A stretch of DNA of 56,464 nucleotides from an uncultured Chryseobacterium sp. (GTDB taxonomy: Bacteria; Bacteroidota; Bacteroidia; Flavobacteriales; Weeksellaceae). Positions within the stretch are counted from its first letter, which is position 1, and each line of letters starts with the position of its first letter. The stretch lies in contig CAJYXJ010000057.1 in NCBI GenBank assembly GCA_913778085.1, forward strand, positions 1-56,464, in the 5' to 3' direction. Below are positions 1 to 56,464 of this stretch, piece by piece. The notes beneath the pieces are model-generated. The model saw only the letters and a list, made by a program, of their open reading frames with translations, was not told the DNA's origin and searched no databases. The translations under genes were made by a program, and so were the position numbers.

Positions 1-76
1 AAAAAGAAATTTAGAAATAAATTGTAAAATAAGCCAGTCAGTCGGAACTTTGTATTTCACCACAAAATCAGAGTTC

Positions 77-844
77 ATGACAAAGAAATATCTTCGCCTG
101 ACTGACCGGCAATGGCAAGTTATGGAAAAATTTTTACCTGTTAAAACAAAAGGCCATTATGCTTTACGTGATTTGATTGATGCTATATTTTGGATTCTCC
201 GTACAGGTTCCCAATGGCGTAATCTTGCTGAAAATTTCCCGAAATGGGAAAGTGTTTATTATCATTTCCGTAAATGGGGTAAAGATGGTACTTTGTCCAG
301 ATTAAACGCGATGCTTAATAAAATGGAAAGAAAGCGTCAGGGAAAACGACAGACTCCGAGCCTTCTTTCTATTGACAGCCAGAGCATTAAGTCAGGCCCC
401 TTAACCCAGCTGGAAAAAGGGGTTGACGGCAACAAGAAAATTAATGGAAGGAAACGTCATGTGATCACCGATACCTTAGGGCTGATCTGGGGTGTAAAGG
501 TAGGTCCGGCCCATCAGTCAGACGGACACGTAGCAAAGGATGTTGTTGAACCTCTGCTGGGGTATCTTGACCGGATAAAAAAAATCCTGGGTGACCAGGC
601 CTATAAAAAAGGATTTACTGATTGGGTTAAAGAGCATGTCATAGGGCTGGAAGTTGAGATCTCTTCTGCTCCTCCGTCAGAAAAAGGATTCGTTCCTTTA
701 AAGTGGAGATGGGTTACAGAAAGGACTTTTGGGACTTTCAATTTCTTCAGACGGCTGGATAAAGACCATGAAAAGACACCTGAAAGTCAGCAATATTGGA
801 TATTATGGCAGAATTGTCAAATTATCCTCAATAAAATCAGATAA
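77..844 (+). CDS. IS5-family DDE transposase
   Basis: Cut-and-paste transposase of the IS5 family, about 255 aa, the normal length for one-ORF members. The ATG at 77 is chosen because the protein then begins MTKKYLRLTD, the usual start; the frame stays open upstream to a TTG at 50. The N-terminal part (about 1-70) is the helix-turn-helix DUF4096-like region with 'WILRTGSQWRNL'. The DDE catalytic residues can be placed: D100 in 'LLSIDSQSIKSG', D173 in 'ILGDQAYKKG' and E215 in 'RWVTERTFGTF' (the Y-2-R-3-E-6-K type region). No frameshift or stop is seen, so the enzyme may be active. It lies alone inside the insertion sequence. Confidence 0.9.
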   Translation: MTKKYLRLTDRQWQVMEKFLPVKTKGHYALRDLIDAIFWILRTGSQWRNLAENFPKWESVYYHFRKWGKDGTLSRLNAMLNKMERKRQGKRQTPSLLSIDSQSIKSGPLTQLEKGVDGNKKINGRKRHVITDTLGLIWGVKVGPAHQSDGHVAKDVVEPLLGYLDRIKKILGDQAYKKGFTDWVKEHVIGLEVEISSAPPSEKGFVPLKWRWVTERTFGTFNFFRRLDKDHEKTPESQQYWILWQNCQIILNKIR

Positions 845-854
845 ATAATACAAA

Positions 855-873
855 TCTTTTTAAACATACTCTA
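855..873 (+). repeat. Right terminal inverted repeat of the IS5 element
   Basis: TCTTTTTAAACATACTC lies 11 bases after the transposase stop. Its reverse complement ends in AAAAAGA followed by an AT-rich stretch, matching the first bases of the window. The exact outer boundary (870 or 871) is ambiguous because the flanking bases CTAA could be target duplication. Confidence 0.55.
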
Positions 874-881
874 AGCTTTGA

Positions 882-1439
882 CTAAGCATAAAAATTGTTG
901 TTAAAGGATCTAAATTTTATCTTTACGGAAGTGTTAATCCTTAGGTTTTACTAGCGAGTGGCGAAGTAAAAAAATATTCACCTGACGAAATCATCTCTGG
1001 AAAGACATCAATAGGTGAAAAAGTTAATGTATTGGATGATTTAGGTAATGAAGTTGAAGGTATTATTGTAGCGTCACCAAGAGGAGCAATTCAAGGAAGT
1101 CAAAAACTTTGGAATGTTATAAAATCTTATCCGGGTAAAACAATTAAGTATGGCAACAATATCTTTAAGCTTGACAAAAAAAGCTTTCAGCATATATTTC
1201 AACGTCATCATCCGAGTTTTTGGGAAGGATCAGTAAGAGCGGAACAATCATTTTTACCTAAACATTGGGGCGTTAAAGATGTTGAAGAAGCAATAGTAGA
1301 AGTAATGAACCAAAATAGGACATTATTAATTGGTAAAAAATCAAATAAAGGAATGTTTCAAATAGAAGGAACTGTAGGAAATATTATTATAACAATAGGA
1401 TTTAAAGATGGTAGAATCGGTCAGTTTTATACAAAATAA
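882..1439 (+). pseudogene. C-terminal toxin domain of a polymorphic toxin, broken
   Basis: After the IS right end one frame reads '...KGSKFYLYGSVNP', then an in-frame TAG at 942-944, then 'VLLASGEVKKYSPDE' and on to the stop at 1437-1439. The first part resembles the region just before the variable tip of Rhs-like polymorphic toxins ('YLYGYVNP'). The last ~135 residues form a compact domain with 'SFQHIFQRHHPSFW' and a strand-rich end ('NIIITIGFKDGRIGQFYTK'). This is compatible with, but does not prove, a BECR-fold RNase toxin. A TTG at 1032 could start a free-standing toxin. The N-terminal secretion and shell parts are missing. The immunity gene overlaps its end by 32 bases. I read it as an orphaned toxin tip disrupted by IS5 insertion plus a nonsense mutation. 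Confidence 0.55.
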
Positions 1440-1941
1440 AGAAATTCAAGTAGAATTTTTCTTAAAAAAGCGAAATGTTGTCATTGATAACTTAAAAGAT
1501 ATTTCGAAGAATTGGCAGTTTTATTTTCTTCGTTTTAATGAATTAAATGAAAGCCAATTAAACGAATATTTAGAAGAGGACAACTTTTATATAGAGGGCG
1601 CTATATACATATCATATTATGGAACAGAACTCATAGGATTTAAATATTGGGATTTAATTGATCAATTATGCTCATATTTCATTAATTCTATTTATAGTTT
1701 AATAATAGATAATGAAGAGTCTGATAAGTTTTATTTTCCAGATCAACCCATTGAAGTTAATTTAAAAAAGGAAAAAGAACATATCTGGATTAAAATTGGT
1801 AATGAAAAACCACTTTATTTAAATAAAAATGTCTTTACTAAAGAATTTTTAAAGGCTAGTAAAGATTTTTATGAAAGAATAAATGTCAATTCTTACACAT
1901 TGGAAATTGAGAAGATAGAAGAAACTCTCAAATCTATATAG
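1408..1941 (+). CDS. Putative immunity protein of the toxin relic
   Basis: A 177-aa soluble, acidic and aromatic-rich protein without signal peptide or membrane segment. No family recognised with certainty. It overlaps the toxin frame by 32 bases in a different frame (ATG at 1408), an arrangement typical of toxin-immunity pairs in which the cognate inhibitor is translationally coupled to the toxin. Strong A+T bias matches the toxin relic and differs from the housekeeping genes further right, suggesting horizontal origin. A factor-independent terminator follows 22 bases after the stop. The immunity role rests on position only; the protein could still be kept for protection against kin that carry the intact toxin. 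Confidence 0.55.
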   Translation: MVESVSFIQNKEIQVEFFLKKRNVVIDNLKDISKNWQFYFLRFNELNESQLNEYLEEDNFYIEGAIYISYYGTELIGFKYWDLIDQLCSYFINSIYSLIIDNEESDKFYFPDQPIEVNLKKEKEHIWIKIGNEKPLYLNKNVFTKEFLKASKDFYERINVNSYTLEIEKIEETLKSI

Positions 1942-1962
1942 TAAAAATCTAAGTTTATAAAG

Positions 1963-1998
1963 AAAACTCTGCAAAGTCAAGACCTTGCGGAGTTTTTT
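1963..1998 (+). terminator. Rho-independent terminator after the putative immunity gene
   Basis: AAAACTCTGCAA (1963-1974) pairs with TTGCGGAGTTTT (1985-1996) with one G-U pair, followed by a T run. It closes the toxin-immunity unit. Confidence 0.8.
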
Positions 1999-2083
1999 AA
2001 TTGGTTTGAAGCTATGCTAAAACTTTGCAAAACGCTTAAATTCAAAGGATTTTCTTTAGAATTAAAAAATAAGATGGTTTACT

Positions 2084-2540
2084 TTGGATGTTATAATTAA
2101 TCCTAAAGTTTCTTTAGCTAAAGGACAGGTTAATTTATTTAAAGATAGTTATAAAAAGGTAGCTACTAATACACGGGCAAACAAGGCTTTAAAATTAATG
2201 GATGAGGTAACAGGAGGTCTCATACACATTCTAGACATAGTGCCACAAAATCAGATAAATGGTTTATTGATAGAGCTTTTGGAAGAATTCAAACTGCGCC
2301 AATACATACAGCGAAAGCATCTACTAAGTTTTTAGATCCTAATACTCACATGAAGAAAAATCAAAATTGATTATTAGAAATAGTGAAGAAAATGCAATTT
2401 ATTTACAAGTCTTTTATGGCTCATATGAAGGGGCTGATATTTTTAATTTTGTTGACCATGGTGAAATAAGGAGTAACTCAAAAATTCCTAGATGTCCAAA
2501 GAATGAATCAGTAAGACATTTATGTCCTCTTAAAAAATAA
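2084..2540 (+). pseudogene. Degraded accessory gene, at least two frameshifts
   Basis: Three overlapping frames can be joined into one protein-like sequence. The first (from 2084, TTG) gives 'KVSLAKGQVNLFKDSYKK' and '...KALKLMDEVTGG'. The second continues with 'HSATKSDKWFIDRAFGRIQ' and 'TKFLDPNTH'. The third runs from about 2340 with 'EEKSKLIIRNSEENAIYL' to 'RHLCPLKK' and the stop at 2538-2540. The switches lie near 2225 and 2345. Family unknown; position beside a toxin-immunity pair suggests another toxin or immunity remnant. A terminator follows at 2559. Confidence 0.5.
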
Positions 2541-2558
2541 CCCTTTTAAAGAAATTAC

Positions 2559-2592
2559 AAAAAGCTATCTTAGATAATGAGATGGCTTTTTT
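2559..2592 (+). terminator. Rho-independent terminator after the degraded gene
   Basis: AAAAAGCTATCT (2559-2570) pairs with AGATGGCTTTTT (2580-2591) with one G-U pair and a 9-base loop, ending in six Ts. Confidence 0.75.
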
Positions 2593-2833
2593 AATTTAGG
2601 ACTAGAAAAATTAACATACTAAAAAAACTGGAGTTATAGTCCGGGTTTCTTTGTTCAGGTAAACATACAATCAGGCTTTTTACAATTTTGATATTTTTCA
2701 CTACAGGACACAGTAAATATTCTTTTAGGCGAAAATCTAGCTACGCATCCGGACAGATTTCCACAAGCTGCTGCAACTACTGAATGCAGCAGGCGGAAAG
2801 CTTGGGTAAGAACGGAAAAAAGATGAATTTTGA

Positions 2834-2974
2834 ACACTGGAATTAAGTGTTGAGTCATCTGATTATGAAGTCGTAAGAGTAGCTGCAGCTACTGAAAAAA
2901 ATAAAACTTTTACAGAATTCGGAACAGAAAGATTTAAAATTATAGCATGCGCAGCAGATGGGTCCCTAAAATGA
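2834..2974 (+). pseudogene. Short coding relic upstream of the fibre genes
   Basis: A 46-codon open stretch ends '...TEFGTERFKIIACAADGSLK'. It reads like the C-terminus of a real protein, but there is no start codon and the upstream sequence (2593-2833) contains stops in all frames I tried. It may be the tail of a gene lost by deletion. The rest of 2593-3013 shows nothing I can name. Confidence 0.3.
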
Positions 2975-3013
2975 ACATGCATAAAACACAGGATTAAAAA
3001 TATATAAAGGTAT

Positions 3014-4879
3014 ATGGAAAACAACAAATTATCAACAAGAGAGGAGCTGAAAACCTATTTTGAAACAGACAAAAATCCTACCCAGGGCCAGTTTGCGGAT
3101 CTGATAGATTCTTACTGGCATAAACTGGATGATATCCCAAAAGAAAAGATCGGAGATCTGGAAAGCTTATCCCTGAAATACGATCTCAGATGGTCGCCTA
3201 CAGACCGGAAACTTTCATTGTCAGATTCCAAAGGAAAGCTGGTTTCGGAGATTTCCTTACAGTCGTTGGATGATGAAGGTACGGATTTAAGGTACAATAC
3301 GGAAACCGCTTCATTAGAGCTTTATAATGCCGATAATAAGCTGCTGGACAGTATTCCGGTAGCAGATTTTGTGAAAAATGTGGGTACACAATTGGCATTG
3401 AATTCTACCAGCTTACAGTTGAAGGACAGCAGGGGGACCATATTATCAAGTATTGCCTTTGCCGTATCCAACATTGGCGGTCTGCAGGCAGTACTGGACA
3501 GTAAAGTGGAAAAAACAGTGACGGTCGGGACTGCTTATCCGTTGCAGGGCGGAGGCACCTTGCAGTCGGATAAATCATTAAGCATTTTACAGGCGAATAC
3601 AAATACCTCCGGATATCTCAGCAATACAGACTGGAATACATTCAACAACAAGTTTGATAAACCCGCCCTCACAGCCAACTATCTTGGAAGATGGAGCGGC
3701 TCCGCATTTACCAACAGCATCCTTCAGGATAATGGTGCAAGCTTGGGAATCGGAGGCAACAATTACAGCAATATTATCTGGTCTGTAGATTCTACCGGCA
3801 AAGCAGCTCTTATTGCACCGAGAATGACCCAGGCACAGCGGCTTTCTATTATACTGGGGACTGCACAGACTGGTGCGATGGTCTATCAGACAGATGGTTC
3901 TGCAGGATATTATTTATGGAACGGAAGCTCATGGCAGTCTTTAGGCGGTGCCAATATCGCTACGGCAGACTTAACGAACACCCAGGCAAGGGTCTTTACC
4001 CAAAATGCGAATTTTACCTGGGACACTTCCGGAAATCCCTATTATTTAAAAGGCTTAAAGGATACGGGAAGCGATTTTACCAATTATCCTAAAGTACTCA
4101 GGGTAGATCCCAACACAAAACAGGTAGTCGAAGGAGATGCCTTCATCGTAAAAATTCCGGACAGCTTACCGAATCCGGCAACACCTACCTCACAAACCTT
4201 AAATATCGTTCACACCTACACAAACAGTCCGACGGCATTGGATACCAATGTAGAGGATTTAAACAGATTTATTATGAATATTGGAAATTTAGAATTTACG
4301 AATTTAACAGTAAATGATTGGAACCTGGTAAATGCATCTAAGAATACGGCAGCCACTTTAACTGCCGCCGGAGGAGTATCTTTAAAATGTAGTGATGTTA
4401 CTGCCTTTGCCTTTGGAGAAGTTATGGCATGTGCCTATCCAAATTTAGTTTTGCCTGCAAATAAAAATTGGGTATTTATTATTGGTGGATCTGTTGGATC
4501 ACAACTTTCTAACTATAATGTCCCAGTGATTGGTATTACTGAAAGTTCAGCTAAATCTAACGTAGGTTTATTAAACGGGTTTTTGTCTTCTTACTCTGTA
4601 GGATGGTGGTACAATAGCATCAACTTCATTCCAATGGCTCAGGATTCAACGCCGGGAGAACAAAGAATCAATATTTCCTCTTCGGCAACCTGCATATTCA
4701 CAAAAGTTGGTAATATACTGAATATCACCGTAAGGGCCGGTAATGAAACTAAAACTTTTAATACAGATGTAACTGGAATTAATTCATTTAAACCTCTTTG
4801 TTCGTTAATCAGAAGTTATTGGAATGATAACATTAATAATTGTATAACCGGTTTCGGAAAATATTGGATCGAGCCTTAA
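3014..4879 (+). CDS. Tail-fibre-like protein with N-terminal adapter
   Basis: A 621-aa protein that probably forms a trimeric fibre on a phage-tail-like or contractile-injection particle. The first ~40 residues ('MENNKLSTREELKTYFETD', 'PTQGQFADLIDSYWHKLDD') are a short domain that recurs at the start of many Bacteroidetes tail fibres and is shared with the next gene, so it likely docks the fibre to the particle. The middle has fibre-type repeats: 'SGYLSNTDWNTFNNKFDK' near 195-215, and 'APRMTQAQRLSI' followed by 'GAMVYQTDGSAGYYLWNG' near 265-310. The last ~200 residues are unlike the rest and richer in Asn, as expected for an exchangeable receptor-binding tip. No signal peptide or catalytic motif. 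It is the first gene of a same-strand run ending with an AAA+ ATPase. Confidence 0.65.
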   Translation: MENNKLSTREELKTYFETDKNPTQGQFADLIDSYWHKLDDIPKEKIGDLESLSLKYDLRWSPTDRKLSLSDSKGKLVSEISLQSLDDEGTDLRYNTETASLELYNADNKLLDSIPVADFVKNVGTQLALNSTSLQLKDSRGTILSSIAFAVSNIGGLQAVLDSKVEKTVTVGTAYPLQGGGTLQSDKSLSILQANTNTSGYLSNTDWNTFNNKFDKPALTANYLGRWSGSAFTNSILQDNGASLGIGGNNYSNIIWSVDSTGKAALIAPRMTQAQRLSIILGTAQTGAMVYQTDGSAGYYLWNGSSWQSLGGANIATADLTNTQARVFTQNANFTWDTSGNPYYLKGLKDTGSDFTNYPKVLRVDPNTKQVVEGDAFIVKIPDSLPNPATPTSQTLNIVHTYTNSPTALDTNVEDLNRFIMNIGNLEFTNLTVNDWNLVNASKNTAATLTAAGGVSLKCSDVTAFAFGEVMACAYPNLVLPANKNWVFIIGGSVGSQLSNYNVPVIGITESSAKSNVGLLNGFLSSYSVGWWYNSINFIPMAQDSTPGEQRINISSSATCIFTKVGNILNITVRAGNETKTFNTDVTGINSFKPLCSLIRSYWNDNINNCITGFGKYWIEP

Positions 4880-4924
4880 ATCACTATTAAAATTGTAAAA
4901 AATTAAAACAAAAACATAACCTTT

Positions 4925-5764
4925 ATGGAAAACAACAAATTACCCACACGGCAAGAACTGAAAACCTACTTCGAAACCGATAAAGTCCCTACCCAGGACC
5001 AGTTTGCGGCGGTTATAGATGCTTTAAAACATAAAGACGATATCCCGACCAACAGAGAAGTCGCAATTCTCGCCAACAGTCTGGCATCAATCGATAATAC
5101 TTACATTAGTTACTATGGATATAATCTCAATCGGAGATTCCTGATTTCGTTAGGATCAAAAGGTGAAAAGGATGAAACAGTTACTGTAGAAAATTATAAT
5201 GGATCTCAATATAAAAAATATTTTTTAGGCAGTGCCCCTTATACGGTTAAAGCCTTAGAGTTTCCCAATGACGGATTGGCAGAAGGAGAATACTATTATC
5301 TGACTTTTGCTGTTGATCAGAAGACCGTCATGAATAAGTTATTTGGAAATAATCTTCCGGGAATTCCTGCTGATTTTGAGTTCGCAAACTCTGATGCCAA
5401 ATGGTTTTCTCTTCAGATAAACCGACAATATATAGGGCGAACCTTAAATATTATAAAAACAAAAATTAAGTTTATTAATAACACCGGGGAAAATATTCAA
5501 TATAAGGTCGACGGAAGTTATCTTTTTTACCAATATACAGCAAAAGATTTGGATGTTGATCTTTATGACGCATGGGATTACTTAAACTTTTACTACAAGG
5601 CAGACCTTAGAAAAAGTGATAAGAATGTACAGTGTAGCATCTATAATGCGGAAAACAATAGTCTTTTAACCACCAGCTATCTGTATGCCGGTCAGAATAG
5701 TGACACTTGGGGTAACCAAACGTATGGAATGAGAAGTTTAAGAATCGAATGTAATTATTTTTAA
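4925..5764 (+). CDS. Second adapter-carrying fibre-like or accessory protein
   Basis: A 279-aa protein whose first ~40 residues ('MENNKLPTRQELKTYFETD', then 'PTQDQFAAVIDALKHKDDI') are close to those of the preceding fibre gene, also at DNA level. The remaining ~235 residues have no fibre repeats; they look like a beta-rich domain ('YYLTFAVDQ', 'WGNQTYGMRSLRIECNYF') possibly binding sugar or another surface ligand. Shared adapter plus different body suggests two alternative appendages on the same docking site. The intergenic gap is 45 bases and the following gene starts 12 bases after the stop, so the four genes probably form an operon. No homologue named. Confidence 0.55.
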   Translation: MENNKLPTRQELKTYFETDKVPTQDQFAAVIDALKHKDDIPTNREVAILANSLASIDNTYISYYGYNLNRRFLISLGSKGEKDETVTVENYNGSQYKKYFLGSAPYTVKALEFPNDGLAEGEYYYLTFAVDQKTVMNKLFGNNLPGIPADFEFANSDAKWFSLQINRQYIGRTLNIIKTKIKFINNTGENIQYKVDGSYLFYQYTAKDLDVDLYDAWDYLNFYYKADLRKSDKNVQCSIYNAENNSLLTTSYLYAGQNSDTWGNQTYGMRSLRIECNYF

Positions 5765-5776
5765 AAAAGAAGAACA

Positions 5777-6373
5777 ATGCAACTAAAAATATTTGAATTA
5801 AATCAACATCTTGCAACGCTTACTCCTCTTGAAGTAATGGCGACAGATATCACCATTTTAAACGGAATCGTAAAAGGCAAACCCGTTTATAAAAAAGGGA
5901 AGAAAATAAGTGCCGGCTATTTTCTGGATAAAAAACAGACCAGACTCGCCATTGAGAAAACCTTTTCTGATGAATTGGATGAAAATGGTTTTTTAACCGG
6001 CTCAAACATACTTATCAAATGGTTTGACGTCTATGGGAATCCCGTATTGACGAAATCTGTTTTTGTACCGTTTTCCATTGCAGAAAGTGCAGAGATGATC
6101 ACCAAAAGACGCAAAAGGGTAATTAATTATTTACAGGAAGCGGGCATGAGACTAGGAGTGAAGCAGTACATCGATTTTCTTTTTAATTATTATTCGGGCT
6201 ATCAGAAATCGGGAGTGATCAAAAATCTTGTCAACAGCTTTATTGAAAACGGTTCAGACGAACTGCAGCAGGCAGTCATCAATGAAGACAATCCGGAAAT
6301 ATTGCAGATACTTAATCATACATTGCCGAATGGAGAAACCATAATCGATTCGCTTCTATATCAGATCACATAA
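5777..6373 (+). CDS. Conserved-looking protein of the fibre/ATPase operon, function unknown
   Basis: A 198-aa soluble protein without signal peptide, membrane segment or motif I recognise. The N-terminal ~100 residues look beta-rich ('GNILIKWFDVYGNPVLTKSVF'-like); the C-terminal half is helical ('MITKRRKRVINYLQEAGM', '...LLYQIT'). It lies between the adapter proteins and the ATPase with gaps of 12 and 14 bases, so it is probably co-expressed with them. It could be a fibre chaperone, a baseplate or cap component. It does not resemble the DUF4255 cap protein of eCIS. Function is inferred from context only. Confidence 0.55.
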   Translation: MQLKIFELNQHLATLTPLEVMATDITILNGIVKGKPVYKKGKKISAGYFLDKKQTRLAIEKTFSDELDENGFLTGSNILIKWFDVYGNPVLTKSVFVPFSIAESAEMITKRRKRVINYLQEAGMRLGVKQYIDFLFNYYSGYQKSGVIKNLVNSFIENGSDELQQAVINEDNPEILQILNHTLPNGETIIDSLLYQIT

Positions 6374-6387
6374 AATAAACAAAAACA

Positions 6388-7704
6388 ATGGCCTCAGAAC
6401 AATTACAAAAACTATTTACCCACCTGAAACAAGTTATTATTTGGCGTATAAATAATCCTTCAGAAAATTTTGATAAGGTCGCACCTGAATTCAATATCGA
6501 TGAATATAAAGATATTCCATTAGGTAATTACATTTCGGAAAAAAAACTTACCCATCAGGAAATCATCATTCTCCTGATTGCTTTATTGCCAAGGTTGGAT
6601 CCTGCTTTGCTGAAACGTATTTATTTGGAAAATTCAGATGCTGCGTTATTTGATTTTTGTTCTTCCAATGATAACGGAAGGCTCTTTTACCCGACCATTC
6701 AGACGGTTCAGTATATTCTGGGCGGCGAGAATATATCAGAACGGTTGAAAGTGCTGCACTTTCTTAATCCGGATTCCGCTTTGATAAAGAAGGAAATTAT
6801 TGCCTTTTCAGGTTCCGGGAACGAATATTTGCCAATGAACAGCAATATAAATGTTTATCAGGAAGCTTTCAATACGATGATGCTGGGATGGGAGCAGCTG
6901 CCGAAAATGAGTGGCGATTTTCCGGCAGAGCTGTTGCACACCCGAAGGTCATGGGCGGACCTTATTTTACCGCAGGAAACTTTGGATGAACTCCAGAGCA
7001 TCGAAGCATGGTATAGCAGCAGCCGGATTCTTATGGAAGATTGGGACATGCAGAAAAAACTCAAACCGGGCTTCCGCGTTTTATTTTACGGAGATCCTGG
7101 AACAGGAAAAACCCTTGCTGCAAGCCTTTTAGGGAAGTATACCGGACGTCCGGTTTTTAAAGTCGATGTTTCCATGCTGGTTTCAAAATACATCGGAGAA
7201 ACCGAAAAACAGCTGGCTAAATTATTCGACAAAGCAGAAAATAAAAACTGGATCCTCTTCTTTGATGAAGCGGATGCTATATTCGGAAAAAGAACCAGTG
7301 TAAAAGATGCCCATGATAAATATGCCAATCAGGAAGTATCTTACCTTCTCCAGCGCATAGAAACGTTTTCAGGACTCATCATTCTTGCCTCCAACTTTAA
7401 AAACAATATGGATCAGGCCTTTAGCAGACGTTTTCACAGCTGTATAAAATTCAGCAATCCGAAACATGAAGAGCGGTTGCGCATCTGGCAGCAGAATCTG
7501 CCTGTTCAATTGCAGCTGGAAGATATTAACCTTACCCAGATTGCTAAGAGGTATGAGCTTACCGGATCAAACATCATGAATATAATACAGGATATAAGTT
7601 TAAAAGCCATTTCATCTGGAAAACCGGATTATAAAGTTGACATCGATATGTTACTCGAAAGCGTCAAAAAAGAATATCTGAAAGAAGACAAAATATTTAC
7701 ATAA
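6388..7704 (+). CDS. AAA+ ATPase of the eCIS (Afp15/PVC15) type
   Basis: A 438-aa ATPase. The N-terminal ~200 residues form the helical region typical of contractile-injection ATPases ('TIQTVQYILGGENISERL', 'DFPAELLHTRRSWADLILP'). The AAA+ core follows: Walker A GDPGTGKT at 235-242, 'SKYIGETEKQLAKLFDKAE' near 266-284, Walker B ILFFDEAD at 289-296, then 'FGKRT...DAHDKYANQEVSYLLQRIE', sensor Asn336 and arginine residues at 347-348. The 'DAHDKYANQEVSYLLQRIE' stretch is highly characteristic of ATPases encoded at the end of eCIS clusters (Serratia Afp, Photorhabdus PVC), whose role is probably in assembly or loading. No sheath, tube or baseplate gene is present in this window; they may be absent or lie elsewhere. 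It is the last gene of the operon, closed by a strong terminator. Confidence 0.8.
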   Translation: MASEQLQKLFTHLKQVIIWRINNPSENFDKVAPEFNIDEYKDIPLGNYISEKKLTHQEIIILLIALLPRLDPALLKRIYLENSDAALFDFCSSNDNGRLFYPTIQTVQYILGGENISERLKVLHFLNPDSALIKKEIIAFSGSGNEYLPMNSNINVYQEAFNTMMLGWEQLPKMSGDFPAELLHTRRSWADLILPQETLDELQSIEAWYSSSRILMEDWDMQKKLKPGFRVLFYGDPGTGKTLAASLLGKYTGRPVFKVDVSMLVSKYIGETEKQLAKLFDKAENKNWILFFDEADAIFGKRTSVKDAHDKYANQEVSYLLQRIETFSGLIILASNFKNNMDQAFSRRFHSCIKFSNPKHEERLRIWQQNLPVQLQLEDINLTQIAKRYELTGSNIMNIIQDISLKAISSGKPDYKVDIDMLLESVKKEYLKEDKIFT

Positions 7705-7751
7705 ATTCAATAACATACTCGCGAGGTAATATTCAGACAATACCAGACTTG

Positions 7752-7779
7752 AACAGCATCAACATGATGCTGTTTTTTT
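7752..7779 (+). terminator. Strong Rho-independent terminator after the ATPase gene
   Basis: AACAGCATCA (7752-7761) pairs perfectly with TGATGCTGTT (7765-7774) around a 3-base loop and runs into Ts. Confidence 0.9.
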
Positions 7780-7991
7780 GATGAAATAGTTAAAATACTA
7801 TTGAACTTGTTTTTTGGATGTTATCTTTTATTAAATGCAAATGACTTATATGCGGAAGTATTTCATTTGTTTTCAATAATTTAAAAAGAGCTGAAATAAA
7901 ATCGTGGAAATTAAACAGAACTTTGGTATTCAAGACCATAATGTTACGGAAAGACTTCCGGATTCCTTCTTCCAGCCTTGTATCCAAAAAA

Positions 7992-8702
7992 TCAGCAGAT
8001 CAGCAACAGCCTGTATTCCCCTTCATTTTCCACCGGGGCCCTGTGGACACACGGTAAAACTTTCTGATCCGGATGGTCTACCGCCAGCCTCCAAAGATGG
8101 CCGTTCCCTAGGTTAGTAGGCTGTGCGCCGGGATTCGGCTGATAATGAAGGTCGAAAAAATAATCTTTTAAAAAATCTTCAAATTCCGCTTCCGGGCCGT
8201 CGTGCAGCTTTTTTAATTGTTCACGGATTTCCGGGACAAAAATCTTCTGCGTCACCTGCTCGTTGGGGATAATATCACTTGCTGGTCCATGATAGGTACA
8301 CAGAAACGTATCCGTTCCGATAGGCGAACGGTCCACATGATAAGAATAGACATCCGTAGAGAAAAAATCCAGCTCTTCGTCCCGCTCATAGCATTTTAAT
8401 AAATTAAGGGATGGTAAAGCACCTAAATTGGCTAACTGTTTTAGGTCATTTAAAATAATTTCTCTCGCAGCATTCCCTTCATCCGAAAGCTGCAATGCGA
8501 GAAGATCATCGGCAGAAATTTCCGTAATATTTTCTTTCAATTGAATTTTAGAAACAATCTCCTCAAAATTTCCTTTTAAATTCCTCGGCCAGCACAGCGC
8601 ATTTATCGCTCCCCGAAACCCGGTCTCAACAAGCTCGGAAAAACTGGAAACTACGGCCACCTGTGGATTACCGGAAAATGAATTGTCAGAAAGAAAGGTC
8701 AT
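7992..8702 (-). CDS. DUF1826 family protein
   Basis: A 236-aa cytoplasmic protein. The end carries the family's most conserved block, 'CVHRAPVENEGEYRLLLIC', preceded by 'GHLWRLAVDHP', and the middle has 'YSYHVDRSPIGTDTFLCTYHGP', where conserved His/Asp/Cys residues suggest metal binding. DUF1826 members are uncharacterised; in some proteobacteria they occur beside zinc-responsive genes, but nothing in this neighbourhood supports that here. It is a single gene convergent with the ATPase operon and divergent from fdhD across 545 bases. The length is normal and the ATG at 8702 is the only plausible start. Confidence 0.65.
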   Translation of the reverse strand: MTFLSDNSFSGNPQVAVVSSFSELVETGFRGAINALCWPRNLKGNFEEIVSKIQLKENITEISADDLLALQLSDEGNAAREIILNDLKQLANLGALPSLNLLKCYERDEELDFFSTDVYSYHVDRSPIGTDTFLCTYHGPASDIIPNEQVTQKIFVPEIREQLKKLHDGPEAEFEDFLKDYFFDLHYQPNPGAQPTNLGNGHLWRLAVDHPDQKVLPCVHRAPVENEGEYRLLLIC

Positions 8703-8805
8703 GCTTTGAAATTATTCACAAAGATAATAAAAGACCGTGTGTTGTTTACCGTTAATTAATAGAGAAGGCTTTATATACAATTATAAATCAAAAAATATAA
8801 TCCTC

Positions 8806-8985
8806 AAGCCCCAACAAGTCGTCTTAATTCAGAATCAGATATAGTCCGATTAAAGAATATTGATTTAATCCAAAACCCTGAATACAGAATACCGTTACAT
8901 CAGCAATTATACAACCGTACAACACCAGCCCCAACGGGGCGGCTTGACTCAGGATCGGATGCAGTCCGATTAAATAAAAAGAACA
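8806..8985 (+). repeat. Two copies of a double-hairpin intergenic repeat (8806-8855 and 8926-8985)
   Basis: The better copy has a first hairpin GCCCCAACGGGGC (8928-8940), then GGCTTGACTC, then a second hairpin ATCGGA...TCCGAT. The first copy is degraded in its first stem but keeps 'AGTCCGATTAAA'. A third copy with a different first stem (GTTCC/GGAAC) is at 23548-23597. The rest of the 8703-9247 gap shows no gene. Confidence 0.6.
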
Positions 8986-9247
8986 TCATTCAAATCCATC
9001 AAAGGCATCATTTTCATCAAACCTATTTTCACCTACCTATGATTTCAGTCATAAAAATCGTATATTTACTCTGTGGTATCAAGATTGATGGATATAGCCT
9101 GTATGGATGAGCTATGTCCGAAATTTAAATCAAAAGCTTAAAACCATCACTCATTAAAGGTATAGGTCTACATGAAACGTGATCGAACAGCATAAATGCA
9201 TTAGACAAAACAGAGCTCACAAGCAATATGTTCCAAATTCTTAAAAT

Positions 9248-10120
9248 ATGAAAACCGGCATCCCCGAACACCAGTCCGTACAGAAAATAGAAATAATCAG
9301 GGTAAACGACTGCCAAAGTTTCCCCCGCACCGATGAGGTTTCGATGGAGGAACCGCTGGAGATCAGAGTTTCATACGGCCTTGATGGAGAAAAACAGACC
9401 CGGAATATTTCCGTGACCATGCGTACCCCGGGGAATGATGCCGAACTTGCGGTGGGTTTTCTGTTTACGGAAGGCATTATTGCAAATGAGAACCAGATCA
9501 AAGAAGTAAATCATCTGCAAGCGGCGTGTTCTGTTAACAGTGGAAATGTAATTACCGTTGAGCTTTCCGAGGGATTTGTTCCGGACTTAATGAGTGCCGA
9601 CCGGAATTTTTATACCACCTCCAGTTGCGGCGTATGCGGAAAGGGCTCGATCGAATCCATTAAAACCGTCAGCCCTTTTCAGAACCTGGAGAAAAAGCTG
9701 CAAACGGTTTCTTTGGAAACGATCTATCAGTTAGCCGAAAAGCTACGGACTTTTCAGAACAATTTCAGCGCAACCGGCGGCATCCACGCTTCCGGGCTGT
9801 TTGATCGGGAGGGGAATCTTTTGGCTTTGAGGGAAGATGTAGGAAGGCATAACGCATTGGATAAACTCATCGGCAATGCTTTATTTATCGGACAATTACC
9901 GTTACAGGATCGTATTCTGGTTCTGAGCGGCAGGGCCAGTTTCGAGCTGATCCAGAAAGCAGCAATGGCCGGAATTTCAATTGTGGCAGCCATCGGTGCA
10001 CCTTCCAGCTTAGCGGTAGATCTGGCAAAAGAGTTCGACATGACCTTATTGGGGTTCCTCAGGGACAACCGGTTCAATATATACAATAAAAGCAGTCATG
10101 TTGAAATTTTAATGGAATAA
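9248..10120 (+). CDS. fdhD: FdhD, sulfur carrier for formate dehydrogenase
   Basis: Sulfurtransferase/chaperone that moves sulfur from a cysteine desulfurase to the bis-MGD cofactor of formate-dehydrogenase-type enzymes. The 290-aa protein shows the family signatures: the catalytic CxxC loop in 'TTSSCGVCGKGS' (Cys127 and Cys130), 'ATGGIHASGLF', 'REDVGRHNALDK', 'SGRASFELIQKA' and 'GAPSSLAVDLA'. Two other conserved regions, 'MRTPGNDAELAVGFLFTEG' and the C-terminal 'LLGFLRDNRFNIY', are intact. Start ATG at 9248 is the usual position. It leads a same-strand group with a DUF7009-like gene and an FdhF/YdeP-type enzyme, its expected client. The sulfur source may be the NifS/IscS-type desulfurase at 44 kb (inference). 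Confidence 0.95.
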   Translation: MKTGIPEHQSVQKIEIIRVNDCQSFPRTDEVSMEEPLEIRVSYGLDGEKQTRNISVTMRTPGNDAELAVGFLFTEGIIANENQIKEVNHLQAACSVNSGNVITVELSEGFVPDLMSADRNFYTTSSCGVCGKGSIESIKTVSPFQNLEKKLQTVSLETIYQLAEKLRTFQNNFSATGGIHASGLFDREGNLLALREDVGRHNALDKLIGNALFIGQLPLQDRILVLSGRASFELIQKAAMAGISIVAAIGAPSSLAVDLAKEFDMTLLGFLRDNRFNIYNKSSHVEILME

Positions 10121-10144
10121 AGAAATGGAACATCCGTTTAATCT

Positions 10145-10250
10145 GATCAGCCTGCTGATCGCACCCTTTGATCTCTAAAGATATGCAATAAGATAAAATA
10201 AAAATTTGCGTTAAAAAATTAAAGCAGAAAGTCAGACATCATATTCAGAA
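10145..10250 (+). repeat. Copy of a ~100-bp dispersed intergenic repeat
   Basis: Starts with the hairpin GATCAGCCTGCTGATC and continues to 'TTTGCGTTAAAAAAT'. The same order of elements occurs at 13128-13235, 13540-13650 and, inverted, at about 23385-23460. It fills most of the fdhD to DUF7009 gap. Confidence 0.5.
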
Positions 10251-10266
10251 CTGAAATAAAAAATTA

Positions 10267-10617
10267 ATGAAAATAAGAATAAAAGACAACAGCATCCGTT
10301 TCCGCCTTACCCAATCCGAAGTGGCGGAACTCGGTTCGAACGGAACGATTTCCGGTTACACCGAATTTCCTGGCCAGACCTTCACCTATGCCCTTGAAAG
10401 AACAGAAGACCAGACGATATCCGCAGCATTTGAAAGCAGCAGGATGGTCCTTAAAATGCCGGCTCCGATGGTAGAAGAATGGATTTCTACCGACCGGATC
10501 GGTTTCGACGGGCAGGCCGGAAAATTGAAAATACTGGTCGAAAAGGATTTTGTCTGCCTGGACAATACCCTGGAAGACCAGAGCGACAACTACCCGAATC
10601 CAAACGCCAAATGTTGA
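10267..10617 (+). CDS. DUF7009-like small protein next to formate dehydrogenase
   Basis: A 116-aa soluble protein starting 'MKIRIKDNSIRFRLTQSEV', with a middle 'TFTYALERTEDQTISAAFE' and a strongly conserved-looking end 'EKDFVCLDNTLEDQSDNYP' followed by 'NPNAKC'. I recall this C-terminal block from a Bacteroidetes family of unknown function (DUF7009); the name is from memory. It has no membrane segment or enzyme motif. The gene lies 22 bases upstream of the FdhF-like gene on the same strand and 146 bases after fdhD, so a dedicated accessory role for the molybdoenzyme (maturation or partner) is plausible but unproven. The two cysteines near the C-terminus could bind a metal. Confidence 0.7.
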   Translation: MKIRIKDNSIRFRLTQSEVAELGSNGTISGYTEFPGQTFTYALERTEDQTISAAFESSRMVLKMPAPMVEEWISTDRIGFDGQAGKLKILVEKDFVCLDNTLEDQSDNYPNPNAKC

Positions 10618-10639
10618 TTTTACCATTAATCACGACAAT

Positions 10640-13039
10640 ATGGAAAGTAAAGAATTTAATCAAAATACAGATCCTCAAGACAGCAAATCACCCATAGCCG
10701 AATCTCCTTTTGCCCTGCAAGAGCTCAAACTGAAATCACCTGAAAACTGGGCAGCCGGAGCACCGGCCGTCATGCATTCGATCCAGCAGCTGGTGCGCGA
10801 TGCCTCGGTTCTGCGGGGCGGAAGGGCACTCTTCAGCATGAACCAGTTTGATGGGTTCGACTGTCCGAGCTGTGCCTGGCCGGATCCCGATCACGACCGG
10901 TCACCGATAGCGGAATACTGTGAGAGTGGAGCCAAGGCCCTTGCGGAAGAAGCCACTTCCAAAAAAATCGGTGCAGATTTCTTCAGGGAACATTCGGTGT
11001 ATGAACTGTCGAAAATGACTGACTACCAGATCAGCCAGCTGGGTAGGATTTCCGAGCCGATGTATCTTCCGGAAGGGGGAACGCATTATCAGCCGATCAG
11101 CTGGGACGGTGTCTTTGCCAAAATCGCTGAAAAGCTCAATGGCCTGGCTTCTCCGGATGAAGCTATGTTTTATACTTCGGGAAGAACCAGCAATGAGGCG
11201 ACGTGGGTGTACCAGCTCTTCGGACGGGAATTCGGAACCAACAATTTTCCGGACTGTTCCAATATGTGTCATGAAACTTCAGGGTATGCCTTGACCCGGT
11301 GCATCGGCTTCGGAAAAGGTTCCGTAAAGCTGGAAGACTTTTATGAATCCGATCTTATTATCATTATGGGCCAGAACCCGGGAACCAATTCTCCGAGAAT
11401 GCTTTCCGCCCTTACCAAAGGGAAGAAAAACGGCGCTAAGATCATGGCGATCAACCCGCTTCCGGAAGCCGGACTTATGGGGTTCAGGGATCCTCAGAAA
11501 CCCTTGGCGCTGATCAGTAAACCTTTTGAACTGTCGGATCTTTACCTGCCCGTTAAAATCAATGGAGATATGGCTTTACTAAAAGCTTTGCAGCTCCTGC
11601 TTCTGGAAGAAGAAGAAAAAAATCCGGGGAAAGTTCTTGATCATAAGTTCATTGCCGAAAAAACGGCCGGCTTTGAAGCCTTAACGGAAGAACTGAAACG
11701 GTATGACCTCCAATTCCTGGCGGAAGAATGCGGAATCCCGGCAGAACAACTTAAAGAAGCCGCCCAGATGATTGCCACTAAAAAACGGATTATCATCTGC
11801 TGGGGAATGGGCATTACGCAGCAGCACAATGGCGTCGACATGATTTACAACATTGTGAACCTGTTGCTGATGAAAGGAAGCATCGGCATTAAAGGCGGCG
11901 GCGTCTGCCCGGTCCGTGGGCACAGCAATGTACAGGGAAACCGGACGCTGTTGGTCAACCATAAACCTACCGACGAACAATTGGATGCACTGGAAAAATT
12001 TTACGGATTCAAACCGCCGAGAGAGGGCGGTTATGACGTGGTAAAAGCCATTAAGGCCATGCATGATGGGAAAGTGAAATTCATGTTCTGCATGGGCGGA
12101 AACCTTTTATCTGCCGCACCCGATACGACCTACACGGCAGATGCGATGCGCAAGCTTGAAATGTCTGTAATGGTATCCACCAAGCTCAACCGCGGCCATC
12201 TGATCCACGGGAAAGAAGCCCTGATTTTACCGGTAATTTCCCGGAGCGAAAAAGATATCGTCAACGGAGAATTGCAGCACATCAGCACGGAGAATTCCAT
12301 GGGCGTGGTAGAATGGTCAAAAGGCGTTTTGGAACCTATTTCGGAACATCTGATCAATGAAATCCATGTCGCCTGCAGGATGGCAAAAGCCGTGTTGGGT
12401 GACCGTTCCGTTATCGATTGGGACCGGTTCATGAACAGCTACGATGCCATCCGCGACGACGTTTCCCAATGTATTCCGGGCTTTGAAAATTATAATGAAA
12501 GAGTCGTACAGAAAGGTGGATTCTATCTTCCGAATAATCCTCGCGACGGAAAGTTCAGCAGTGAACATGTTCCGGGAAAAGCGGCATTCAACATCACTCC
12601 GATTCCCGACAATTCATTGGCAGATGACGAATACCTGATGGCGACGACCCGTACCCACGACCAGTTCAATACCGTGGTTTACGGACTGGACGACCGCTAC
12701 CGGGGAATCTTTAATGAAAGAAGAATCGTCATGATGAACGAAAAGGACATCGAGAAAGCCGGACTGAAAGAAGGGGAGAAGGTAGACCTTTTCAATTACG
12801 ATGACGGTATCGAGCGCATTGCGCCTCTGTTTGTTGTCGTAAAATATGCCATCCCGCAGAAAAGCACCATGACCTACTTTCCGGAAACCAATGCCCTGGT
12901 CTCCATCAACAACGTCGTAGACGGTGCCAATATGCCGGCCTCCAAATACGTCCGCATCAAAATCCGGAAACACAACCCGGAAATTTATCAGAAAATTGAT
13001 AAACATATCGCCGCCGCCGCAGGAACGGCACAGTCATAA
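10640..13039 (+). CDS. FdhF/YdeP-family molybdopterin oxidoreductase
   Basis: A 799-aa bis-MGD enzyme of the FdhF/YdeP family (TIGR01701-type 'oxidoreductase alpha subunit'). The ATG at 10640 gives the usual N-terminus; the frame is open further upstream only because it overlaps the preceding gene. The N-terminal block 'DGFDCPSCAWPDPDHDRSP', 'YCESGAKALAEE' holds Cys75, Cys78 and Cys94, the family's metal-binding cysteines. 'FPDCSNMCHETSGYALTRC' (about 204-218) is where the molybdenum ligand is expected. 'MGQNPGTNSPRMLSAL', 'GGGVCPVRGHSNVQGNRT' and 'TRTHDQFNTVVYGLDDRYRG' are cofactor-binding regions. There is no Tat signal, so the enzyme is cytoplasmic. Substrate is uncertain: fdhD nearby points to formate, but YdeP-type members have been linked to acid resistance. 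A terminator follows. Confidence 0.85.
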   Translation: MESKEFNQNTDPQDSKSPIAESPFALQELKLKSPENWAAGAPAVMHSIQQLVRDASVLRGGRALFSMNQFDGFDCPSCAWPDPDHDRSPIAEYCESGAKALAEEATSKKIGADFFREHSVYELSKMTDYQISQLGRISEPMYLPEGGTHYQPISWDGVFAKIAEKLNGLASPDEAMFYTSGRTSNEATWVYQLFGREFGTNNFPDCSNMCHETSGYALTRCIGFGKGSVKLEDFYESDLIIIMGQNPGTNSPRMLSALTKGKKNGAKIMAINPLPEAGLMGFRDPQKPLALISKPFELSDLYLPVKINGDMALLKALQLLLLEEEEKNPGKVLDHKFIAEKTAGFEALTEELKRYDLQFLAEECGIPAEQLKEAAQMIATKKRIIICWGMGITQQHNGVDMIYNIVNLLLMKGSIGIKGGGVCPVRGHSNVQGNRTLLVNHKPTDEQLDALEKFYGFKPPREGGYDVVKAIKAMHDGKVKFMFCMGGNLLSAAPDTTYTADAMRKLEMSVMVSTKLNRGHLIHGKEALILPVISRSEKDIVNGELQHISTENSMGVVEWSKGVLEPISEHLINEIHVACRMAKAVLGDRSVIDWDRFMNSYDAIRDDVSQCIPGFENYNERVVQKGGFYLPNNPRDGKFSSEHVPGKAAFNITPIPDNSLADDEYLMATTRTHDQFNTVVYGLDDRYRGIFNERRIVMMNEKDIEKAGLKEGEKVDLFNYDDGIERIAPLFVVVKYAIPQKSTMTYFPETNALVSINNVVDGANMPASKYVRIKIRKHNPEIYQKIDKHIAAAAGTAQS

Positions 13040-13047
13040 AATAATAG

Positions 13048-13084
13048 TTCAATGCACGGAAATCATCCGTGCATTGAATTTTTA
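13048..13084 (+). terminator. Rho-independent terminator after the molybdoenzyme gene
   Basis: TTCAATGCACGG (13048-13059) pairs perfectly with CCGTGCATTGAA (13067-13078), followed by six Ts. Confidence 0.9.
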
Positions 13085-13124
13085 AGAGCAAATTGGTATT
13101 GCTACCGTATAAAACATGTATTTC

Positions 13125-13750
13125 CTCAGATCAGCTGGCTAATTCTTTTTCTCCTTATCCTATTCTCAAATAAAATGAAAACTTTGCACTAAAAAAATCT
13201 GCGCCATCTGCAAAATCTGCGTGCGATATATTAACATTATAAAAAGAACATATCCGAATTTAATATAAAGAATTTCAGAAAAATAGAGCAATACTCCGTA
13301 GGAGTACAATCTGTGTAGTCTATTTGTATATAAGTGGGAAAAGCACGCCGTAGGTGTGCTATCTGAATAATTTTCAGGCTAAATACAAAGCCCGCTTAAA
13401 AAAGATAGAACTCCTCCGGAGTTCCGCTGTAATTCTGATGATCATAAGCTACACAGATATTGCTCCGCTGGAGCAAATACCTTTTGAATAAATCACGATT
13501 CTAAATCAATAATTAAAAAAATGAAATGCCTGCTTCATAAGATCAGCTTGCTGATCCATCTTTGCTCCCTTATCCTATCCGCAAACAAAATAAAAGCTTT
13601 GCGTTAAAAAATCTGTATCATCTGCAAAATTTGCGCGCGACAATAATCATAAATTCCCTGGGAAATTTATATCACCCTATCCATCAATAAAATCAAAATT
13701 TTGCAAGAAAAATCTGCGTCATCTGCAGAATCTGCGTGCAATAATAAACT
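13125..13750 (+). repeat. Cluster of dispersed ~100-bp repeats (three copies, one partial)
   Basis: Copies at about 13128-13235, 13540-13650 and 13660-13745 share 'CTCCTTATCCTAT', 'TTTGCGTTAAAAAATCTG' and 'ATCTGCAAAATCTGCGTG' in that order with substitutions. The first two begin with a GATCAGC-type hairpin. Further copies lie at 10145 and, inverted, at 23385. No ORF here is credible. Confidence 0.6.
13292..13476 (+). repeat. Array of four short hairpins with variable stems
   Basis: TACTCCGTAGGAGTA (13292-13306), AGCACGCCGTAGGTGTGCT (13342-13360), GAACTCCTCCGGAGTTC (13408-13424) and TTGCTCCGCTGGAGCAA (13460-13476). The outer stem differs in each while the core and flanks ('ATCTGTGTAG' or its complement) are kept; the last two are in inverted orientation relative to the first two. 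This resembles a REP-like family rather than terminators, as no gene ends here. Confidence 0.6.
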
Positions 13751-13755
13751 TAGAT

Positions 13756-14367
13756 TTACCGGGAATTTTCGATCATCCGCCGAACCTCTGCCAATTCTTC
13801 CGGCGTGTTCACATTCCGCAATACCTGCGGGTCTTCAGGCTTCACCAGACAAACATCATTGTTCATCATCAACTTCCGGGGCGAACGGCTCCCGGTTTCC
13901 AGAAAATCCATCAACAACGGAAAACTTTGGGGTTCCCAGAGAGCGACCAGCGGTTCCGGTCCGCCGTCTACCGGACTTTCATAAACGGTCGCCATCTTTT
14001 CAGGATCCCGGGAACGGATTAATAATTCCAGGGCTCCTTCATCCAGCAGCGGCAGATCACAGGCCACCACCAGCCACGCGGTATCTTTCCGGTAGTGAAA
14101 CGCTGACAAAATACCGCCAACCGGTCCCATATCCACAAACGCATCGGCCAGAACCTTATAGCCGGCATCAACATGTTCCTGTTGGGCGGGGCGGCAGGAA
14201 ATAAATACTTCATCACAAAATTTAGACAGCAGGTCAGCCACGGCGTATTGCTGTTCCTTTCCATGCCAGTGGATCTTTTCCTTGGCTGTTCCCATCCGGG
14301 AGCTTTTGCCGCCGGCCAGGACAAGACCGTTAAGTGAAGATGGATCAGAGAAGTTAAAGGGAGTCAT
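13756..14367 (-). CDS. mobA: Molybdenum cofactor guanylyltransferase MobA-like
   Basis: Transfers GMP from GTP to molybdenum cofactor, making the MGD form that the FdhF-type enzyme needs. The 203-aa protein shows the nucleotidyltransferase signature 'LNGLVLAGGKSSRMGTAKE' near residues 12-30, 'DMGPVGGILSAF' near 80, the metal-binding 'VACDLPLLD' near 102, and the C-terminal 'NVNTPEELAEVRR'. Length is normal for the family. It is oriented opposite to the fdh-like group and separated from it by repeats, so it is not co-transcribed, yet functionally it completes that set. A second nucleotidyltransferase at 33.2 kb is more like MocA (CTP-using), so the two probably have distinct products. Confidence 0.88.
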   Translation of the reverse strand: MTPFNFSDPSSLNGLVLAGGKSSRMGTAKEKIHWHGKEQQYAVADLLSKFCDEVFISCRPAQQEHVDAGYKVLADAFVDMGPVGGILSAFHYRKDTAWLVVACDLPLLDEGALELLIRSRDPEKMATVYESPVDGGPEPLVALWEPQSFPLLMDFLETGSRSPRKLMMNNDVCLVKPEDPQVLRNVNTPEELAEVRRMIENSR

Positions 14368-14670
14368 TAATCGGGTTTATTTACTTTCTTATCATGCATA
14401 TCTTTTGCCATTACCTTTAAAACTCATCGTGATAGCAGCAACTTTTAATTTCCGGAATTTCACCGGTAAGATCATCAAAGATAAAAAAATATGACCATCC
14501 TACCGATTGGTTTGAAGGAACTTAGCACGACATCCGCACCTGGAAACCGGAGCAGGAAAACTGTGGACTCTGATTAGTCGTATATACAGGTAAGCAGCCA
14601 TTTTATATTCCTCACTTTATTCAAAGCTGTTTCAGAAACCCATTGTTCAATTTTTTTAATCCCTATTCTT
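14368..14670. other. Intergenic gap without recognisable feature
   Basis: About 300 bases between the divergently transcribed mobA and desaturase genes. It must carry both promoters, but I see no convincing -7 box, repeat or hairpin. Confidence 0.4.
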
Positions 14671-15402
14671 ATGGCACTGTTCATTTTCATTATCATACAC
14701 TGGTATGCGTCGCTTTTTTTCCAGTCGGTTTTTCATCACCGGTATGCGGCCCATAACCTGTTTACCATGTCGAAATTCTGGGAACGCGTCTTTTACCTGG
14801 GCTGCTTCTTCACCCAGGGTTCATCATACATCAGCGCTTATACGTACGGACTGATGCACCGCCTGCACCACGCCCATACTGATCAGCCGGAAGATCCCCA
14901 TTCGCCACACAACGATCCGAATCCTTTCCTCATGATGTGGACTACCCGGACCAACTATTTCCATCTCTACATCGGTAAGACCGATGCGCCCGAAAAGTAC
15001 AAAAAGAACCTTCCGGACTGGGAAAACTTCGACCGTTTTGCCCACAACTACATCACCCGGATCGTTTGGATCGGTGTTTACATCGCTATTTATGCTTTGC
15101 TGGCAACGGCGTGGTGGCAGTGGCTCTTCTTGCCGGCAACGGTAATCATGGGATCACTGCAGGGAATGGCCGTCAACTGGTGGGCCCACAAATTCGGCTA
15201 CGAAAACTACAGCATGGCCAATACCTCCAAAAACATCCTGCCGGTCGATTTCCTTTTCTGGGGCGAAGCCTACCACAACAACCATCACAAACATCCCCAG
15301 AGACCGAACAACGCCTCCCGCTGGTTCGAGTGGGACATGGGTTTCCAGACCATGCGGATGCTTCATAAACTGAGGATTATCAGGATCAGGAATACCGCCT
15401 GA
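14671..15402 (+). CDS. Membrane fatty-acid (acyl-CoA type) desaturase
   Basis: A di-iron membrane desaturase that introduces a double bond in acyl chains. All three histidine boxes are present: HHRYAAH at 22-28, HRLHH at 63-67 and HNNHH near 210 ('GEAYHNNHHKHP'). Hydrophobic segments cover about 1-20, 40-60 and 133-165. The 243-aa length is short compared with delta-9 desaturases of ~300 aa but matches the compact bacterial group. The ATG at 14671 leaves the first membrane helix directly at the start; no upstream in-frame extension is evident. It stands alone; substrate specificity cannot be told from sequence. Confidence 0.88.
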   Translation: MALFIFIIIHWYASLFFQSVFHHRYAAHNLFTMSKFWERVFYLGCFFTQGSSYISAYTYGLMHRLHHAHTDQPEDPHSPHNDPNPFLMMWTTRTNYFHLYIGKTDAPEKYKKNLPDWENFDRFAHNYITRIVWIGVYIAIYALLATAWWQWLFLPATVIMGSLQGMAVNWWAHKFGYENYSMANTSKNILPVDFLFWGEAYHNNHHKHPQRPNNASRWFEWDMGFQTMRMLHKLRIIRIRNTA

Positions 15403-15446
15403 AACTAAATCAAATAACTTCACTCCAAAAATTCCCGCAAACAAAA

Positions 15447-15504
15447 ATTCCCCTCCTCCGGAGGGGTGGCGAAAATTCTAAAAGAATTTTTGACGGGGTG
15501 GTTT
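15447..15504 (+). repeat. GC-hairpin intergenic repeat, copy 1
   Basis: CCCCTCCTCCGGAGGGGTGG followed by a GAAAATTCT/AGAATTTTT hairpin and GACGGGGTGGTTT. A second copy is at 18337-18392. Confidence 0.7.
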
Positions 15505-15680
15505 AAAAAGCTCCTTCAAATAAGTCACTTTAATCATTTGAATAAGTTAAATATGCGAATTTCTGCGAAAATCGAAGATGCGACGCAATCAATGACAAAT
15601 TGAACATTACAATTTTTAAAACAAAAATACAGTCATCTTTGAAATTTGTATAATCCGTGAGAAAATTTTTACCACAAAAA

Positions 15681-15771
15681 TTTTAAAAAATCTTTGATTT
15701 TTAATCTCATGTGTTCTGAAAATACACGCAAACTATAAAATTCTCTCTGTGACTAATGTGTCAAGAAAGCC
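15681..15771 (+). repeat. 'TGTGTTCT' interspersed repeat, copy 1
   Basis: Contains the palindromic AAAAATCTTTGATTTTT, then 'AATCTCATGTGTTCTGAAA', 'ACACGCAAAC' and 'CTCTGTGACTAATGTGT'. Related copies: 18490-18575, 25606-25700 (inverted), 43397-43485 (inverted) and 43944-43989. No gene is present in 15403-15865. Confidence 0.65.
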
Positions 15772-15865
15772 CATGCAATCCATAGGACATCCCACATTTT
15801 AACAGCTTTTAATCTAAGTTTGCACCATTCTTGTAAGATCATACCTATCACCAAAATAAAATAAT

Positions 15866-16243
15866 ATGTCAGAAAAAAAATTAGCCGGGATCTGGATGGA
15901 CACGGAAAAGGCCATCGTTGTTAAAAATCATGATGCGCAGAATGCATTTAAATTTTTCCTTTGCAGTCCGGTGAAAGCCGAAATCCAGCATGGAAACTCC
16001 AGCGAAAACGCCGGTAACAATGCCGAACAGACCAACCGCGTCAAATACTTCAAGGAAATCGAACACCTATTGATCAACTCCCAGGAAGTACTGATCATCG
16101 GGCCGGGAACCGTACAGGAAGAATTCAAGCATTACCTGGAAGAAACCCCACAGTTCAAAAACCTGAAAATCCAGCTGGATACCGCCCAGCAGATGAGCGA
16201 GGAGCAAGTTTTGGAAAAAGTAAAAGAACATTTCAACGCCTAA
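15866..16243 (+). CDS. Small protein with possible eRF1/BaeRF-like fold
   Basis: A 125-aa soluble protein. 'LAGIWMDTEKAIVV' at the start, followed much later by 'LINSQEVLIIGPGTVQEEF' (about 70-88) and 'LKIQLDTAQQMSEEQV', is the pattern of small bacterial proteins related to domain 3 of eRF1 (a Leu/Ile-rich strand, then 'GPG' turn and helix). This assignment is from pattern memory and is tentative. No catalytic motif or signal peptide. It is a single-gene unit ending with a strong terminator; nothing in the context suggests a pathway. The ATG at 15866 is preceded by an A-rich stretch, common for Bacteroidetes starts. Confidence 0.6.
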   Translation: MSEKKLAGIWMDTEKAIVVKNHDAQNAFKFFLCSPVKAEIQHGNSSENAGNNAEQTNRVKYFKEIEHLLINSQEVLIIGPGTVQEEFKHYLEETPQFKNLKIQLDTAQQMSEEQVLEKVKEHFNA

Positions 16244-16262
16244 CGTTTAGCAACAGCAAAAT

Positions 16263-16301
16263 GAATCCGTCTCAGTGATGAGACGGATTCTTTATTTTTT
16301 T
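16263..16301 (+). terminator. Strong Rho-independent terminator
   Basis: GAATCCGTCTCA (16263-16274) and TGAGACGGATTC (16279-16290) form a perfect 12-bp stem with a GTGA loop, followed by a T-rich tail. Confidence 0.9.
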
Positions 16302-16386
16302 CCTGTCACTTCTTTATTTATTGTCTCGTTTACGTTGTCGGGCATTCCTGTGGAAATTGCTATTCTTTTCGACGGAATATTGATCA

Positions 16387-16680
16387 TTATGATTTTCTCT
16401 TGGTTTTAAAACCAGCCTTCAAAATATTATTTTCTTTCATATACTTATCAAAATCAAATTTGATCGAAAATAATTTTGCAGGTTCTATACCAGCAGCCAG
16501 AGAAATTCTCATTAAGGTAGACAACCTGGGAATATGTTCCTTATTGATTAACCTGTAAATTTGTTTGCGGTCTACATTTGCTGCTGCCGCTAAATCAGAG
16601 ATGTCAATTCCTTCTTCATCGACAAATGCTTTGATGTAATCAGCTATTGCAATAAAATAGTTGTCCTGAATCTGTTCCAT
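16387..16680 (-). CDS. XRE-type helix-turn-helix regulator
   Basis: A 97-aa DNA-binding protein. Helix-turn-helix of the Cro/C1 type lies at about residues 22-70: 'GIDISDLAAAANVDRKQIY' (recognition helix around 'VDRKQIYRLI'), then 'IPRLSTLMRISLAAGIEPA'. The last 25 residues are basic ('KAGFKTKRKS'). No sensor or dimerisation domain. It lies downstream of a second HTH gene on the same strand with a 119-base gap that contains a terminator, so the two are probably separate units. Targets unknown. Confidence 0.75.
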   Translation of the reverse strand: MEQIQDNYFIAIADYIKAFVDEEGIDISDLAAAANVDRKQIYRLINKEHIPRLSTLMRISLAAGIEPAKLFSIKFDFDKYMKENNILKAGFKTKRKS

Positions 16681-16775
16681 TAAATAAGAGTGATATATTT
16701 AACAAAATTATCATTATCAAACGAATCTAAAAATGTATGCATTATATATTTGTTTATTAATAATTTTTATTAAAC

Positions 16776-16801
16776 AAAAAATCCCAACTTTCGTCAGGAT
16801 T
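16776..16801 (-). terminator. Terminator overlapping the end of the upstream HTH gene
   Basis: On the minus strand AATCCTGAC pairs with GTTGGGATT (two G-U pairs) around a GAAA tetraloop, then six Ts. It starts within the stop codon of the 16800-17033 gene. Confidence 0.7.
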
Positions 16802-17033
16802 ACTCATTAATCAGTTTGAAAAATTCGGAAAGGCTTATTTTTCTTGCTTCACAAATTTTGTATAATGTTTCAACAGGGATTCTGTAATTTCCGCCGCTTT
16901 TAATTTTTCGGATGGTACTTTCTTCGACACCATGATCTTTGGCAAAAGAAGTCTGTGACTTATTTTCCTTAAGCCATGGAATCAGCCATTCCTTTGTTAT
17001 GTATGAACAAATAAGATCATTGATATCGGTCAT
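16800..17033 (-). CDS. Small XRE-like helix-turn-helix protein
   Basis: A 77-aa protein consisting almost entirely of a helix-turn-helix domain: 'KSQTSFAKDHGVEESTIRK' (about 25-43), 'IPVETLYKICEARKISLSE', ending 'FFKLINE'. Similar small regulators are common in Flavobacteriia near mobile or variable regions. A 26-bp perfect palindrome lies 30 bases upstream of its start, between it and the gene at 17259, and is the obvious candidate for its own operator. Autoregulation is inference. Confidence 0.75.
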   Translation of the reverse strand: MTDINDLICSYITKEWLIPWLKENKSQTSFAKDHGVEESTIRKIKSGGNYRIPVETLYKICEARKISLSEFFKLINE

Positions 17034-17062
17034 AAAAACAAAAGAAATATATAATAATTAAA

Positions 17063-17088
17063 AAATCACGGTCGATCGACCGTGATTT
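17063..17088. promoter_or_regulatory. 26-bp perfect palindrome, candidate operator
   Basis: Half-site AAATCACGGTCGA followed directly by its exact reverse complement. It lies between the divergent HTH gene (start 17033) and a TACATTTG -7 box at 17101-17108 that reads toward 17259. It would overlap the -33 region of that promoter. As RNA it could also fold as a loopless hairpin and act as a terminator, since both flanks are T-rich, but no plus-strand gene ends here. Confidence 0.55.
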
Positions 17089-17100
17089 ATGTTTTTTTAT

Positions 17101-17108
17101 TACATTTG
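17101..17108 (+). promoter_or_regulatory. Putative -7 box TACATTTG
   Basis: Exact match to the Bacteroidetes TANNTTTG consensus, 12 bases after the palindrome and reading toward the gene at 17259. No clear TTG -33 element. The resulting 5' leader of ~140 bases contains the palindrome CGCCTGCAGGCG, whose role is unknown. Confidence 0.4.
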
Positions 17109-17258
17109 CAGAATAAAACTAGACAGTAATGTGAAGTAGAAACCATTTAAATGATAAAAACCCCAGTCTCTTAAAGGCTGCCCGCCTGCAGGCGATCTGT
17201 TCGGGAAACCATTAAAAGTTTAGACAGAAACTTAAAAAAACACAAAAACTGTAACACA

Positions 17259-17804
17259 ATGAAAAAGAAAAAAATCAATTTCGAGTCCGGTGGCTGGTCA
17301 GGCAGCCACCATTTTTCCGCTTTCGGCATTCTGGAAACCTTCTTCCGGTTCTATGATCTGGCCACCGCCAAAAACCTGCTCGCCGAAATGATGGCGCACA
17401 GCCGGAAAGCCAAAGTATTGAGGAAAGAAAATCCTTCCGAAGTTTTTCATTTTTACCTCGCGCTACGGTCGTTGGTACGTGCCGGTTACCGGATGCAGTT
17501 CAAGGCTCAAAAACGGAAATTTCAGGCGCCGGCAGCACAGGTTCCGGCGTCAGGCGTGATGCTGGGTTCGCTTTCGGAAGAAGAGTACCGGAACCCGGTC
17601 CTGGCGTTTCAGAAAACCTTCCGCAAATTCACCATCCGCGATTTCGACAGCTTCCTTTCAGACATTACCTGTTTCTCACTCGGTACCTTCCGGAAAGGAC
17701 CGGAGGAGGATACCGTCACGCCATTCCTCCGTCTGAACAAAATCCTGGATGCTGCCCAATTGATCGTGGAAAGGACTGCGATGGTGTCAGCTGATGAGAA
17801 GTGA
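17259..17804 (+). CDS. Hypothetical protein
   Basis: A 181-aa basic protein not assigned to a family. It begins 'MKKKKINFESGGWSGSHHF', continues with a helical stretch 'ILETFFRFYDLATAKNLLAEM' (split here in sense near residues 24-45) and has many Arg/Lys and Phe. There is a proline/alanine-rich linker near residues 89-100. No signal peptide, membrane segment or metal motif. Codon choice is like the surrounding housekeeping genes and the frame has good start context, so I accept it as real. It might be controlled by the HTH protein whose operator-like palindrome lies upstream. Confidence 0.6.
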   Translation: MKKKKINFESGGWSGSHHFSAFGILETFFRFYDLATAKNLLAEMMAHSRKAKVLRKENPSEVFHFYLALRSLVRAGYRMQFKAQKRKFQAPAAQVPASGVMLGSLSEEEYRNPVLAFQKTFRKFTIRDFDSFLSDITCFSLGTFRKGPEEDTVTPFLRLNKILDAAQLIVERTAMVSADEK

Positions 17805-18336
17805 TGGGACTTTCTATAAGAAGATGACACATGAGTCAAATCAGATTTGATCTCCTGGTGGTTGAGCGGAGTCGAAGCCCGCATATTTCAGAACACATTA
17901 GAGGAAACCTCGAAGAGGTTCGCCGATTCATAATTATAAATAAAGATGTCTGAGGCAAAATCAAAGATTTTTAATGAAATATGCTAACTATCTACCTCGT
18001 TTGTCATTCCGGTACGGAATCCAGGCACGAATCATTCCACGCTGTTTGCTAATATAAATGTTGAGATTTCCACAGGATGATAAACGTAGGGTATTGAATT
18101 AATACTGGAGCCGAAGCCACAGCCGTAGTCTGCTGATGGTCAACCACAAAAGTCACAAAAGATACTAGTGCCGCTATAAAAGTTGAAGGATTTACGTTAA
18201 ATAAGCGCACAGAAGCTTTTAAAAATCAAAGATTTTTATGCTTTCTTATTGAAAAGAATGGCAACTCCCGGTGGCTGAGCGGAGCCGAAGCCACACAAAC
18301 CGAAGCCTGTTCTTGATAACTCAACGGTCCGGTATC

Positions 18337-18392
18337 ATTCCCCTCCTCCGAAGGGGTGACGAAAATTCAGAGAATTTTTGACGGGGTGGTTT
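18337..18392 (+). repeat. GC-hairpin intergenic repeat, copy 2
   Basis: Same order as the copy at 15447: CCCCTCCTCCGAAGGGGTGA, GAAAATTC/GAATTTTT hairpin, GACGGGGTGGTTT. Confidence 0.7.
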
Positions 18393-18489
18393 GCCTGCTC
18401 AGACTACACTGGTCGTAATTTCGTAAGCAGGCAAATACGGATACGAGCCCGGAGGCTCGCACCAGCGTAGGATATTTTCGTCTGTTAAG

Positions 18490-18575
18490 GTTTTAAAAAT
18501 CTTCGATTTTTAATCTAATGTGTTCTAAAATATACGCAAACCATTAAATTCTTTCTCTGTGACTTATGTGTTCAA
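18490..18575 (+). repeat. 'TGTGTTCT' interspersed repeat, copy 2
   Basis: Starts with AAAAATCTTCGATTTTT, then 'AATCTAATGTGTTCTAAAA', 'ATACGCAAACC' and 'TTCTCTGTGACTTATGTGTT', colinear with 15681-15771. Confidence 0.65.
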
Positions 18576-18631
18576 ATAAAGCGCAATCATCCGTGAAAAT
18601 CCGTGGCATCTGTGGAAGATTTCCAGGCAGC

Positions 18632-18667
18632 AAAAAGCTCCGGATGTTGCAACACCCGGAGCTTTTT
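18632..18667 (-). terminator. Bidirectional terminator after the receptor gene
   Basis: AAAAAGCTCCGG (18632-18643) pairs with CCGGAGCTTTTT (18656-18667), A-run and T-run on both sides. It lies 15 bases past the receptor's stop on the minus strand. Confidence 0.88.
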
Positions 18668-18681
18668 ATTCATCACAAAAA

Positions 18682-21051
18682 CTATTGCGCCCTCTTCCTT
18701 TCCTCCTCACTGGCCGTTGTCCTGTTTCGGGAAGCGGCTACGTTTTTACCGAGGCGGTAGAGCAGGCTGAGGCTCACGAACCGGCTTTCGCGCTGGTAGA
18801 AAAAAGAACTTTGCTGATCCTGGAAATTAATACTGACCTGGTTGTTGTTCTTATTGAACACATCGGTCACGGCAAGGCGAAGGGTGCCGGCATTGTTCAG
18901 GATATTCATTTTGATGCCGAGGTCGACGAACGAATTCGGCCGGGCGCGGTACACGCCCTGGATGCCGGCACTGTTGTACATCCCGTTGATTTCCGCTTTC
19001 AGTCCGGTTTCTTTGTCAATCGTAAACGACTGGTTCAGCGAACCGGAAAAAGAAACCATATGGTTGTCATATCTTCCGGATAAATAATCCGACTTTTCAC
19101 GCTGGCGGTAGACATCTGCTGTCACATTCACCTCCCACCAGAACGCAGGCTTTATCTGTCCTGAAAAGCGGAGGCCTGCCATCGCGCTCAGCCCAAGGTT
19201 AACCTGGGTGCCATAATACCGTTTGGTCTCGTTATCCTGAACATCGATATTGGTGAACACATCGTGGGTGGAAGTATAATAGGCGGTCACATTGTATTTT
19301 TGCCTGAACGTATAGCCGGCTTCCACACTGTGAACGAAGGCTGGCTGCAAGGCCGGGTTTCCGACATAGACGCTGTAGGGCGATGAGAATCGCTTTGCCG
19401 GATTTAGGCGGTTGTATTCCGGGCGTTCGATGCGGTAGGCGTAATTCAGCAGGAACTCATGGTTATCGTTAGGTTTGTACTGGAGGAATACGGTCGGGAA
19501 CAGCTTGAAATAATTTCTTTCGTTGAGCTGGTTCAGCGTCTGCTGGAATCCGCTGGTGCGGGTATACTCGCCGCGCAGTCCGCCCTGGAATGTCCATAAT
19601 CCGAAGCTGCCTGAAACGCTGGTGTAGGCCGAAGCCACATTTTCACGGTAGATAAAGTGGTTGCGGTTGGCATCTATCGCCGTCAGCACCGATCCGTCGC
19701 GGTTGAAATAGTCGAAAATATTGATGCTCCGCGTGCTGCTGTATTTAATGCCTGAAGTCACATCCAGTTTTTTCCCGGCTTTAAAATGGTAATCCGCTTT
19801 TCCGGAAACGATGCTGATGTCCTGTGAGCTCGGCGTGTAAATAAAGAATCCGGAATTCACGCTTCCGTCGGGTAGGAGGGTCACGTTATCCGTGAAAGAA
19901 CGGTTGGCATTCCGGAAAGGTGAATAATCGAGGTCGATGTTCAGGCTGCTTTTCGCGGAATCGAGTTTCAGGTTGTAATTCAGGTTATAGGCAAACTGGT
20001 CGCCCAGGCTGGAGGCGTAATTGTCAGTGTTCAGGGTGGAATCCAGCTTCATGGCCGGCGAGGTGATCCGGGTAAGGGTATGGCCGTCGGAATTACCTCT
20101 CCGGTTACTTCCCGTCATCAGGAAACCCAATACCTGGTTATCGGAAACCTGGTAATCGACACCCAAACGGTAGGCATGCGTATCTGACCGGGAAACCGAC
20201 CGGTTCGTTCCGGTCCACAAAGAGCTGCCGTAATTGATGAAGGTATTATGATCCTGGATTGCGTTCCGGCGGGTGAAGCCATAATTTCCGAAAACATTCC
20301 ACCGGTCTTTGCGGTAATTGAAGGTCGTGTTCCCGGTAAATCCGGTGTAGTGGCCCTGCGTGATCCCGCCGTTCAGGCTGAGGTTAAAACCCTGTTTTTT
20401 TGATTTTTTGGTGATGATGTTGACCACCGAAGCCCCTTCCGCATCAAACCTTGCGGGCGGATTGGAGAAGATCTCGATCTGGGCTAGCTGGTCGGACGGC
20501 ATCCCCTGCAGATAAGCCGCCAGGTCGTCCCCGGAAAGCTGCAGCGGTTTTCCGTCCAGATAGATCCGCACATTCTTCCGGTTGGCGGAAACCGCATTGG
20601 CGGAACTGACCTGTACACCGGGTGCTTTGGTCAGGGCTTCCCACGCACTTCCGCCCGAAGCGATAATGCTGTTTTCGACGTTAAAGCTCACGCGGTCGAT
20701 CTTCCTTTCAATCAGCGGCTTCTTTTTGGTAACAGTGACTTCCTGGATCACATGCTCGCTTTTCCGCAGGATCAGGACGAAGTTTTCTTTCGGAAGCTGG
20801 ACTTCCGTTTCGGCCGGCTGATAGCCGGGAAGGGTTGCCGTAACGGTATAAGTTCCGGCTTCGGGCGAGATGATACTGAAATTTCCAAGATCGGAGAACG
20901 CGGAAGCTACGGGTTTCTGGTCTTTCTTTAAACTAATCGTCACGGCGTCCAGCATGCGGCCGTCGGGATCTTTTACGGTTCCTTTCAGAACGGTCTGGGA
21001 ATGCATAAGTCCTGAAATGCAGATCAGGAGAAATAAAATGGTATTTTTCAT
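18682..21051 (-). CDS. TonB-dependent outer-membrane receptor (OMP beta-barrel family)
   Basis: A 789-aa outer-membrane protein. Signal peptide 'MKNTILFLLICISGLMHSQ' (about 1-19). Residues ~20-100 are a carboxypeptidase-regulatory-like beta-sandwich ('TVLKGTVKDPDGRMLDAVTI', 'GTYTVTATLPGYQPAETEV'). A plug domain follows at ~115-215 with 'GSAWEALTKAPGVQV', 'VRIYLDGKPLQLSG', 'DQLAQIEIFSNPPARFDAEG' and 'VVNIITKKSKKQG'. The rest is a long barrel rich in aromatic alternation ('NYAYRIERPEYNRLNPAKRF'), ending 'LLYRLGKNVAASRNRT' plus a short basic tail. This architecture matches the outer-membrane beta-barrel (OMP_b-brl_3) family. It is divergent from a two-component system, which may regulate it through the GGTTAA array at 21071-21130. 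The ligand is unknown. Confidence 0.9.
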   Translation of the reverse strand: MKNTILFLLICISGLMHSQTVLKGTVKDPDGRMLDAVTISLKKDQKPVASAFSDLGNFSIISPEAGTYTVTATLPGYQPAETEVQLPKENFVLILRKSEHVIQEVTVTKKKPLIERKIDRVSFNVENSIIASGGSAWEALTKAPGVQVSSANAVSANRKNVRIYLDGKPLQLSGDDLAAYLQGMPSDQLAQIEIFSNPPARFDAEGASVVNIITKKSKKQGFNLSLNGGITQGHYTGFTGNTTFNYRKDRWNVFGNYGFTRRNAIQDHNTFINYGSSLWTGTNRSVSRSDTHAYRLGVDYQVSDNQVLGFLMTGSNRRGNSDGHTLTRITSPAMKLDSTLNTDNYASSLGDQFAYNLNYNLKLDSAKSSLNIDLDYSPFRNANRSFTDNVTLLPDGSVNSGFFIYTPSSQDISIVSGKADYHFKAGKKLDVTSGIKYSSTRSINIFDYFNRDGSVLTAIDANRNHFIYRENVASAYTSVSGSFGLWTFQGGLRGEYTRTSGFQQTLNQLNERNYFKLFPTVFLQYKPNDNHEFLLNYAYRIERPEYNRLNPAKRFSSPYSVYVGNPALQPAFVHSVEAGYTFRQKYNVTAYYTSTHDVFTNIDVQDNETKRYYGTQVNLGLSAMAGLRFSGQIKPAFWWEVNVTADVYRQREKSDYLSGRYDNHMVSFSGSLNQSFTIDKETGLKAEINGMYNSAGIQGVYRARPNSFVDLGIKMNILNNAGTLRLAVTDVFNKNNNQVSINFQDQQSSFFYQRESRFVSLSLLYRLGKNVAASRNRTTASEEERKRAQ

Positions 21052-21070
21052 ACCGCAAACCTACGGCGAT

Positions 21071-21130
21071 GCTATGTTAAGGCCGGTTAAGCACGGTTAA
21101 ACAACATTAACCAAGGTTAATTAAGGTTAA
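21071..21130. promoter_or_regulatory. Six 10-bp-phased GGTTAA repeats, candidate response-regulator operator
   Basis: Each of six consecutive 10-base blocks ends in TTAA: GTTAA at 21076, GGTTAA at 21085 and 21095, CATTAA at 21105, GGTTAA at 21115 and 21125. The array is 20-79 bases upstream of the receptor start and 52-111 bases upstream of the kinase start. OmpR/PhoB-type regulators bind tandem half-sites at helical spacing, so the regulator encoded at 22638 is the natural ligand (inference). Confidence 0.7.
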
Positions 21131-21181
21131 ATCTTTACCGGCAGCCTTTTAACATTCCATAATTATCATGAAATTAGCGGA

Positions 21182-22648
21182 ATGAAATGGCTCTCCAACC
21201 GATATGCTTATCCGCTCGTTATTTTCGCCATGATCGCCTGCATCGGCCTTCAGGCAGCATGGCTGATCCAGCTCTTCCGTGCCCAGAAGGTGCAGGTCAA
21301 ACGGGACCTCGACCAGGCTGTGGCCAACGCCGCGCGCATGAGCGAATACCTGAGTGTGGCTCCGGGACACGAAAACAACAACAACTTCCGGGATTTCTTC
21401 CTTTCCCCGGAATGGCTGCAGCTGAAACAGGCGTATACCCAAATGCGCCGGATCGGGGTCGCCAGCCGCTTTGAAACGGAACTGAAGAACGACAGTACAC
21501 GCATCAGCATGATCCTGAATATCGCCAACCATCGTTCGCCCGGCCCGCGGAAATCCAGGATGATCTCTATTTTCGATGATGGTGAAACCCTAAAATCGGT
21601 CATGGCAGCAGACCGGAAAGACCTGAAGCGGATGGACAGTCTTGTAAAGCTCGAATGCCGCCGCCAACAGATCAACGAGGAAAGCTTTTACCTTCTTTAC
21701 GATTACAGGACAGGAAAGCCGGAGTCTTCAGAAGACGGGCAGAAAGCAAAGAAGGCCGATTATCAGAGCGCACATATCGGATACAACCTTAATTTTTTTA
21801 TTCATACCTATCAGCTGGTCGTACCTTCCATTACCAAAACCGTGATGTACCGGATGCGTCAGTTTTTGCTTTCTTCACTTATAATGATTTTGCTTACCGG
21901 ACAGGCCTTCTGGTTTCTCTTCAGAGTAATGCGGCGCGAACGCCTATATACCATGGCGCGCCTTGCCTTTACCGGAAATATGACCCACGAACTGAAAACA
22001 CCGGTGGCAGTTATTGAAGCAGCTCTGGATTCGATCACGCGGTATCAGTTGGCCAACGACCCGGAGCGGCTTGAAAATTACCTGAACATCAGCAAAAACG
22101 AAATCAGCCGGCTGAATGCGATGATCGATAAAGTGCTGAACCTGGAACAGCTGGACAATGGGGAAATCAACCTCCGTCCAGAACTTTACGACGTTCAACA
22201 GGGCCTGGAAAGTGTCGTCTCCTCAATGCGGCTGCGCAACAGCAGCAGTTCGGTAACCATTCATTATGTGCCGTCGGAAGAACCCTGTTTTGTCGACGGG
22301 GATCCGGTACACCTGACTAATATTTTCTATAATTTACTGGATAATGCCATTAAATATAGCGGTCCCAAAGCGGTTATTAACATAACCTGTACTCCCACAG
22401 AAGATGAGGTCATCATCAAAATCCGGGATAACGGACCGGGGATCGAAAAAATCTACCACAGCCGCATTTTTGAACGGTTTTTCAGAATCCAGGAAAATCC
22501 CGATATTCATACCGTGAAAGGAACGGGACTTGGCCTTCATTATGTAAAGGAAATCATTACCCGCCACAAAGGAAGGATTGAAGTGGCTAATGCACCGGAA
22601 CAGGGCGCTGTTTTCACCATTTATTTACCCGCTTACCATGAAATATAA
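21182..22648 (+). CDS. Sensor histidine kinase
   Basis: A 488-aa membrane-bound kinase. Transmembrane segments at about 10-32 and 227-249 enclose a ~195-residue periplasmic sensor domain with no family I recognise. The dimerisation/phosphoacceptor helix has His269 in 'LAFTGNMTHELKTPVAVIEA'. The ATP-binding part shows the N box 'NIFYNLLDNAIKYS', G1 'KIRDNGPGIE', F box 'IFERFFRI' and G2 'KGTGLGLHYVKEI'. The stop overlaps the start of the response-regulator gene by 11 bases, so the two are translationally coupled. Divergence from the TonB receptor suggests that it senses an envelope condition or the receptor's substrate. Confidence 0.93.
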   Translation: MKWLSNRYAYPLVIFAMIACIGLQAAWLIQLFRAQKVQVKRDLDQAVANAARMSEYLSVAPGHENNNNFRDFFLSPEWLQLKQAYTQMRRIGVASRFETELKNDSTRISMILNIANHRSPGPRKSRMISIFDDGETLKSVMAADRKDLKRMDSLVKLECRRQQINEESFYLLYDYRTGKPESSEDGQKAKKADYQSAHIGYNLNFFIHTYQLVVPSITKTVMYRMRQFLLSSLIMILLTGQAFWFLFRVMRRERLYTMARLAFTGNMTHELKTPVAVIEAALDSITRYQLANDPERLENYLNISKNEISRLNAMIDKVLNLEQLDNGEINLRPELYDVQQGLESVVSSMRLRNSSSSVTIHYVPSEEPCFVDGDPVHLTNIFYNLLDNAIKYSGPKAVINITCTPTEDEVIIKIRDNGPGIEKIYHSRIFERFFRIQENPDIHTVKGTGLGLHYVKEIITRHKGRIEVANAPEQGAVFTIYLPAYHEI

Positions 22649-23327
22649 AGTACTTTACGCCGAAGACGAAGCCACCCTCGCCGAAATCATTACTGACGGA
22701 CTCAGGAGCAGCGGCTATGAAGTCCAGCTTGCTTCAGACGGGCAGCAGGCCTTACAGCTGTTTCAATCCGGAATGCTGGACATCTGCGTCCTCGATATCA
22801 TGATGCCGGTAAAAGACGGCTACACGTTAGCAGAAGATATCCGTAAATTAAACAGCGAAGTACCAATTATTTTTCTCAGCGCCAAATCTTTGGGCGATGA
22901 TGTGGTAAAAGGCTTCAAAAGCGGCGGCAACGATTACCTGAAAAAACCTTTCACGATGGGCGAACTGCTGGTGCGGATGGAAAGCCTGCTCACCCGTTTC
23001 GGAACTGCTGTTCAACAACATGCTCCTTCTTCCCACCGTAAAACTTTCGGCAACTGTGAACTGAATACGATAAGTCAGGAACTGGTAACCCCAAAAGCCA
23101 ACTATAAAATTTCGTACAAAGAAACCGCTCTCCTCGAACTGCTGCTGGAGCACCGCAACGATCTGCTTCCAAGGCAGACGGCCCTGCTGAAAATCTGGGG
23201 CGACGACAGCTATTACAATGCCCGGAGCATGGATGTTTTCATGTCGCATCTCCGCAAAATGCTCAAGGACGATTCTGAGATTGAACTGATGAGCATCAGA
23301 GGGGTAGGGTACAAGCTGATTTGCTGA
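22638..23327 (+). CDS. OmpR/PhoB-family response regulator
   Basis: A 229-aa DNA-binding regulator. The ATG at 22638 is chosen over the earlier in-frame start because the protein then begins 'MKYKVLYAEDEATLAEI', the normal receiver start. Receiver domain 1-~118: acidic pocket E9/D10, phosphoacceptor Asp53 in 'CVLDIMMPVKDG', conserved Lys103 in 'DYLKKPF'. C-terminal winged helix (~135-229): 'YKISYKETALLELLLEHRN', 'LLPRQTALLKIWGDD', 'SMDVFMSHLRKMLKDD', 'IRGVGYKLIC'. Phosphorylated by the kinase encoded just upstream. Likely target: the phased GGTTAA repeats at 21071-21130, controlling the operon itself and the receptor. Confidence 0.94.
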   Translation: MKYKVLYAEDEATLAEIITDGLRSSGYEVQLASDGQQALQLFQSGMLDICVLDIMMPVKDGYTLAEDIRKLNSEVPIIFLSAKSLGDDVVKGFKSGGNDYLKKPFTMGELLVRMESLLTRFGTAVQQHAPSSHRKTFGNCELNTISQELVTPKANYKISYKETALLELLLEHRNDLLPRQTALLKIWGDDSYYNARSMDVFMSHLRKMLKDDSEIELMSIRGVGYKLIC

Positions 23328-23983
23328 TAGAATGGTAAAACAGTTGAGGTAAGTCTGAATATTTTTTAAGAACGCTGAATTTTTAACGCAAAGATTAAAT
23401 TTATTTAAGCATAATGGAAGAAAGCAAAGATGAATCAGCAAGCTGATTTGATGAAGCAGATGCATAATTCATACATAATCAGCAGTTATGCTTTCAAACA
23501 AGGGGTCACTTGTCATTTATCTATTTATTCAGACATAAATATGCAAGAGTTCCAAAGGAACGGCTTACAATAGGATCGGATGAGAATCCGATTTACGCAA
23601 TTATTAAAGCATTGCATCTACGAGGTAAAATCCAGCCAATGGCTAATCCACAAACTGATCCGATAAAGTAGACGCAGTGGCCGGATTAATCAGCGGCTGT
23701 ATTGTTATGTCCGATTAACCTTTCAAAAGATGGAATTAATTTTAAACAACAATAAAAACAGAATGGATAGGCAACCGCTAATCCGGTGTTAAGTCCATTT
23801 ACTAACCGGATTACTGAATATTAGGTTTCAGATAAACAAATGGTTAAGTGATTCTTTTTGTAGAGATAGGGAACCTTATCATAAGGTACCATGTTTTCTG
23901 ATGATATTTTTTTATGATACCACGTTATGTCAGTATTGTTGTTTTAAGCAGTCCGGTGGCATGTACTTTGTGTAGTATTGGGC
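23328..23983. repeat. Intergenic region with two repeat copies
   Basis: At about 23385-23460 is an inverted copy of the ~100-bp repeat seen at 10145 and 13128 ('TTTTTAACGCAAAG' ... 'ATCAGCAAGCTGAT'). At 23548-23597 is a double-hairpin repeat: GTTCCAAAGGAACGGCTT, then ATCGGATGAGAATCCGAT. Nearer the next gene only AT-rich sequence is seen; 'TGTACTTTG' at ~23959 resembles a -7 box weakly. Confidence 0.5.
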
Positions 23984-24673
23984 ATGACACCATTTCAACA
24001 ATCACAAAATACAGCCGATGCGCTGCAGGTAAAACATGCATTTGAGTCGTTTGTGGACGATAAGCTTTTTCCCTGTGTCGCAGCGAAAGCAGCCCTTACG
24101 AAAGATCAGATGCAGCTTTTTGTAGCAGGACATCTGGCCTGTCCGAAAGATGACCGGGCCATTCTGGATTTTATTTATGAATTTGTAGATCAATATAGAA
24201 AAGCCGAGAATCATTTTCATACCGCCTGCGTCATTTTCCCTGAAACCTACGGGATTTCCGAAGAAATTTTTGACCATCTGCTCTGGCAGAGGCTTCAGGC
24301 GCTGTCTGACATGGATGCCCTAAAATATCCATACGACAGCCGGGTCGATTCAAATCCTTCTTCACCGAATTTCAGCTTCAGTTTAAAGGAAGAGGCATTC
24401 TTTGTGATCGGACTTTCCCCGGTCAGCAGCAGGGACGCCAGAAGGTTTCAATATCCGACCATTGTTTTCAATCCGCATGCGCAGTTTGAAGAACTGAGGT
24501 CTCTTAAAAGATATGATAAAATGAAGAACATCGTCCGTAAGAGGGATGTAGCCCTTAGCGGGTCGATCAACCCTATGCTTCAGGATTTCGGGGACGATTC
24601 CGAAGTCTATCAGTACAGCGGAATGAGATATGGTAAAAACTGGGAATGCCCATATAAATACAACACTAAATAA
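23984..24673 (+). CDS. YqcI/YcgG family haem enzyme, GntA-like N-hydroxylase
   Basis: A 229-aa soluble protein of the YqcI/YcgG family, whose characterised member GntA is a haem-dependent N-hydroxylase in guanitoxin biosynthesis. The ATG at 23984 is preferred to an in-frame TTG at 23978. Family blocks: 'PCVAAKAALTKDQMQLFVAG' near 25-50, 'LKEEAFFVIGLSPVSSRDAR' near 132-152, 'PTIVFNPHAQFEELRS', 'MKNIVRKRDVALSGSINPML', then 'DFGDDSEVYQYSGM' and 'WECPYKY' near the end. The stop is directly followed by the ATG of a DUF1989 gene, so both act together. Substrate is unknown; a guanidino or amino nitrogen compound is plausible by analogy. The promoter is not clear. Confidence 0.82.
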   Translation: MTPFQQSQNTADALQVKHAFESFVDDKLFPCVAAKAALTKDQMQLFVAGHLACPKDDRAILDFIYEFVDQYRKAENHFHTACVIFPETYGISEEIFDHLLWQRLQALSDMDALKYPYDSRVDSNPSSPNFSFSLKEEAFFVIGLSPVSSRDARRFQYPTIVFNPHAQFEELRSLKRYDKMKNIVRKRDVALSGSINPMLQDFGDDSEVYQYSGMRYGKNWECPYKYNTK

Positions 24674-25270
24674 ATGAATACAATTTTACCCCGCAGCGGG
24701 ACCGCTTTTATGCTGAGAAAAGGCGAACGGCTGAAAATCATGGACATCAAAGGAGAACAGGTCTCCGATTTTACATGCTTTAATCTCGATGATACGAAGG
24801 AATACCTTTCCTCGGGACGCACCATCGATTATGCCGAAACTATTTTTCTGACCAAAGGCCATCCTTTTTATTCCAACAGAAGCAACATCATGTTTAACAT
24901 TATCGAAGATACGGTGGGACGCCACGATTTTTTGCTGACTCCTTGTAGTGCAGATACATTTCGGATCATTTATGGGGATGAGAATCCCCACAGAGGATGT
25001 TTCGGAAACTTGTGTGAAGCACTGGAACCTTTCGGCATCGCTCCCGATGCAATCCCGATCTGCTTTAATGTATTCATGAATGTAGCTGTCGACGGCGAAA
25101 CCGGGAAAATCAGCGTACTGCCGCCAAAGAGCAAAGAAGGTGATTATATCATCATCGAAGCAGCCATGGACCTCATCGTCGGTATGACGGCCTGCTCTGC
25201 GGAAATGTCGAACAACTATTCTTTTAAGCCGATCGGTTATTCCATTCTGAAAAATGAAACTGCAGAATAA
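24674..25270 (+). CDS. DUF1989 / urea-carboxylase-associated family protein
   Basis: A 198-aa protein of DUF1989. Recognisable blocks: 'LRKGERLKIMDIKGEQVSDF' near 12-33, 'RTIDYAETIFLTKGHPFYSN', 'TPCSADTFRIIYG' near 90-105, 'HRGCFGNLCEALEPFGI', 'CFNVFMNVAVDGETGKI' and 'YIIIEAAMDLIVGMTACSAE'. The Cys and His residues in these blocks fit a metal site. Members of this family include the two subunits of carboxyguanidine deiminase and other proteins near urea or guanidine carboxylase genes, so nitrogen-rich small molecules are likely substrates. Here no carboxylase is present; the partner is the GntA-like enzyme with zero spacing. Ends with a terminator. Confidence 0.83.
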   Translation: MNTILPRSGTAFMLRKGERLKIMDIKGEQVSDFTCFNLDDTKEYLSSGRTIDYAETIFLTKGHPFYSNRSNIMFNIIEDTVGRHDFLLTPCSADTFRIIYGDENPHRGCFGNLCEALEPFGIAPDAIPICFNVFMNVAVDGETGKISVLPPKSKEGDYIIIEAAMDLIVGMTACSAEMSNNYSFKPIGYSILKNETAE

Positions 25271-25300
25271 TACTCTTTAATTTTTTTAATATAAATCTGT

Positions 25301-25331
25301 AACAGTCTCTATCTTGGAGGCTGTTTTTTTA
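25301..25331 (+). terminator. Terminator after the GntA-like/DUF1989 operon
   Basis: AACAGTCTC (25301-25309) pairs with GAGGCTGTT (25317-25325) with one G-U pair, then Ts. Confidence 0.8.
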
Positions 25332-25605
25332 TTTGAAATAAAGGTTTTCTAGATAAGTTGTTTTTGTATTAAAAATCTCACAGTGGGTTATGGTTTTTCA
25401 CCGATGATGCGGGACTTCGGCTCTATGAAGCAACCGTACCGCCATTTGTTTACATATTGTGAAGGATCATAAGTTTACTACTCCGTTTTGTAATCCCGCA
25501 GGGATCTAGAAATTGTATTAGAAGAAAATCTTGGAAAGACCCGCATATAGATTTCCATAAAACAATAAAACAACATTCCCACTAAACGGATGGTGGTGCT
25601 CTACT

Positions 25606-25880
25606 TTAACACATAAGTCACAAAGAAAGAGTTTGAAGGTTTGAGTTTATTTTAGAGCACATGAGATTAAAAATCAAAGATTTTTTAAAAACTTTTATTT
25701 GCTCGTTTACCGCAAAACATTCAACTTTTTAAACGGCACCGATCTCTTTTGTGCCTTTTGCGGTTGAAAATTAAAGCAATGTATTTTCACGCATCAATTC
25801 ACTGAAATCTTTGATTTTGCCTTAAGCATCTTTTATTATATTCTAAGAACCTCTTTGAGGTTTCTTCTAATATGTTCTAA
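25606..25880 (-). repeat. Interspersed intergenic repeat block
   Basis: 25606-25700 is an inverted copy of the 15681 repeat ('ACACATAAGTCACAAAGAAA', 'AGAGCACATGAGATTAAAAA', AAAATCAAAGATTTTTT). The continuation to about 25815 ('CATTCAACTTTTTAAACGGC', 'CTTTTGCGGTTGAAAA') is colinear with 43805-43955, followed by 'TTCTAATATGTTCTAAATA'. No gene in 25332-25973. Confidence 0.6.
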
Positions 25881-25973
25881 ATATGCTTAAAGTTATTCTC
25901 TTATATGACGTAACTGAGATGTTACATCTCTTTTATTTAACGAATTCAGTGATGCCAGGATTTTCACAGAAGA

Positions 25974-26891
25974 TTATCCCGGGAACGGCAGGGTAATATC
26001 GTAGCCCATATCTTCTTCAGCATCTGTCCGGATCTGGTTTGGTTTGGAGTCTTTAAAGAACAGCAAAGGGACCGAAGTCCGGTTGATGATCCGTTTCAGG
26101 AAATTTTCCGAGAAAAACGATTTCCAGTTTTCTTCGTCCTGGTAATTCAGGATAATCAGATCGAACTCGGAATCGTTGGAAACCTTTGAAATCTCCAGGG
26201 CTTTATCGTTGCTGACGATAAAAGAGGCATTGTACTCGATATGGCTCCTTCTCAGCTCTTTCCTGAGACCGATGTAGGCCTTCCGGATGTCTGCAAACTG
26301 CTGTTCGGGCGAAATTCCCAGCAGGCTGATCGTTCCTTTGTTTTTTTCGGCAATCAGTTTGGAAAGATCGAATTTTTCATGCAGCTTGTCCAGCACCCGT
26401 ACCGGAACAAGGATCTTTTTGAAATTCAGCTGGTGTGAGTCCTCAGGAACCAGCAGCACTGAACAGTTGGCAGCCGTGAGAATCTGGTAGGAAGAAGAGC
26501 CCAGGATCAGTTCCTTCAGACCCTGCTTTCCGGACGCTCCGGTAATAACGAGGTCGACGGATTCTTCCTCTATTGTTTTATTAAGGCTGTTGATCAGTGT
26601 ATTGTTTCCGATCACCGTACTGCAGTTTGTAAAATCGTATTGTTGTCGCAGATGGTCTTTAATAAGATTCAGGCTGTGTTCTACCTGTCTGAAATTCTCA
26701 TCAATGCTTTCCTGGCCCACCATCTGCCTGCCGGTACGATCGATAATATAAAAACTGCTGAAGTTATAAAAAAGGATTACCCGGGCGTTGTGGCGTTGGG
26801 CCATGTGAACGGCTACTTTTACGGCCTGATCGGATCTGGTGGTGAAATCTGTGGCGACCAGGATGGTTTTTATGCTGATAAAATCTTTCAT
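25974..26891 (-). CDS. Universal stress protein, tandem UspA domains
   Basis: A 305-aa protein with two UspA-like domains, about 8-150 and 158-282. The first is a typical nucleotide-binding domain: 'KTILVATDFTTRSDQAVKVA' at the start, 'VDLVITGASGKQGLKELILG' and 'SSYQILTAANCSVLLVP' (G-2X-G-9X-G[S/T] pattern). The second begins 'FKKILVPVRVLDKLHEKFDL' and ends 'NRTSVPLLFFKD' but lacks the glycine loop, so it likely does not bind ATP. This layout is common in Bacteroidetes. It is a single gene, with its own region of ~500 bases upstream. Induction conditions are not visible. Confidence 0.9.
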   Translation of the reverse strand: MKDFISIKTILVATDFTTRSDQAVKVAVHMAQRHNARVILFYNFSSFYIIDRTGRQMVGQESIDENFRQVEHSLNLIKDHLRQQYDFTNCSTVIGNNTLINSLNKTIEEESVDLVITGASGKQGLKELILGSSSYQILTAANCSVLLVPEDSHQLNFKKILVPVRVLDKLHEKFDLSKLIAEKNKGTISLLGISPEQQFADIRKAYIGLRKELRRSHIEYNASFIVSNDKALEISKVSNDSEFDLIILNYQDEENWKSFFSENFLKRIINRTSVPLLFFKDSKPNQIRTDAEEDMGYDITLPFPG

Positions 26892-27406
26892 AATAATCGG
26901 ACTGGTTAACCAAGTTACAGATAATTTTAAACAAAACAGGTATGAACTTCCTTCTTGTGGTATCTTTTACCAGCAATCGGTATAACTGATTTTTCGATGT
27001 AAGCTATTGATTTTTATTAATACTGAAGTGAATTTTAGTAATATTTGATTTATTTTCAATTAGTTAACGGAGCATAAGCAAGAAGATGGAGAAGAATTCA
27101 AGATTTAATTTAACATGATAACAATAACAGCATTTGATAATTGATATTTTTAGCTGTAATCTTAACAAGAAAACCTCCGGCATGCGTCTTCTGACATCCA
27201 GCCCATTATCCTATTTCCGCTCCGGTTCTCATTGTTAATTATTTCAATTAAAATATTTTATGGTTAATAATTTTTAAAAAATAACTATATTTAGATGAAT
27301 AATATGCTGTTCATTCTGAAAAGCGTTTAGATTTGAGACCTTAAACCGCTGATCAGCCTGAATATCTGCAATTGAAAATCAACTGAATTATAACTAAAAT
27401 ATTGAT
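26892..27406. other. Intergenic region between divergent genes
   Basis: About 515 AT-rich bases between the usp gene and the iorA-like gene. TATATTTA near 27287 is one base away from a TANNTTTG -7 box and reads toward iorA, ~115 bases before its start. No repeat, hairpin or ORF that I would defend. Confidence 0.35.
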
Positions 27407-27874
27407 ATGGTATCATTAACTATTAACGGAAAAACCCATGCCTTGGATGTCAGCGAAGACATGCCAATTTTGTGGGTGCTCAGAGATATCGTAGGCCTTA
27501 CCGGGACCAAGTTCGGATGCGGCGTGGCGCAGTGCGGTGCCTGCATGGTGCATCTGGACGGCGAGGCGGTAAGATCCTGCATTACAAAAGTAAAAAGAGC
27601 GGCAGGCAAAGAAATCGTTACCATCGAAGGGCTTTCGCAGCACAATGACCACGCGGTTCAGAAGGCCTGGCAGGAAATCGACGTGCCACAGTGCGGCTAC
27701 TGCCATTCCGGACAGATTATGGCGGCAGCGGTGCTTTTAAGGGAAAATCCTTCGCCGACGGATGAGGATATCGATCTGGCCATGGCCGGGAACTTATGCC
27801 GTTGCGGTACTTATTCCCGTGTAAGGAAAGCCATAAAGATCGCTGCAGAGTTACAGAAAAAAGGAACGGTTTAA
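27407..27874 (+). CDS. iorA: (2Fe-2S) subunit of an isoquinoline-1-oxidoreductase-type molybdoenzyme
   Basis: Small electron-transfer subunit of a xanthine-oxidase-family enzyme. The 155-aa protein has a plant-type ferredoxin cluster site (Cys38, Cys43, Cys46, Cys58 in '[15 protein letters not shown]...SC') and the second [2Fe-2S] site (Cys96, Cys99, Cys131, Cys133 in '[10 protein letters not shown]' and '[12 protein letters not shown]'). Length is normal. It has no signal peptide of its own; it is expected to be exported with the large subunit, which has a Tat signal. Order: iorA, dihaem cytochrome, iorB, all within 2-10 bases, so one operon. Confidence 0.9.
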
Positions 27875-27890
27875 TTTGAAACGAAAGATT

Positions 27891-28523
27891 ATGATAACAT
27901 TTTTCAAAAATATAAAATTAAGGCCCGGATATCTATTCAAGGGATTCTTTGTAGTGGCCATTTCAGCCAGCGCCTTCGGGATGGTAAACCGAAATATAAG
28001 CAAGACCTATTCTCCGATTTCTGTGGTGAAAAAAGACAGCATCGCCTCAGTGAAAGCATTCGGCGAGGTATATAAAGTTCTGATGAGCCCGAGATGCCTC
28101 AACTGCCATCCGGCCGGAGATATCCCATTGCAGGGTGACGACAGTCATGTTCACCAGATGTACCCGCAGCGCGGGCCCGACGGGAAAGGCCTGTATGCCA
28201 TGAAATGTGCCAACTGCCACCAGGATGAAAATACACCGGGTCTCCATATGCCGCCCGGAAATCCGAAATGGCACCTTCCGCCGGCTGATATGAAGATGGT
28301 CTTCGAAGGAAAAACCGCCCGCGAGTTGGCCAAACAGCTGATGAATAAAAAAGAAAACGGAAACAAAAGTATAGAAGATCTCATCAAACATGCTGACGAT
28401 GGTCTGGTACTGGCAGGTTTCAACCCGGCAGACGGACTGAAGAAACCGCCTCTGACCCACGCGCAGTTTAAAAAGGCATGGATCACATGGTTAACCACCG
28501 GAGCCTATGCTCCAGCTAAATAA
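27891..28523 (+). CDS. Dihaem c-type cytochrome, likely electron acceptor of IorAB
   Basis: A 210-aa periplasmic cytochrome. The ATG at 27891 is chosen; a TTG at 27876 would add five residues. An N-terminal hydrophobic segment (about 12-32, 'GYLFKGFFVVAISASAFG') is a signal peptide or membrane anchor. Two haem-binding motifs are present: CLNCH near residues 69-73 and CANCH near 106-110. Methionine-rich segments ('LHMPPGNPKWHLPP', 'DMKMVF') may supply axial ligands. Its place between the iron-sulfur and molybdenum subunits suggests that it carries electrons from IorAB to the respiratory chain. In many proteobacterial IorAB-type systems the cytochrome is encoded separately or fused; here it interrupts the pair. 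Confidence 0.82.
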   Translation: MITFFKNIKLRPGYLFKGFFVVAISASAFGMVNRNISKTYSPISVVKKDSIASVKAFGEVYKVLMSPRCLNCHPAGDIPLQGDDSHVHQMYPQRGPDGKGLYAMKCANCHQDENTPGLHMPPGNPKWHLPPADMKMVFEGKTARELAKQLMNKKENGNKSIEDLIKHADDGLVLAGFNPADGLKKPPLTHAQFKKAWITWLTTGAYAPAK

Positions 28524-28532
28524 TACAGGAAT

Positions 28533-30680
28533 ATGTCTAAAGAAACAGATTTTTCAAGAAGAAAATTCCTGCAGCTGGCAGGATTGGGAGGCGCCGCTTT
28601 ATGTCTGGGGATATTTCCGGGTATTTCAAAAGCATCGGTGATTTCGGAGACCGCCGCTTTGGCGGAAAATGTGGAAATGAATGCATGGATTATCATCAAC
28701 ACGTCAGGCAGGATCACGCTGGTGGATCACCGTGCGGAAATGGGGCAGGGCTCCTATCATTCCGTGCCGCAGATCATAGCGGAGGAGCTCGAAGTGGATC
28801 TCAGCCAGGTAAACGTGATCTTTGCGCAGGGAAGTACGAAATACGGAAGCCAGATTACCGGAGGAAGCTCCACGATCAGGACATCCTATAAAAACCTTTT
28901 GAAATTAAGTGCTACCGCACGCGAAATGCTGCGCCAGGCAGCGGCAAAACGGTGGAATGTTCCGTTGTCGGAATGCGTTGCCCGAAGCGGGAATATCATT
29001 CACGAAAAAACTTCACGTAAGTTCCATTACGGTGAATTGGTTGCGGAGGCCTCCAAACTTACTCCGCCTGAAAAAGTGGAGCTGAAACCACGTTCGGAAT
29101 ATAAGATCATTGGAAAACCGATTAAGAGAATCGATACCCATTTAAAAACAAACGGAGCTGCCGTATTCGGACTGGATAAGCGGCTTCCGGGAATGCTTTT
29201 CGCTTCCGTAGAACGGAATCCAAGGTTGAGGGGAAAGGTAGCAAGCTTTGATGATTCCCAGGCCCGGAAAATAAAAGGCGTGAAAGACGTCATCAAAATC
29301 ACGATGAAAGTCTGGGATACCGACCGTGAAGGCGTGGCCGTGATTGCAGACAACAGCTGGGCAGCCCTTCAGGGCCGGAAGGCACTGAAAGTCGTCTGGG
29401 ACGATTCCGGGTTTGAACATGTAAACACATCGGATATCTATAAAAAACATCAGCAGCTGCTTCTGACGGAAGAAGGGCTCGTAGCCAAAGAACAGGGAAA
29501 TGTCAATACAACGGCTGGCGGAAGCAGGAAAAAAATTGAAGCGGTTTACATTACACCGTACCAATCGCATCTGGCCATTGAGCCGATCAATTGTATCGCC
29601 CATTACCAAAAGGATAAAATTGAAATCTGGGGACCGATCCAGGCTCCGGACTGGATCCAGAAAGACGTTGCCAAGGCATTTAATGTCGATGCAAAAAATG
29701 TAACGGTCAATATGACCTTCCTGGGCGGTGGTTTCGGAAGAAAAGCGTTCACCGATTATCCTAATGAAGCCGTAGCGATTTCCAAACAGATCAACGCGCC
29801 GGTACAGGTGGTGTGGTCACGGGAAGATGATGCTACCCAGGGACCGTTCAGGCCCGGCGTTTCCTATCGTGGCGAAGGGATTATCGAAAACGGTAAATTG
29901 ACTGATCTTAAATTCAGGATGGTCGGGCAGAACATCAACCACTGGCAGAGCGGCAAAAAGGGAACTGCCAATCCAAGCACGACGGAAGGCTTCATGGAAC
30001 CGTATTTTAAGACCATTAAAAACATAAAATTCTCAGACATTCCTTTTGAAACGCCGGTGCCGGTATTGTGGTGGAGATCCGTATATGCTTCTACTAACGG
30101 CTTTGCTTATGAAAGTTTCATGGATGAAATTGCCCACAGCATGGGCATGGATTCCCTGGAATTCAGGAGACAATACATGGACGACGAGAGAACCCGGAAG
30201 CTGATTGACAGGCTTAAGCAGGTCAGCCAGTGGAAAAGCGGCGGACAGCAGGAAGGATACGGCGTTGCCATCACCGAATGTTTCAAAAGTACCGTCGGGC
30301 AGGTGGTGAAAGTATCCAAAAGGAAAGGCGGAGGCATAAAGATCGATAAAGTTTGGGCCGTCATCGACTGCGGCTGGTATGTGAACCCCGATATCATCCA
30401 GGCACAGGTGGAAGGTTCCATCGTCATGGGACTGGGTGCGACCATGCATGAGCAGACTTTTACCGACGGAAAAGCCGATCTGATGAATTACAACACCTAT
30501 CCTTTGCCGAGAATTTATGACATTCCGCCGGTTGAGGTCCACATTATGGAAAACAAGGAAGATGCAGGCGGAGTGGGGGAACCGGGACTGCCGCCTTTTG
30601 CCCCGGCACTCGCCAATGCCATCTTTGACCTCACCGGAAAAAGGATCAGGACCCTGCCGTTTGATCTGGCGAAATTGTAA
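28533..30680 (+). CDS. iorB: Molybdenum subunit of an isoquinoline-1-oxidoreductase-type enzyme, Tat-exported
   Basis: A 715-aa xanthine-oxidase-family large subunit with MCD-type cofactor. Twin-arginine signal at the start: 'FSRRKFLQLAGLGGAALCLG'. Internal duplications typical for IorB-type proteins are seen. Cofactor-binding blocks: 'LVDHRAEMGQGSYHSVPQII' (~63-82), 'MTFLGGGFGRKAFTDYP' (~394-410), 'WRSVYASTNGFAYESFMDE', and the catalytic glutamate in 'GGVGEPGLPPFAPALANAIF' near 680-700. It works in the periplasm with the 2Fe-2S subunit and cytochrome just upstream. Substrate (N-heterocycle or aldehyde) cannot be told from sequence. Confidence 0.9.
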   Translation: MSKETDFSRRKFLQLAGLGGAALCLGIFPGISKASVISETAALAENVEMNAWIIINTSGRITLVDHRAEMGQGSYHSVPQIIAEELEVDLSQVNVIFAQGSTKYGSQITGGSSTIRTSYKNLLKLSATAREMLRQAAAKRWNVPLSECVARSGNIIHEKTSRKFHYGELVAEASKLTPPEKVELKPRSEYKIIGKPIKRIDTHLKTNGAAVFGLDKRLPGMLFASVERNPRLRGKVASFDDSQARKIKGVKDVIKITMKVWDTDREGVAVIADNSWAALQGRKALKVVWDDSGFEHVNTSDIYKKHQQLLLTEEGLVAKEQGNVNTTAGGSRKKIEAVYITPYQSHLAIEPINCIAHYQKDKIEIWGPIQAPDWIQKDVAKAFNVDAKNVTVNMTFLGGGFGRKAFTDYPNEAVAISKQINAPVQVVWSREDDATQGPFRPGVSYRGEGIIENGKLTDLKFRMVGQNINHWQSGKKGTANPSTTEGFMEPYFKTIKNIKFSDIPFETPVPVLWWRSVYASTNGFAYESFMDEIAHSMGMDSLEFRRQYMDDERTRKLIDRLKQVSQWKSGGQQEGYGVAITECFKSTVGQVVKVSKRKGGGIKIDKVWAVIDCGWYVNPDIIQAQVEGSIVMGLGATMHEQTFTDGKADLMNYNTYPLPRIYDIPPVEVHIMENKEDAGGVGEPGLPPFAPALANAIFDLTGKRIRTLPFDLAKL

Positions 30681-31092
30681 ACGTTTCCGGTTATAAGGAT
30701 GCATTGATAACAGAAGGGAATGGTTTATTTACATTTAATTTGAAATATAATCTTGCGCAGATAACCGTCAGTATGCAGATGGATTGCAATACAAGTCTGC
30801 TAAATCTGCCGGCTTTGCGTGAGATTTAAATAAGTTTCGATTAAATTGGAAAATTTAAATAAAACCGAAATAAAATAAAAATAACCTGAACCGAAAAGTT
30901 GCTAAGGATCAGGGTTATAAAAGACGGACCGATGCCTGATGTTTGGTTTTCCTTTTAAATTTAACAGTTTTTTTCAGGCAACAGCAGGGATTAGCTTAAT
31001 TTTTGATACTTTCTGTTAATCCGGTAAATGACGAATAAAATTCGTTGTATCATTAAATATAACAGAATTTCTGAGACCGAACCGAATACCTT
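30681..31092. other. Intergenic region, one imperfect inverted repeat
   Basis: About 410 bases between iorB and xdhC. Near 30885-30920 'ATAACCTGA' and 'TCAGGGTTAT' form an imperfect hairpin without a T run. Near 30755-30830 are degraded 'AATCTGCCGGCTTTGCGTGAG' fragments of the ~100-bp repeat family (quoted piece slightly degenerate). No ORF. Confidence 0.35.
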
Positions 31093-32217
31093 ATGAAAGA
31101 AATCAATGACATAATACAAGCATACCAAAAGGCGAAATCGGAAGGTAAAAAAACAGCTTTGGCAACGGTGGTAAAGGTAGATGGTTCTTCCTACCGGCAG
31201 CCCGGTGCCCGCATGCTAGTTACCGAGGATGGTGAACTTATGGGTGCGATCAGCGGAGGATGCCTGGAAGGGGACGCCTTGAAAAAAGCGTTGCTCGCCA
31301 TTCATCAGCAACAGAACAAACTGATTACCTACGACACCAGCAATGAAGAAGACTCGGATTTTGGAGTACAGCTCGGCTGTAATGGCATTGTGCATATTTT
31401 ATTTGAATTTATAAACTGCGATCAAAGCAACCCGATAGATTTGCTGGTCAAGGCTGCAGAATCACGGAGAGATTCGGTACTGACCTGTCTTTTTTCATTG
31501 AAAAGAGGGCAGACCCAAATCGGAACGGTTCTTTTCTACAATCAGCATACAGTCTTTCCTGAAAATCATCATTTGGATTATTTAATTGAAGAAGTAAAAA
31601 ACGTTTTTAAAAGCCGGACGTCTGCCATTAAGACGATTATTCATGAAAACGTTTCCTGTGAAGTATTGATCGAATACCTTCCACCAGTTGTTTCGCTCGT
31701 AATCGCAGGGGCGGGAAATGATGTGAAACCACTGGTTGAAATTGCATCTGTCATGGGCTGGGAAATAACAGTGGCAGAAGGGAGGGTTAGCCATACTACG
31801 GAAAAAAGGTTTCCCTTAGCAAAAACGGTAAAAGTGGTTGGTGCCGAAGATTTTTTAAATGAAATCATAATAGACGAATATACTTTTGTGGTATTAATGA
31901 CTCACAATTACCGGTACGATCTCACGGTCTTAAAAAATATGATGAGACGTAACAACCGCTACATCGGTGTTCTGGGACCAAAGTCAAAGCTTAACCGTAT
32001 GCTCAACGATCTCGCAGAAGAAAATGTCGAGGTGTCCGAAGAACAGATGCAAAGAATCTACGGGCCGGTCGGACTCGATATCGGGGCGGAAACCTCGGAA
32101 GAAATAGCACTTTCCATTGTCGCTGAAATAAAAGCGGTACTGGAAGGAAAAAAAGGCAACTCATTGCGATACAAAAAAGATAAAATTCACCACGCCATCA
32201 GTGGTGATCCTCAATAA
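31093..32217 (+). CDS. xdhC: XdhC/CoxI-family cofactor insertion protein
   Basis: Binds and sulfurates/inserts molybdenum cofactor into xanthine-oxidase-family enzymes. The 374-aa protein has the N-terminal XdhC/CoxI domain: 'KKTALATVVKVDGSSYRQPG', 'ARMLVTEDGELMGAISGGCLEGD' split between residues ~36-58, and 'QLGCNGIVHILFE'. The C-terminal Rossmann-like domain has 'SLVIAGAGNDVKPLVEIASV' and 'FVVLMTHNYRYDLTVLKNM', then 'YIGVLGPKSKLNRML' and 'YGPVGLDIGAETSEEIALSI'. It opens the cofactor operon, with moaA one base after its stop, and serves the IorAB enzyme upstream and the PaoABC enzyme downstream. Known XdhC proteins accept sulfur from a NifS-type desulfurase; one is encoded at 44 kb. Confidence 0.9.
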   Translation: MKEINDIIQAYQKAKSEGKKTALATVVKVDGSSYRQPGARMLVTEDGELMGAISGGCLEGDALKKALLAIHQQQNKLITYDTSNEEDSDFGVQLGCNGIVHILFEFINCDQSNPIDLLVKAAESRRDSVLTCLFSLKRGQTQIGTVLFYNQHTVFPENHHLDYLIEEVKNVFKSRTSAIKTIIHENVSCEVLIEYLPPVVSLVIAGAGNDVKPLVEIASVMGWEITVAEGRVSHTTEKRFPLAKTVKVVGAEDFLNEIIIDEYTFVVLMTHNYRYDLTVLKNMMRRNNRYIGVLGPKSKLNRMLNDLAEENVEVSEEQMQRIYGPVGLDIGAETSEEIALSIVAEIKAVLEGKKGNSLRYKKDKIHHAISGDPQ

Positions 32218-32218
32218 T

Positions 32219-33199
32219 ATGATAACGGATACATTCGGACGCGTCCACGATTACCTCAGGATCTCACTCACCGACAATTGCAATCTTCGGTGCTTCTACT
32301 GCATGCCCGACGAGAAATACGCTTTTGCGCCGGCTTCCAAATTAATGCAGCCTGATGAAATCGAGACGATTGCCAAAATTTTCGTGGCCGCCGGAGTTAA
32401 AAAAATAAGACTGACCGGTGGCGAACCGCTGGTACGGAAAGATGCACCGCTGATTCTGGAGAAACTGGGAAAACTGGGCATCGAACTTGCCATCACCACC
32501 AATGGGGTGCGGGTGAAAGAACTTTTGCCACAACTGTTGGCAGCAAAGGTAAAAACCGTCAACATCAGTCTCGATACCCTCAATGCAGAAAAGTTTCACA
32601 AAATAACAAGGAGATATCTTTTTGATAAAGTCAAAGAAAGCATCGCCATTCTGCTGGAAAATAATTTCCGCGTAAAAATCAACGTGGTGATGATGAAGGA
32701 TCTCAATGATGATGAAATCAATGATTTTGTCGAAATGACCAGGCATTATGATATAGAAGTAAGGTTCATTGAATTTATGCCGTTCAGCGGTAACCGGTGG
32801 ACCAGCAATCAAGTTGTAACCCTGGACGAAATTCTTAGTGAAGTACAAACCAGATACGACCTTATTGCGTTGCCTCATGAAGCACATGATACGGCCAAAA
32901 GATTTAAAATTCCGGGATTTACCGGTAATTTTGCTGTTATCAGTACAATGAGCGCTCCTTTTTGTTCATCCTGCAACAGGATCCGGCTGACGGCAGACGG
33001 CAAGCTCAAGAACTGCCTGTTTTCAAAAGGAGAAATGGATCTTTTATCTTCATTAAGAAACGGAGAAGATATCAGACCATTGATTCAGACTAACATTCTG
33101 TCTAAAGCAAAAGCTTTGGGCGGGCAGTTTGAAGGGATATTCCAGAATATTGATGCCGCGAAAATCGAAAACCGCAGCATGATAACGATCGGAGGATAA
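32219..33199 (+). CDS. moaA: GTP 3',8-cyclase MoaA
   Basis: Radical-SAM enzyme that, with MoaC, converts GTP to cyclic pyranopterin monophosphate, the first step of molybdenum cofactor synthesis. The ATG at 32219, one base after the xdhC stop, gives a 326-aa protein starting 'MITDTFGRVHDYLRISLTDN'. The N-terminal cluster cysteines are Cys21, Cys25 and Cys28 in 'NCNLRCFYCMP'; the C-terminal cluster is in 'FCSSCNRIRLTADGKLKNCL'. 'IRLTGGEPLVRKD' binds SAM. The conserved C-terminal GG ('MITIGG') that enters the active site is present. Complete and normal in length. Confidence 0.97.
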   Translation: MITDTFGRVHDYLRISLTDNCNLRCFYCMPDEKYAFAPASKLMQPDEIETIAKIFVAAGVKKIRLTGGEPLVRKDAPLILEKLGKLGIELAITTNGVRVKELLPQLLAAKVKTVNISLDTLNAEKFHKITRRYLFDKVKESIAILLENNFRVKINVVMMKDLNDDEINDFVEMTRHYDIEVRFIEFMPFSGNRWTSNQVVTLDEILSEVQTRYDLIALPHEAHDTAKRFKIPGFTGNFAVISTMSAPFCSSCNRIRLTADGKLKNCLFSKGEMDLLSSLRNGEDIRPLIQTNILSKAKALGGQFEGIFQNIDAAKIENRSMITIGG

Positions 33200-33783
33200 T
33201 GGAGAACAAAACGGCAATCATCATTCTCGCAGCTGGAAATTCATCCCGGTTAGGCGAACCCAAACAATTACTGCACTATCAGGGAAAAACCCTGTTGCGG
33301 CACACCGCAGACGAAGCATTGCTGATCACTGAAAAGGTAGTGGTGGTCACAGGAGAAGAACATCCGCAGATCACAGAACAAATCACCGGCCTTCATCACA
33401 TCAGAAATGAAAACTGGTCAGGAGGAATGGCGTCTTCCCTTAAAGTAGGCTTGGAGGAAACATTACAATGCTTCCCGGAAACGGAACAGATCATTTTTAC
33501 GGTTTGTGACCAACCTTTTATTACGGCTTCCGTTTTTAAAGCACTAATAGATAAAAAAAACACTTCACCAAAAGGGATTGTGGCATCGGCCTATGCGGAT
33601 ACGCTAGGTGTTCCGGTACTTTTTAGCAGTGCATACACACAAAAATTATTAAACCTGAACGGTCAGGAAGGAGCCCGGAAGCTGATTCAGCAGCACAAAG
33701 ACGATACCGATTCTGTTCTTTTCGAAAAAGGTTATTGGGACATCGACACTCCTGAAGACTATAAAAAATTAATCAATCCATGA
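33199..33783 (+). CDS. mocA: Molybdenum cofactor nucleotidyltransferase, MocA/MobA-like
   Basis: A 194-aa NTP-transferase. Signature 'AIIILAAGNSSRLGEPKQLL' at the start, 'VVTGEEHPQIT', 'NWSGGMASSLKVGLEE', 'IIFTVCDQPFIT' (metal site), and 'DIDTPEDYKKL' at the end. 'LAAGNSSRLGEPKQLL' is closer to CTP-using MocA proteins, which make the MCD form used by xanthine-oxidase-family enzymes, than to MobA. That fits the neighbouring XdhC, IorAB and PaoABC genes. Start codon overlaps the last base of the moaA stop (TAATG) and the end overlaps moeA by four bases, so translation is coupled. Confidence 0.85.
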   Translation: MENKTAIIILAAGNSSRLGEPKQLLHYQGKTLLRHTADEALLITEKVVVVTGEEHPQITEQITGLHHIRNENWSGGMASSLKVGLEETLQCFPETEQIIFTVCDQPFITASVFKALIDKKNTSPKGIVASAYADTLGVPVLFSSAYTQKLLNLNGQEGARKLIQQHKDDTDSVLFEKGYWDIDTPEDYKKLINP

Positions 33784-34958
33784 TTTCAGTTACAGAAGCA
33801 AAACAAATCATTCTCAATCACTTACCGGAAAGGAAAACAGTCATGTTGCCACTTTCTGAAGCGGCGGGCCTGGTGACTTCATCCGAGGTCATTGCCGGAA
33901 CCGATATTCCGGGTTTTCCGCAGTCCTCTATGGATGGCTATGCCTTAAAATTTGAAGATAAAAATTTACCTCTGGAGATCAGCGGTGAGATGGCGGCCGG
34001 AACCACGGCGGCTTTGGAGATCAAAAATGGCCAGGCTTCCAGGATCTTTACTGGCGCCCCTTTGCCTGAGGGAGCCGATACGGTTGTGATGCAGGAAAAG
34101 ATAACGGTAGAAAACCATCGGTTAATCATTAAAGATGAAAATCTTAGCCTTGGACTCAATGTGCGTCCGAAAGGATCGGAAGTGAAACAGGGCGCTGTTG
34201 CCATGGCCGAAGGAACGGTATTGAGCCCGGCAGCCATCGGGTTTCTCGCCGGAATAGGGAAGGACCAGGTTGAGGTGTATTGTCCGCCTGTAGTCGCTGT
34301 GATCCTGACAGGGAACGAACTTCAGGATCCGGGAAAAGAACTGGCCTTCGGACAGGTATATGAAGCAAATTCCTATCAGCTTAAAGCCGCATTGGAAAAA
34401 ACGGGCGTTAAAGAAATCCATATTTTCAGAGCCGAAGATAATCCCGAGATACTACAGCAGATTCTTGAACAGGCTCTGGGAACGAGCGATATGATTCTTC
34501 TCAACGGAGGCGTGAGTGTCGGGGATTACGATTTCGTAACCCAGGCTGCAAAATACTGCGGCATCGAAGAAAAATTCCATAAGATCAGGCAGAAGCCCGG
34601 AAAGCCTTTGTTTTTCGGTATAAAAGGCGAAAAGCTGGTTTTCGGACTGCCGGGAAATCCTTCGTCGTCACTGACCTGTTTCTACGAGTATGTCCTGCCG
34701 GCTGTTGAGCAGCTTTCAGGATTAAGAAATTCAATACGGAAAATTAATGCAACAGCGACGCATGATTATACAAAGCCTGTGGGACTGACCCATTTCCTGA
34801 AAGCTTTTTATGAAGAGGGCAAAGTAACGCCGCTTCATGCCCAGGAATCGTACCGGCTGCATTCTTTTGCACAGGCCAACTGTTTTCTGGTGCTGCCTGA
34901 AGAATCAACAGGTTGCAAAGAAGGCGATGCAGTGGAAATCCATTTACTGCCGGTTTAA
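33780..34958 (+). CDS. moeA: Molybdopterin molybdenumtransferase MoeA
   Basis: Inserts molybdate into adenylated molybdopterin. The 392-aa protein has the typical order: 'MISVTEAKQIILNHLPERKT' N-terminus, 'GTDIPGFPQSSMDGYALK' (~41-58), 'AGTTAALEIKNGQASRIFTG' with 'GAPLPEGADTVVMQE' near 93-108, the active-site region 'VILTGNELQDPGKELAFG' with 'IYEANSYQL'-type continuation near 180-200, and 'LNGGVSVGDYDFV' near 240-252. 'GLPGNPSSSLTCFYEYVLP' closes the C-terminal part. ATG at 33780 overlaps the preceding gene. Works after MogA, encoded as a fusion downstream. Confidence 0.95.
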   Translation: MISVTEAKQIILNHLPERKTVMLPLSEAAGLVTSSEVIAGTDIPGFPQSSMDGYALKFEDKNLPLEISGEMAAGTTAALEIKNGQASRIFTGAPLPEGADTVVMQEKITVENHRLIIKDENLSLGLNVRPKGSEVKQGAVAMAEGTVLSPAAIGFLAGIGKDQVEVYCPPVVAVILTGNELQDPGKELAFGQVYEANSYQLKAALEKTGVKEIHIFRAEDNPEILQQILEQALGTSDMILLNGGVSVGDYDFVTQAAKYCGIEEKFHKIRQKPGKPLFFGIKGEKLVFGLPGNPSSSLTCFYEYVLPAVEQLSGLRNSIRKINATATHDYTKPVGLTHFLKAFYEEGKVTPLHAQESYRLHSFAQANCFLVLPEESTGCKEGDAVEIHLLPV

Positions 34959-34978
34959 TTAAAAGGTAAAAAGAATTA

Positions 34979-35713
34979 ATGAGTATAGAATTATTTTATG
35001 CCGTCCTTTTTGTCGTTGCTTTCTTTTATGCAGCGGTAGGTCACGGCGGAGCCAGCGGCTATCTCGCACTGATGGCACTGTATGGAGTTGCACCCGAAGA
35101 AATGAAACCAACGGCGCTGGTCCTGAACCTGTTTGTATCACTCACGTCCTTTATCCAGTATTACCGGGGCGGCTACTTTTTAAAGAAACTGTTTATCCCC
35201 ATTGCCGCTGCTTCCATCCCGATGGCTTTTATCGGCGGGATGATGACGGTGGAAGAAAATATTTACAAACGCATCTTGGGTGTGCTCCTGCTGTTTCCGG
35301 TGATCCGGTTTTTCTTCTTTAAAAATACGGAAGATCATGAGCTGAAAGAGCAGAATATTGCCGTAGCAGTAGTTACCGGCGGTATCGTCGGGTTATTATC
35401 CGGGATGATCGGCATTGGCGGAGGAATCATTCTTTCCCCGATCCTGCTTTTGCTTAAATGGACCAACCAGAAACAGACGGCAGCCATCAGCGCAGCATTT
35501 ATATTTGTCAATTCCCTTTCCGGACTGGGCGGAATGCTGACCCAGGGAATCAAATTTACCGACAATATGTTCATGTACGTGATCGTTGCTTTTACCGGAG
35601 GACTGTTAGGCGCTTATTTTGGATCTAAAAAGTTCAACCAGAATGTCTTAAAATATGTATTGGCCACGGTTCTGCTGATGGCTTCTTACAAACTCTTACT
35701 CACCAAAGCTTAA
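34979..35713 (+). CDS. TSUP (TauE/SafE) family permease
   Basis: A 244-aa inner-membrane protein with seven to eight hydrophobic segments and the family's internal duplication: 'FFYAAVGHGGASGYLALMAL' near residue 16-36 and 'GLLSGMIGIGGGIILSPILL' near 136-156. TSUP proteins export or import sulfite, sulfonates or other small sulfur-containing anions. It lies inside the molybdenum cofactor operon, 20 bases after moeA and 3 bases before a SUOX-fold protein, so a role in sulfur or oxyanion traffic linked to cofactor use is possible. No dedicated molybdate ABC transporter is in the window; whether this permease moves molybdate is speculation. Confidence 0.85.
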   Translation: MSIELFYAVLFVVAFFYAAVGHGGASGYLALMALYGVAPEEMKPTALVLNLFVSLTSFIQYYRGGYFLKKLFIPIAAASIPMAFIGGMMTVEENIYKRILGVLLLFPVIRFFFFKNTEDHELKEQNIAVAVVTGGIVGLLSGMIGIGGGIILSPILLLLKWTNQKQTAAISAAFIFVNSLSGLGGMLTQGIKFTDNMFMYVIVAFTGGLLGAYFGSKKFNQNVLKYVLATVLLMASYKLLLTKA

Positions 35714-35716
35714 AAA

Positions 35717-36211
35717 ATGAAGTATTTTACCATCTTATTCGTATTTTTAACTGTAATCCTGCAGGCACAGAAAAATTCTGTAACCGTAAAAGGTGATATT
35801 GATAAGACCGTAACAGTTACTGATGGAGATCTGAAAAAATATCCGGTGCATGAAGTAAAAAGCATCGATATCCTGAACCATAAAATGGAATTCAAGAAAA
35901 ACCTTAAAAACCTGAAAGGCGTTCTGCTCAAAGATGTTTTAAGTCAAGTCAGTTTTAATACGCCGACACCAAAGGAGTTGAGTACTTTCTATCTGGTGTG
36001 CAGGGCTGAAGACGGATATAAAGTAGTCTATTCATGGAACGAAGTCTTCAATACGGAAGCCGGTGATCACGTGATGCTGATTACCAGTGAAAACGGAGTT
36101 CCGACTTCCGGAACAAAAGAAGGAATCACCCTGATTACGCCGGAAGACCGGGCAACAGGGAGGAGATACGTTAAAAACCTTTCAGAAATTGTAATCAAAA
36201 AAGCGGATTGA
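35717..36211 (+). CDS. Small exported SUOX-fold (molybdopterin-binding-like) protein
   Basis: A 164-aa protein with a signal peptide 'MKYFTILFVFLTVILQAQ' (about 1-18). The mature part resembles a shortened sulfite-oxidase molybdopterin-binding domain: 'SVTVKGDIDKTVTVTDGDLK', 'LKGVLLKDVLSQVSF', 'CRAEDGYKVVYSWNEVFNT' near 105-125, and 'LITPEDRATGRRYVKNLSEI' at the end. The usual molybdenum-ligand cysteine cannot be placed with confidence; the only mature Cys is just before 'RAEDGY'. It may bind cofactor, molybdate or another ligand in the periplasm rather than act as an enzyme. Its gene is squeezed between the TSUP permease (3 bases) and moaD (1 base). Confidence 0.7.
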   Translation: MKYFTILFVFLTVILQAQKNSVTVKGDIDKTVTVTDGDLKKYPVHEVKSIDILNHKMEFKKNLKNLKGVLLKDVLSQVSFNTPTPKELSTFYLVCRAEDGYKVVYSWNEVFNTEAGDHVMLITSENGVPTSGTKEGITLITPEDRATGRRYVKNLSEIVIKKAD

Positions 36212-36212
36212 T

Positions 36213-36440
36213 ATGGAATTGAAAGTCATAGCTTTCGGGAAGATTACCGAAATCACGGGAAAAGAATTTTCCGTTACGGCATCCGATACCGATATTTTAA
36301 AAGAGCAGCTAGCGGTACGATTTCCGCAGCTCGCCGATATGAAATTTGCAGTGGCCGTTAATAAAAAAGTCACTGAAGAAAACAGAATACTCAGCAACAA
36401 TGATACAGTGGCTTTGATGCCGCCTTATTCCGGAGGATAA
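36213..36440 (+). CDS. moaD: Molybdopterin synthase sulfur carrier MoaD
   Basis: Small ubiquitin-like subunit of molybdopterin synthase, 75 aa. It ends in the required Gly-Gly ('VALMPPYSGG'), which is adenylated by MoeB and thiocarboxylated before giving sulfur to MoaE. Beta-grasp pattern: 'MELKVIAFGKITEITGKEF' start and 'FAVAVNKKVTEENRIL' middle. Spacing is one base to the preceding gene and one base to moeB. Confidence 0.95.
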   Translation: MELKVIAFGKITEITGKEFSVTASDTDILKEQLAVRFPQLADMKFAVAVNKKVTEENRILSNNDTVALMPPYSGG

Positions 36441-36441
36441 T

Positions 36442-37560
36442 ATGGAAGAGCAGAACGAAAGATATTCCCGGCATTTAAGCCTTTCAGGATTTGGAAAAGC
36501 AGGGCAGGAAAAACTTTTAAAGGCAAAGGTCCTCGTGATCGGTGCCGGCGGATTGGGCTGTCCTGTCCTTCAGTACCTGTCCGCAGCTGGCGTCGGAACG
36601 ATCGGCATTGTAGATCATGACCGGATTTCGCTGAGCAACCTGCAGAGGCAGACGCTTTACACCACCGCAGAAATCGGAGAACTGAAAGCGATAACGGCTG
36701 CCAAAAAACTCATGGCATTAAATCCGGAAATTACAGTTACAGCATATACCGAAGAAGTTACCGTATCAAATGCCTGGAATCTGATCTCGGAATATAACCT
36801 GGTGGTTGATGCCACGGATAATTTTGCCACCCGTTATCTGATCAGCGATACGTGCTGCCTGTTGCAGAAGCCTTTGGTATTTGGTGCGGTGTCCAAGTAT
36901 GAAGGGCAGGTGGCGGTTTTCGGACTTAATGATCAGAAGCAATACATCAGTTACCGTGATCTCTTTCCGGAACCTCCGCGTCCCGGTGAAGTTCAGGACT
37001 GCAATACAGCGGGTGTGCTGGGCGTACTGCCCGGAATGATCGGGATGATGCAGGCCAATGAAGTCATTAAGCAGATCACCGGACTCGAAAACGGATTAAC
37101 AGGGCAGCTCCTTACATTCAATATGCTTACGTATGAAACAATGCTCCTTGAGCTGTCCAAAACAAAAGATTCCGAAAATCTGATTCCAAAGAATCGCGAA
37201 GAACTTGAAAAGACCGATTATCAATTCCTTTGCGGGTTATCTCACCCGGAGATCGAGGCATTGAATCCTGAAAGTTTTTTAAATAAAATAAAAACAGGTG
37301 AAATTACCGCCATTGATGTAAGAGAAAAGGGAGAGCTTCCGGTTGCCGGTTTCCCTCATCTTCATTTCCCGTTATCTAGGCTGGAAAAAAGTTTAGACAA
37401 AATTCCGGAAACGGAAATTGCATTTTTCTGCCAGGGCGGAACCCGAAGCCTGAAAGCCGCGGAAATTTTTATACAAAACCGAAAAACACAATTTAAACCA
37501 AGCCATCTTGAAGGAGGAATTCTGGCTTTAACACAACTGCATAATGAAAAGAGAGATTAA
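36442..37560 (+). CDS. moeB: MoeB adenylyltransferase fused to a rhodanese domain
   Basis: Activates MoaD by adenylation and, through the rhodanese part, can supply the sulfur. The 372-aa protein has a ThiF/MoeB domain (~1-250): nucleotide loop GAGGLG at 34-39, 'DHDRISLSNLQRQTLY' (58-73), 'VDATDNFATRYLISD' and the catalytic-type Cys187 in 'QDCNTAGVLGVLPG'. A rhodanese domain (~275-372) has 'ITAIDVREKGELPVAGFPH' and active-site Cys in 'AFFCQGGTRSLKAAE'. Oddity: the zinc CxxC pairs of E. coli MoeB are absent; 'SYRDLFPEPPRPG' has Asp where the cysteine is expected. The end overlaps moaE by 17 bases. Confidence 0.93.
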   Translation: MEEQNERYSRHLSLSGFGKAGQEKLLKAKVLVIGAGGLGCPVLQYLSAAGVGTIGIVDHDRISLSNLQRQTLYTTAEIGELKAITAAKKLMALNPEITVTAYTEEVTVSNAWNLISEYNLVVDATDNFATRYLISDTCCLLQKPLVFGAVSKYEGQVAVFGLNDQKQYISYRDLFPEPPRPGEVQDCNTAGVLGVLPGMIGMMQANEVIKQITGLENGLTGQLLTFNMLTYETMLLELSKTKDSENLIPKNREELEKTDYQFLCGLSHPEIEALNPESFLNKIKTGEITAIDVREKGELPVAGFPHLHFPLSRLEKSLDKIPETEIAFFCQGGTRSLKAAEIFIQNRKTQFKPSHLEGGILALTQLHNEKRD

Positions 37561-37984
37561 AAATATTTTTAAGGAAGGTGCCATCGATCCGCTGTTTATT
37601 TCGGAAAGCATTGCCGGGCATTCCGCTAAAAAGAACATCGGGGCGCACAGTATTTTTCTGGGCCAGATCCGGGAAGATATAGTCGACGGAAGGTACGTAG
37701 CCGCCATTGAGTATACGGCTTATGAAGAAATGGCACTGGAAAAGATGCATCAGATCCGGGAAGACATCTTTGACAAATACGATCTTACCTGCATGCATGT
37801 TTACCACAGTCTGGGAACAATCAGGGCCGGCGAAATCTGCCTCTTCGTATTCACTTCGTCGAAGCACCGGCTGGCAGCGATGGAAAGCTGCAACGAGCTG
37901 GTCGAACGCATCAAAAAAGAACTGCCGGTCTGGGGCCGGGAAATTTTCGAAGACGATTCCCATCAATGGAAAGTCAATCGGTAA
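37544..37984 (+). CDS. moaE: Molybdopterin synthase catalytic subunit MoaE
   Basis: Converts cyclic pyranopterin monophosphate to molybdopterin with sulfur from MoaD. The 146-aa protein shows 'GAHSIFLGQIREDIVDGR', 'AIEYTAYEEMALEKMHQI', 'VYHSLGTIRAGEICLFVFTS' and the active-site/MoaD-binding region 'RIKKELPVWGREIFEDDS' near the end, with 'KHRLAAMESCNELVERIK' before it. The ATG at 37544 lies inside the moeB end in another frame, so translation is coupled. Confidence 0.96.
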   Translation: MKREIKNIFKEGAIDPLFISESIAGHSAKKNIGAHSIFLGQIREDIVDGRYVAAIEYTAYEEMALEKMHQIREDIFDKYDLTCMHVYHSLGTIRAGEICLFVFTSSKHRLAAMESCNELVERIKKELPVWGREIFEDDSHQWKVNR

Positions 37985-38038
37985 ACAGTTGAATGAATTC
38001 ATATCAGTTTGATAACAAGTGTTATGTATATCAATAGG

Positions 38039-38090
38039 GACGGGCTTTAGCCCGTCTTCAAAAAAGAATAAATCACTTGGCTTTAGCCAA
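38039..38090 (+). repeat. Two hairpins with identical CTTTAG loops
   Basis: GACGGGCTTTAGCCCGTC (38039-38056) and TTGGCTTTAGCCAA (38077-38090), different stems around the same loop, ~20 bases apart. The design matches the double-hairpin repeat at 8926-8985 but loops differ. Downstream (38190-38250) are several degenerate 'AACTTTAAA' direct repeats before moaC. Confidence 0.65.
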
Positions 38091-38255
38091 AGCTTATTAA
38101 TGGAATCAGATTAAGGCAATAACATTAACTGCAAAACTGCTTTTATCGAGATTGATCTTCGACATTCATGAATAAAACAGTGGACATCAACCTTCAACTT
38201 TAAACCCAAAACTTTCAACCTTAAACTCTGAACTTTAAACTTTAAACCCTTTAAA

Positions 38256-39173
38256 ATGGTCAACATTACCCATAAATCATCAACCCTTCGGATGGCAATA
38301 GCGACTGCGACAGTTACAACTTCATCGCAGACTACGATTGATGCCGTGCAACAACGGAAAGTCCCGAAAGGGGATATTTTTGAATTTTCAAGAGCTGCGG
38401 CCCTGTTCGGCGTAAAAAAAACCAGCGATGTCATTCCCGACTGCCATCCTCTTCCGGTGGAATATACGGCGGTAACTTATGAAATTGAAGATCTATCGAT
38501 CATCATATCGGTGGAAGTACATACCATCTATAAAACCGGGGTGGAAGTGGAAGCCATGCACGGCGCATCGGTAGCGGCATTGGTGATGTACGACATGCTG
38601 AAGCCGATCGATAAGCATGTGGAAATCCAGAACATCAGGCTGCTGGAAAAGAAAGGCGGAAAATCAGATGATAAAAAATATATATCCGGCGAATTAAAAG
38701 CTGCTGTGGTGGTATGCTCAGACACGGTTCATCAGGGGCGGAATGAAGATACCTCTGGAAAAATAATTGTTCAGAAACTGGAAGAATACGGATTCACGGA
38801 CATTGAGTATCTGGTGGTTCCTGATGAAGCAGAGGCCATTCAGCAGGCACTTGCAGGATACAAAACCAATAAATCAGACCTCGTAATTTTTACCGGAGGA
38901 ACCGGTGTTTCGCCAAGAGACGTCACCCCGGAAGCTCTGCAGCCGATGATCGACAGGCCATTGCCCGGAATTATGGAAACTGCCCGGGCTTATGGTCAGG
39001 AACGCATCAAAACCTCCATGTTATCCACGGGAATAGCTGGTTTCAGCGGAGAGACACTGGTATTAACTTTCCCAGGTTCTGTAAAAGGGGCCGCCGAATA
39101 CATGCAATCCTTATTTCCGCAGGTCCTTCATGTTTTTGAAGTCAAAAAAGGAAAGAGACATGGGGAAGGATGA
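38256..39173 (+). CDS. moaCB: Bifunctional MoaC-MogA fusion
   Basis: A 305-aa fusion. Residues ~1-150 are MoaC (cyclic pyranopterin monophosphate synthase): 'MVNITHKSSTLRMAIATATV', 'KKTSDVIPDCHPLP', 'EVEAMHGASVAALVMYDMLK' and 'IQNIRLLEKKGGKSD'. Residues ~155-300 are MogA/MoaB-like (molybdopterin adenylyltransferase): 'KAAVVVCSDTVHQGRNEDTS', 'LVIFTGGTGVSPRDVTPEA', 'GERIKTSMLSTGIAGFSGET'-like stretch near 255-275 and 'LTFPGSVKGAAEYMQ'. So it supplies both an early and a late step of the pathway. It starts ~270 bases after moaE, beyond the hairpin repeats, and may be read through or have its own promoter. Confidence 0.94.
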   Translation: MVNITHKSSTLRMAIATATVTTSSQTTIDAVQQRKVPKGDIFEFSRAAALFGVKKTSDVIPDCHPLPVEYTAVTYEIEDLSIIISVEVHTIYKTGVEVEAMHGASVAALVMYDMLKPIDKHVEIQNIRLLEKKGGKSDDKKYISGELKAAVVVCSDTVHQGRNEDTSGKIIVQKLEEYGFTDIEYLVVPDEAEAIQQALAGYKTNKSDLVIFTGGTGVSPRDVTPEALQPMIDRPLPGIMETARAYGQERIKTSMLSTGIAGFSGETLVLTFPGSVKGAAEYMQSLFPQVLHVFEVKKGKRHGEG

Positions 39174-39457
39174 TTGATGTATGGTTGCTGATAATGGATG
39201 AGGACATTCATTAAAAATGATTAAAATTAACCGCTTGAAAGCAATTTAGATCCATTCTTAATACTGGAAAATTTTATAATGCACCTGTCTGTTTTATTGA
39301 TTGTTTTTAGAATTAAGATGCTGTTAATGGCTGAAAATCTGATATTTATGTATGCGTGGGTCATCCTGATTTAATGATTAATAAAACTCAGGTTCCATTA
39401 TAAAAAATTTCCGGCATCGGTAAAAACAAAGCCCTTTAATTTTACATACCTCACTTT

Positions 39458-39488
39458 ACCGTAATCATAAGATTGCGGTTCTTTTTTT
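39458..39488 (+). terminator. Terminator-like hairpin just upstream of paoA
   Basis: ACCGTAATC (39458-39466) pairs with GATTGCGGT (39471-39479) around ATAA, then TCTTTTTTT. It is 285 bases after the moaC-mogA stop and only 33 bases before the paoA start, so it is either a late terminator or part of a leader that controls paoABC. The rest of 39174-39520 shows nothing else. Confidence 0.6.
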
Positions 39489-39520
39489 GCATAAACACTT
39501 CAATACCAAATCTTAAAATT

Positions 39521-40000
39521 ATGCTTGATCAGAATAATCAGCCGGTTTCCTTAACGGTAAACGGACAACAGCACCAGCTTGAGCTTAAGCCCTGGGTATC
39601 CCTTTTGGATGCCCTCAGACATACCCTAGGTCTTACCGGTACCAAAAAAGGGTGCGACCACGGACAATGTGGTGCCTGCACCGTGTTGGTAGACGGCAAG
39701 AGAGTCCTAAGCTGCCTTACGTTGGCAGTGATGAAAGACGGTTCAGAAATCACGACCATTGAAGGCATCGGAAGTTCCGATCAGTTACATCCGGTACAGA
39801 AAGCATTTATCGAACACGATGCTTTCCAATGCGGCTATTGTACACCGGGTCAGATCTGCAGTGCCGTCGGTCTTTTGGAAGAAGGCAAAGCGGAAACCAG
39901 GGAAGATGTACAGGACCTGATGAGCGGAAACCTTTGCCGCTGCGGGGCCAACAGAGGAATTATCAATGCCATCATGGCGGTAAAAAATGAAGCGAAATGA
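39521..40000 (+). CDS. paoA: (2Fe-2S) subunit of a PaoABC-type aldehyde oxidoreductase
   Basis: A 159-aa electron-transfer subunit. The ATG at 39521 is chosen; an in-frame TTG at 39473 lies in the terminator-like region. First cluster: Cys45, Cys50, Cys53, Cys65 ('KGCDHGQCGACTVLV'). Second cluster: Cys104, Cys107, Cys139, Cys141 ('QCGYCTPGQICSA', 'LCRCGANRGI'). E. coli PaoA has a Tat signal, whereas this protein has none with either start, so the complex is probably cytoplasmic. The last four bases overlap the next gene (ATGA). Confidence 0.9.
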   Translation: MLDQNNQPVSLTVNGQQHQLELKPWVSLLDALRHTLGLTGTKKGCDHGQCGACTVLVDGKRVLSCLTLAVMKDGSEITTIEGIGSSDQLHPVQKAFIEHDAFQCGYCTPGQICSAVGLLEEGKAETREDVQDLMSGNLCRCGANRGIINAIMAVKNEAK

Positions 40001-41016
40001 ATAATTTTTCCTATACCAAAACAAAAGAGATCGCCGATGCATCGGTATTGCTGAAAGATAATGCCGGCAATAAAGCAATCGCAGGTGGAACAAATATTGT
40101 CGACCTGATGAAATATTTTGTCGTGGAAGCCGATAATCTGGTCGACCTCAACGGAATTCAGGGAATGGATGACTTGTCTGAAACGGAGAACGGCAATGTC
40201 CGTCTTGGTGCTTTAATGACCAATGCAGCAACAGCCTATCATCCTGTTATCGAACAGAAATATCCCCTGCTTTCAAAAACCATTCTGGCAGGTGCTTCAG
40301 GACAAATCCGGAATATGGCAACCAATGGCGGAAACCTGCTGCAGAAAACACGCTGCTATTATTTTTACGATCATTCGGTTCCGTGCAACAAGAGGGAACC
40401 AGGATCAGGGTGCCCGGCCGTTAAAGGTTACAACCGTATCCATGCAATTCTGGGACACTCACAGGAATGTATTGCTGTCTTCCCTTCCGATATGTGTGTG
40501 GCATTGGCCGCCCTGAATGCGAAGGTGCATGTACAAAGTGCAGATGGTGAAAGAATGATCGATTTTGAAGATTTCCACCGGCTGCCTGGAGATACGCCGG
40601 AGCTCGACAACAATCTGAAACAGGGAGAGATCATTACCGGAATTGAATTGCCCGCTGAAGACTTTTCACAATATTACTCATATTTAAAACTAAGAGACAG
40701 AAGTTCTTATGCTTTTGCACTCGTTTCAGTGGCAACGGCCTTTAAAATTGAAAATGATCAGATTACCGAAGCAAGGATTGCTTTAGGAGGCGTAGCGCAT
40801 AAACCATGGCGTAATAAAGAAGCTGAAGAATATCTTAAAGGAAAAGCACCTTCCAGAGAACACTTTGCCCAGGCCGCCGATCTTATTTTAGCAGAGGCAC
40901 AGGGTTTTAAGCATAACCGTTTTAAAATTGATCTTGCCAAAAAAGCAATCATCCGGAACTGCATGATGGCTCTTGAACCTGAAACCCAAAGACCGGGCGC
41001 AAAACCTTCTTTATAG
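39997..41016 (+). CDS. paoB: FAD and [4Fe-4S] subunit of a PaoABC-type aldehyde oxidoreductase
   Basis: A 339-aa middle subunit. FAD-binding blocks: 'AIAGGTNIVDLMKYFVVE' (27-44) and 'GASGQIRNMATNGGNLLQKT' (99-118). The insert typical for PaoB, which holds an extra [4Fe-4S] cluster, is present: Cys120, Cys130, Cys139 and Cys158 in 'RCYYFYDHSVPCNKREPG', 'SGCPAVKGYNRIHA' and 'SQECIAVF'. The C-terminal domain has 'SVATAFKIENDQITEARIAL'. It links the 2Fe-2S subunit to the molybdenum subunit in the neighbouring genes. Confidence 0.92.
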   Translation: MNNFSYTKTKEIADASVLLKDNAGNKAIAGGTNIVDLMKYFVVEADNLVDLNGIQGMDDLSETENGNVRLGALMTNAATAYHPVIEQKYPLLSKTILAGASGQIRNMATNGGNLLQKTRCYYFYDHSVPCNKREPGSGCPAVKGYNRIHAILGHSQECIAVFPSDMCVALAALNAKVHVQSADGERMIDFEDFHRLPGDTPELDNNLKQGEIITGIELPAEDFSQYYSYLKLRDRSSYAFALVSVATAFKIENDQITEARIALGGVAHKPWRNKEAEEYLKGKAPSREHFAQAADLILAEAQGFKHNRFKIDLAKKAIIRNCMMALEPETQRPGAKPSL

Positions 41017-41044
41017 TCTTCCAACACCAACCCAAAAATTAGTT

Positions 41045-43285
41045 ATGAAAAATTTACCATCGATAGGACAGCCGCACCACCGCCTGGAAGGTGCCCTGAA
41101 AGTAACAGGCAGTGCAAAATATGCCGGTGATTACAATGCAGACGGGCTTCTGTACGGTTATGTGGTCAACAGCACCATTACCAAAGGAAAAATTAAAAGC
41201 ATCGATACTACAGGAATGAAAGATCTTGAAGGAATCGTTGAGATATTAACACACGAAAACCGTCCTTCCACAGCCTGGTTCGATTTCCAGTATGCCGACA
41301 TGGATGCACCTCCGGGAACGGTTTTTAAACCTTTGAAGGATAATATTATCCGCTACAACGGCCAGCCGATCGCGCTTGTAATTGCCGAAACTTTTGAAAT
41401 GGCCCGCTATGCTGCTGCAAAAATTAAAATAGAATATGAAACAAAAGCCTTTGCCACGGAAATGGCCGCCAATCTTGAAGAAGCCCGTGATCCGAAAAAA
41501 GGCCTTGCCTCTTTACTGAAACCGCCGCCGCCAAAACCGAAAGGCGATTTTGATACCGCCTATAAAGAATCTTTTGTAAAAACAGACAGCCGGTTCAGCC
41601 ATGGGACCGAGCATCACAATCCGATGGAACTGTATGCTTCTACGGTTATCTACGAAGGCGAAGGTAAATTAAAGATTTATGATAAAACCCAGGGAACCAT
41701 TAATTCCCAGATGTACGTAGCCAATGTTTTCGGACTTAAAATGAAAAATGTACAGGTTATTTCACCGTTTGTGGGAGGTGGTTTCGGATCGGGATTGCGG
41801 CCGCAGCATCAGCTGTTTATGGCAGTAATGGCCTCTTTGCATCTGAAAAGAAATGTACGGGTAACGCTTGACCGTGCGCAGATGTACATGATCGGTCACC
41901 GCCCGCCGACCTTGCAGCATACCAAATTCGGTGCTGATGAAAACGGGAAAGTGAATGCAATCTTTCACGAAGCCATTGGGGAAACTTCCCAATTTGAAGA
42001 CTATGTGGAAATTGTTGTCAATTGGGCCAACATGCTGTACCCGGCTGAAAATACGTTGCTTCAACACAAAATCGTCCCATTAGATGTCTACACTCCTCTG
42101 GATATGAGAGCACCCGGCGGAAGCACCGGAATGCACGCCATTGAAGTTACTATGGACGAAATCGCTTACCAGCTGAATATTGATCCTTTAGAACTGAGGC
42201 TGATCAATTATTCAATGATCGATAAAAGCAGTGAAAAGGAATATTCCAGTAAAGAACTGAAAGAATGTTATATGAGGGGCGCCCAACAATTCGGATGGGA
42301 TCAGCGAAATCCTGTTCCAAGAAGTATGAAACGCGGAAACAAGCTGGTGGGCTACGGAATGGCTACCGGAATGTGGGATGCCAACCGGTTATTAGGAAGA
42401 GCAGAAGCCATCCTTAAATCCAACGGAAAGGTGGAAGTCCAAAGTGCAGTTACCGATATCGGAACCGGTACTCTTACTGTGATGACTCAGATTGCTGCCG
42501 ATCAGCTCGGCTTACCCTTGGAGGAGGTTACCTTTTCTTACGCTGACAGCAAGATGGCGTTTGCGCCAATCCAGGGAGGCTCTTTTACGACGGCTACCGT
42601 TGGACCGGCCGTTAAGGCAGCGTGTGAAGCACTGAATAAAAAACTATTGAAAATTGCCAGCTTAATGGAAGGGTCCGCTTTTAAGGCAGCTAAGTTTAAA
42701 GATGTCGGATTTAAAAATCGGTATATTTTTATGAAAAGCAATCCTGAAATAAAAATCAGTTATGATGAAATCTTAAAGCATAACGACGGAAAAGAAATCC
42801 GAACCAAAAATTCGGCAATGCCGAATCCGCTGACTTCCGGAAAAAAAGCACGGGCAGTGCACAGTGCTGTTTTTGTAGAAGTGGAAGTCGATGAAGAGCT
42901 GGGTGTTATTGAAGTTAAGAGAGCTTTAACGGCAGTGGCCGCCGGAAAAATCATTAATCCCAAAACGGCTGAGAGCCAACTGCTGGGAGGGATGATATGG
43001 GGAATCAGCAAAGCGCTCCACGAAGAAACCATTACCGACCACCGACTTGGCAAATATATGAATGACGATTTGGCGGAATACCATATTCCGGTTCATGCCG
43101 ATATTCATGATTTACAGGTTTTATTCGTTGAGGAAGATGATAAATTTGTGAATGATCTTGGCGTAAAAGGAGTTGGCGAAATCGGTGGGGTAGGAATGCC
43201 TCCGGCTATTACCAATGCAGTTTATCATGCCACCGGTAAAAGAATTTACGACCTGCCGATCCATTTCGATTATCTGCTTGAATAA
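41045..43285 (+). CDS. paoC: Molybdenum subunit of a PaoABC-type aldehyde oxidoreductase
   Basis: A 746-aa xanthine-oxidase-family large subunit. The ATG at 41045 is used; the open frame begins earlier only through overlap with paoB. Key blocks: 'GQPHHRLEGALKVTGSAKYA' near the start, 'VISPFVGGGFGSGLRPQHQL' (~238-258), 'LDMRAPGGSTGMHAIEVTMD' (~352-372), 'SAVTDIGTGTLTVMTQIAAD' and 'GGSFTTATVGPAVKAACEAL'. The catalytic glutamate lies in 'GVKGVGEIGGVGMPPAITNA' near residue 707. It oxidises aldehydes (by family) using MCD cofactor made by the MocA-like enzyme. A terminator closes the island. Confidence 0.92.
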   Translation: MKNLPSIGQPHHRLEGALKVTGSAKYAGDYNADGLLYGYVVNSTITKGKIKSIDTTGMKDLEGIVEILTHENRPSTAWFDFQYADMDAPPGTVFKPLKDNIIRYNGQPIALVIAETFEMARYAAAKIKIEYETKAFATEMAANLEEARDPKKGLASLLKPPPPKPKGDFDTAYKESFVKTDSRFSHGTEHHNPMELYASTVIYEGEGKLKIYDKTQGTINSQMYVANVFGLKMKNVQVISPFVGGGFGSGLRPQHQLFMAVMASLHLKRNVRVTLDRAQMYMIGHRPPTLQHTKFGADENGKVNAIFHEAIGETSQFEDYVEIVVNWANMLYPAENTLLQHKIVPLDVYTPLDMRAPGGSTGMHAIEVTMDEIAYQLNIDPLELRLINYSMIDKSSEKEYSSKELKECYMRGAQQFGWDQRNPVPRSMKRGNKLVGYGMATGMWDANRLLGRAEAILKSNGKVEVQSAVTDIGTGTLTVMTQIAADQLGLPLEEVTFSYADSKMAFAPIQGGSFTTATVGPAVKAACEALNKKLLKIASLMEGSAFKAAKFKDVGFKNRYIFMKSNPEIKISYDEILKHNDGKEIRTKNSAMPNPLTSGKKARAVHSAVFVEVEVDEELGVIEVKRALTAVAAGKIINPKTAESQLLGGMIWGISKALHEETITDHRLGKYMNDDLAEYHIPVHADIHDLQVLFVEEDDKFVNDLGVKGVGEIGGVGMPPAITNAVYHATGKRIYDLPIHFDYLLE

Positions 43286-43310
43286 TCATTGAGATATAAA
43301 AATCAATATA

Positions 43311-43335
43311 AACGGGCTTCGGCTCGTTTTTTTTT
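43311..43335 (+). terminator. Rho-independent terminator after paoABC
   Basis: AACGGGC (43311-43317), TTCG tetraloop, GCTCGTT (43322-43328) with one G-U pair, then a long T run. Confidence 0.9.
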
Positions 43336-43396
43336 GAACTATATTTAAACTGAATAAGAAAACCTGTAGATTTTTGTACACGATGGCAATTAATAC

Positions 43397-43990
43397 ATAA
43401 GTAATAGAGAAAGAATTTAATGGCTTATGTAATATTTTAGAACACATCAGATAAAAGATAAAAAATCAAAGATTTTTAAAAGTTTGGAGTTGAGTTTGAA
43501 CCACAGATTCACAGATGATTAGATTTATTTTAAAATCTTCACGTCCTATTGATCATTGATTACGTCGAATCTTCGATTTCTGTAGGAATCTCAACATCGT
43601 ATTGGCAAATAAAATGGAAAGATTCGCGTCTGGATTTCTTCGAAATGACAAAGGGAATCTATTATGGAGTGAGTAATGATGGTGTAGCTTCGGCTCCGCT
43701 CAGCCAACCAGGATTGCCGATTGTTTCAACACTGTCGTATAAAAATATTCGATTTGACTCATCGCGTATCAATAAAAGAATCCGACAACCACTTTAAGGT
43801 TTTTAAAAACTTTTATGGGCTTACTTAATGTAAAGTATTCAACTTTTTAAGCAGCATCAATATTTTTTATGCTTTTGACTTCGTCGAACTTTCGGTTTAT
43901 ATTTGAAAAACAGAATATTGAATTCGTATGCATTAATTCATCGAAAATCTTTGATTTTTCCTAATGTGTTCTAAGATATACGCAAAGCTT
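43397..43990. repeat. Gene-free block of interspersed repeats
   Basis: 43397-43485 is an inverted 'TGTGTTCT' repeat. 43550-43680 is an inverted copy of the 'GTTGAGATTTCCACAGGATG' element seen near 18003-18090 ('CTGTAGGAATCTCAACATCG', 'CTGGATTTCTTCGAAATGAC'). 43685-43705 is 'TAGCTTCGGCTCCGCTCAGC', the inverse of the 18265 element. 43805-43955 matches 25690-25815, and 43944-43989 is a plus-strand 'TGTGTTCT' copy. An 82-codon ORF at 43549 falls in these repeats. Confidence 0.6.
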
Positions 43991-44085
43991 GACGCTTATA
44001 TCTTATGATGTTCATGTGTTACAGCATCTGATATTCAGATTATATATTTTGACTCTTTTCCAATAAATAAAAGTGTCCCAATATC

Positions 44086-45225
44086 TTACTCTTTCCTAAA
44101 CTGCGCCACCAATTTCGAAATTCTCTTGACCACCGCATCAATCTCCTCCTTCGTATTGTCTTTTCCCAGGCTGAACCGGATCGAGCATAAAGCATCTTCA
44201 TCACTTAATCCAAGGCCTTTCAGGACATGCGACGGTTTAGTAGTTACTGACGAACAGGCTGAGCCGCTGGACACCGAAATATGTTGCAGAGATATGATCA
44301 ACTGTTCTGAAAATACATTTTTAAATACCATATTGGCCGTGTTAAAAATCCGGTTCTGCACGGAACCGTTAATAGCAGTCCCGTCGATAGCCAGCAGTCT
44401 GTTTTCCAGTTCATCGCGCAGGATTTTTATGTGAGCAGCATGGTGGCCCATATTTTTTTGGGCGATTTCACAGGCTTTCGCCATACCGATAATTCCCGGG
44501 ACATTCAGTGTTCCGCTGCGCCTGTTTTTCTGCTGTCCGCCGCCGGTGATCTGAGAATTTAAATACTTTTTTACAGTGTTTGAGACATACAGGGCACCAA
44601 TACCTTTCGGTCCGTGAAACTTATGTGCGGAAAAGGCCATCAGATCGATTCCCAGTTCCTGAACATCCACCGGAATTTTCCCCACGGCCTGGGTCGCATC
44701 ACACAGCAGAAAAGCACCTTTGTCATGTACGAGTTTACTGATTTTTTTAATATCCTGGATAGTTCCCGTCTCATTATTCACGAGCATCACGCTCACCAGC
44801 AGCGTTTTATCCGTAATGGTTCCTTCAAGCAGATCAAGGTCAGCCATCCCATCTTTTTGAACCGGAAGGATAGAATGGGTTAAATGATTCTTTTCTGCAT
44901 GATCTTTAATGGTATCGAGAACAGCCTTGTGTTCTGTACACAAAGTGACCACATGATTTTTTTTACCTTTAAAAATTCCCCGCACGGCAAGATTGATGGA
45001 TTCCGTTGCTCCGGAAGTGAATACGATTTCATCTTCGCGGGAGCCGATAAGGTCGGCTACCTGCCGAAAAGCCTCTTCGATATATTCATTAACGGTAAGT
45101 CCGGCAAGATGGCTGCTGCCTGGATTTTCATAATATTCCGTAAAAAACGGAATCATGGCTTCCAGCACGTTTTCGTCAAGCCTGGTAGTTGCATTATGGT
45201 CGAGATAAATATTGCGGGAAGTCAT
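44086..45225 (-). CDS. Cysteine desulfurase (NifS/IscS type)
   Basis: PLP enzyme that releases sulfur from cysteine as an enzyme persulfide. The 379-aa protein has 'MTSRNIYLDHNATTRLDENV', 'FTSGATESINLAVRG', 'VMLVNNETGTIQDI', the PLP lysine Lys202 in 'AFSAHKFHGPKGIG', 'TGGGQQKNRRSGTLNVPGI' and the active-site Cys324 in 'VSSGSACSSVTTKPSHVL'. Length is typical of NifS-like enzymes. No IscU, IscA or other iron-sulfur assembly gene is adjacent, so it is not part of an isc operon. Its place at the end of the molybdenum island suggests a sulfur donor for XdhC, FdhD or MoeB-rhodanese (inference). Confidence 0.93.
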   Translation of the reverse strand: MTSRNIYLDHNATTRLDENVLEAMIPFFTEYYENPGSSHLAGLTVNEYIEEAFRQVADLIGSREDEIVFTSGATESINLAVRGIFKGKKNHVVTLCTEHKAVLDTIKDHAEKNHLTHSILPVQKDGMADLDLLEGTITDKTLLVSVMLVNNETGTIQDIKKISKLVHDKGAFLLCDATQAVGKIPVDVQELGIDLMAFSAHKFHGPKGIGALYVSNTVKKYLNSQITGGGQQKNRRSGTLNVPGIIGMAKACEIAQKNMGHHAAHIKILRDELENRLLAIDGTAINGSVQNRIFNTANMVFKNVFSEQLIISLQHISVSSGSACSSVTTKPSHVLKGLGLSDEDALCSIRFSLGKDNTKEEIDAVVKRISKLVAQFRKE

Positions 45226-45251
45226 ATCAATGTAAAGAATTGTTTCTGTTC

Positions 45252-45542
45252 ATGCTTTATAAATATACGAAATCCTTTTGGAAAAAGGGCGTCCGGCTGG
45301 GTGAAGATACAGCATTACTTATTGAAAACGGAAAAAATGCTGTTTGCAAAGGATCGGGAATGACGATTGTTTTAAATCCTCACGCCATTCGGAATACCAA
45401 TTGCGGATCCGTTGAAAAAGGATGCCCCATATTTGTAGACCATATCATGATGACGATTCTCACAGACGGCTGCAGGATCAGTTTATCCACCGGACAGTTC
45501 GAAAATGCCCGGGAAACGGAAAACAGTACCGAAAGGGATTAA
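45252..45542 (+). CDS. Small hypothetical protein
   Basis: A 96-aa ORF with ATG at 45252, 26 bases from the divergent desulfurase start. Sequence such as 'FWKKGVRLGEDTALLIENGK' and 'VLNPHAIRNTNCGSVEKGCP' reads like a real protein but no family is recognised. It has three cysteines in the middle ('CGSVEKGCPIFV', 'DGC') that could bind a metal. Alternatives: a spurious frame upstream of the broken gene at 45621. An earlier in-frame start at 45189 lies inside the desulfurase gene and is unlikely. Confidence 0.4.
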   Translation: MLYKYTKSFWKKGVRLGEDTALLIENGKNAVCKGSGMTIVLNPHAIRNTNCGSVEKGCPIFVDHIMMTILTDGCRISLSTGQFENARETENSTERD

Positions 45543-45620
45543 TAATAATCAAAGGTAAATTTTGTGACGGCAATCATGAAAGGCTTGGTCATAAATCGCT
45601 TTTTTTACGTAAAAACGGAT

Positions 45621-46070
45621 ATGAAGATTTTAGTATTGTTTTTGGTCTTATGTGGAAAGCTGCTTACAGCACAGTTGCTGACCGTCAATAACCTCAGACA
45701 CCTTACGAAAGGTTCACTGCAGAATCTGGATACCAAGTTGGCATAACACTTTGATCTTGAAAGAAATGTAGATATGGAAGATTCCGGCAACAGGGTATAT
45801 GCTACTGTAAACCGGGACATCAGCCACTTTAAAGTACTTACCGTATTTACAAATGCACGGAATTGCATGGCATTTTCACTGGTTACCCATGATGAGGCGG
45901 AGGTGCACCGGTTCCATCAGGATCTTTTGAAAGAAGGTTTTGCGGTGGGAGAATACAAAGACAGTCAGGGAAATTACGGTAGAAATTATACTAAGGAACA
46001 GATTCTGGTTACTATTAAGGGAACGGTTACTGATATTCCTGCTCACCAGGTGATCTGGAGATGCCGATAA
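45621..46070 (+). pseudogene. Exported protein gene interrupted by one in-frame stop
   Basis: The frame starts at ATG 45621 with a signal peptide ('MKILVLFLVLCGKLLTAQ'), continues 'LTVNNLRHLTKGSLQNLDTK', meets TAA at 45744-45746, and goes on in the same frame as 'HFDLERNVDMEDSGNRVYAT', 'ISHFKVLTVFTNARNCMAFS' to the stop at 46068-46070. Without the stop it would be a 149-aa periplasmic protein. Both halves keep normal protein character, so the change is recent, a sequencing error, or the second half starts at 45774. Family not recognised. Confidence 0.6.
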
Positions 46071-46357
46071 ACCTCAGTCGGGATATGCGTACTGACGGTC
46101 AATCCGGCACAGGTAATTTTCTAATGAAACTAACAGCCGGTATGCTTTTTCTGCTCAGAACGGGTAAGCAAATTACGAAACAGATGATAATAAATATTAG
46201 TTTTTAATAATATCCCTGCACACGTTTAGTTTGATTCAATATTTAATGATTATGATTGATTTTTTATTCTTAATATTATTAATTTGCTTGCGTATGAATG
46301 AGATATTTGGTAATTTTTTTTAATTTTACTTAAAAATACAACAACAGTAATCACTAT

Positions 46358-46954
46358 ATGGTTATATCCGAAGAAATTTTATTGGAACATGGAGCAATTC
46401 TGCAGGATTTTGCGCAGGAGGAATTTATTTTTAGGGAAGGCGGTTTTTCACAGTATTATTTCCAGATCAGAGCTGGTGTGGTAAAAATTAATAATTTTTT
46501 TGAAGACGGAAAAGAATTTGTCCATGGCTTTCCCTATGAAGGGCATTGCTTTGGCGAGACTTATCTCCTTACCGATAAGCCATATGCCGTAAATGCCATA
46601 GCCGTTACGGATTGTACCGTGATTAGGCTTGATAAAAAGTCGTACCTTGATCTTATCCATCAGCAGCCGCAGATCTTTTTTAAAGTCAGCCGGTACAGTG
46701 CAGAGCGTTTGCATTTCCGCTATGTGATTTCTTCTTTCCTGGCTATTCTCGATCCGCAGATCAGGATCCAGAAACTTCTGGACTACCTGAAAGGCTATTT
46801 CGGCTACCAGGAAAAGTACAGTTTCCTCGTTCCTTTCACAAGATACCAGTTGGCATCTCTTACCGGGATGCGGGTAGAAACCCTGATCCGCACCGTAAAA
46901 AAAATGGAAAAGCTGGATATTTTAAGGATCGACAATACGAAAATTTATTATTAA
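46358..46954 (+). CDS. Crp/Fnr-family transcription regulator
   Basis: A 198-aa regulator. N-terminal cyclic-nucleotide-binding-like beta-barrel (~15-120): 'DFAQEEFIFREGGFSQYYFQ', 'IRAGVVKINNFFEDGKEFVH', 'EGHCFGETYLLTDKPYAVNA', 'DCTVIRLDKKSYLDLI'. A helical dimerisation stretch follows, then a C-terminal winged helix (~150-198) with 'FTRYQLASLTGMRVETLIRT' as the recognition region and 'KMEKLDILRIDNTKIYY' at the end. It lacks the four-cysteine Fe-S motif of Fnr and the Arg/Ser pattern for cAMP is not clear, so the ligand is unknown. It is single, between the broken gene and the ilv leader; control of ilv genes or of the molybdenum island is possible but not shown. Confidence 0.9.
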   Translation: MVISEEILLEHGAILQDFAQEEFIFREGGFSQYYFQIRAGVVKINNFFEDGKEFVHGFPYEGHCFGETYLLTDKPYAVNAIAVTDCTVIRLDKKSYLDLIHQQPQIFFKVSRYSAERLHFRYVISSFLAILDPQIRIQKLLDYLKGYFGYQEKYSFLVPFTRYQLASLTGMRVETLIRTVKKMEKLDILRIDNTKIYY

Positions 46955-47401
46955 CGGATAAATAAAGTGAAATCGCAGTAAAAACATGTTAGAAAGCTTA
47001 GAAAAGTTGAATTTTCGTCATGTTAGCCTTTAAAATGAAATTCTTTTTATTCAATTTAAGATAATACCATCTAAATCCTGATGATATTCTGCTTTTTTTA
47101 TTTTTTTGTTAAATCAATAGAAAATAATTATTATCGGAAATTTATGGTAAAAGAAAACAGGAATATCTGTGAAAGTATATGCTATAACTATTGTAGAAAT
47201 TTCCTGCATATACTGTTTCTAAGAAAGGATCATCAAAAGTTCAGACATCGTAATTTTTGCAAGTGCCATTCCTTGAAAATCAATATTTTAGAAATAATAG
47301 TTGAATTAATGAATATCGTAAAATTTATTCTGTTTTTGCGATATTCTGTAGCTTAAACGAATAATTTTTGATAAAAAGTCAGTGTTTTTGAAAATTAATT
47401 A
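46955..47401. other. AT-rich gap before the ilv leader
   Basis: About 450 bases. A 91-codon ORF at 47081 is low-complexity, rich in Phe/Tyr/Ile/Asn and lies in AT-rich sequence; I do not accept it. No terminator was seen after the Crp-like gene. Confidence 0.4.
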
Positions 47402-47409
47402 TACATTTG
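47402..47409 (+). promoter_or_regulatory. -7 box of the ilv operon promoter (TACATTTG)
   Basis: Exact match to the Bacteroidetes TANNTTTG consensus, ending 17 bases before the leader-peptide ATG. The upstream -33 TTG at the expected distance is missing; TTTTTG motifs at 47365-47370 and 47385-47390 are off-spaced. Confidence 0.55.
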
Positions 47410-47426
47410 TACCAGAAATATAAAAA

Positions 47427-47498
47427 ATGAACCACACGATTATCATTATTGTCATTATTATCATTATCGGATTGCCGGTGATGAGTAATGGCTCGTGA
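47427..47498 (+). CDS. ilv leader peptide (23 aa, Ile/Val-rich)
   Basis: A short ORF: ATG at 47427, TGA at 47496-47498. After MNHT come ten consecutive Ile/Val codons (nine Ile, one Val), then G-L-P-V-M. Its position between promoter and the terminator hairpin, with a branched-chain amino-acid operon following, is that of an attenuation control peptide. When charged Ile- or Val-tRNA is scarce the ribosome would stall in the Ile run and leave the downstream antiterminator free. The last six codons contain the 5' part of the antiterminator. Confidence 0.85.
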   Translation: MNHTIIIIVIIIIIGLPVMSNGS

Positions 47499-47538
47499 TA
47501 ATTTGTTGAAACCAGATAACACAAACCATTCTCATCAC
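47478..47538 (+). promoter_or_regulatory. Antiterminator pairing of the ilv attenuator
   Basis: GTGATGAG-T-AATGG (47478-47491), inside the end of the leader ORF, is complementary to CCATTCTCATCAC (47526-47538), the ascending arm of the terminator: 8 + 5 base pairs with one bulged T. The two structures exclude each other. A ribosome completing the leader peptide would cover 47478-47491 and let the terminator form; a ribosome stalled on Ile codons would not. Confidence 0.82.
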
Positions 47539-47558
47539 GGGAATGGTTTTTTTTATTT
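47523..47558 (+). terminator. Attenuator terminator of the ilv operon
   Basis: AAACCATTCTC (47523-47533) pairs with GGGAATGGTTT (47539-47549; one G-U pair) around ATCAC, followed by eight Ts. It lies 51 bases before ilvE and 24 bases after the leader stop codon. Confidence 0.88.
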
Positions 47559-47599
47559 CCTGAATTTAAAAAATAATAAAATATAAAAACCAGTACAGC

Positions 47600-48502
47600 A
47601 TGTATTACAATGATGACAGTGTTCTCTTTTTCGATGGAGAGTATGTAAAAGCAAAAGACGCAAAAACCGATTTATATGGGCAATCCTTACACTATGGCTA
47701 TGCAGTGTTTGAAGGCATCAAATCTTATAAAACAACAAATGGCGCGCGGATTTTCAAAGCGGAAGAACATTACGACAGGCTCAGGAAATCAGCCGAAGCC
47801 ATGATGATCCCTTTCAGCTATTCTACAGAAGAAATGGTGTTGGCTACCTACAGGTTGCTGGAAATGAACAAACTGGAAAACGCCTATATCCGCCCGATTG
47901 TAATCTGCTCCCCAAATATGGCTTTATCCAAAGGACAGAAAAGCTACCTTGTCATTGAGGTCTGGAACTGGGACAACGGCTATCTCGCCAACAAAATGAG
48001 GATCATGACATCTTCCTTCCAACGCCCGAATCCAAAAGCCTTTAAAGTGGAGGCAAAGGTGAGCGGTCATTATGTAAATTCCATTCTGGCGTGCCAGGAA
48101 GCCAAAGACAAGGGTTTCGACGAAGCATTGGTGCTTGACGAAAACGGAAATGTAGCGGAAAGTTCCGGTGCCAACGTATTCTATGAAAAAGACGGAAAGC
48201 TTTTTACACCGGCCAAAGGTAACATCCTTCCGGGAATCACACGGGCTACAGTCTTTCAGATCTGCGATAATCTGGGAATCCCGACAGAGGAGAAATTTTT
48301 CAGACCGGAAGAAATGCAGGGCGCTGATGCGGGGTTCTTCTGCGGAACCGCGGCCGAAATCGTCGCACTGGATTCTTTAGATAACGTCCCTTTCAAGCTT
48401 AATTGGGAAAACAGCCTTTCCGCCAAAGTACAGCAGGCTTACCGCCATCTTGTGCTGGAAGAGGATTATGCTTACCTAAAAAACCAGCCTCAATATGTGT
48501 AA
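47600..48502 (+). CDS. ilvE: Branched-chain amino-acid aminotransferase
   Basis: Class IV PLP aminotransferase, the last step of Ile, Val and Leu synthesis. The 300-aa protein shows '[18 protein letters not shown]', '[17 protein letters not shown]', the PLP lysine Lys153 in '[19 protein letters not shown]', '[18 protein letters not shown]' and '[19 protein letters not shown]', ending with the '[20 protein letters not shown]' region. First structural gene of the operon after the attenuator; overlaps ilvD by eight bases. Confidence 0.96.
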
Positions 48503-50177
48503 TATTTTGAATAAATATTCCAGGATCCTGACGAAAGATCCGACCCAGCCTGCTACCCAGGCCATGTTCTACGGAATCGGATTTCAGGAGGAAGACTTTG
48601 ATAAAGCACAGATCGGCATCGCTAGCATGGGTTACGACGGAAATACCTGCAATATGCACCTCAACAGCCTTGCTGAAACTGTTAAGCAGGGGGTAAAGGA
48701 ACAGAATCTTGTTGGACTGATGTTCCATACCATCGGAATCAGTGATGGTATGACCAACGGTACCGACGGAATGCGGTATTCGCTGGTAAGCCGCGACATT
48801 ATCGCCGATTCCATAGAAACAGTATGCGCAGGTCAATATTATGACGGACTGATTACCGTACCGGGCTGCGACAAAAATATGCCGGGCTCCCTGATCGCTA
48901 TGGCAAGGCTGGACAGGCCTTCCATCATGGTCTACGGAGGAAGTATTGCGCCGGGGCATTACAAAGGCGAGGATCTCAATATCGTTTCTGCTTTTGAAGC
49001 CTTGGGAAACAAAATTGCAGGCAAGATCTCCGAAGAGGATTTTCAGGGTGTCGTAAAAAATTCATGTCCGAGCGCAGGGGCCTGTGGCGGAATGTACACG
49101 GCAAATACCATGGCTTCTGCTATTGAAGCATTGGGCATGAGCCTGCCGTATTCATCCTCTTATCCCGCACTCAGCCGAGAAAAGAAAGAGGAATGCCGGT
49201 TTGCCGGACATTATATGAAGATCCTTCTGGAAAAGGACCTAAAGCCTTCAGATATTATGACGCCAGAAGCCTTTGAAAATGCTCTACGGCTGATCATGAT
49301 CCTGGGTGGAAGTACCAATGCCGTTCTTCATTTTATTGCCATTGCAAAAGCGATCGGTCATGATCTTACCCTGGACGATTTTCAAAGAATCAGTGACGAA
49401 ACACCTTTCCTGGCCGATCTGAAGCCAAGCGGAAAATACCTGATGGAAGACCTGCATAAAGTAGGCGGTGTTCCGGCAGTGATGAAATATCTGCTGGAGC
49501 TGGGACTTCTTCACGGCGATTGCCTTACGGTCACCGGTAAAACAGTGGCGGAAAACCTGGAACACGTAACGTCGATCATTGACAGAGAACAGAACATTAT
49601 CCGGGATATTAAAAATCCGATCAAGGAAACCGGGCATATCAGGATCTTGTACGGAAACCTGGCCGAAAAAGGTTCGGTGGCGAAAATTACCGGAAAAGAA
49701 GGAAGCTACTTCCGGGGAACAGCAATTGTGTTTGATGGTGAAAAAGAATTCATCAAAGGAATCGAAGACGGGAAAATCCGGGAAGGAAATGTAGTGGTTA
49801 TTAAAAACGAAGGCCCGAAAGGAGCACCCGGAATGCCGGAAATGCTGAAGCCGACCTCTGCACTGATGGGCAGCGGTTTGGGAAAAAACGTAGCATTGAT
49901 TACAGACGGCCGCTTTTCTGGAGGAACCCACGGTTTTGTCGTCGGCCACATTACACCCGAAGCGTTCTGTGGCGGACTGATCGGACTCATTAAAGATGGC
50001 GATCTCATTGAACTTGATGCCGAAAAAAACACCATCAATGCCTTATTGTCAAATGAGGAGATAGCCGCAAGAAAAGCAGAATTTCAGCAGCCTGATTATA
50101 AAATAAAAAAGGGAATCCTCTACAAATACGCAAAATCGGTAGCAGATGCCTCGCAGGGCTGTGTTACGGATTTATAA
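48495..50177 (+). CDS. ilvD: Dihydroxy-acid dehydratase
   Basis: Iron-sulfur dehydratase, third common step of Ile/Val synthesis. The 560-aa protein has the cluster cysteines in '[14 protein letters not shown]' (~Cys52), '[18 protein letters not shown]' (~Cys125) and '[20 protein letters not shown]' (~Cys191/197), the signatures of the IlvD/Edd family with a [2Fe-2S]-type arrangement. '[20 protein letters not shown]' near the C-terminus is also conserved. The ATG at 48495 overlaps the end of ilvE. A 128-base gap with no clear terminator follows. Confidence 0.96.
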
Positions 50178-50305
50178 ATTTAATGGGCTGGGAGGGGAAG
50201 CTGGATGCTTTTGTTCGGGTTTCCCTTAAAAATCAGCAGCCGGATCAAATCAGTCTTTGACGGACTTTGTGATGGCCTGACTATTTACAGTTTAAAATAA
50301 CAAAA

Positions 50306-52051
50306 ATGAATACAACAACCCTATTAAAAACAGAAAATAATAAGGCACCGCAACTGGAAACGGTAGAATTATCTGGTTCACGTGCTCTTCTGGAAGCTTT
50401 GCTGGCGGAAAATGTAAATACGGTTTTCGGATATCCCGGCGGGGCCATCATGCCTATCTATGACGCACTGTACGATTATTCCGAAAAGCTGAAGCATATT
50501 TTGGTCCGTCATGAGCAGGGCGCAATACATGCTGCCCAGGGATTTGCCCGCACTTCCGGAAAAACAGGCGTGGTCTTTGCCACCAGCGGCCCCGGAGCTA
50601 CTAATCTTGTAACCGGACTGGCAGATGCGATGATCGACAGCAACCCGATAGTCTGTATCACAGGACAGGTATTCGCTTCGCTTTTGGGAACGGATGCCTT
50701 TCAGGAAACGGATGTCATCAATATTACTACGCCGGTAACCAAATGGAACTATCAGGTGACCGATGCAACGGAAATCCCGGAAGCTATTGCCAAAGCCTTT
50801 CACATCGCGGCAACCGGCCGGCCCGGGCCCGTCCTGATCGATATTACCAAAAATGCACAGCTGCAGCTGTTTGAATATGCAGGATATAAAAAATGCACCC
50901 ACATCCGGAGCTACCGTCCGGAGCCGGAAATCAGAAATGAATATATCGAACGGGCTGCGGAATTGATTAATCAGGCAAAAAAACCTTTTGTGGTATTTGG
51001 ACAGGGCGTAATCCTCGGAAAAGCAGAGGAAGAATTCAAAGCTTTTATTGAAAAAGTGAATCTTCCGGCGGCAGCCACAGTGATGGGGCTGAGCGCTTTG
51101 CCGACCGATCATAAATTGCATGTCGGAATGCTGGGAATGCACGGCAATTATGCCCCGAACGTGATGACCAATGAGTGTGATGTGCTGATCGCCGTCGGAA
51201 TGCGTTTTGACGACCGGGTAACGGGCCGCCTGGACAAATACGCCAAACAGGCAAAAGTGATTCATCTGGATATTGATCCCGCCGAAATCGATAAAAACGT
51301 AAAAACAACCGTCCCGGTATGGGGCAACTGCAAAAAAACGCTTCCGATGCTCACGGCTCTTCTTCAGAAAAATGATCACTCGGACTGGCTGCAGCAATTC
51401 CGCGAACTGGAAAAAGAAGAAATCAGGGAAGTTATTCAGAATGAACTGAACCCTGTTACCGATACGATGACCATGGGTGAAGTGATTAAAGTATTGAATG
51501 AGCTGACCAATGGTGATGCCATTATTGCCACTGATGTTGGTCAGCACCAGATGGTTTCCTGCCGGTATGCCCAATTTAACCGGTCCAGATCCAGCGTGAC
51601 CTCGGGCGGTTTGGGAACCATGGGCTTCGGGTTGCCTGCAGCAATCGGTGCATGGTATGGAGCACCGGAAAAAACCGTGGTAGCTATTATCGGTGACGGT
51701 GGCTTCCAGATGACGATTCAGGAACTGGGAACCATCATGCAGTTTGGTGCCAAAGTAAAAATCCTGATCCTCAACAATGAGTTCCTCGGAATGGTAAGGC
51801 AATGGCAGCAGCTGTTCCACGACCGTAGATATTCCTTCGTCAATATTACCAGTCCGGATTTTGTAGCGGTGGCAAAAGGATATTACATCGAAGGACAAAG
51901 AGTATCGGAGCGAAAAGATCTGAAAACGGCAATGGAAAGCATGCTCAGCCATGATGGAGCTTACCTGCTGGAAGTGATGGTCGGAAAAGAGAATAATGTA
52001 TTCCCGATGGTTACGCAGGGCTCGTCCGTTTCAGAAATCCGTTTAAAATAA
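50306..52051 (+). CDS. ilvB: Acetolactate synthase large subunit
   Basis: Thiamine-diphosphate enzyme that forms 2-acetolactate or 2-aceto-2-hydroxybutyrate. The 581-aa protein begins the family region at 'ELSGSRALLEALLAENVNTV'. Key residues: catalytic Glu in 'LVRHEQGAIHAAQGFARTSG' (~70), 'GPGATNLVTGLADAMIDSNP', FAD-binding middle domain ('GMLGMHGNYAPNVMTNECDV'), and the ThDP motif GDGGFQM...N ('IGDGGFQMTIQELGTIMQFG' to 'LILNNEFLGMVRQWQ'). Paired with the regulatory subunit IlvN downstream. Confidence 0.96.
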   Translation: MNTTTLLKTENNKAPQLETVELSGSRALLEALLAENVNTVFGYPGGAIMPIYDALYDYSEKLKHILVRHEQGAIHAAQGFARTSGKTGVVFATSGPGATNLVTGLADAMIDSNPIVCITGQVFASLLGTDAFQETDVINITTPVTKWNYQVTDATEIPEAIAKAFHIAATGRPGPVLIDITKNAQLQLFEYAGYKKCTHIRSYRPEPEIRNEYIERAAELINQAKKPFVVFGQGVILGKAEEEFKAFIEKVNLPAAATVMGLSALPTDHKLHVGMLGMHGNYAPNVMTNECDVLIAVGMRFDDRVTGRLDKYAKQAKVIHLDIDPAEIDKNVKTTVPVWGNCKKTLPMLTALLQKNDHSDWLQQFRELEKEEIREVIQNELNPVTDTMTMGEVIKVLNELTNGDAIIATDVGQHQMVSCRYAQFNRSRSSVTSGGLGTMGFGLPAAIGAWYGAPEKTVVAIIGDGGFQMTIQELGTIMQFGAKVKILILNNEFLGMVRQWQQLFHDRRYSFVNITSPDFVAVAKGYYIEGQRVSERKDLKTAMESMLSHDGAYLLEVMVGKENNVFPMVTQGSSVSEIRLK

Positions 52052-52183
52052 GAATAAATTTAAAAAGATAAGATTAAAAATCTTGGTAAAATCAGATTGT
52101 TAAATAAGTATAAGTTTTAAAGCATAGTTGCTTTGAACATTAATCTAAACCTTAATCTTAGCTTCAGCCTAAATCAATCAGTC

Positions 52184-52774
52184 ATGGAAAAGAAAGAATT
52201 TACCATCACCTTATATACTGAAAACTCGATCGGACTGATCGGCCGGATCGCCGGGATATTTTCCCGCCGGAAGATCAACATCGAAAGCCTGAATACTTCA
52301 CCTTCGGAGGTGGAAGGTATCCACCGGTTTACTTTGGTCATTACCGAAAATGAAGACATCGTCAGAAAGCTTTGCCGTCAGCTGGAAAAGCAGATCGATG
52401 TCCTGAAATCCTATTACAATACGGATGACGAAATCGTATGGCAGGAACAGGCCCTCTACAAAGTTCCGGCAGAAGTCGTTACGGAAAAAGTTTATGTGGA
52501 AAGGCTGCTCCGGCAGTATGGTGCTTCTACGGTAGTGATCCGCCAGGATTATATTGTCTTTGAGACCGCGGGACACCGGGAAGAAATCGACCGGCTGACC
52601 GAAGAGCTCAATAAATACGGGCTCATCGAATTTGTACGCGGGGCCCGTATCGCCATCATCAAAAACAGCGCGGGCATCCACGAAAAAGTACTTCAGTTTG
52701 AAAACCGGGAGCCTTCCCCTCATATCGTCGAAAACGAATATCTCGATCAGCGGGACAATGTTTTTACCATGTAA
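52184..52774 (+). CDS. ilvN: Acetolactate synthase regulatory (small) subunit
   Basis: ACT-domain subunit that activates IlvB and gives valine feedback control. The ATG at 52184 starts 'MEKKEFTITLYTENSIGLIG', the normal N-terminus (196 aa); the frame is open further upstream in low-complexity sequence. ACT domain ~1-80: 'SIGLIGRIAGIFSRRKINIE', 'SLNTSPSEVEGIHRFTLV'. The C-terminal half ('ERLLRQYGASTVVIRQDYIV', 'FETAGHREEIDRLTEEL', 'FVRGARIAIIKNS') is the IlvH-type second domain, fitting the long form of small subunit. Confidence 0.94.
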   Translation: MEKKEFTITLYTENSIGLIGRIAGIFSRRKINIESLNTSPSEVEGIHRFTLVITENEDIVRKLCRQLEKQIDVLKSYYNTDDEIVWQEQALYKVPAEVVTEKVYVERLLRQYGASTVVIRQDYIVFETAGHREEIDRLTEELNKYGLIEFVRGARIAIIKNSAGIHEKVLQFENREPSPHIVENEYLDQRDNVFTM

Positions 52775-52793
52775 AAAACCATAAACTTTGTCA

Positions 52794-52826
52794 AATTTAA
52801 AATCTTTGACAAAGTTATTTCATCAA
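52794..52826 (+). repeat. Inverted repeat between ilvN and ilvC
   Basis: AACTTTGTCAAA (52794-52805) is exactly complementary to TTTGACAAAGTT (52815-52826) with a 9-base loop. There is no T run on the plus strand, so it is more likely an mRNA stability or processing hairpin, or a repeat, than a terminator. Confidence 0.65.
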
Positions 52827-52852
52827 TCATCATTTAGCAATCATCATCAGTT

Positions 52853-54334
52853 ATGTCAAATTACTTCAATACCTTATCACTCAGAGAACAGCTTCACCAG
52901 TTAGGTCAGGCGGAATTTATGGACCATTCGGAGTTTTCCGACGGTGTTTCCGTATTAAAAGGAAAAAAAATCGTTATCATAGGCTGCGGTGCGCAGGGAC
53001 TTAATCAGGGGCTTAACCTCAGGGACAGTGGACTTGATGTCTCCTACGCATTACGACAGGAGGCCATCGATCAGAAAAGGGATTCCTGGAAAAATGCCAC
53101 GGAAAAAAGTTTCCTGGTAGGAACCTACGAAGAACTGATTCCTTCGGCCGACCTGGTTATTAATCTTACGCCGGATAAGCAGCATACTGCCGTAATCAAT
53201 GCAGTACAGCCTTTAATGAAAGAGGGAGCAACGCTGTCCTATTCGCACGGTTTCAATATTGTGGAGGAAGGCATGCAGATCCGCAAAGACCTGACGGTTA
53301 TTATGGTGGCTCCGAAGTGCCCCGGTTCCGAAGTCCGCGCCGAATACCTTCGGGGTTTCGGTGTTCCGACACTTATTGCCGTTCATCCTGAAAATGATCC
53401 GCAGGGAAAAGGCTGGGAACAGGCCAAAGCCTATTGTGCGGGAACCGGCGGCCATAAGGCAGGAGTTTTGAAATCCTCTTTCGTGGCAGAAGTAAAATCC
53501 GACCTGATGGGAGAGCAGACGATCCTGTGCGGACTCCTGCAAACCGGCTCGATCCTTTCTTTCGACAAAATGGTGGAAAAGGGAATCGATGCAGGGTACG
53601 CTTCCAGACTGGTGCAATACGGCGTTGAGGTGATTACCGAAGCTCTGAAGCACGGCGGGGTAAGCGGAATGCTGGACCGGTTGTCTAACCCGGCGAAATT
53701 AAAAGCGTTTGAACTTTCGGAAGAACTTAAAGAGATCATGCGTCCTTTGTTTCAGAAGCACCAGGATGACATTATCTCGGGTGAATTTTCCAAAACCATG
53801 ATGGAAGACTGGGCCAATGGTGATGCCAACCTGTTGAAGTGGCGCGCGGAAACCGGCGAAACGGCTTTTGAAAAGACTCCGGCTGGAGATGTACAAATCC
53901 CCGAGCAGGAATATTTTGACCATTACCTGCTGATGTCGGCATTTATCAGAGCCGGGGTGGAATTGGCTTTTGAAACCATGGTGGAAGCAGGGATCAAACC
54001 GGAATCTGCGTATTACGAGTCTTTGCACGAAGCTCCGCTTATCGCCAACACCATTGCCCGGAAAAAGCTGTTTGAAATGAACCGGGTAATTTCTGATACC
54101 GCCGAATACGGCTGTTATCTTTTCGATCAGGCCTGCAAGCCGTTGCTCGCAGATTTCATGAAAAAAATCGATACGGATGTGGCGGGGAAAAATTTCAATC
54201 AAGGAAAAGATGGCGCGGTAGACAACGCACAGTTGGTGCACGTAAACGAAGTGTTAAGAAACCATCCGGTAGAAGTCGTGGGCAGAAAACTGCGTCAGGC
54301 TATGACGGCTATGAAATCCATCAAAACCGTTTAA
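52853..54334 (+). CDS. ilvC: Ketol-acid reductoisomerase, long (class II) form
   Basis: NADPH-dependent isomerisation/reduction of 2-acetolactate. The 493-aa length with a duplicated C-terminal knotted domain is the E. coli-like class II form. Nucleotide-binding: '[20 protein letters not shown]' (~39-58) with '[19 protein letters not shown]', where the Arg/Ser positions fit NADPH. Metal-binding acids occur in '[20 protein letters not shown]' (~206-225) and in '[20 protein letters not shown]'. The gene has its own 78-base gap after ilvN including an inverted repeat. Confidence 0.96.
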
Positions 54335-54345
54335 AAAAAGAGAAA

Positions 54346-55608
54346 ATGAGTGAGACGGCTACATTTCCCACGTTGGAAGCAGTAAAAAAAGCCCGGAAGA
54401 GCATAGAGAGCGTTGTCAGCTACACGCCGTTGCAATACAGCCAGCGGCTGTCGGAGAAATTCGGGGCCCGTATTTTCCTGAAAAGGGAAGACCTGCAGCC
54501 GGTGCGCTCTTACAAGCTGCGGGGCGCATACAATAAGATCAACAGCCTGTTTCTGGAAGGAAGCACTTCAGATGGCATCGTCTGTGCCAGCGCAGGGAAC
54601 CATGCGCAGGGGGTTGCTTTTTCCTGTCGCCAGCTCGGTATCAGGGGAACCATCTTTATGCCGGTTACTACCCCGAGGCAGAAATTGGAGCAGGTAGAAA
54701 TGTTCGGAGGAAACGCCGTGGAGGTAAGGCTGACCGGAGACACTTTCGACGCTTCAAAAGCGGCAGCCCTTGAATTTGCAGCCCTTTCCGGTGCGGCTTT
54801 TATCCATCCTTTCGATGATGTCCGGATTATTGAAGGACAGGCAACCCTGGCCCTGGAAATCCTAGAACAGCAGCAGGATCAGATCGATTTCGTCTTTATT
54901 CCGATCGGTGGCGGTGGATTGGCTTCCGGGATTGCAACGGTATTTAAGACGCTCTCTCCGGAAACCCTGCTTGTCGGTACCGAGCCTAAAGGAGCTGCTT
55001 CCATGAAAGCTTCCCTGTTCAATAATGCCAATACGGAACTTCCGGAAATTGATGGCTTCGTGGATGGAGCTGCCGTAAAAAGGGTAGGAGACCTAAATTT
55101 CGAGATCTGTAAAGACGCACTTTACGACTGTATCGCGGTAGACGAAGGCAGGGTTTGCGACACCATCCTTCAGCTGTATAATAAAGATGCCATTGTGCTG
55201 GAGCCTGCAGGCGCCCTGTCGATTTCCGCTCTCGATCAGTACCGGGATCAGATCAAAGGCAGAAATGTGGTCTGTATCGTGAGCGGCAGCAACAACGATA
55301 TTACCCGGATGGAAGAGATCAAGGAGCGCGCATTGCTGTACAAAGGACTTAAACATTATTTTATGGTAAAATTTCCGCAACGCCCCGGCGCCCTCAAGGA
55401 TTTTGTGCTGAACGTCCTGGGTTCCGATGACGACATCACCCATTTTGAATACACCAAGAAAAATTCGCGGGAAACCGCCCTTGCCGTTGTCGGTATTGAA
55501 CTTTCCGACCCTTCAGGTTTCAGCGGCCTCAAAACCCGTATGCAGGAGCTCGGCTATTTCGAATCCTATCTTAACGATAACCCGGATGTGCTGAATATGT
55601 TGGTCTGA
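54346..55608 (+). CDS. ilvA: Threonine dehydratase, biosynthetic
   Basis: PLP enzyme giving 2-oxobutanoate for isoleucine synthesis. The 420-aa protein has the PLP lysine Lys57 in 'QPVRSYKLRGAYNKINSLF', 'SAGNHAQGVAFSCRQLGI', the glycine loop 'IPIGGGGLASGIATVFKTL' (~185-203), 'VLEPAGALSISALDQY' and 'VSGSNNDITRMEEIKERALL'. A single C-terminal ACT-like domain (~340-420: 'HYFMVKFPQRPGALKDFVLN') gives feedback control; enzymes with two such domains are ~500 aa. It completes the ilvE-D-B-N-C-A operon, 11 bases after ilvC. Confidence 0.95.
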   Translation: MSETATFPTLEAVKKARKSIESVVSYTPLQYSQRLSEKFGARIFLKREDLQPVRSYKLRGAYNKINSLFLEGSTSDGIVCASAGNHAQGVAFSCRQLGIRGTIFMPVTTPRQKLEQVEMFGGNAVEVRLTGDTFDASKAAALEFAALSGAAFIHPFDDVRIIEGQATLALEILEQQQDQIDFVFIPIGGGGLASGIATVFKTLSPETLLVGTEPKGAASMKASLFNNANTELPEIDGFVDGAAVKRVGDLNFEICKDALYDCIAVDEGRVCDTILQLYNKDAIVLEPAGALSISALDQYRDQIKGRNVVCIVSGSNNDITRMEEIKERALLYKGLKHYFMVKFPQRPGALKDFVLNVLGSDDDITHFEYTKKNSRETALAVVGIELSDPSGFSGLKTRMQELGYFESYLNDNPDVLNMLV

Positions 55609-55874
55609 GGCAGAATTTGGTTCAGCAGGCGAATTAGGAAAGATGACGGCCGAAATTTTTTCTGCCGCCATTGTTAGTGATCGTGCTGAGAATGCATTGG
55701 TATTGTTTTTCAGTTCGTTAAGCAGAAACTCCTTTTCATCCAATCAGCTTGGGTGCAGGATAAATTATGATAAATAAAGCGGCTTTGCTATCACAGGAAA
55801 TACAATGAAATGCTGTTTTTTTCAGTGAAGCTGTTAATTATTTGACATTCGAAAATACAAAATGTCATGACAAA
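55609..55874. other. Gap after ilvA without recognisable terminator
   Basis: About 265 bases following the ilv operon. No strong hairpin with T run and no credible ORF. It leads into the operator array at 55876. Confidence 0.35.
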
Positions 55875-55875
55875 A

Positions 55876-55919
55876 TGTATATACATTTTATATGCATTGT
55901 ATATACATTGTATATACAT
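55876..55919 (+). promoter_or_regulatory. Four 11-bp tandem repeats TGTATATACAT, candidate operator array
   Basis: Units at 55876, 55887, 55898 and 55909; three are identical (TGTATATACAT) and the second is TTTATATGCAT. Each unit is itself a palindrome (TGTATATACA). The array is immediately upstream of, and partly overlaps the -33 region of, a good -7 box at 55927. Confidence 0.7.
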
Positions 55920-55926
55920 TTTGTTA

Positions 55927-55934
55927 TATATTTG
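55927..55934 (+). promoter_or_regulatory. -7 box TATATTTG of an orphan promoter
   Basis: Exact TANNTTTG match; a TTG at 55908-55910 lies 16 bases upstream, near the expected 17-19. The transcript would start around 55940 and run rightward, but no plus-strand ORF follows before the ISL3 remnant. Confidence 0.55.
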
Positions 55935-55976
55935 CAATATGCAACGTTGCAAAGTGTGACAAAACGTTGCATATTG
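55935..55976. promoter_or_regulatory. 14-bp inverted repeat at the predicted start site, candidate operator
   Basis: CAATATGCAACGTT (55935-55948) and AACGTTGCATATTG (55963-55976) are exact inverse complements, 14 bases apart. GCAACGTTGC within the left arm is itself a palindrome. The location directly after the -7 box is that of a repressor site. Confidence 0.65.
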
Positions 55977-56000
55977 ATATACTAAAGTGATATATTAATT

Positions 56001-56031
56001 AAAAAAATACTCCTTGCGTCAACAAGGAGTA
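56001..56031 (-). terminator. Terminator of the small minus-strand ORF
   Basis: On the minus strand TACTCCTTG and CAAGGAGTA (56008-56016 / 56023-56031) form a perfect 9-bp stem followed by seven Ts. Confidence 0.8.
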
Positions 56032-56046
56032 CTAAATAAAAGGAAA

Positions 56047-56172
56047 TTATTTAATTTCTACATAGAAAACAAATAAGCCTCCTTTTGGATGGTAAATAGT
56101 TTTACCATTCTTTTTAATTGATCTGGTAAAAACTTTTTTATAAGTTTTTCCATTTTTTTCAAAAGTTTCCAT
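56047..56172 (-). CDS. Small ORF of 41 codons, hypothetical
   Basis: Minus-strand ORF, ATG at 56172, TAA at 56047-56049. The predicted peptide is basic with two similar 'KNGKT' segments ('EKNGKTYKKVFTRS', 'IKKNGKTIYHPKGGLFVFYV'), ending 'EIK'. It is followed 15 bases later by a good terminator, which supports a real transcript. Upstream the frame stays open for ~24 codons without ATG ('VIGLIQKSDT...'), so it could also be the C-terminal end of a longer gene that lost its beginning when the neighbouring insertion sequence arrived. Family unknown. Confidence 0.5.
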   Translation of the reverse strand: METFEKNGKTYKKVFTRSIKKNGKTIYHPKGGLFVFYVEIK

Positions 56173-56203
56173 TGTGTCGGATTTTTGAATTAAACCAATT
56201 ACC

Positions 56204-56233
56204 GAACGACTCAGGCTGCCACCTGAGTCGTTC
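56204..56233. repeat. Perfect 12-bp-stem hairpin
   Basis: GAACGACTCAGG (56204-56215) and CCTGAGTCGTTC (56222-56233) flank a 6-base loop. No T run on either side. It sits upstream of the small minus-strand ORF, within its open frame; probably a REP-like element. Confidence 0.6.
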
Positions 56234-56360
56234 TGCTTACAAACTCAGCGTTACCGCCTGTAGAATACATCCACATCTTTATCATCAACTTTAGCAAAGA
56301 TAATAAATTTAAAAATCAGTTTTACAATAGTTATTGAGGATCAGTGCCAAAACCTGGGGA

Positions 56361-56464
56361 CTATGCAAAAAGTTTGGTTAATCTGAATAGGAAGAAGGTC
56401 CGGTCTTTGACTCCCCGGAGCTGCATCCTGAAGTTTTTGATTTTGGCATTAAAGGATTCGGCGG
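56361..56464 (-). CDS. C-terminal end of an ISL3-family transposase (partial)
   Basis: Minus-strand reading frame entering from the right edge: 'AESFNAKIKNFRMQLRGVKD', then 'RTFFLFRLTKLFA' and stop at 56361-56363. This is the recognisable C-terminus of ISL3 (IS204/IS1001/IS1096/IS1165) transposases, where 'N..AES.NAKIK..R...RG' is conserved. Only 34 codons are visible. The following GC-richer stretch (about 56339-56360, 'CAGTGCCAAAACCTGGGG') is where the element's terminal inverted repeat is expected; it cannot be confirmed without the other end. Confidence 0.75.
   Translation of the reverse strand, partial: AESFNAKIKNFRMQLRGVKDRTFFLFRLTKLFA

Follow-up and report, generated by a model that had tools for sequence, protein, structure and literature searches.

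The isoleucine and valine biosynthetic operon ilvE-D-B-N-C-A of an uncultured Chryseobacterium sp. is very probably controlled by a leader-peptide transcription attenuator sensing charged tRNA-Ile, a reading to which we assign a probability of about 0.9. The element lies on the plus strand of a 56,464-nucleotide stretch of DNA, the whole of which was analysed and is here called the window, and it combines a short open reading frame (ORF) rich in isoleucine codons, an intrinsic terminator in front of ilvE, and RNA segments able to form three alternative helices.

It is proposed that transcription starts, probably, a few bases past position 47409, and that the leader ORF is translated while the RNA is being synthesised. 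When isoleucine is plentiful, the ribosome would reach the stop codon and cover segment 2 of the leader, and the terminator (helix 3:4) would form before ilvE. When isoleucine is scarce, the ribosome would stall in the isoleucine run and break the 1:2 hairpin; the freed segment 2 would then pair with segment 3, giving the antiterminator, and the polymerase would continue into the operon. In a leader that is not translated, 1:2 would form and the terminator would be favoured.

Leader ORF, RNA helices and operon

The leader ORF (ilvL-like; MNHTIIIIVIIIIIGLPVMSNGS) occupies positions 47427-47498, between an ATG (47427-47429) and a TGA stop codon (47496-47498), and has 23 codons, of which codons 5-14 (47439-47468) read I I I I V I I I I I. 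The initial annotation, made from the sequence alone, had described a 23-residue ORF with ten successive Ile/Val codons, and this agrees with the sequence, the run consisting of nine Ile and one Val. Nowhere else in the window, in any of six frames, do six or more Ile/Val codons follow one another. Of 885 ORFs of 10-50 codons that run from an ATG to a stop (each nested ATG counted separately), the leader ORF alone attains ten Ile/Val codons out of ten, the runners-up reaching 6/10, and such an ORF exceeds what is expected by chance. The predicted leader peptide would be encoded, then, by a short ORF in which codons for an amino acid made by the operon are clustered. No Shine-Dalgarno-like sequence was seen by eye before it.

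Upstream of the ORF, the box TACATTTG is found at 47402-47409, as had been claimed for a -7 element, and conforms to the type TAnnTTTG, which we take to be the -7 consensus of Bacteroidota promoters. Since this motif occurs 45 times in the window (both strands counted), the box taken alone is poor evidence for a promoter. It is, however, kept at a distance of at most 40 nt from the leader ATG in 32 of the 40 relatives described below, and in 31 of those 32 it lies 16-21 nt 5' of the ATG. No convincing -33 element was seen at the window's leader.

The predicted 142-nt leader RNA (47415-47556, with an assumed 5' end at 47415) folds at -42.1 kcal/mol (z = -5.05; none of 200 shuffles as low) into the terminator and one long hairpin made from the Ile-codon run and its flanks. 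In this 1:2 hairpin, which has thirty pairs when 47428-47515 is folded by itself, segment 1 (47434-47470), a protector strand consisting mostly of the Ile-codon run, is predicted to pair with 47475-47506. Segment 2 (47478-47491; GTGATGAGTAATGG), the antiterminator strand, can form 13 pairs with 47526-47538, in agreement with the complementarity to the first terminator arm noted beforehand. Those bases belong to segment 3, the 5' arm and loop of the terminator (47523-47538), and they are common to the antiterminator and terminator helices, so that each would exclude the other. Segment 4 (47539-47556) comprises the 3' arm, which ends at 47549, and the U run. The terminator itself, AAACCATTC..GAATGGTTT at 47523-47549 followed by a T run, is confirmed in the sequence (-12.7 kcal/mol, z = -6.36 against 200 shuffles), and thus a predicted intrinsic terminator stands between the leader and the first structural gene. 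Because the antiterminator lies within the 3' strand of the Ile-run hairpin, the leader is predicted by folding to hold the classical three-helix design, with a 1:2 protector, a 2:3 antiterminator and a 3:4 terminator. The initial annotation had recognised a classical attenuator architecture, and its elements stand where it placed them, give or take about a base; the long 1:2 helix, which it had overlooked, came from folding.

Fifty bases separate the terminator hairpin from the start of ilvE (branched-chain aminotransferase, 47600-48502), which is followed on the same strand by ilvD (dihydroxy-acid dehydratase, 48495-50177), ilvB and ilvN (acetolactate synthase large and small subunits, 50306-52051 and 52133-52774), ilvC (ketol-acid reductoisomerase, 52853-54334) and ilvA (threonine ammonia-lyase, 54346-55608). 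These genes make up the full isoleucine/valine pathway, and both their order and the start of ilvE bear out the earlier statement that ilvE follows 51 bases after the terminator, to within a base. On the other side of the attenuator, a gene for a CRP/FNR-like regulator (46358-46954, same strand) was observed, with all NCBIfam scores below the cut-off. Its end lies about 570 bases 5' of the terminator hairpin, and on account of this distance and of the conserved leader, the hairpin was rejected as an ordinary terminator of an upstream gene.

Conservation of the leader and of its pairings

A search of genome contigs with IlvE gave a first set of 43 loci. Most belong to Chryseobacterium or Epilithonimonas, and one or a few each to Cloacibacterium, Flavobacterium, Winogradskyella, Ferruginibacter and other Chitinophagaceae. 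Three of them (L034, L040 and L043) were excluded owing to contig ends or upstream DNA that was too short. Each of the 40 loci whose upstream DNA is long enough has, upstream of ilvE, a short ORF containing six or more Ile/Val/Leu codons in ten and then, within 450 nt, an intrinsic terminator. The conserved Ile/Val-run ORFs for which the initial annotation had proposed to search are thus found, as Ile/Val/Leu-rich leaders. These leaders have 17-35 codons (18 codons in 20 of the 40), and the reading frame and length past the Ile/Val run differ among relatives. In the common GFRW-type leaders, the stop codon falls within the 5' half of the antiterminator. It had been claimed that the antiterminator lies within the last six codons of the leader, translation to the stop directly blocking segment 2. 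This applies to the window; in leaders of the GFRW type, taking into account the position of the stop codon, it would be the footprint of the ribosome at the stop, rather than codons running through the antiterminator, that blocks it.

The wider distribution was assessed in a second set of 141 further loci from 126 genomes, comprising 33 regions upstream of IlvE and 108 upstream of IlvD, the latter drawn from 107 of the 145 genomes in which IlvD was found; of the remainder, 35 belong to family f16 (43 genomes in all), the others being G112, G000 and G095. A leader with a terminator was detected at 57 of the 141 loci, versus 1 of 141 reverse strands and none of 1410 shuffles; by gene, 26 of 33 IlvE and 31 of 108 IlvD loci passed. 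With a slightly wider hairpin rule, 57 of the 126 genomes passed. The window's own family (f1) gave 17 of 18 genomes, G232 being the exception, followed by f22 (17/20), f2 (9/16), f3 (3/5), f8 (3/6), f4 (2/5), f15 (1/9) and f16 (1/8), and no genome passed the leader and terminator rule in f5 (0/5), f12 (0/5), f11 (0/4) or f17 (0/3). Second-set passes that are unconvincing by eye include L058, L102, L105, L158, L167 and L185, and the misses L050, L051 and L052 have an Ile/Val-rich ORF and no terminator by the rule used. In the more distant families, the Ile/Val leaders are spelled with different letters.

Some loci of this set deserve separate mention. L050 and L051, both upstream of IlvE in family f8, carry Ile/Val-rich ORFs of the form ...GIL.LVIIVIINRASGRW without a terminator by the rule used, and possibly employ another mode of control. 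In family f22, similar leaders occur directly upstream of ilvD (L106, L111-L120, L123, L125, L129, L130, L132 and L134), with the types MLSxIISLVIIQVIG..YRPGK, MITRTIITVIINVIGTKYRPGK and MKNSVIPVVIINVIGY..., and most of them carry a GCCTTCCC..GGAAGGC terminator; they form a separate conserved family of ilv leaders. The IlvE match of L069 and L070 holds one TGA and one TAA, perhaps because it extends beyond the end of the gene.

Pairing was scored in an alignment (A1) of the window and 31 of the 40 first-set loci (32 sequences, 31 of them distinct), with the distant loci left out and the window row beginning at 47428, one base into the leader ATG. Pairing of the terminator extends to 100% of cells, against 35-66% when the arms are slid as a control, and three of its pairs are changed on both sides, a number reached by 5 of 500 shuffles. 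The antiterminator is paired in 95.4% of cells (slid controls 33-60%; 3 of 500 shuffles as high), and its covariation score is matched by 7 of 500 shuffles; changes on both sides affect one pair, with no excess over shuffles (311 of 500 as many). For the whole 1:2 structure, 85.6% of cells are paired (slid controls 34-62%), the inner helix reaching 94.1% and the outer helices 57-80%; this pairing is not above that of letter shuffles (306 of 500 as high), and two-sided changes are few. Close relatives and G-U exchanges abound in the alignment and restrict what the covariation test can show.

As variation within the genus is too small to decide on helix 1:2, an arm-swap test across lineages was used, which is a stronger test than the pairing counts of A1. 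Its input consisted of 74 elements, namely the window, 35 of the 40 first-set loci and 38 second-set candidates, near-duplicates and implausible-looking candidates being omitted; L059, having no perfect hairpin, was dropped, which left 73. With 45 distinct terminator arms drawn from these elements, the duplex between each leader and its own arm has a mean of -14.3 kcal/mol, versus about -9.8 for permuted partners, and none of 10,000 permutations reaches the observed mean (kinship being uncorrected). On average, the best partner of an antiterminator is therefore the terminator arm of its own element. On a given arm, 12.7% of foreign leaders outdo the leader that belongs to it, and L089 and L098 run against the trend, their own arm pairing worse than the arms of others on average. 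Covarying stems among relatives had been put forward as a check of the attenuator, and the outcome favours it: the antiterminator and terminator pairings are kept, and across lineages the fit to the own partner is best on average.

These data bear on a simpler reading, by which the hairpin would be a terminator of the ordinary or the constitutively partial kind, with an Ile-rich ORF that is incidental or selected as RNA only. The terminator is certainly strong by itself (z = -6.36), and the leader codons overlap paired bases, so that some of the conservation of isoleucine may reflect RNA pairing. Nevertheless, all 40 relatives keep the ORF open and rich in Ile, Val and Leu, though its length and frame after the run vary; distant families keep Ile/Val leaders written in different letters; the antiterminator matches its own terminator arm better, on average, than those of others; and the nearest upstream gene ends at 46954, some 570 bases from the hairpin. 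We consider this reading very unlikely.

Predicted ribosome stalling and the amino acid probably sensed

To model the attenuator, a ribosome was positioned on each codon in turn and the RNA beyond its footprint was folded, the footprint edge being set at +13. In the window, the terminator probability is 1.0 without a ribosome, 0.9-1.0 up to Ile8 and 0.7 at Val9; it falls to 0.0-0.1 with the A site at Ile10-Ile13, rises to 0.6 at Ile14 and is 1.0 from Gly15 to the stop. The antiterminator probability is approximately the mirror image. Footprint edges from +12 to +15 give a similar outcome, Val9 and Ile14 moving most, and for a stall at Val9 antitermination ranges from 0.07 to 0.74 depending on the footprint assumed. 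Under this model, stable read-through is predicted only when the ribosome stalls within the Ile run, Ile10-Ile13 being the most effective codons, and in the window a stalled ribosome is predicted to break the protector hairpin, an effect that varies among relatives.

The same modelling was applied to 34 elements (near-duplicates L012, L016, L018, L019 and L022 were omitted, as was L044, and L033, without a perfect terminator hairpin, was unscored). At edge +13, 26 of the 34 dip below a terminator probability of 0.5 at some codon, and all 34 return to 1.0 at the stop codon; in the window and in these 26 elements at equilibrium, the control codons are therefore so placed that a stall would open the antiterminator. 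In L037, which belongs to the 26, the terminator is already weak when no ribosome is present. No switch is seen at equilibrium in the other eight (L004, L027, L030, L036, L038, L039, L041 and L042). In L003, L006, L011, L015, L020, L021, L023 and L024, the probability is also 0.5 or lower at Ile6 or Ile7.

When the RNA is folded as it stands before synthesis of segment 4, pairing of the terminator arm with upstream sequence has a probability of at least 0.7 in all 34 elements if the ribosome is in the run, and of at most 0.4 in 33 of 34 if it is at the stop, L024 being the exception. Without a ribosome, this upstream pairing reaches at least 0.7 in 14 of the 34 elements and 0.1 in the window, which indicates that the protector helix is effective in the window and not everywhere. 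Stalls at Ile6-Ile8 lead to termination in the equilibrium model and to antitermination in the pre-segment-4 model, and whether such stalls count would depend on kinetics outside these models.

The nature of the signal can also be approached from the codons. In the 25 leaders that can be aligned (the window and 24 of the 40 first-set loci), Ile is present at codons 6, 7, 10 and 13 in every case, at codon 14 in 24 and at codon 5 in 23, and codon 9 is Val in 24. Codons 8, 11 and 12 switch among Ile, Leu, Val, Ser and Phe, with Leu at codon 11 in 14 leaders and Val at codon 12 in 19, and all residues after codon 15 vary. The invariant Ile pattern would fit isoleucine as the main signal, an argument that is not clean, because the same bases (codons 10, 13 and 14) are also paired in the RNA.

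It had been stated that starvation for isoleucine, and also for valine, opens the operon. The modelling is consistent with the first part; as to the second, a single Val stands at the edge of the effective stretch. A response to valine or leucine besides isoleucine, which would be a variant of the tRNA-Ile attenuator and not an alternative to it, can be entertained tentatively. Enterobacterial ilv leaders are multivalent, Val9 is kept in 24 of 25 leaders, and Leu11 and Val12 are common inside the effective stretch among relatives. In the window, however, the effective codons 10-13 are all Ile, the outcome at Val9 hangs on the footprint, and codon 9 (GUC) is also paired in helix 1:2.

Taking the attenuator as the preferred reading, a more general proposal may be offered as a conjecture that we hold to be rather doubtful. 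Leader-peptide attenuation would be a common and little described control of Bacteroidota amino-acid operons, acting through leaders that lack a visible Shine-Dalgarno sequence. In this lineage the ilv leader would sense isoleucine almost exclusively, and its codon run would serve at the same time as the protector strand, with only stalls in the second half of the run stably opening the operon and the first half acting as a delay.

Other candidate leaders and known attenuators

Two further candidate leaders were found in the same genome. Upstream of hisG, a his leader ORF (MKPIFLTVHHYHHHLC) is accompanied by a candidate antiterminator strand (-13.6 kcal/mol) and a terminator, the element lying on the minus strand at 2592-2715 of the reverse complement of L197 (G000:C20:156500-160500); TACATTTG ends 18 nt before its ATG, much as at the ilv leader. 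Upstream of trpE, a trp leader ORF with three Trp codons (MFSNSNNIWWWLPNSSSGLRLLSCC) likewise precedes a terminator and a candidate antiterminator (-13.7 kcal/mol), on the plus strand at 2403-2547 of L200 (G000:C67:18500-21300). Here the TACATTTG box ends just 4 nt before the ATG, a distance too short for it to act as -7 box for an RNA that includes this ATG preceded by a leader. From their sequences, the His-rich leader is a probable his attenuator and the Trp leader a probable trp attenuator, and a single organism would then probably control three pathways in the same way, which makes the attenuator reading of the ilv element safer. At the Rfam gathering score, the trp and his leader regions of this genome have no match, RF01692 included. 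No short ORF with a Leu run and a terminator was found before a leuA-like gene (L196; 700 bases also inspected by eye), and no leader was found immediately upstream of two homoserine dehydrogenase genes (L198 and L199).

The his and trp leaders also bear on whether the element could sense the nascent peptide or a ligand, as an arrest peptide or a riboswitch, instead of the rate of isoleucine decoding. Arrest peptides are able to control attenuators, and the leader does encode a short peptide that is conserved and includes a hydrophobic stretch; yet residues 8, 11 and 12 vary, as do all past codon 15, and in this genome ORFs rich in His and Trp occupy the equivalent position ahead of hisG and trpE. 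A riboswitch is further opposed by the Rfam search of the whole window, which gave zero matches at gathering score, with RF00506, RF00514, RF01692, the T-box and other riboswitches among the families covered. Sensing of this kind is, in our judgement, scarcely credible.

At a permissive Rfam threshold, the region 47300-47700 gave weak matches only, the best leader family being that of the E. coli thr operon leader (RF00506; 25.9 bits, E 0.0078). The match is in register with the window's leader and terminator, and its score is far below the gathering score of 55; identity with this family was rejected and the likeness judged convergent. The E. coli thr leader has Ile-rich codon repeats, and the resemblance is probably due to both elements having such repeats and a terminator.

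The enterobacterial ilvGMEDA and ilvBN, leu, his and trp operons are controlled by leader-peptide attenuators. The element described here resembles them in its leader codons for the product amino acid, in its three alternative helices and in the terminator before the first structural gene. It differs from the enterobacterial ilv, leu, his and trp leaders in that its run is almost purely Ile and would itself form the protector strand, in the lack of a Shine-Dalgarno-like sequence (by eye), and in having no Rfam leader family at gathering score.

Within the phylum, a transcriptome study of Flavobacterium psychrophilum (2021) presents strong clues for leader-peptide attenuation upstream of amino-acid operons (PMC9723704), which is the same proposed mechanism in related flavobacteria; the passage concerned names no operon, and the words 'ilv' and 'isoleucine' are absent from the main text of that article. 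In a map of Bacteroides thetaiotaomicron, short ORFs reminiscent of leader peptides are mentioned (PMC7366714), and the Bacteroid-trp motif (Rfam RF01692), whose name points to trp genes and which has no match in the window at gathering score, is listed as a probable cis-regulatory RNA of Bacteroidetes (PMC2864571). No description of an ilv attenuator in Bacteroidota was found in the open-licence literature searched, which does not prove its absence. Vitreschak et al. (2004) reportedly predicted some attenuators in Bacteroidetes/Chlorobi. The initial annotation knew of no characterisation of the element in bacteria of this type; this may hold for this exact one, although attenuation as such has already been reported for Flavobacterium psychrophilum in the article cited above. 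Leader-peptide attenuation is a classical mechanism that seems to be little described in the phylum, and the ilv element is a conserved and well-formed instance of it.

For the specialist, the result is satisfying more than surprising. It provides a concrete and testable candidate for a switch responding to isoleucine, in a phylum where the regulation of amino-acid synthesis seems to have received little description. To our knowledge, the absence of a Shine-Dalgarno sequence is the rule in this phylum, and the element suggests that leader-peptide attenuation works without one at the leader ORF. In addition, it supplies unannotated small ORFs, and designs for reporters, for many flavobacteria and related families.
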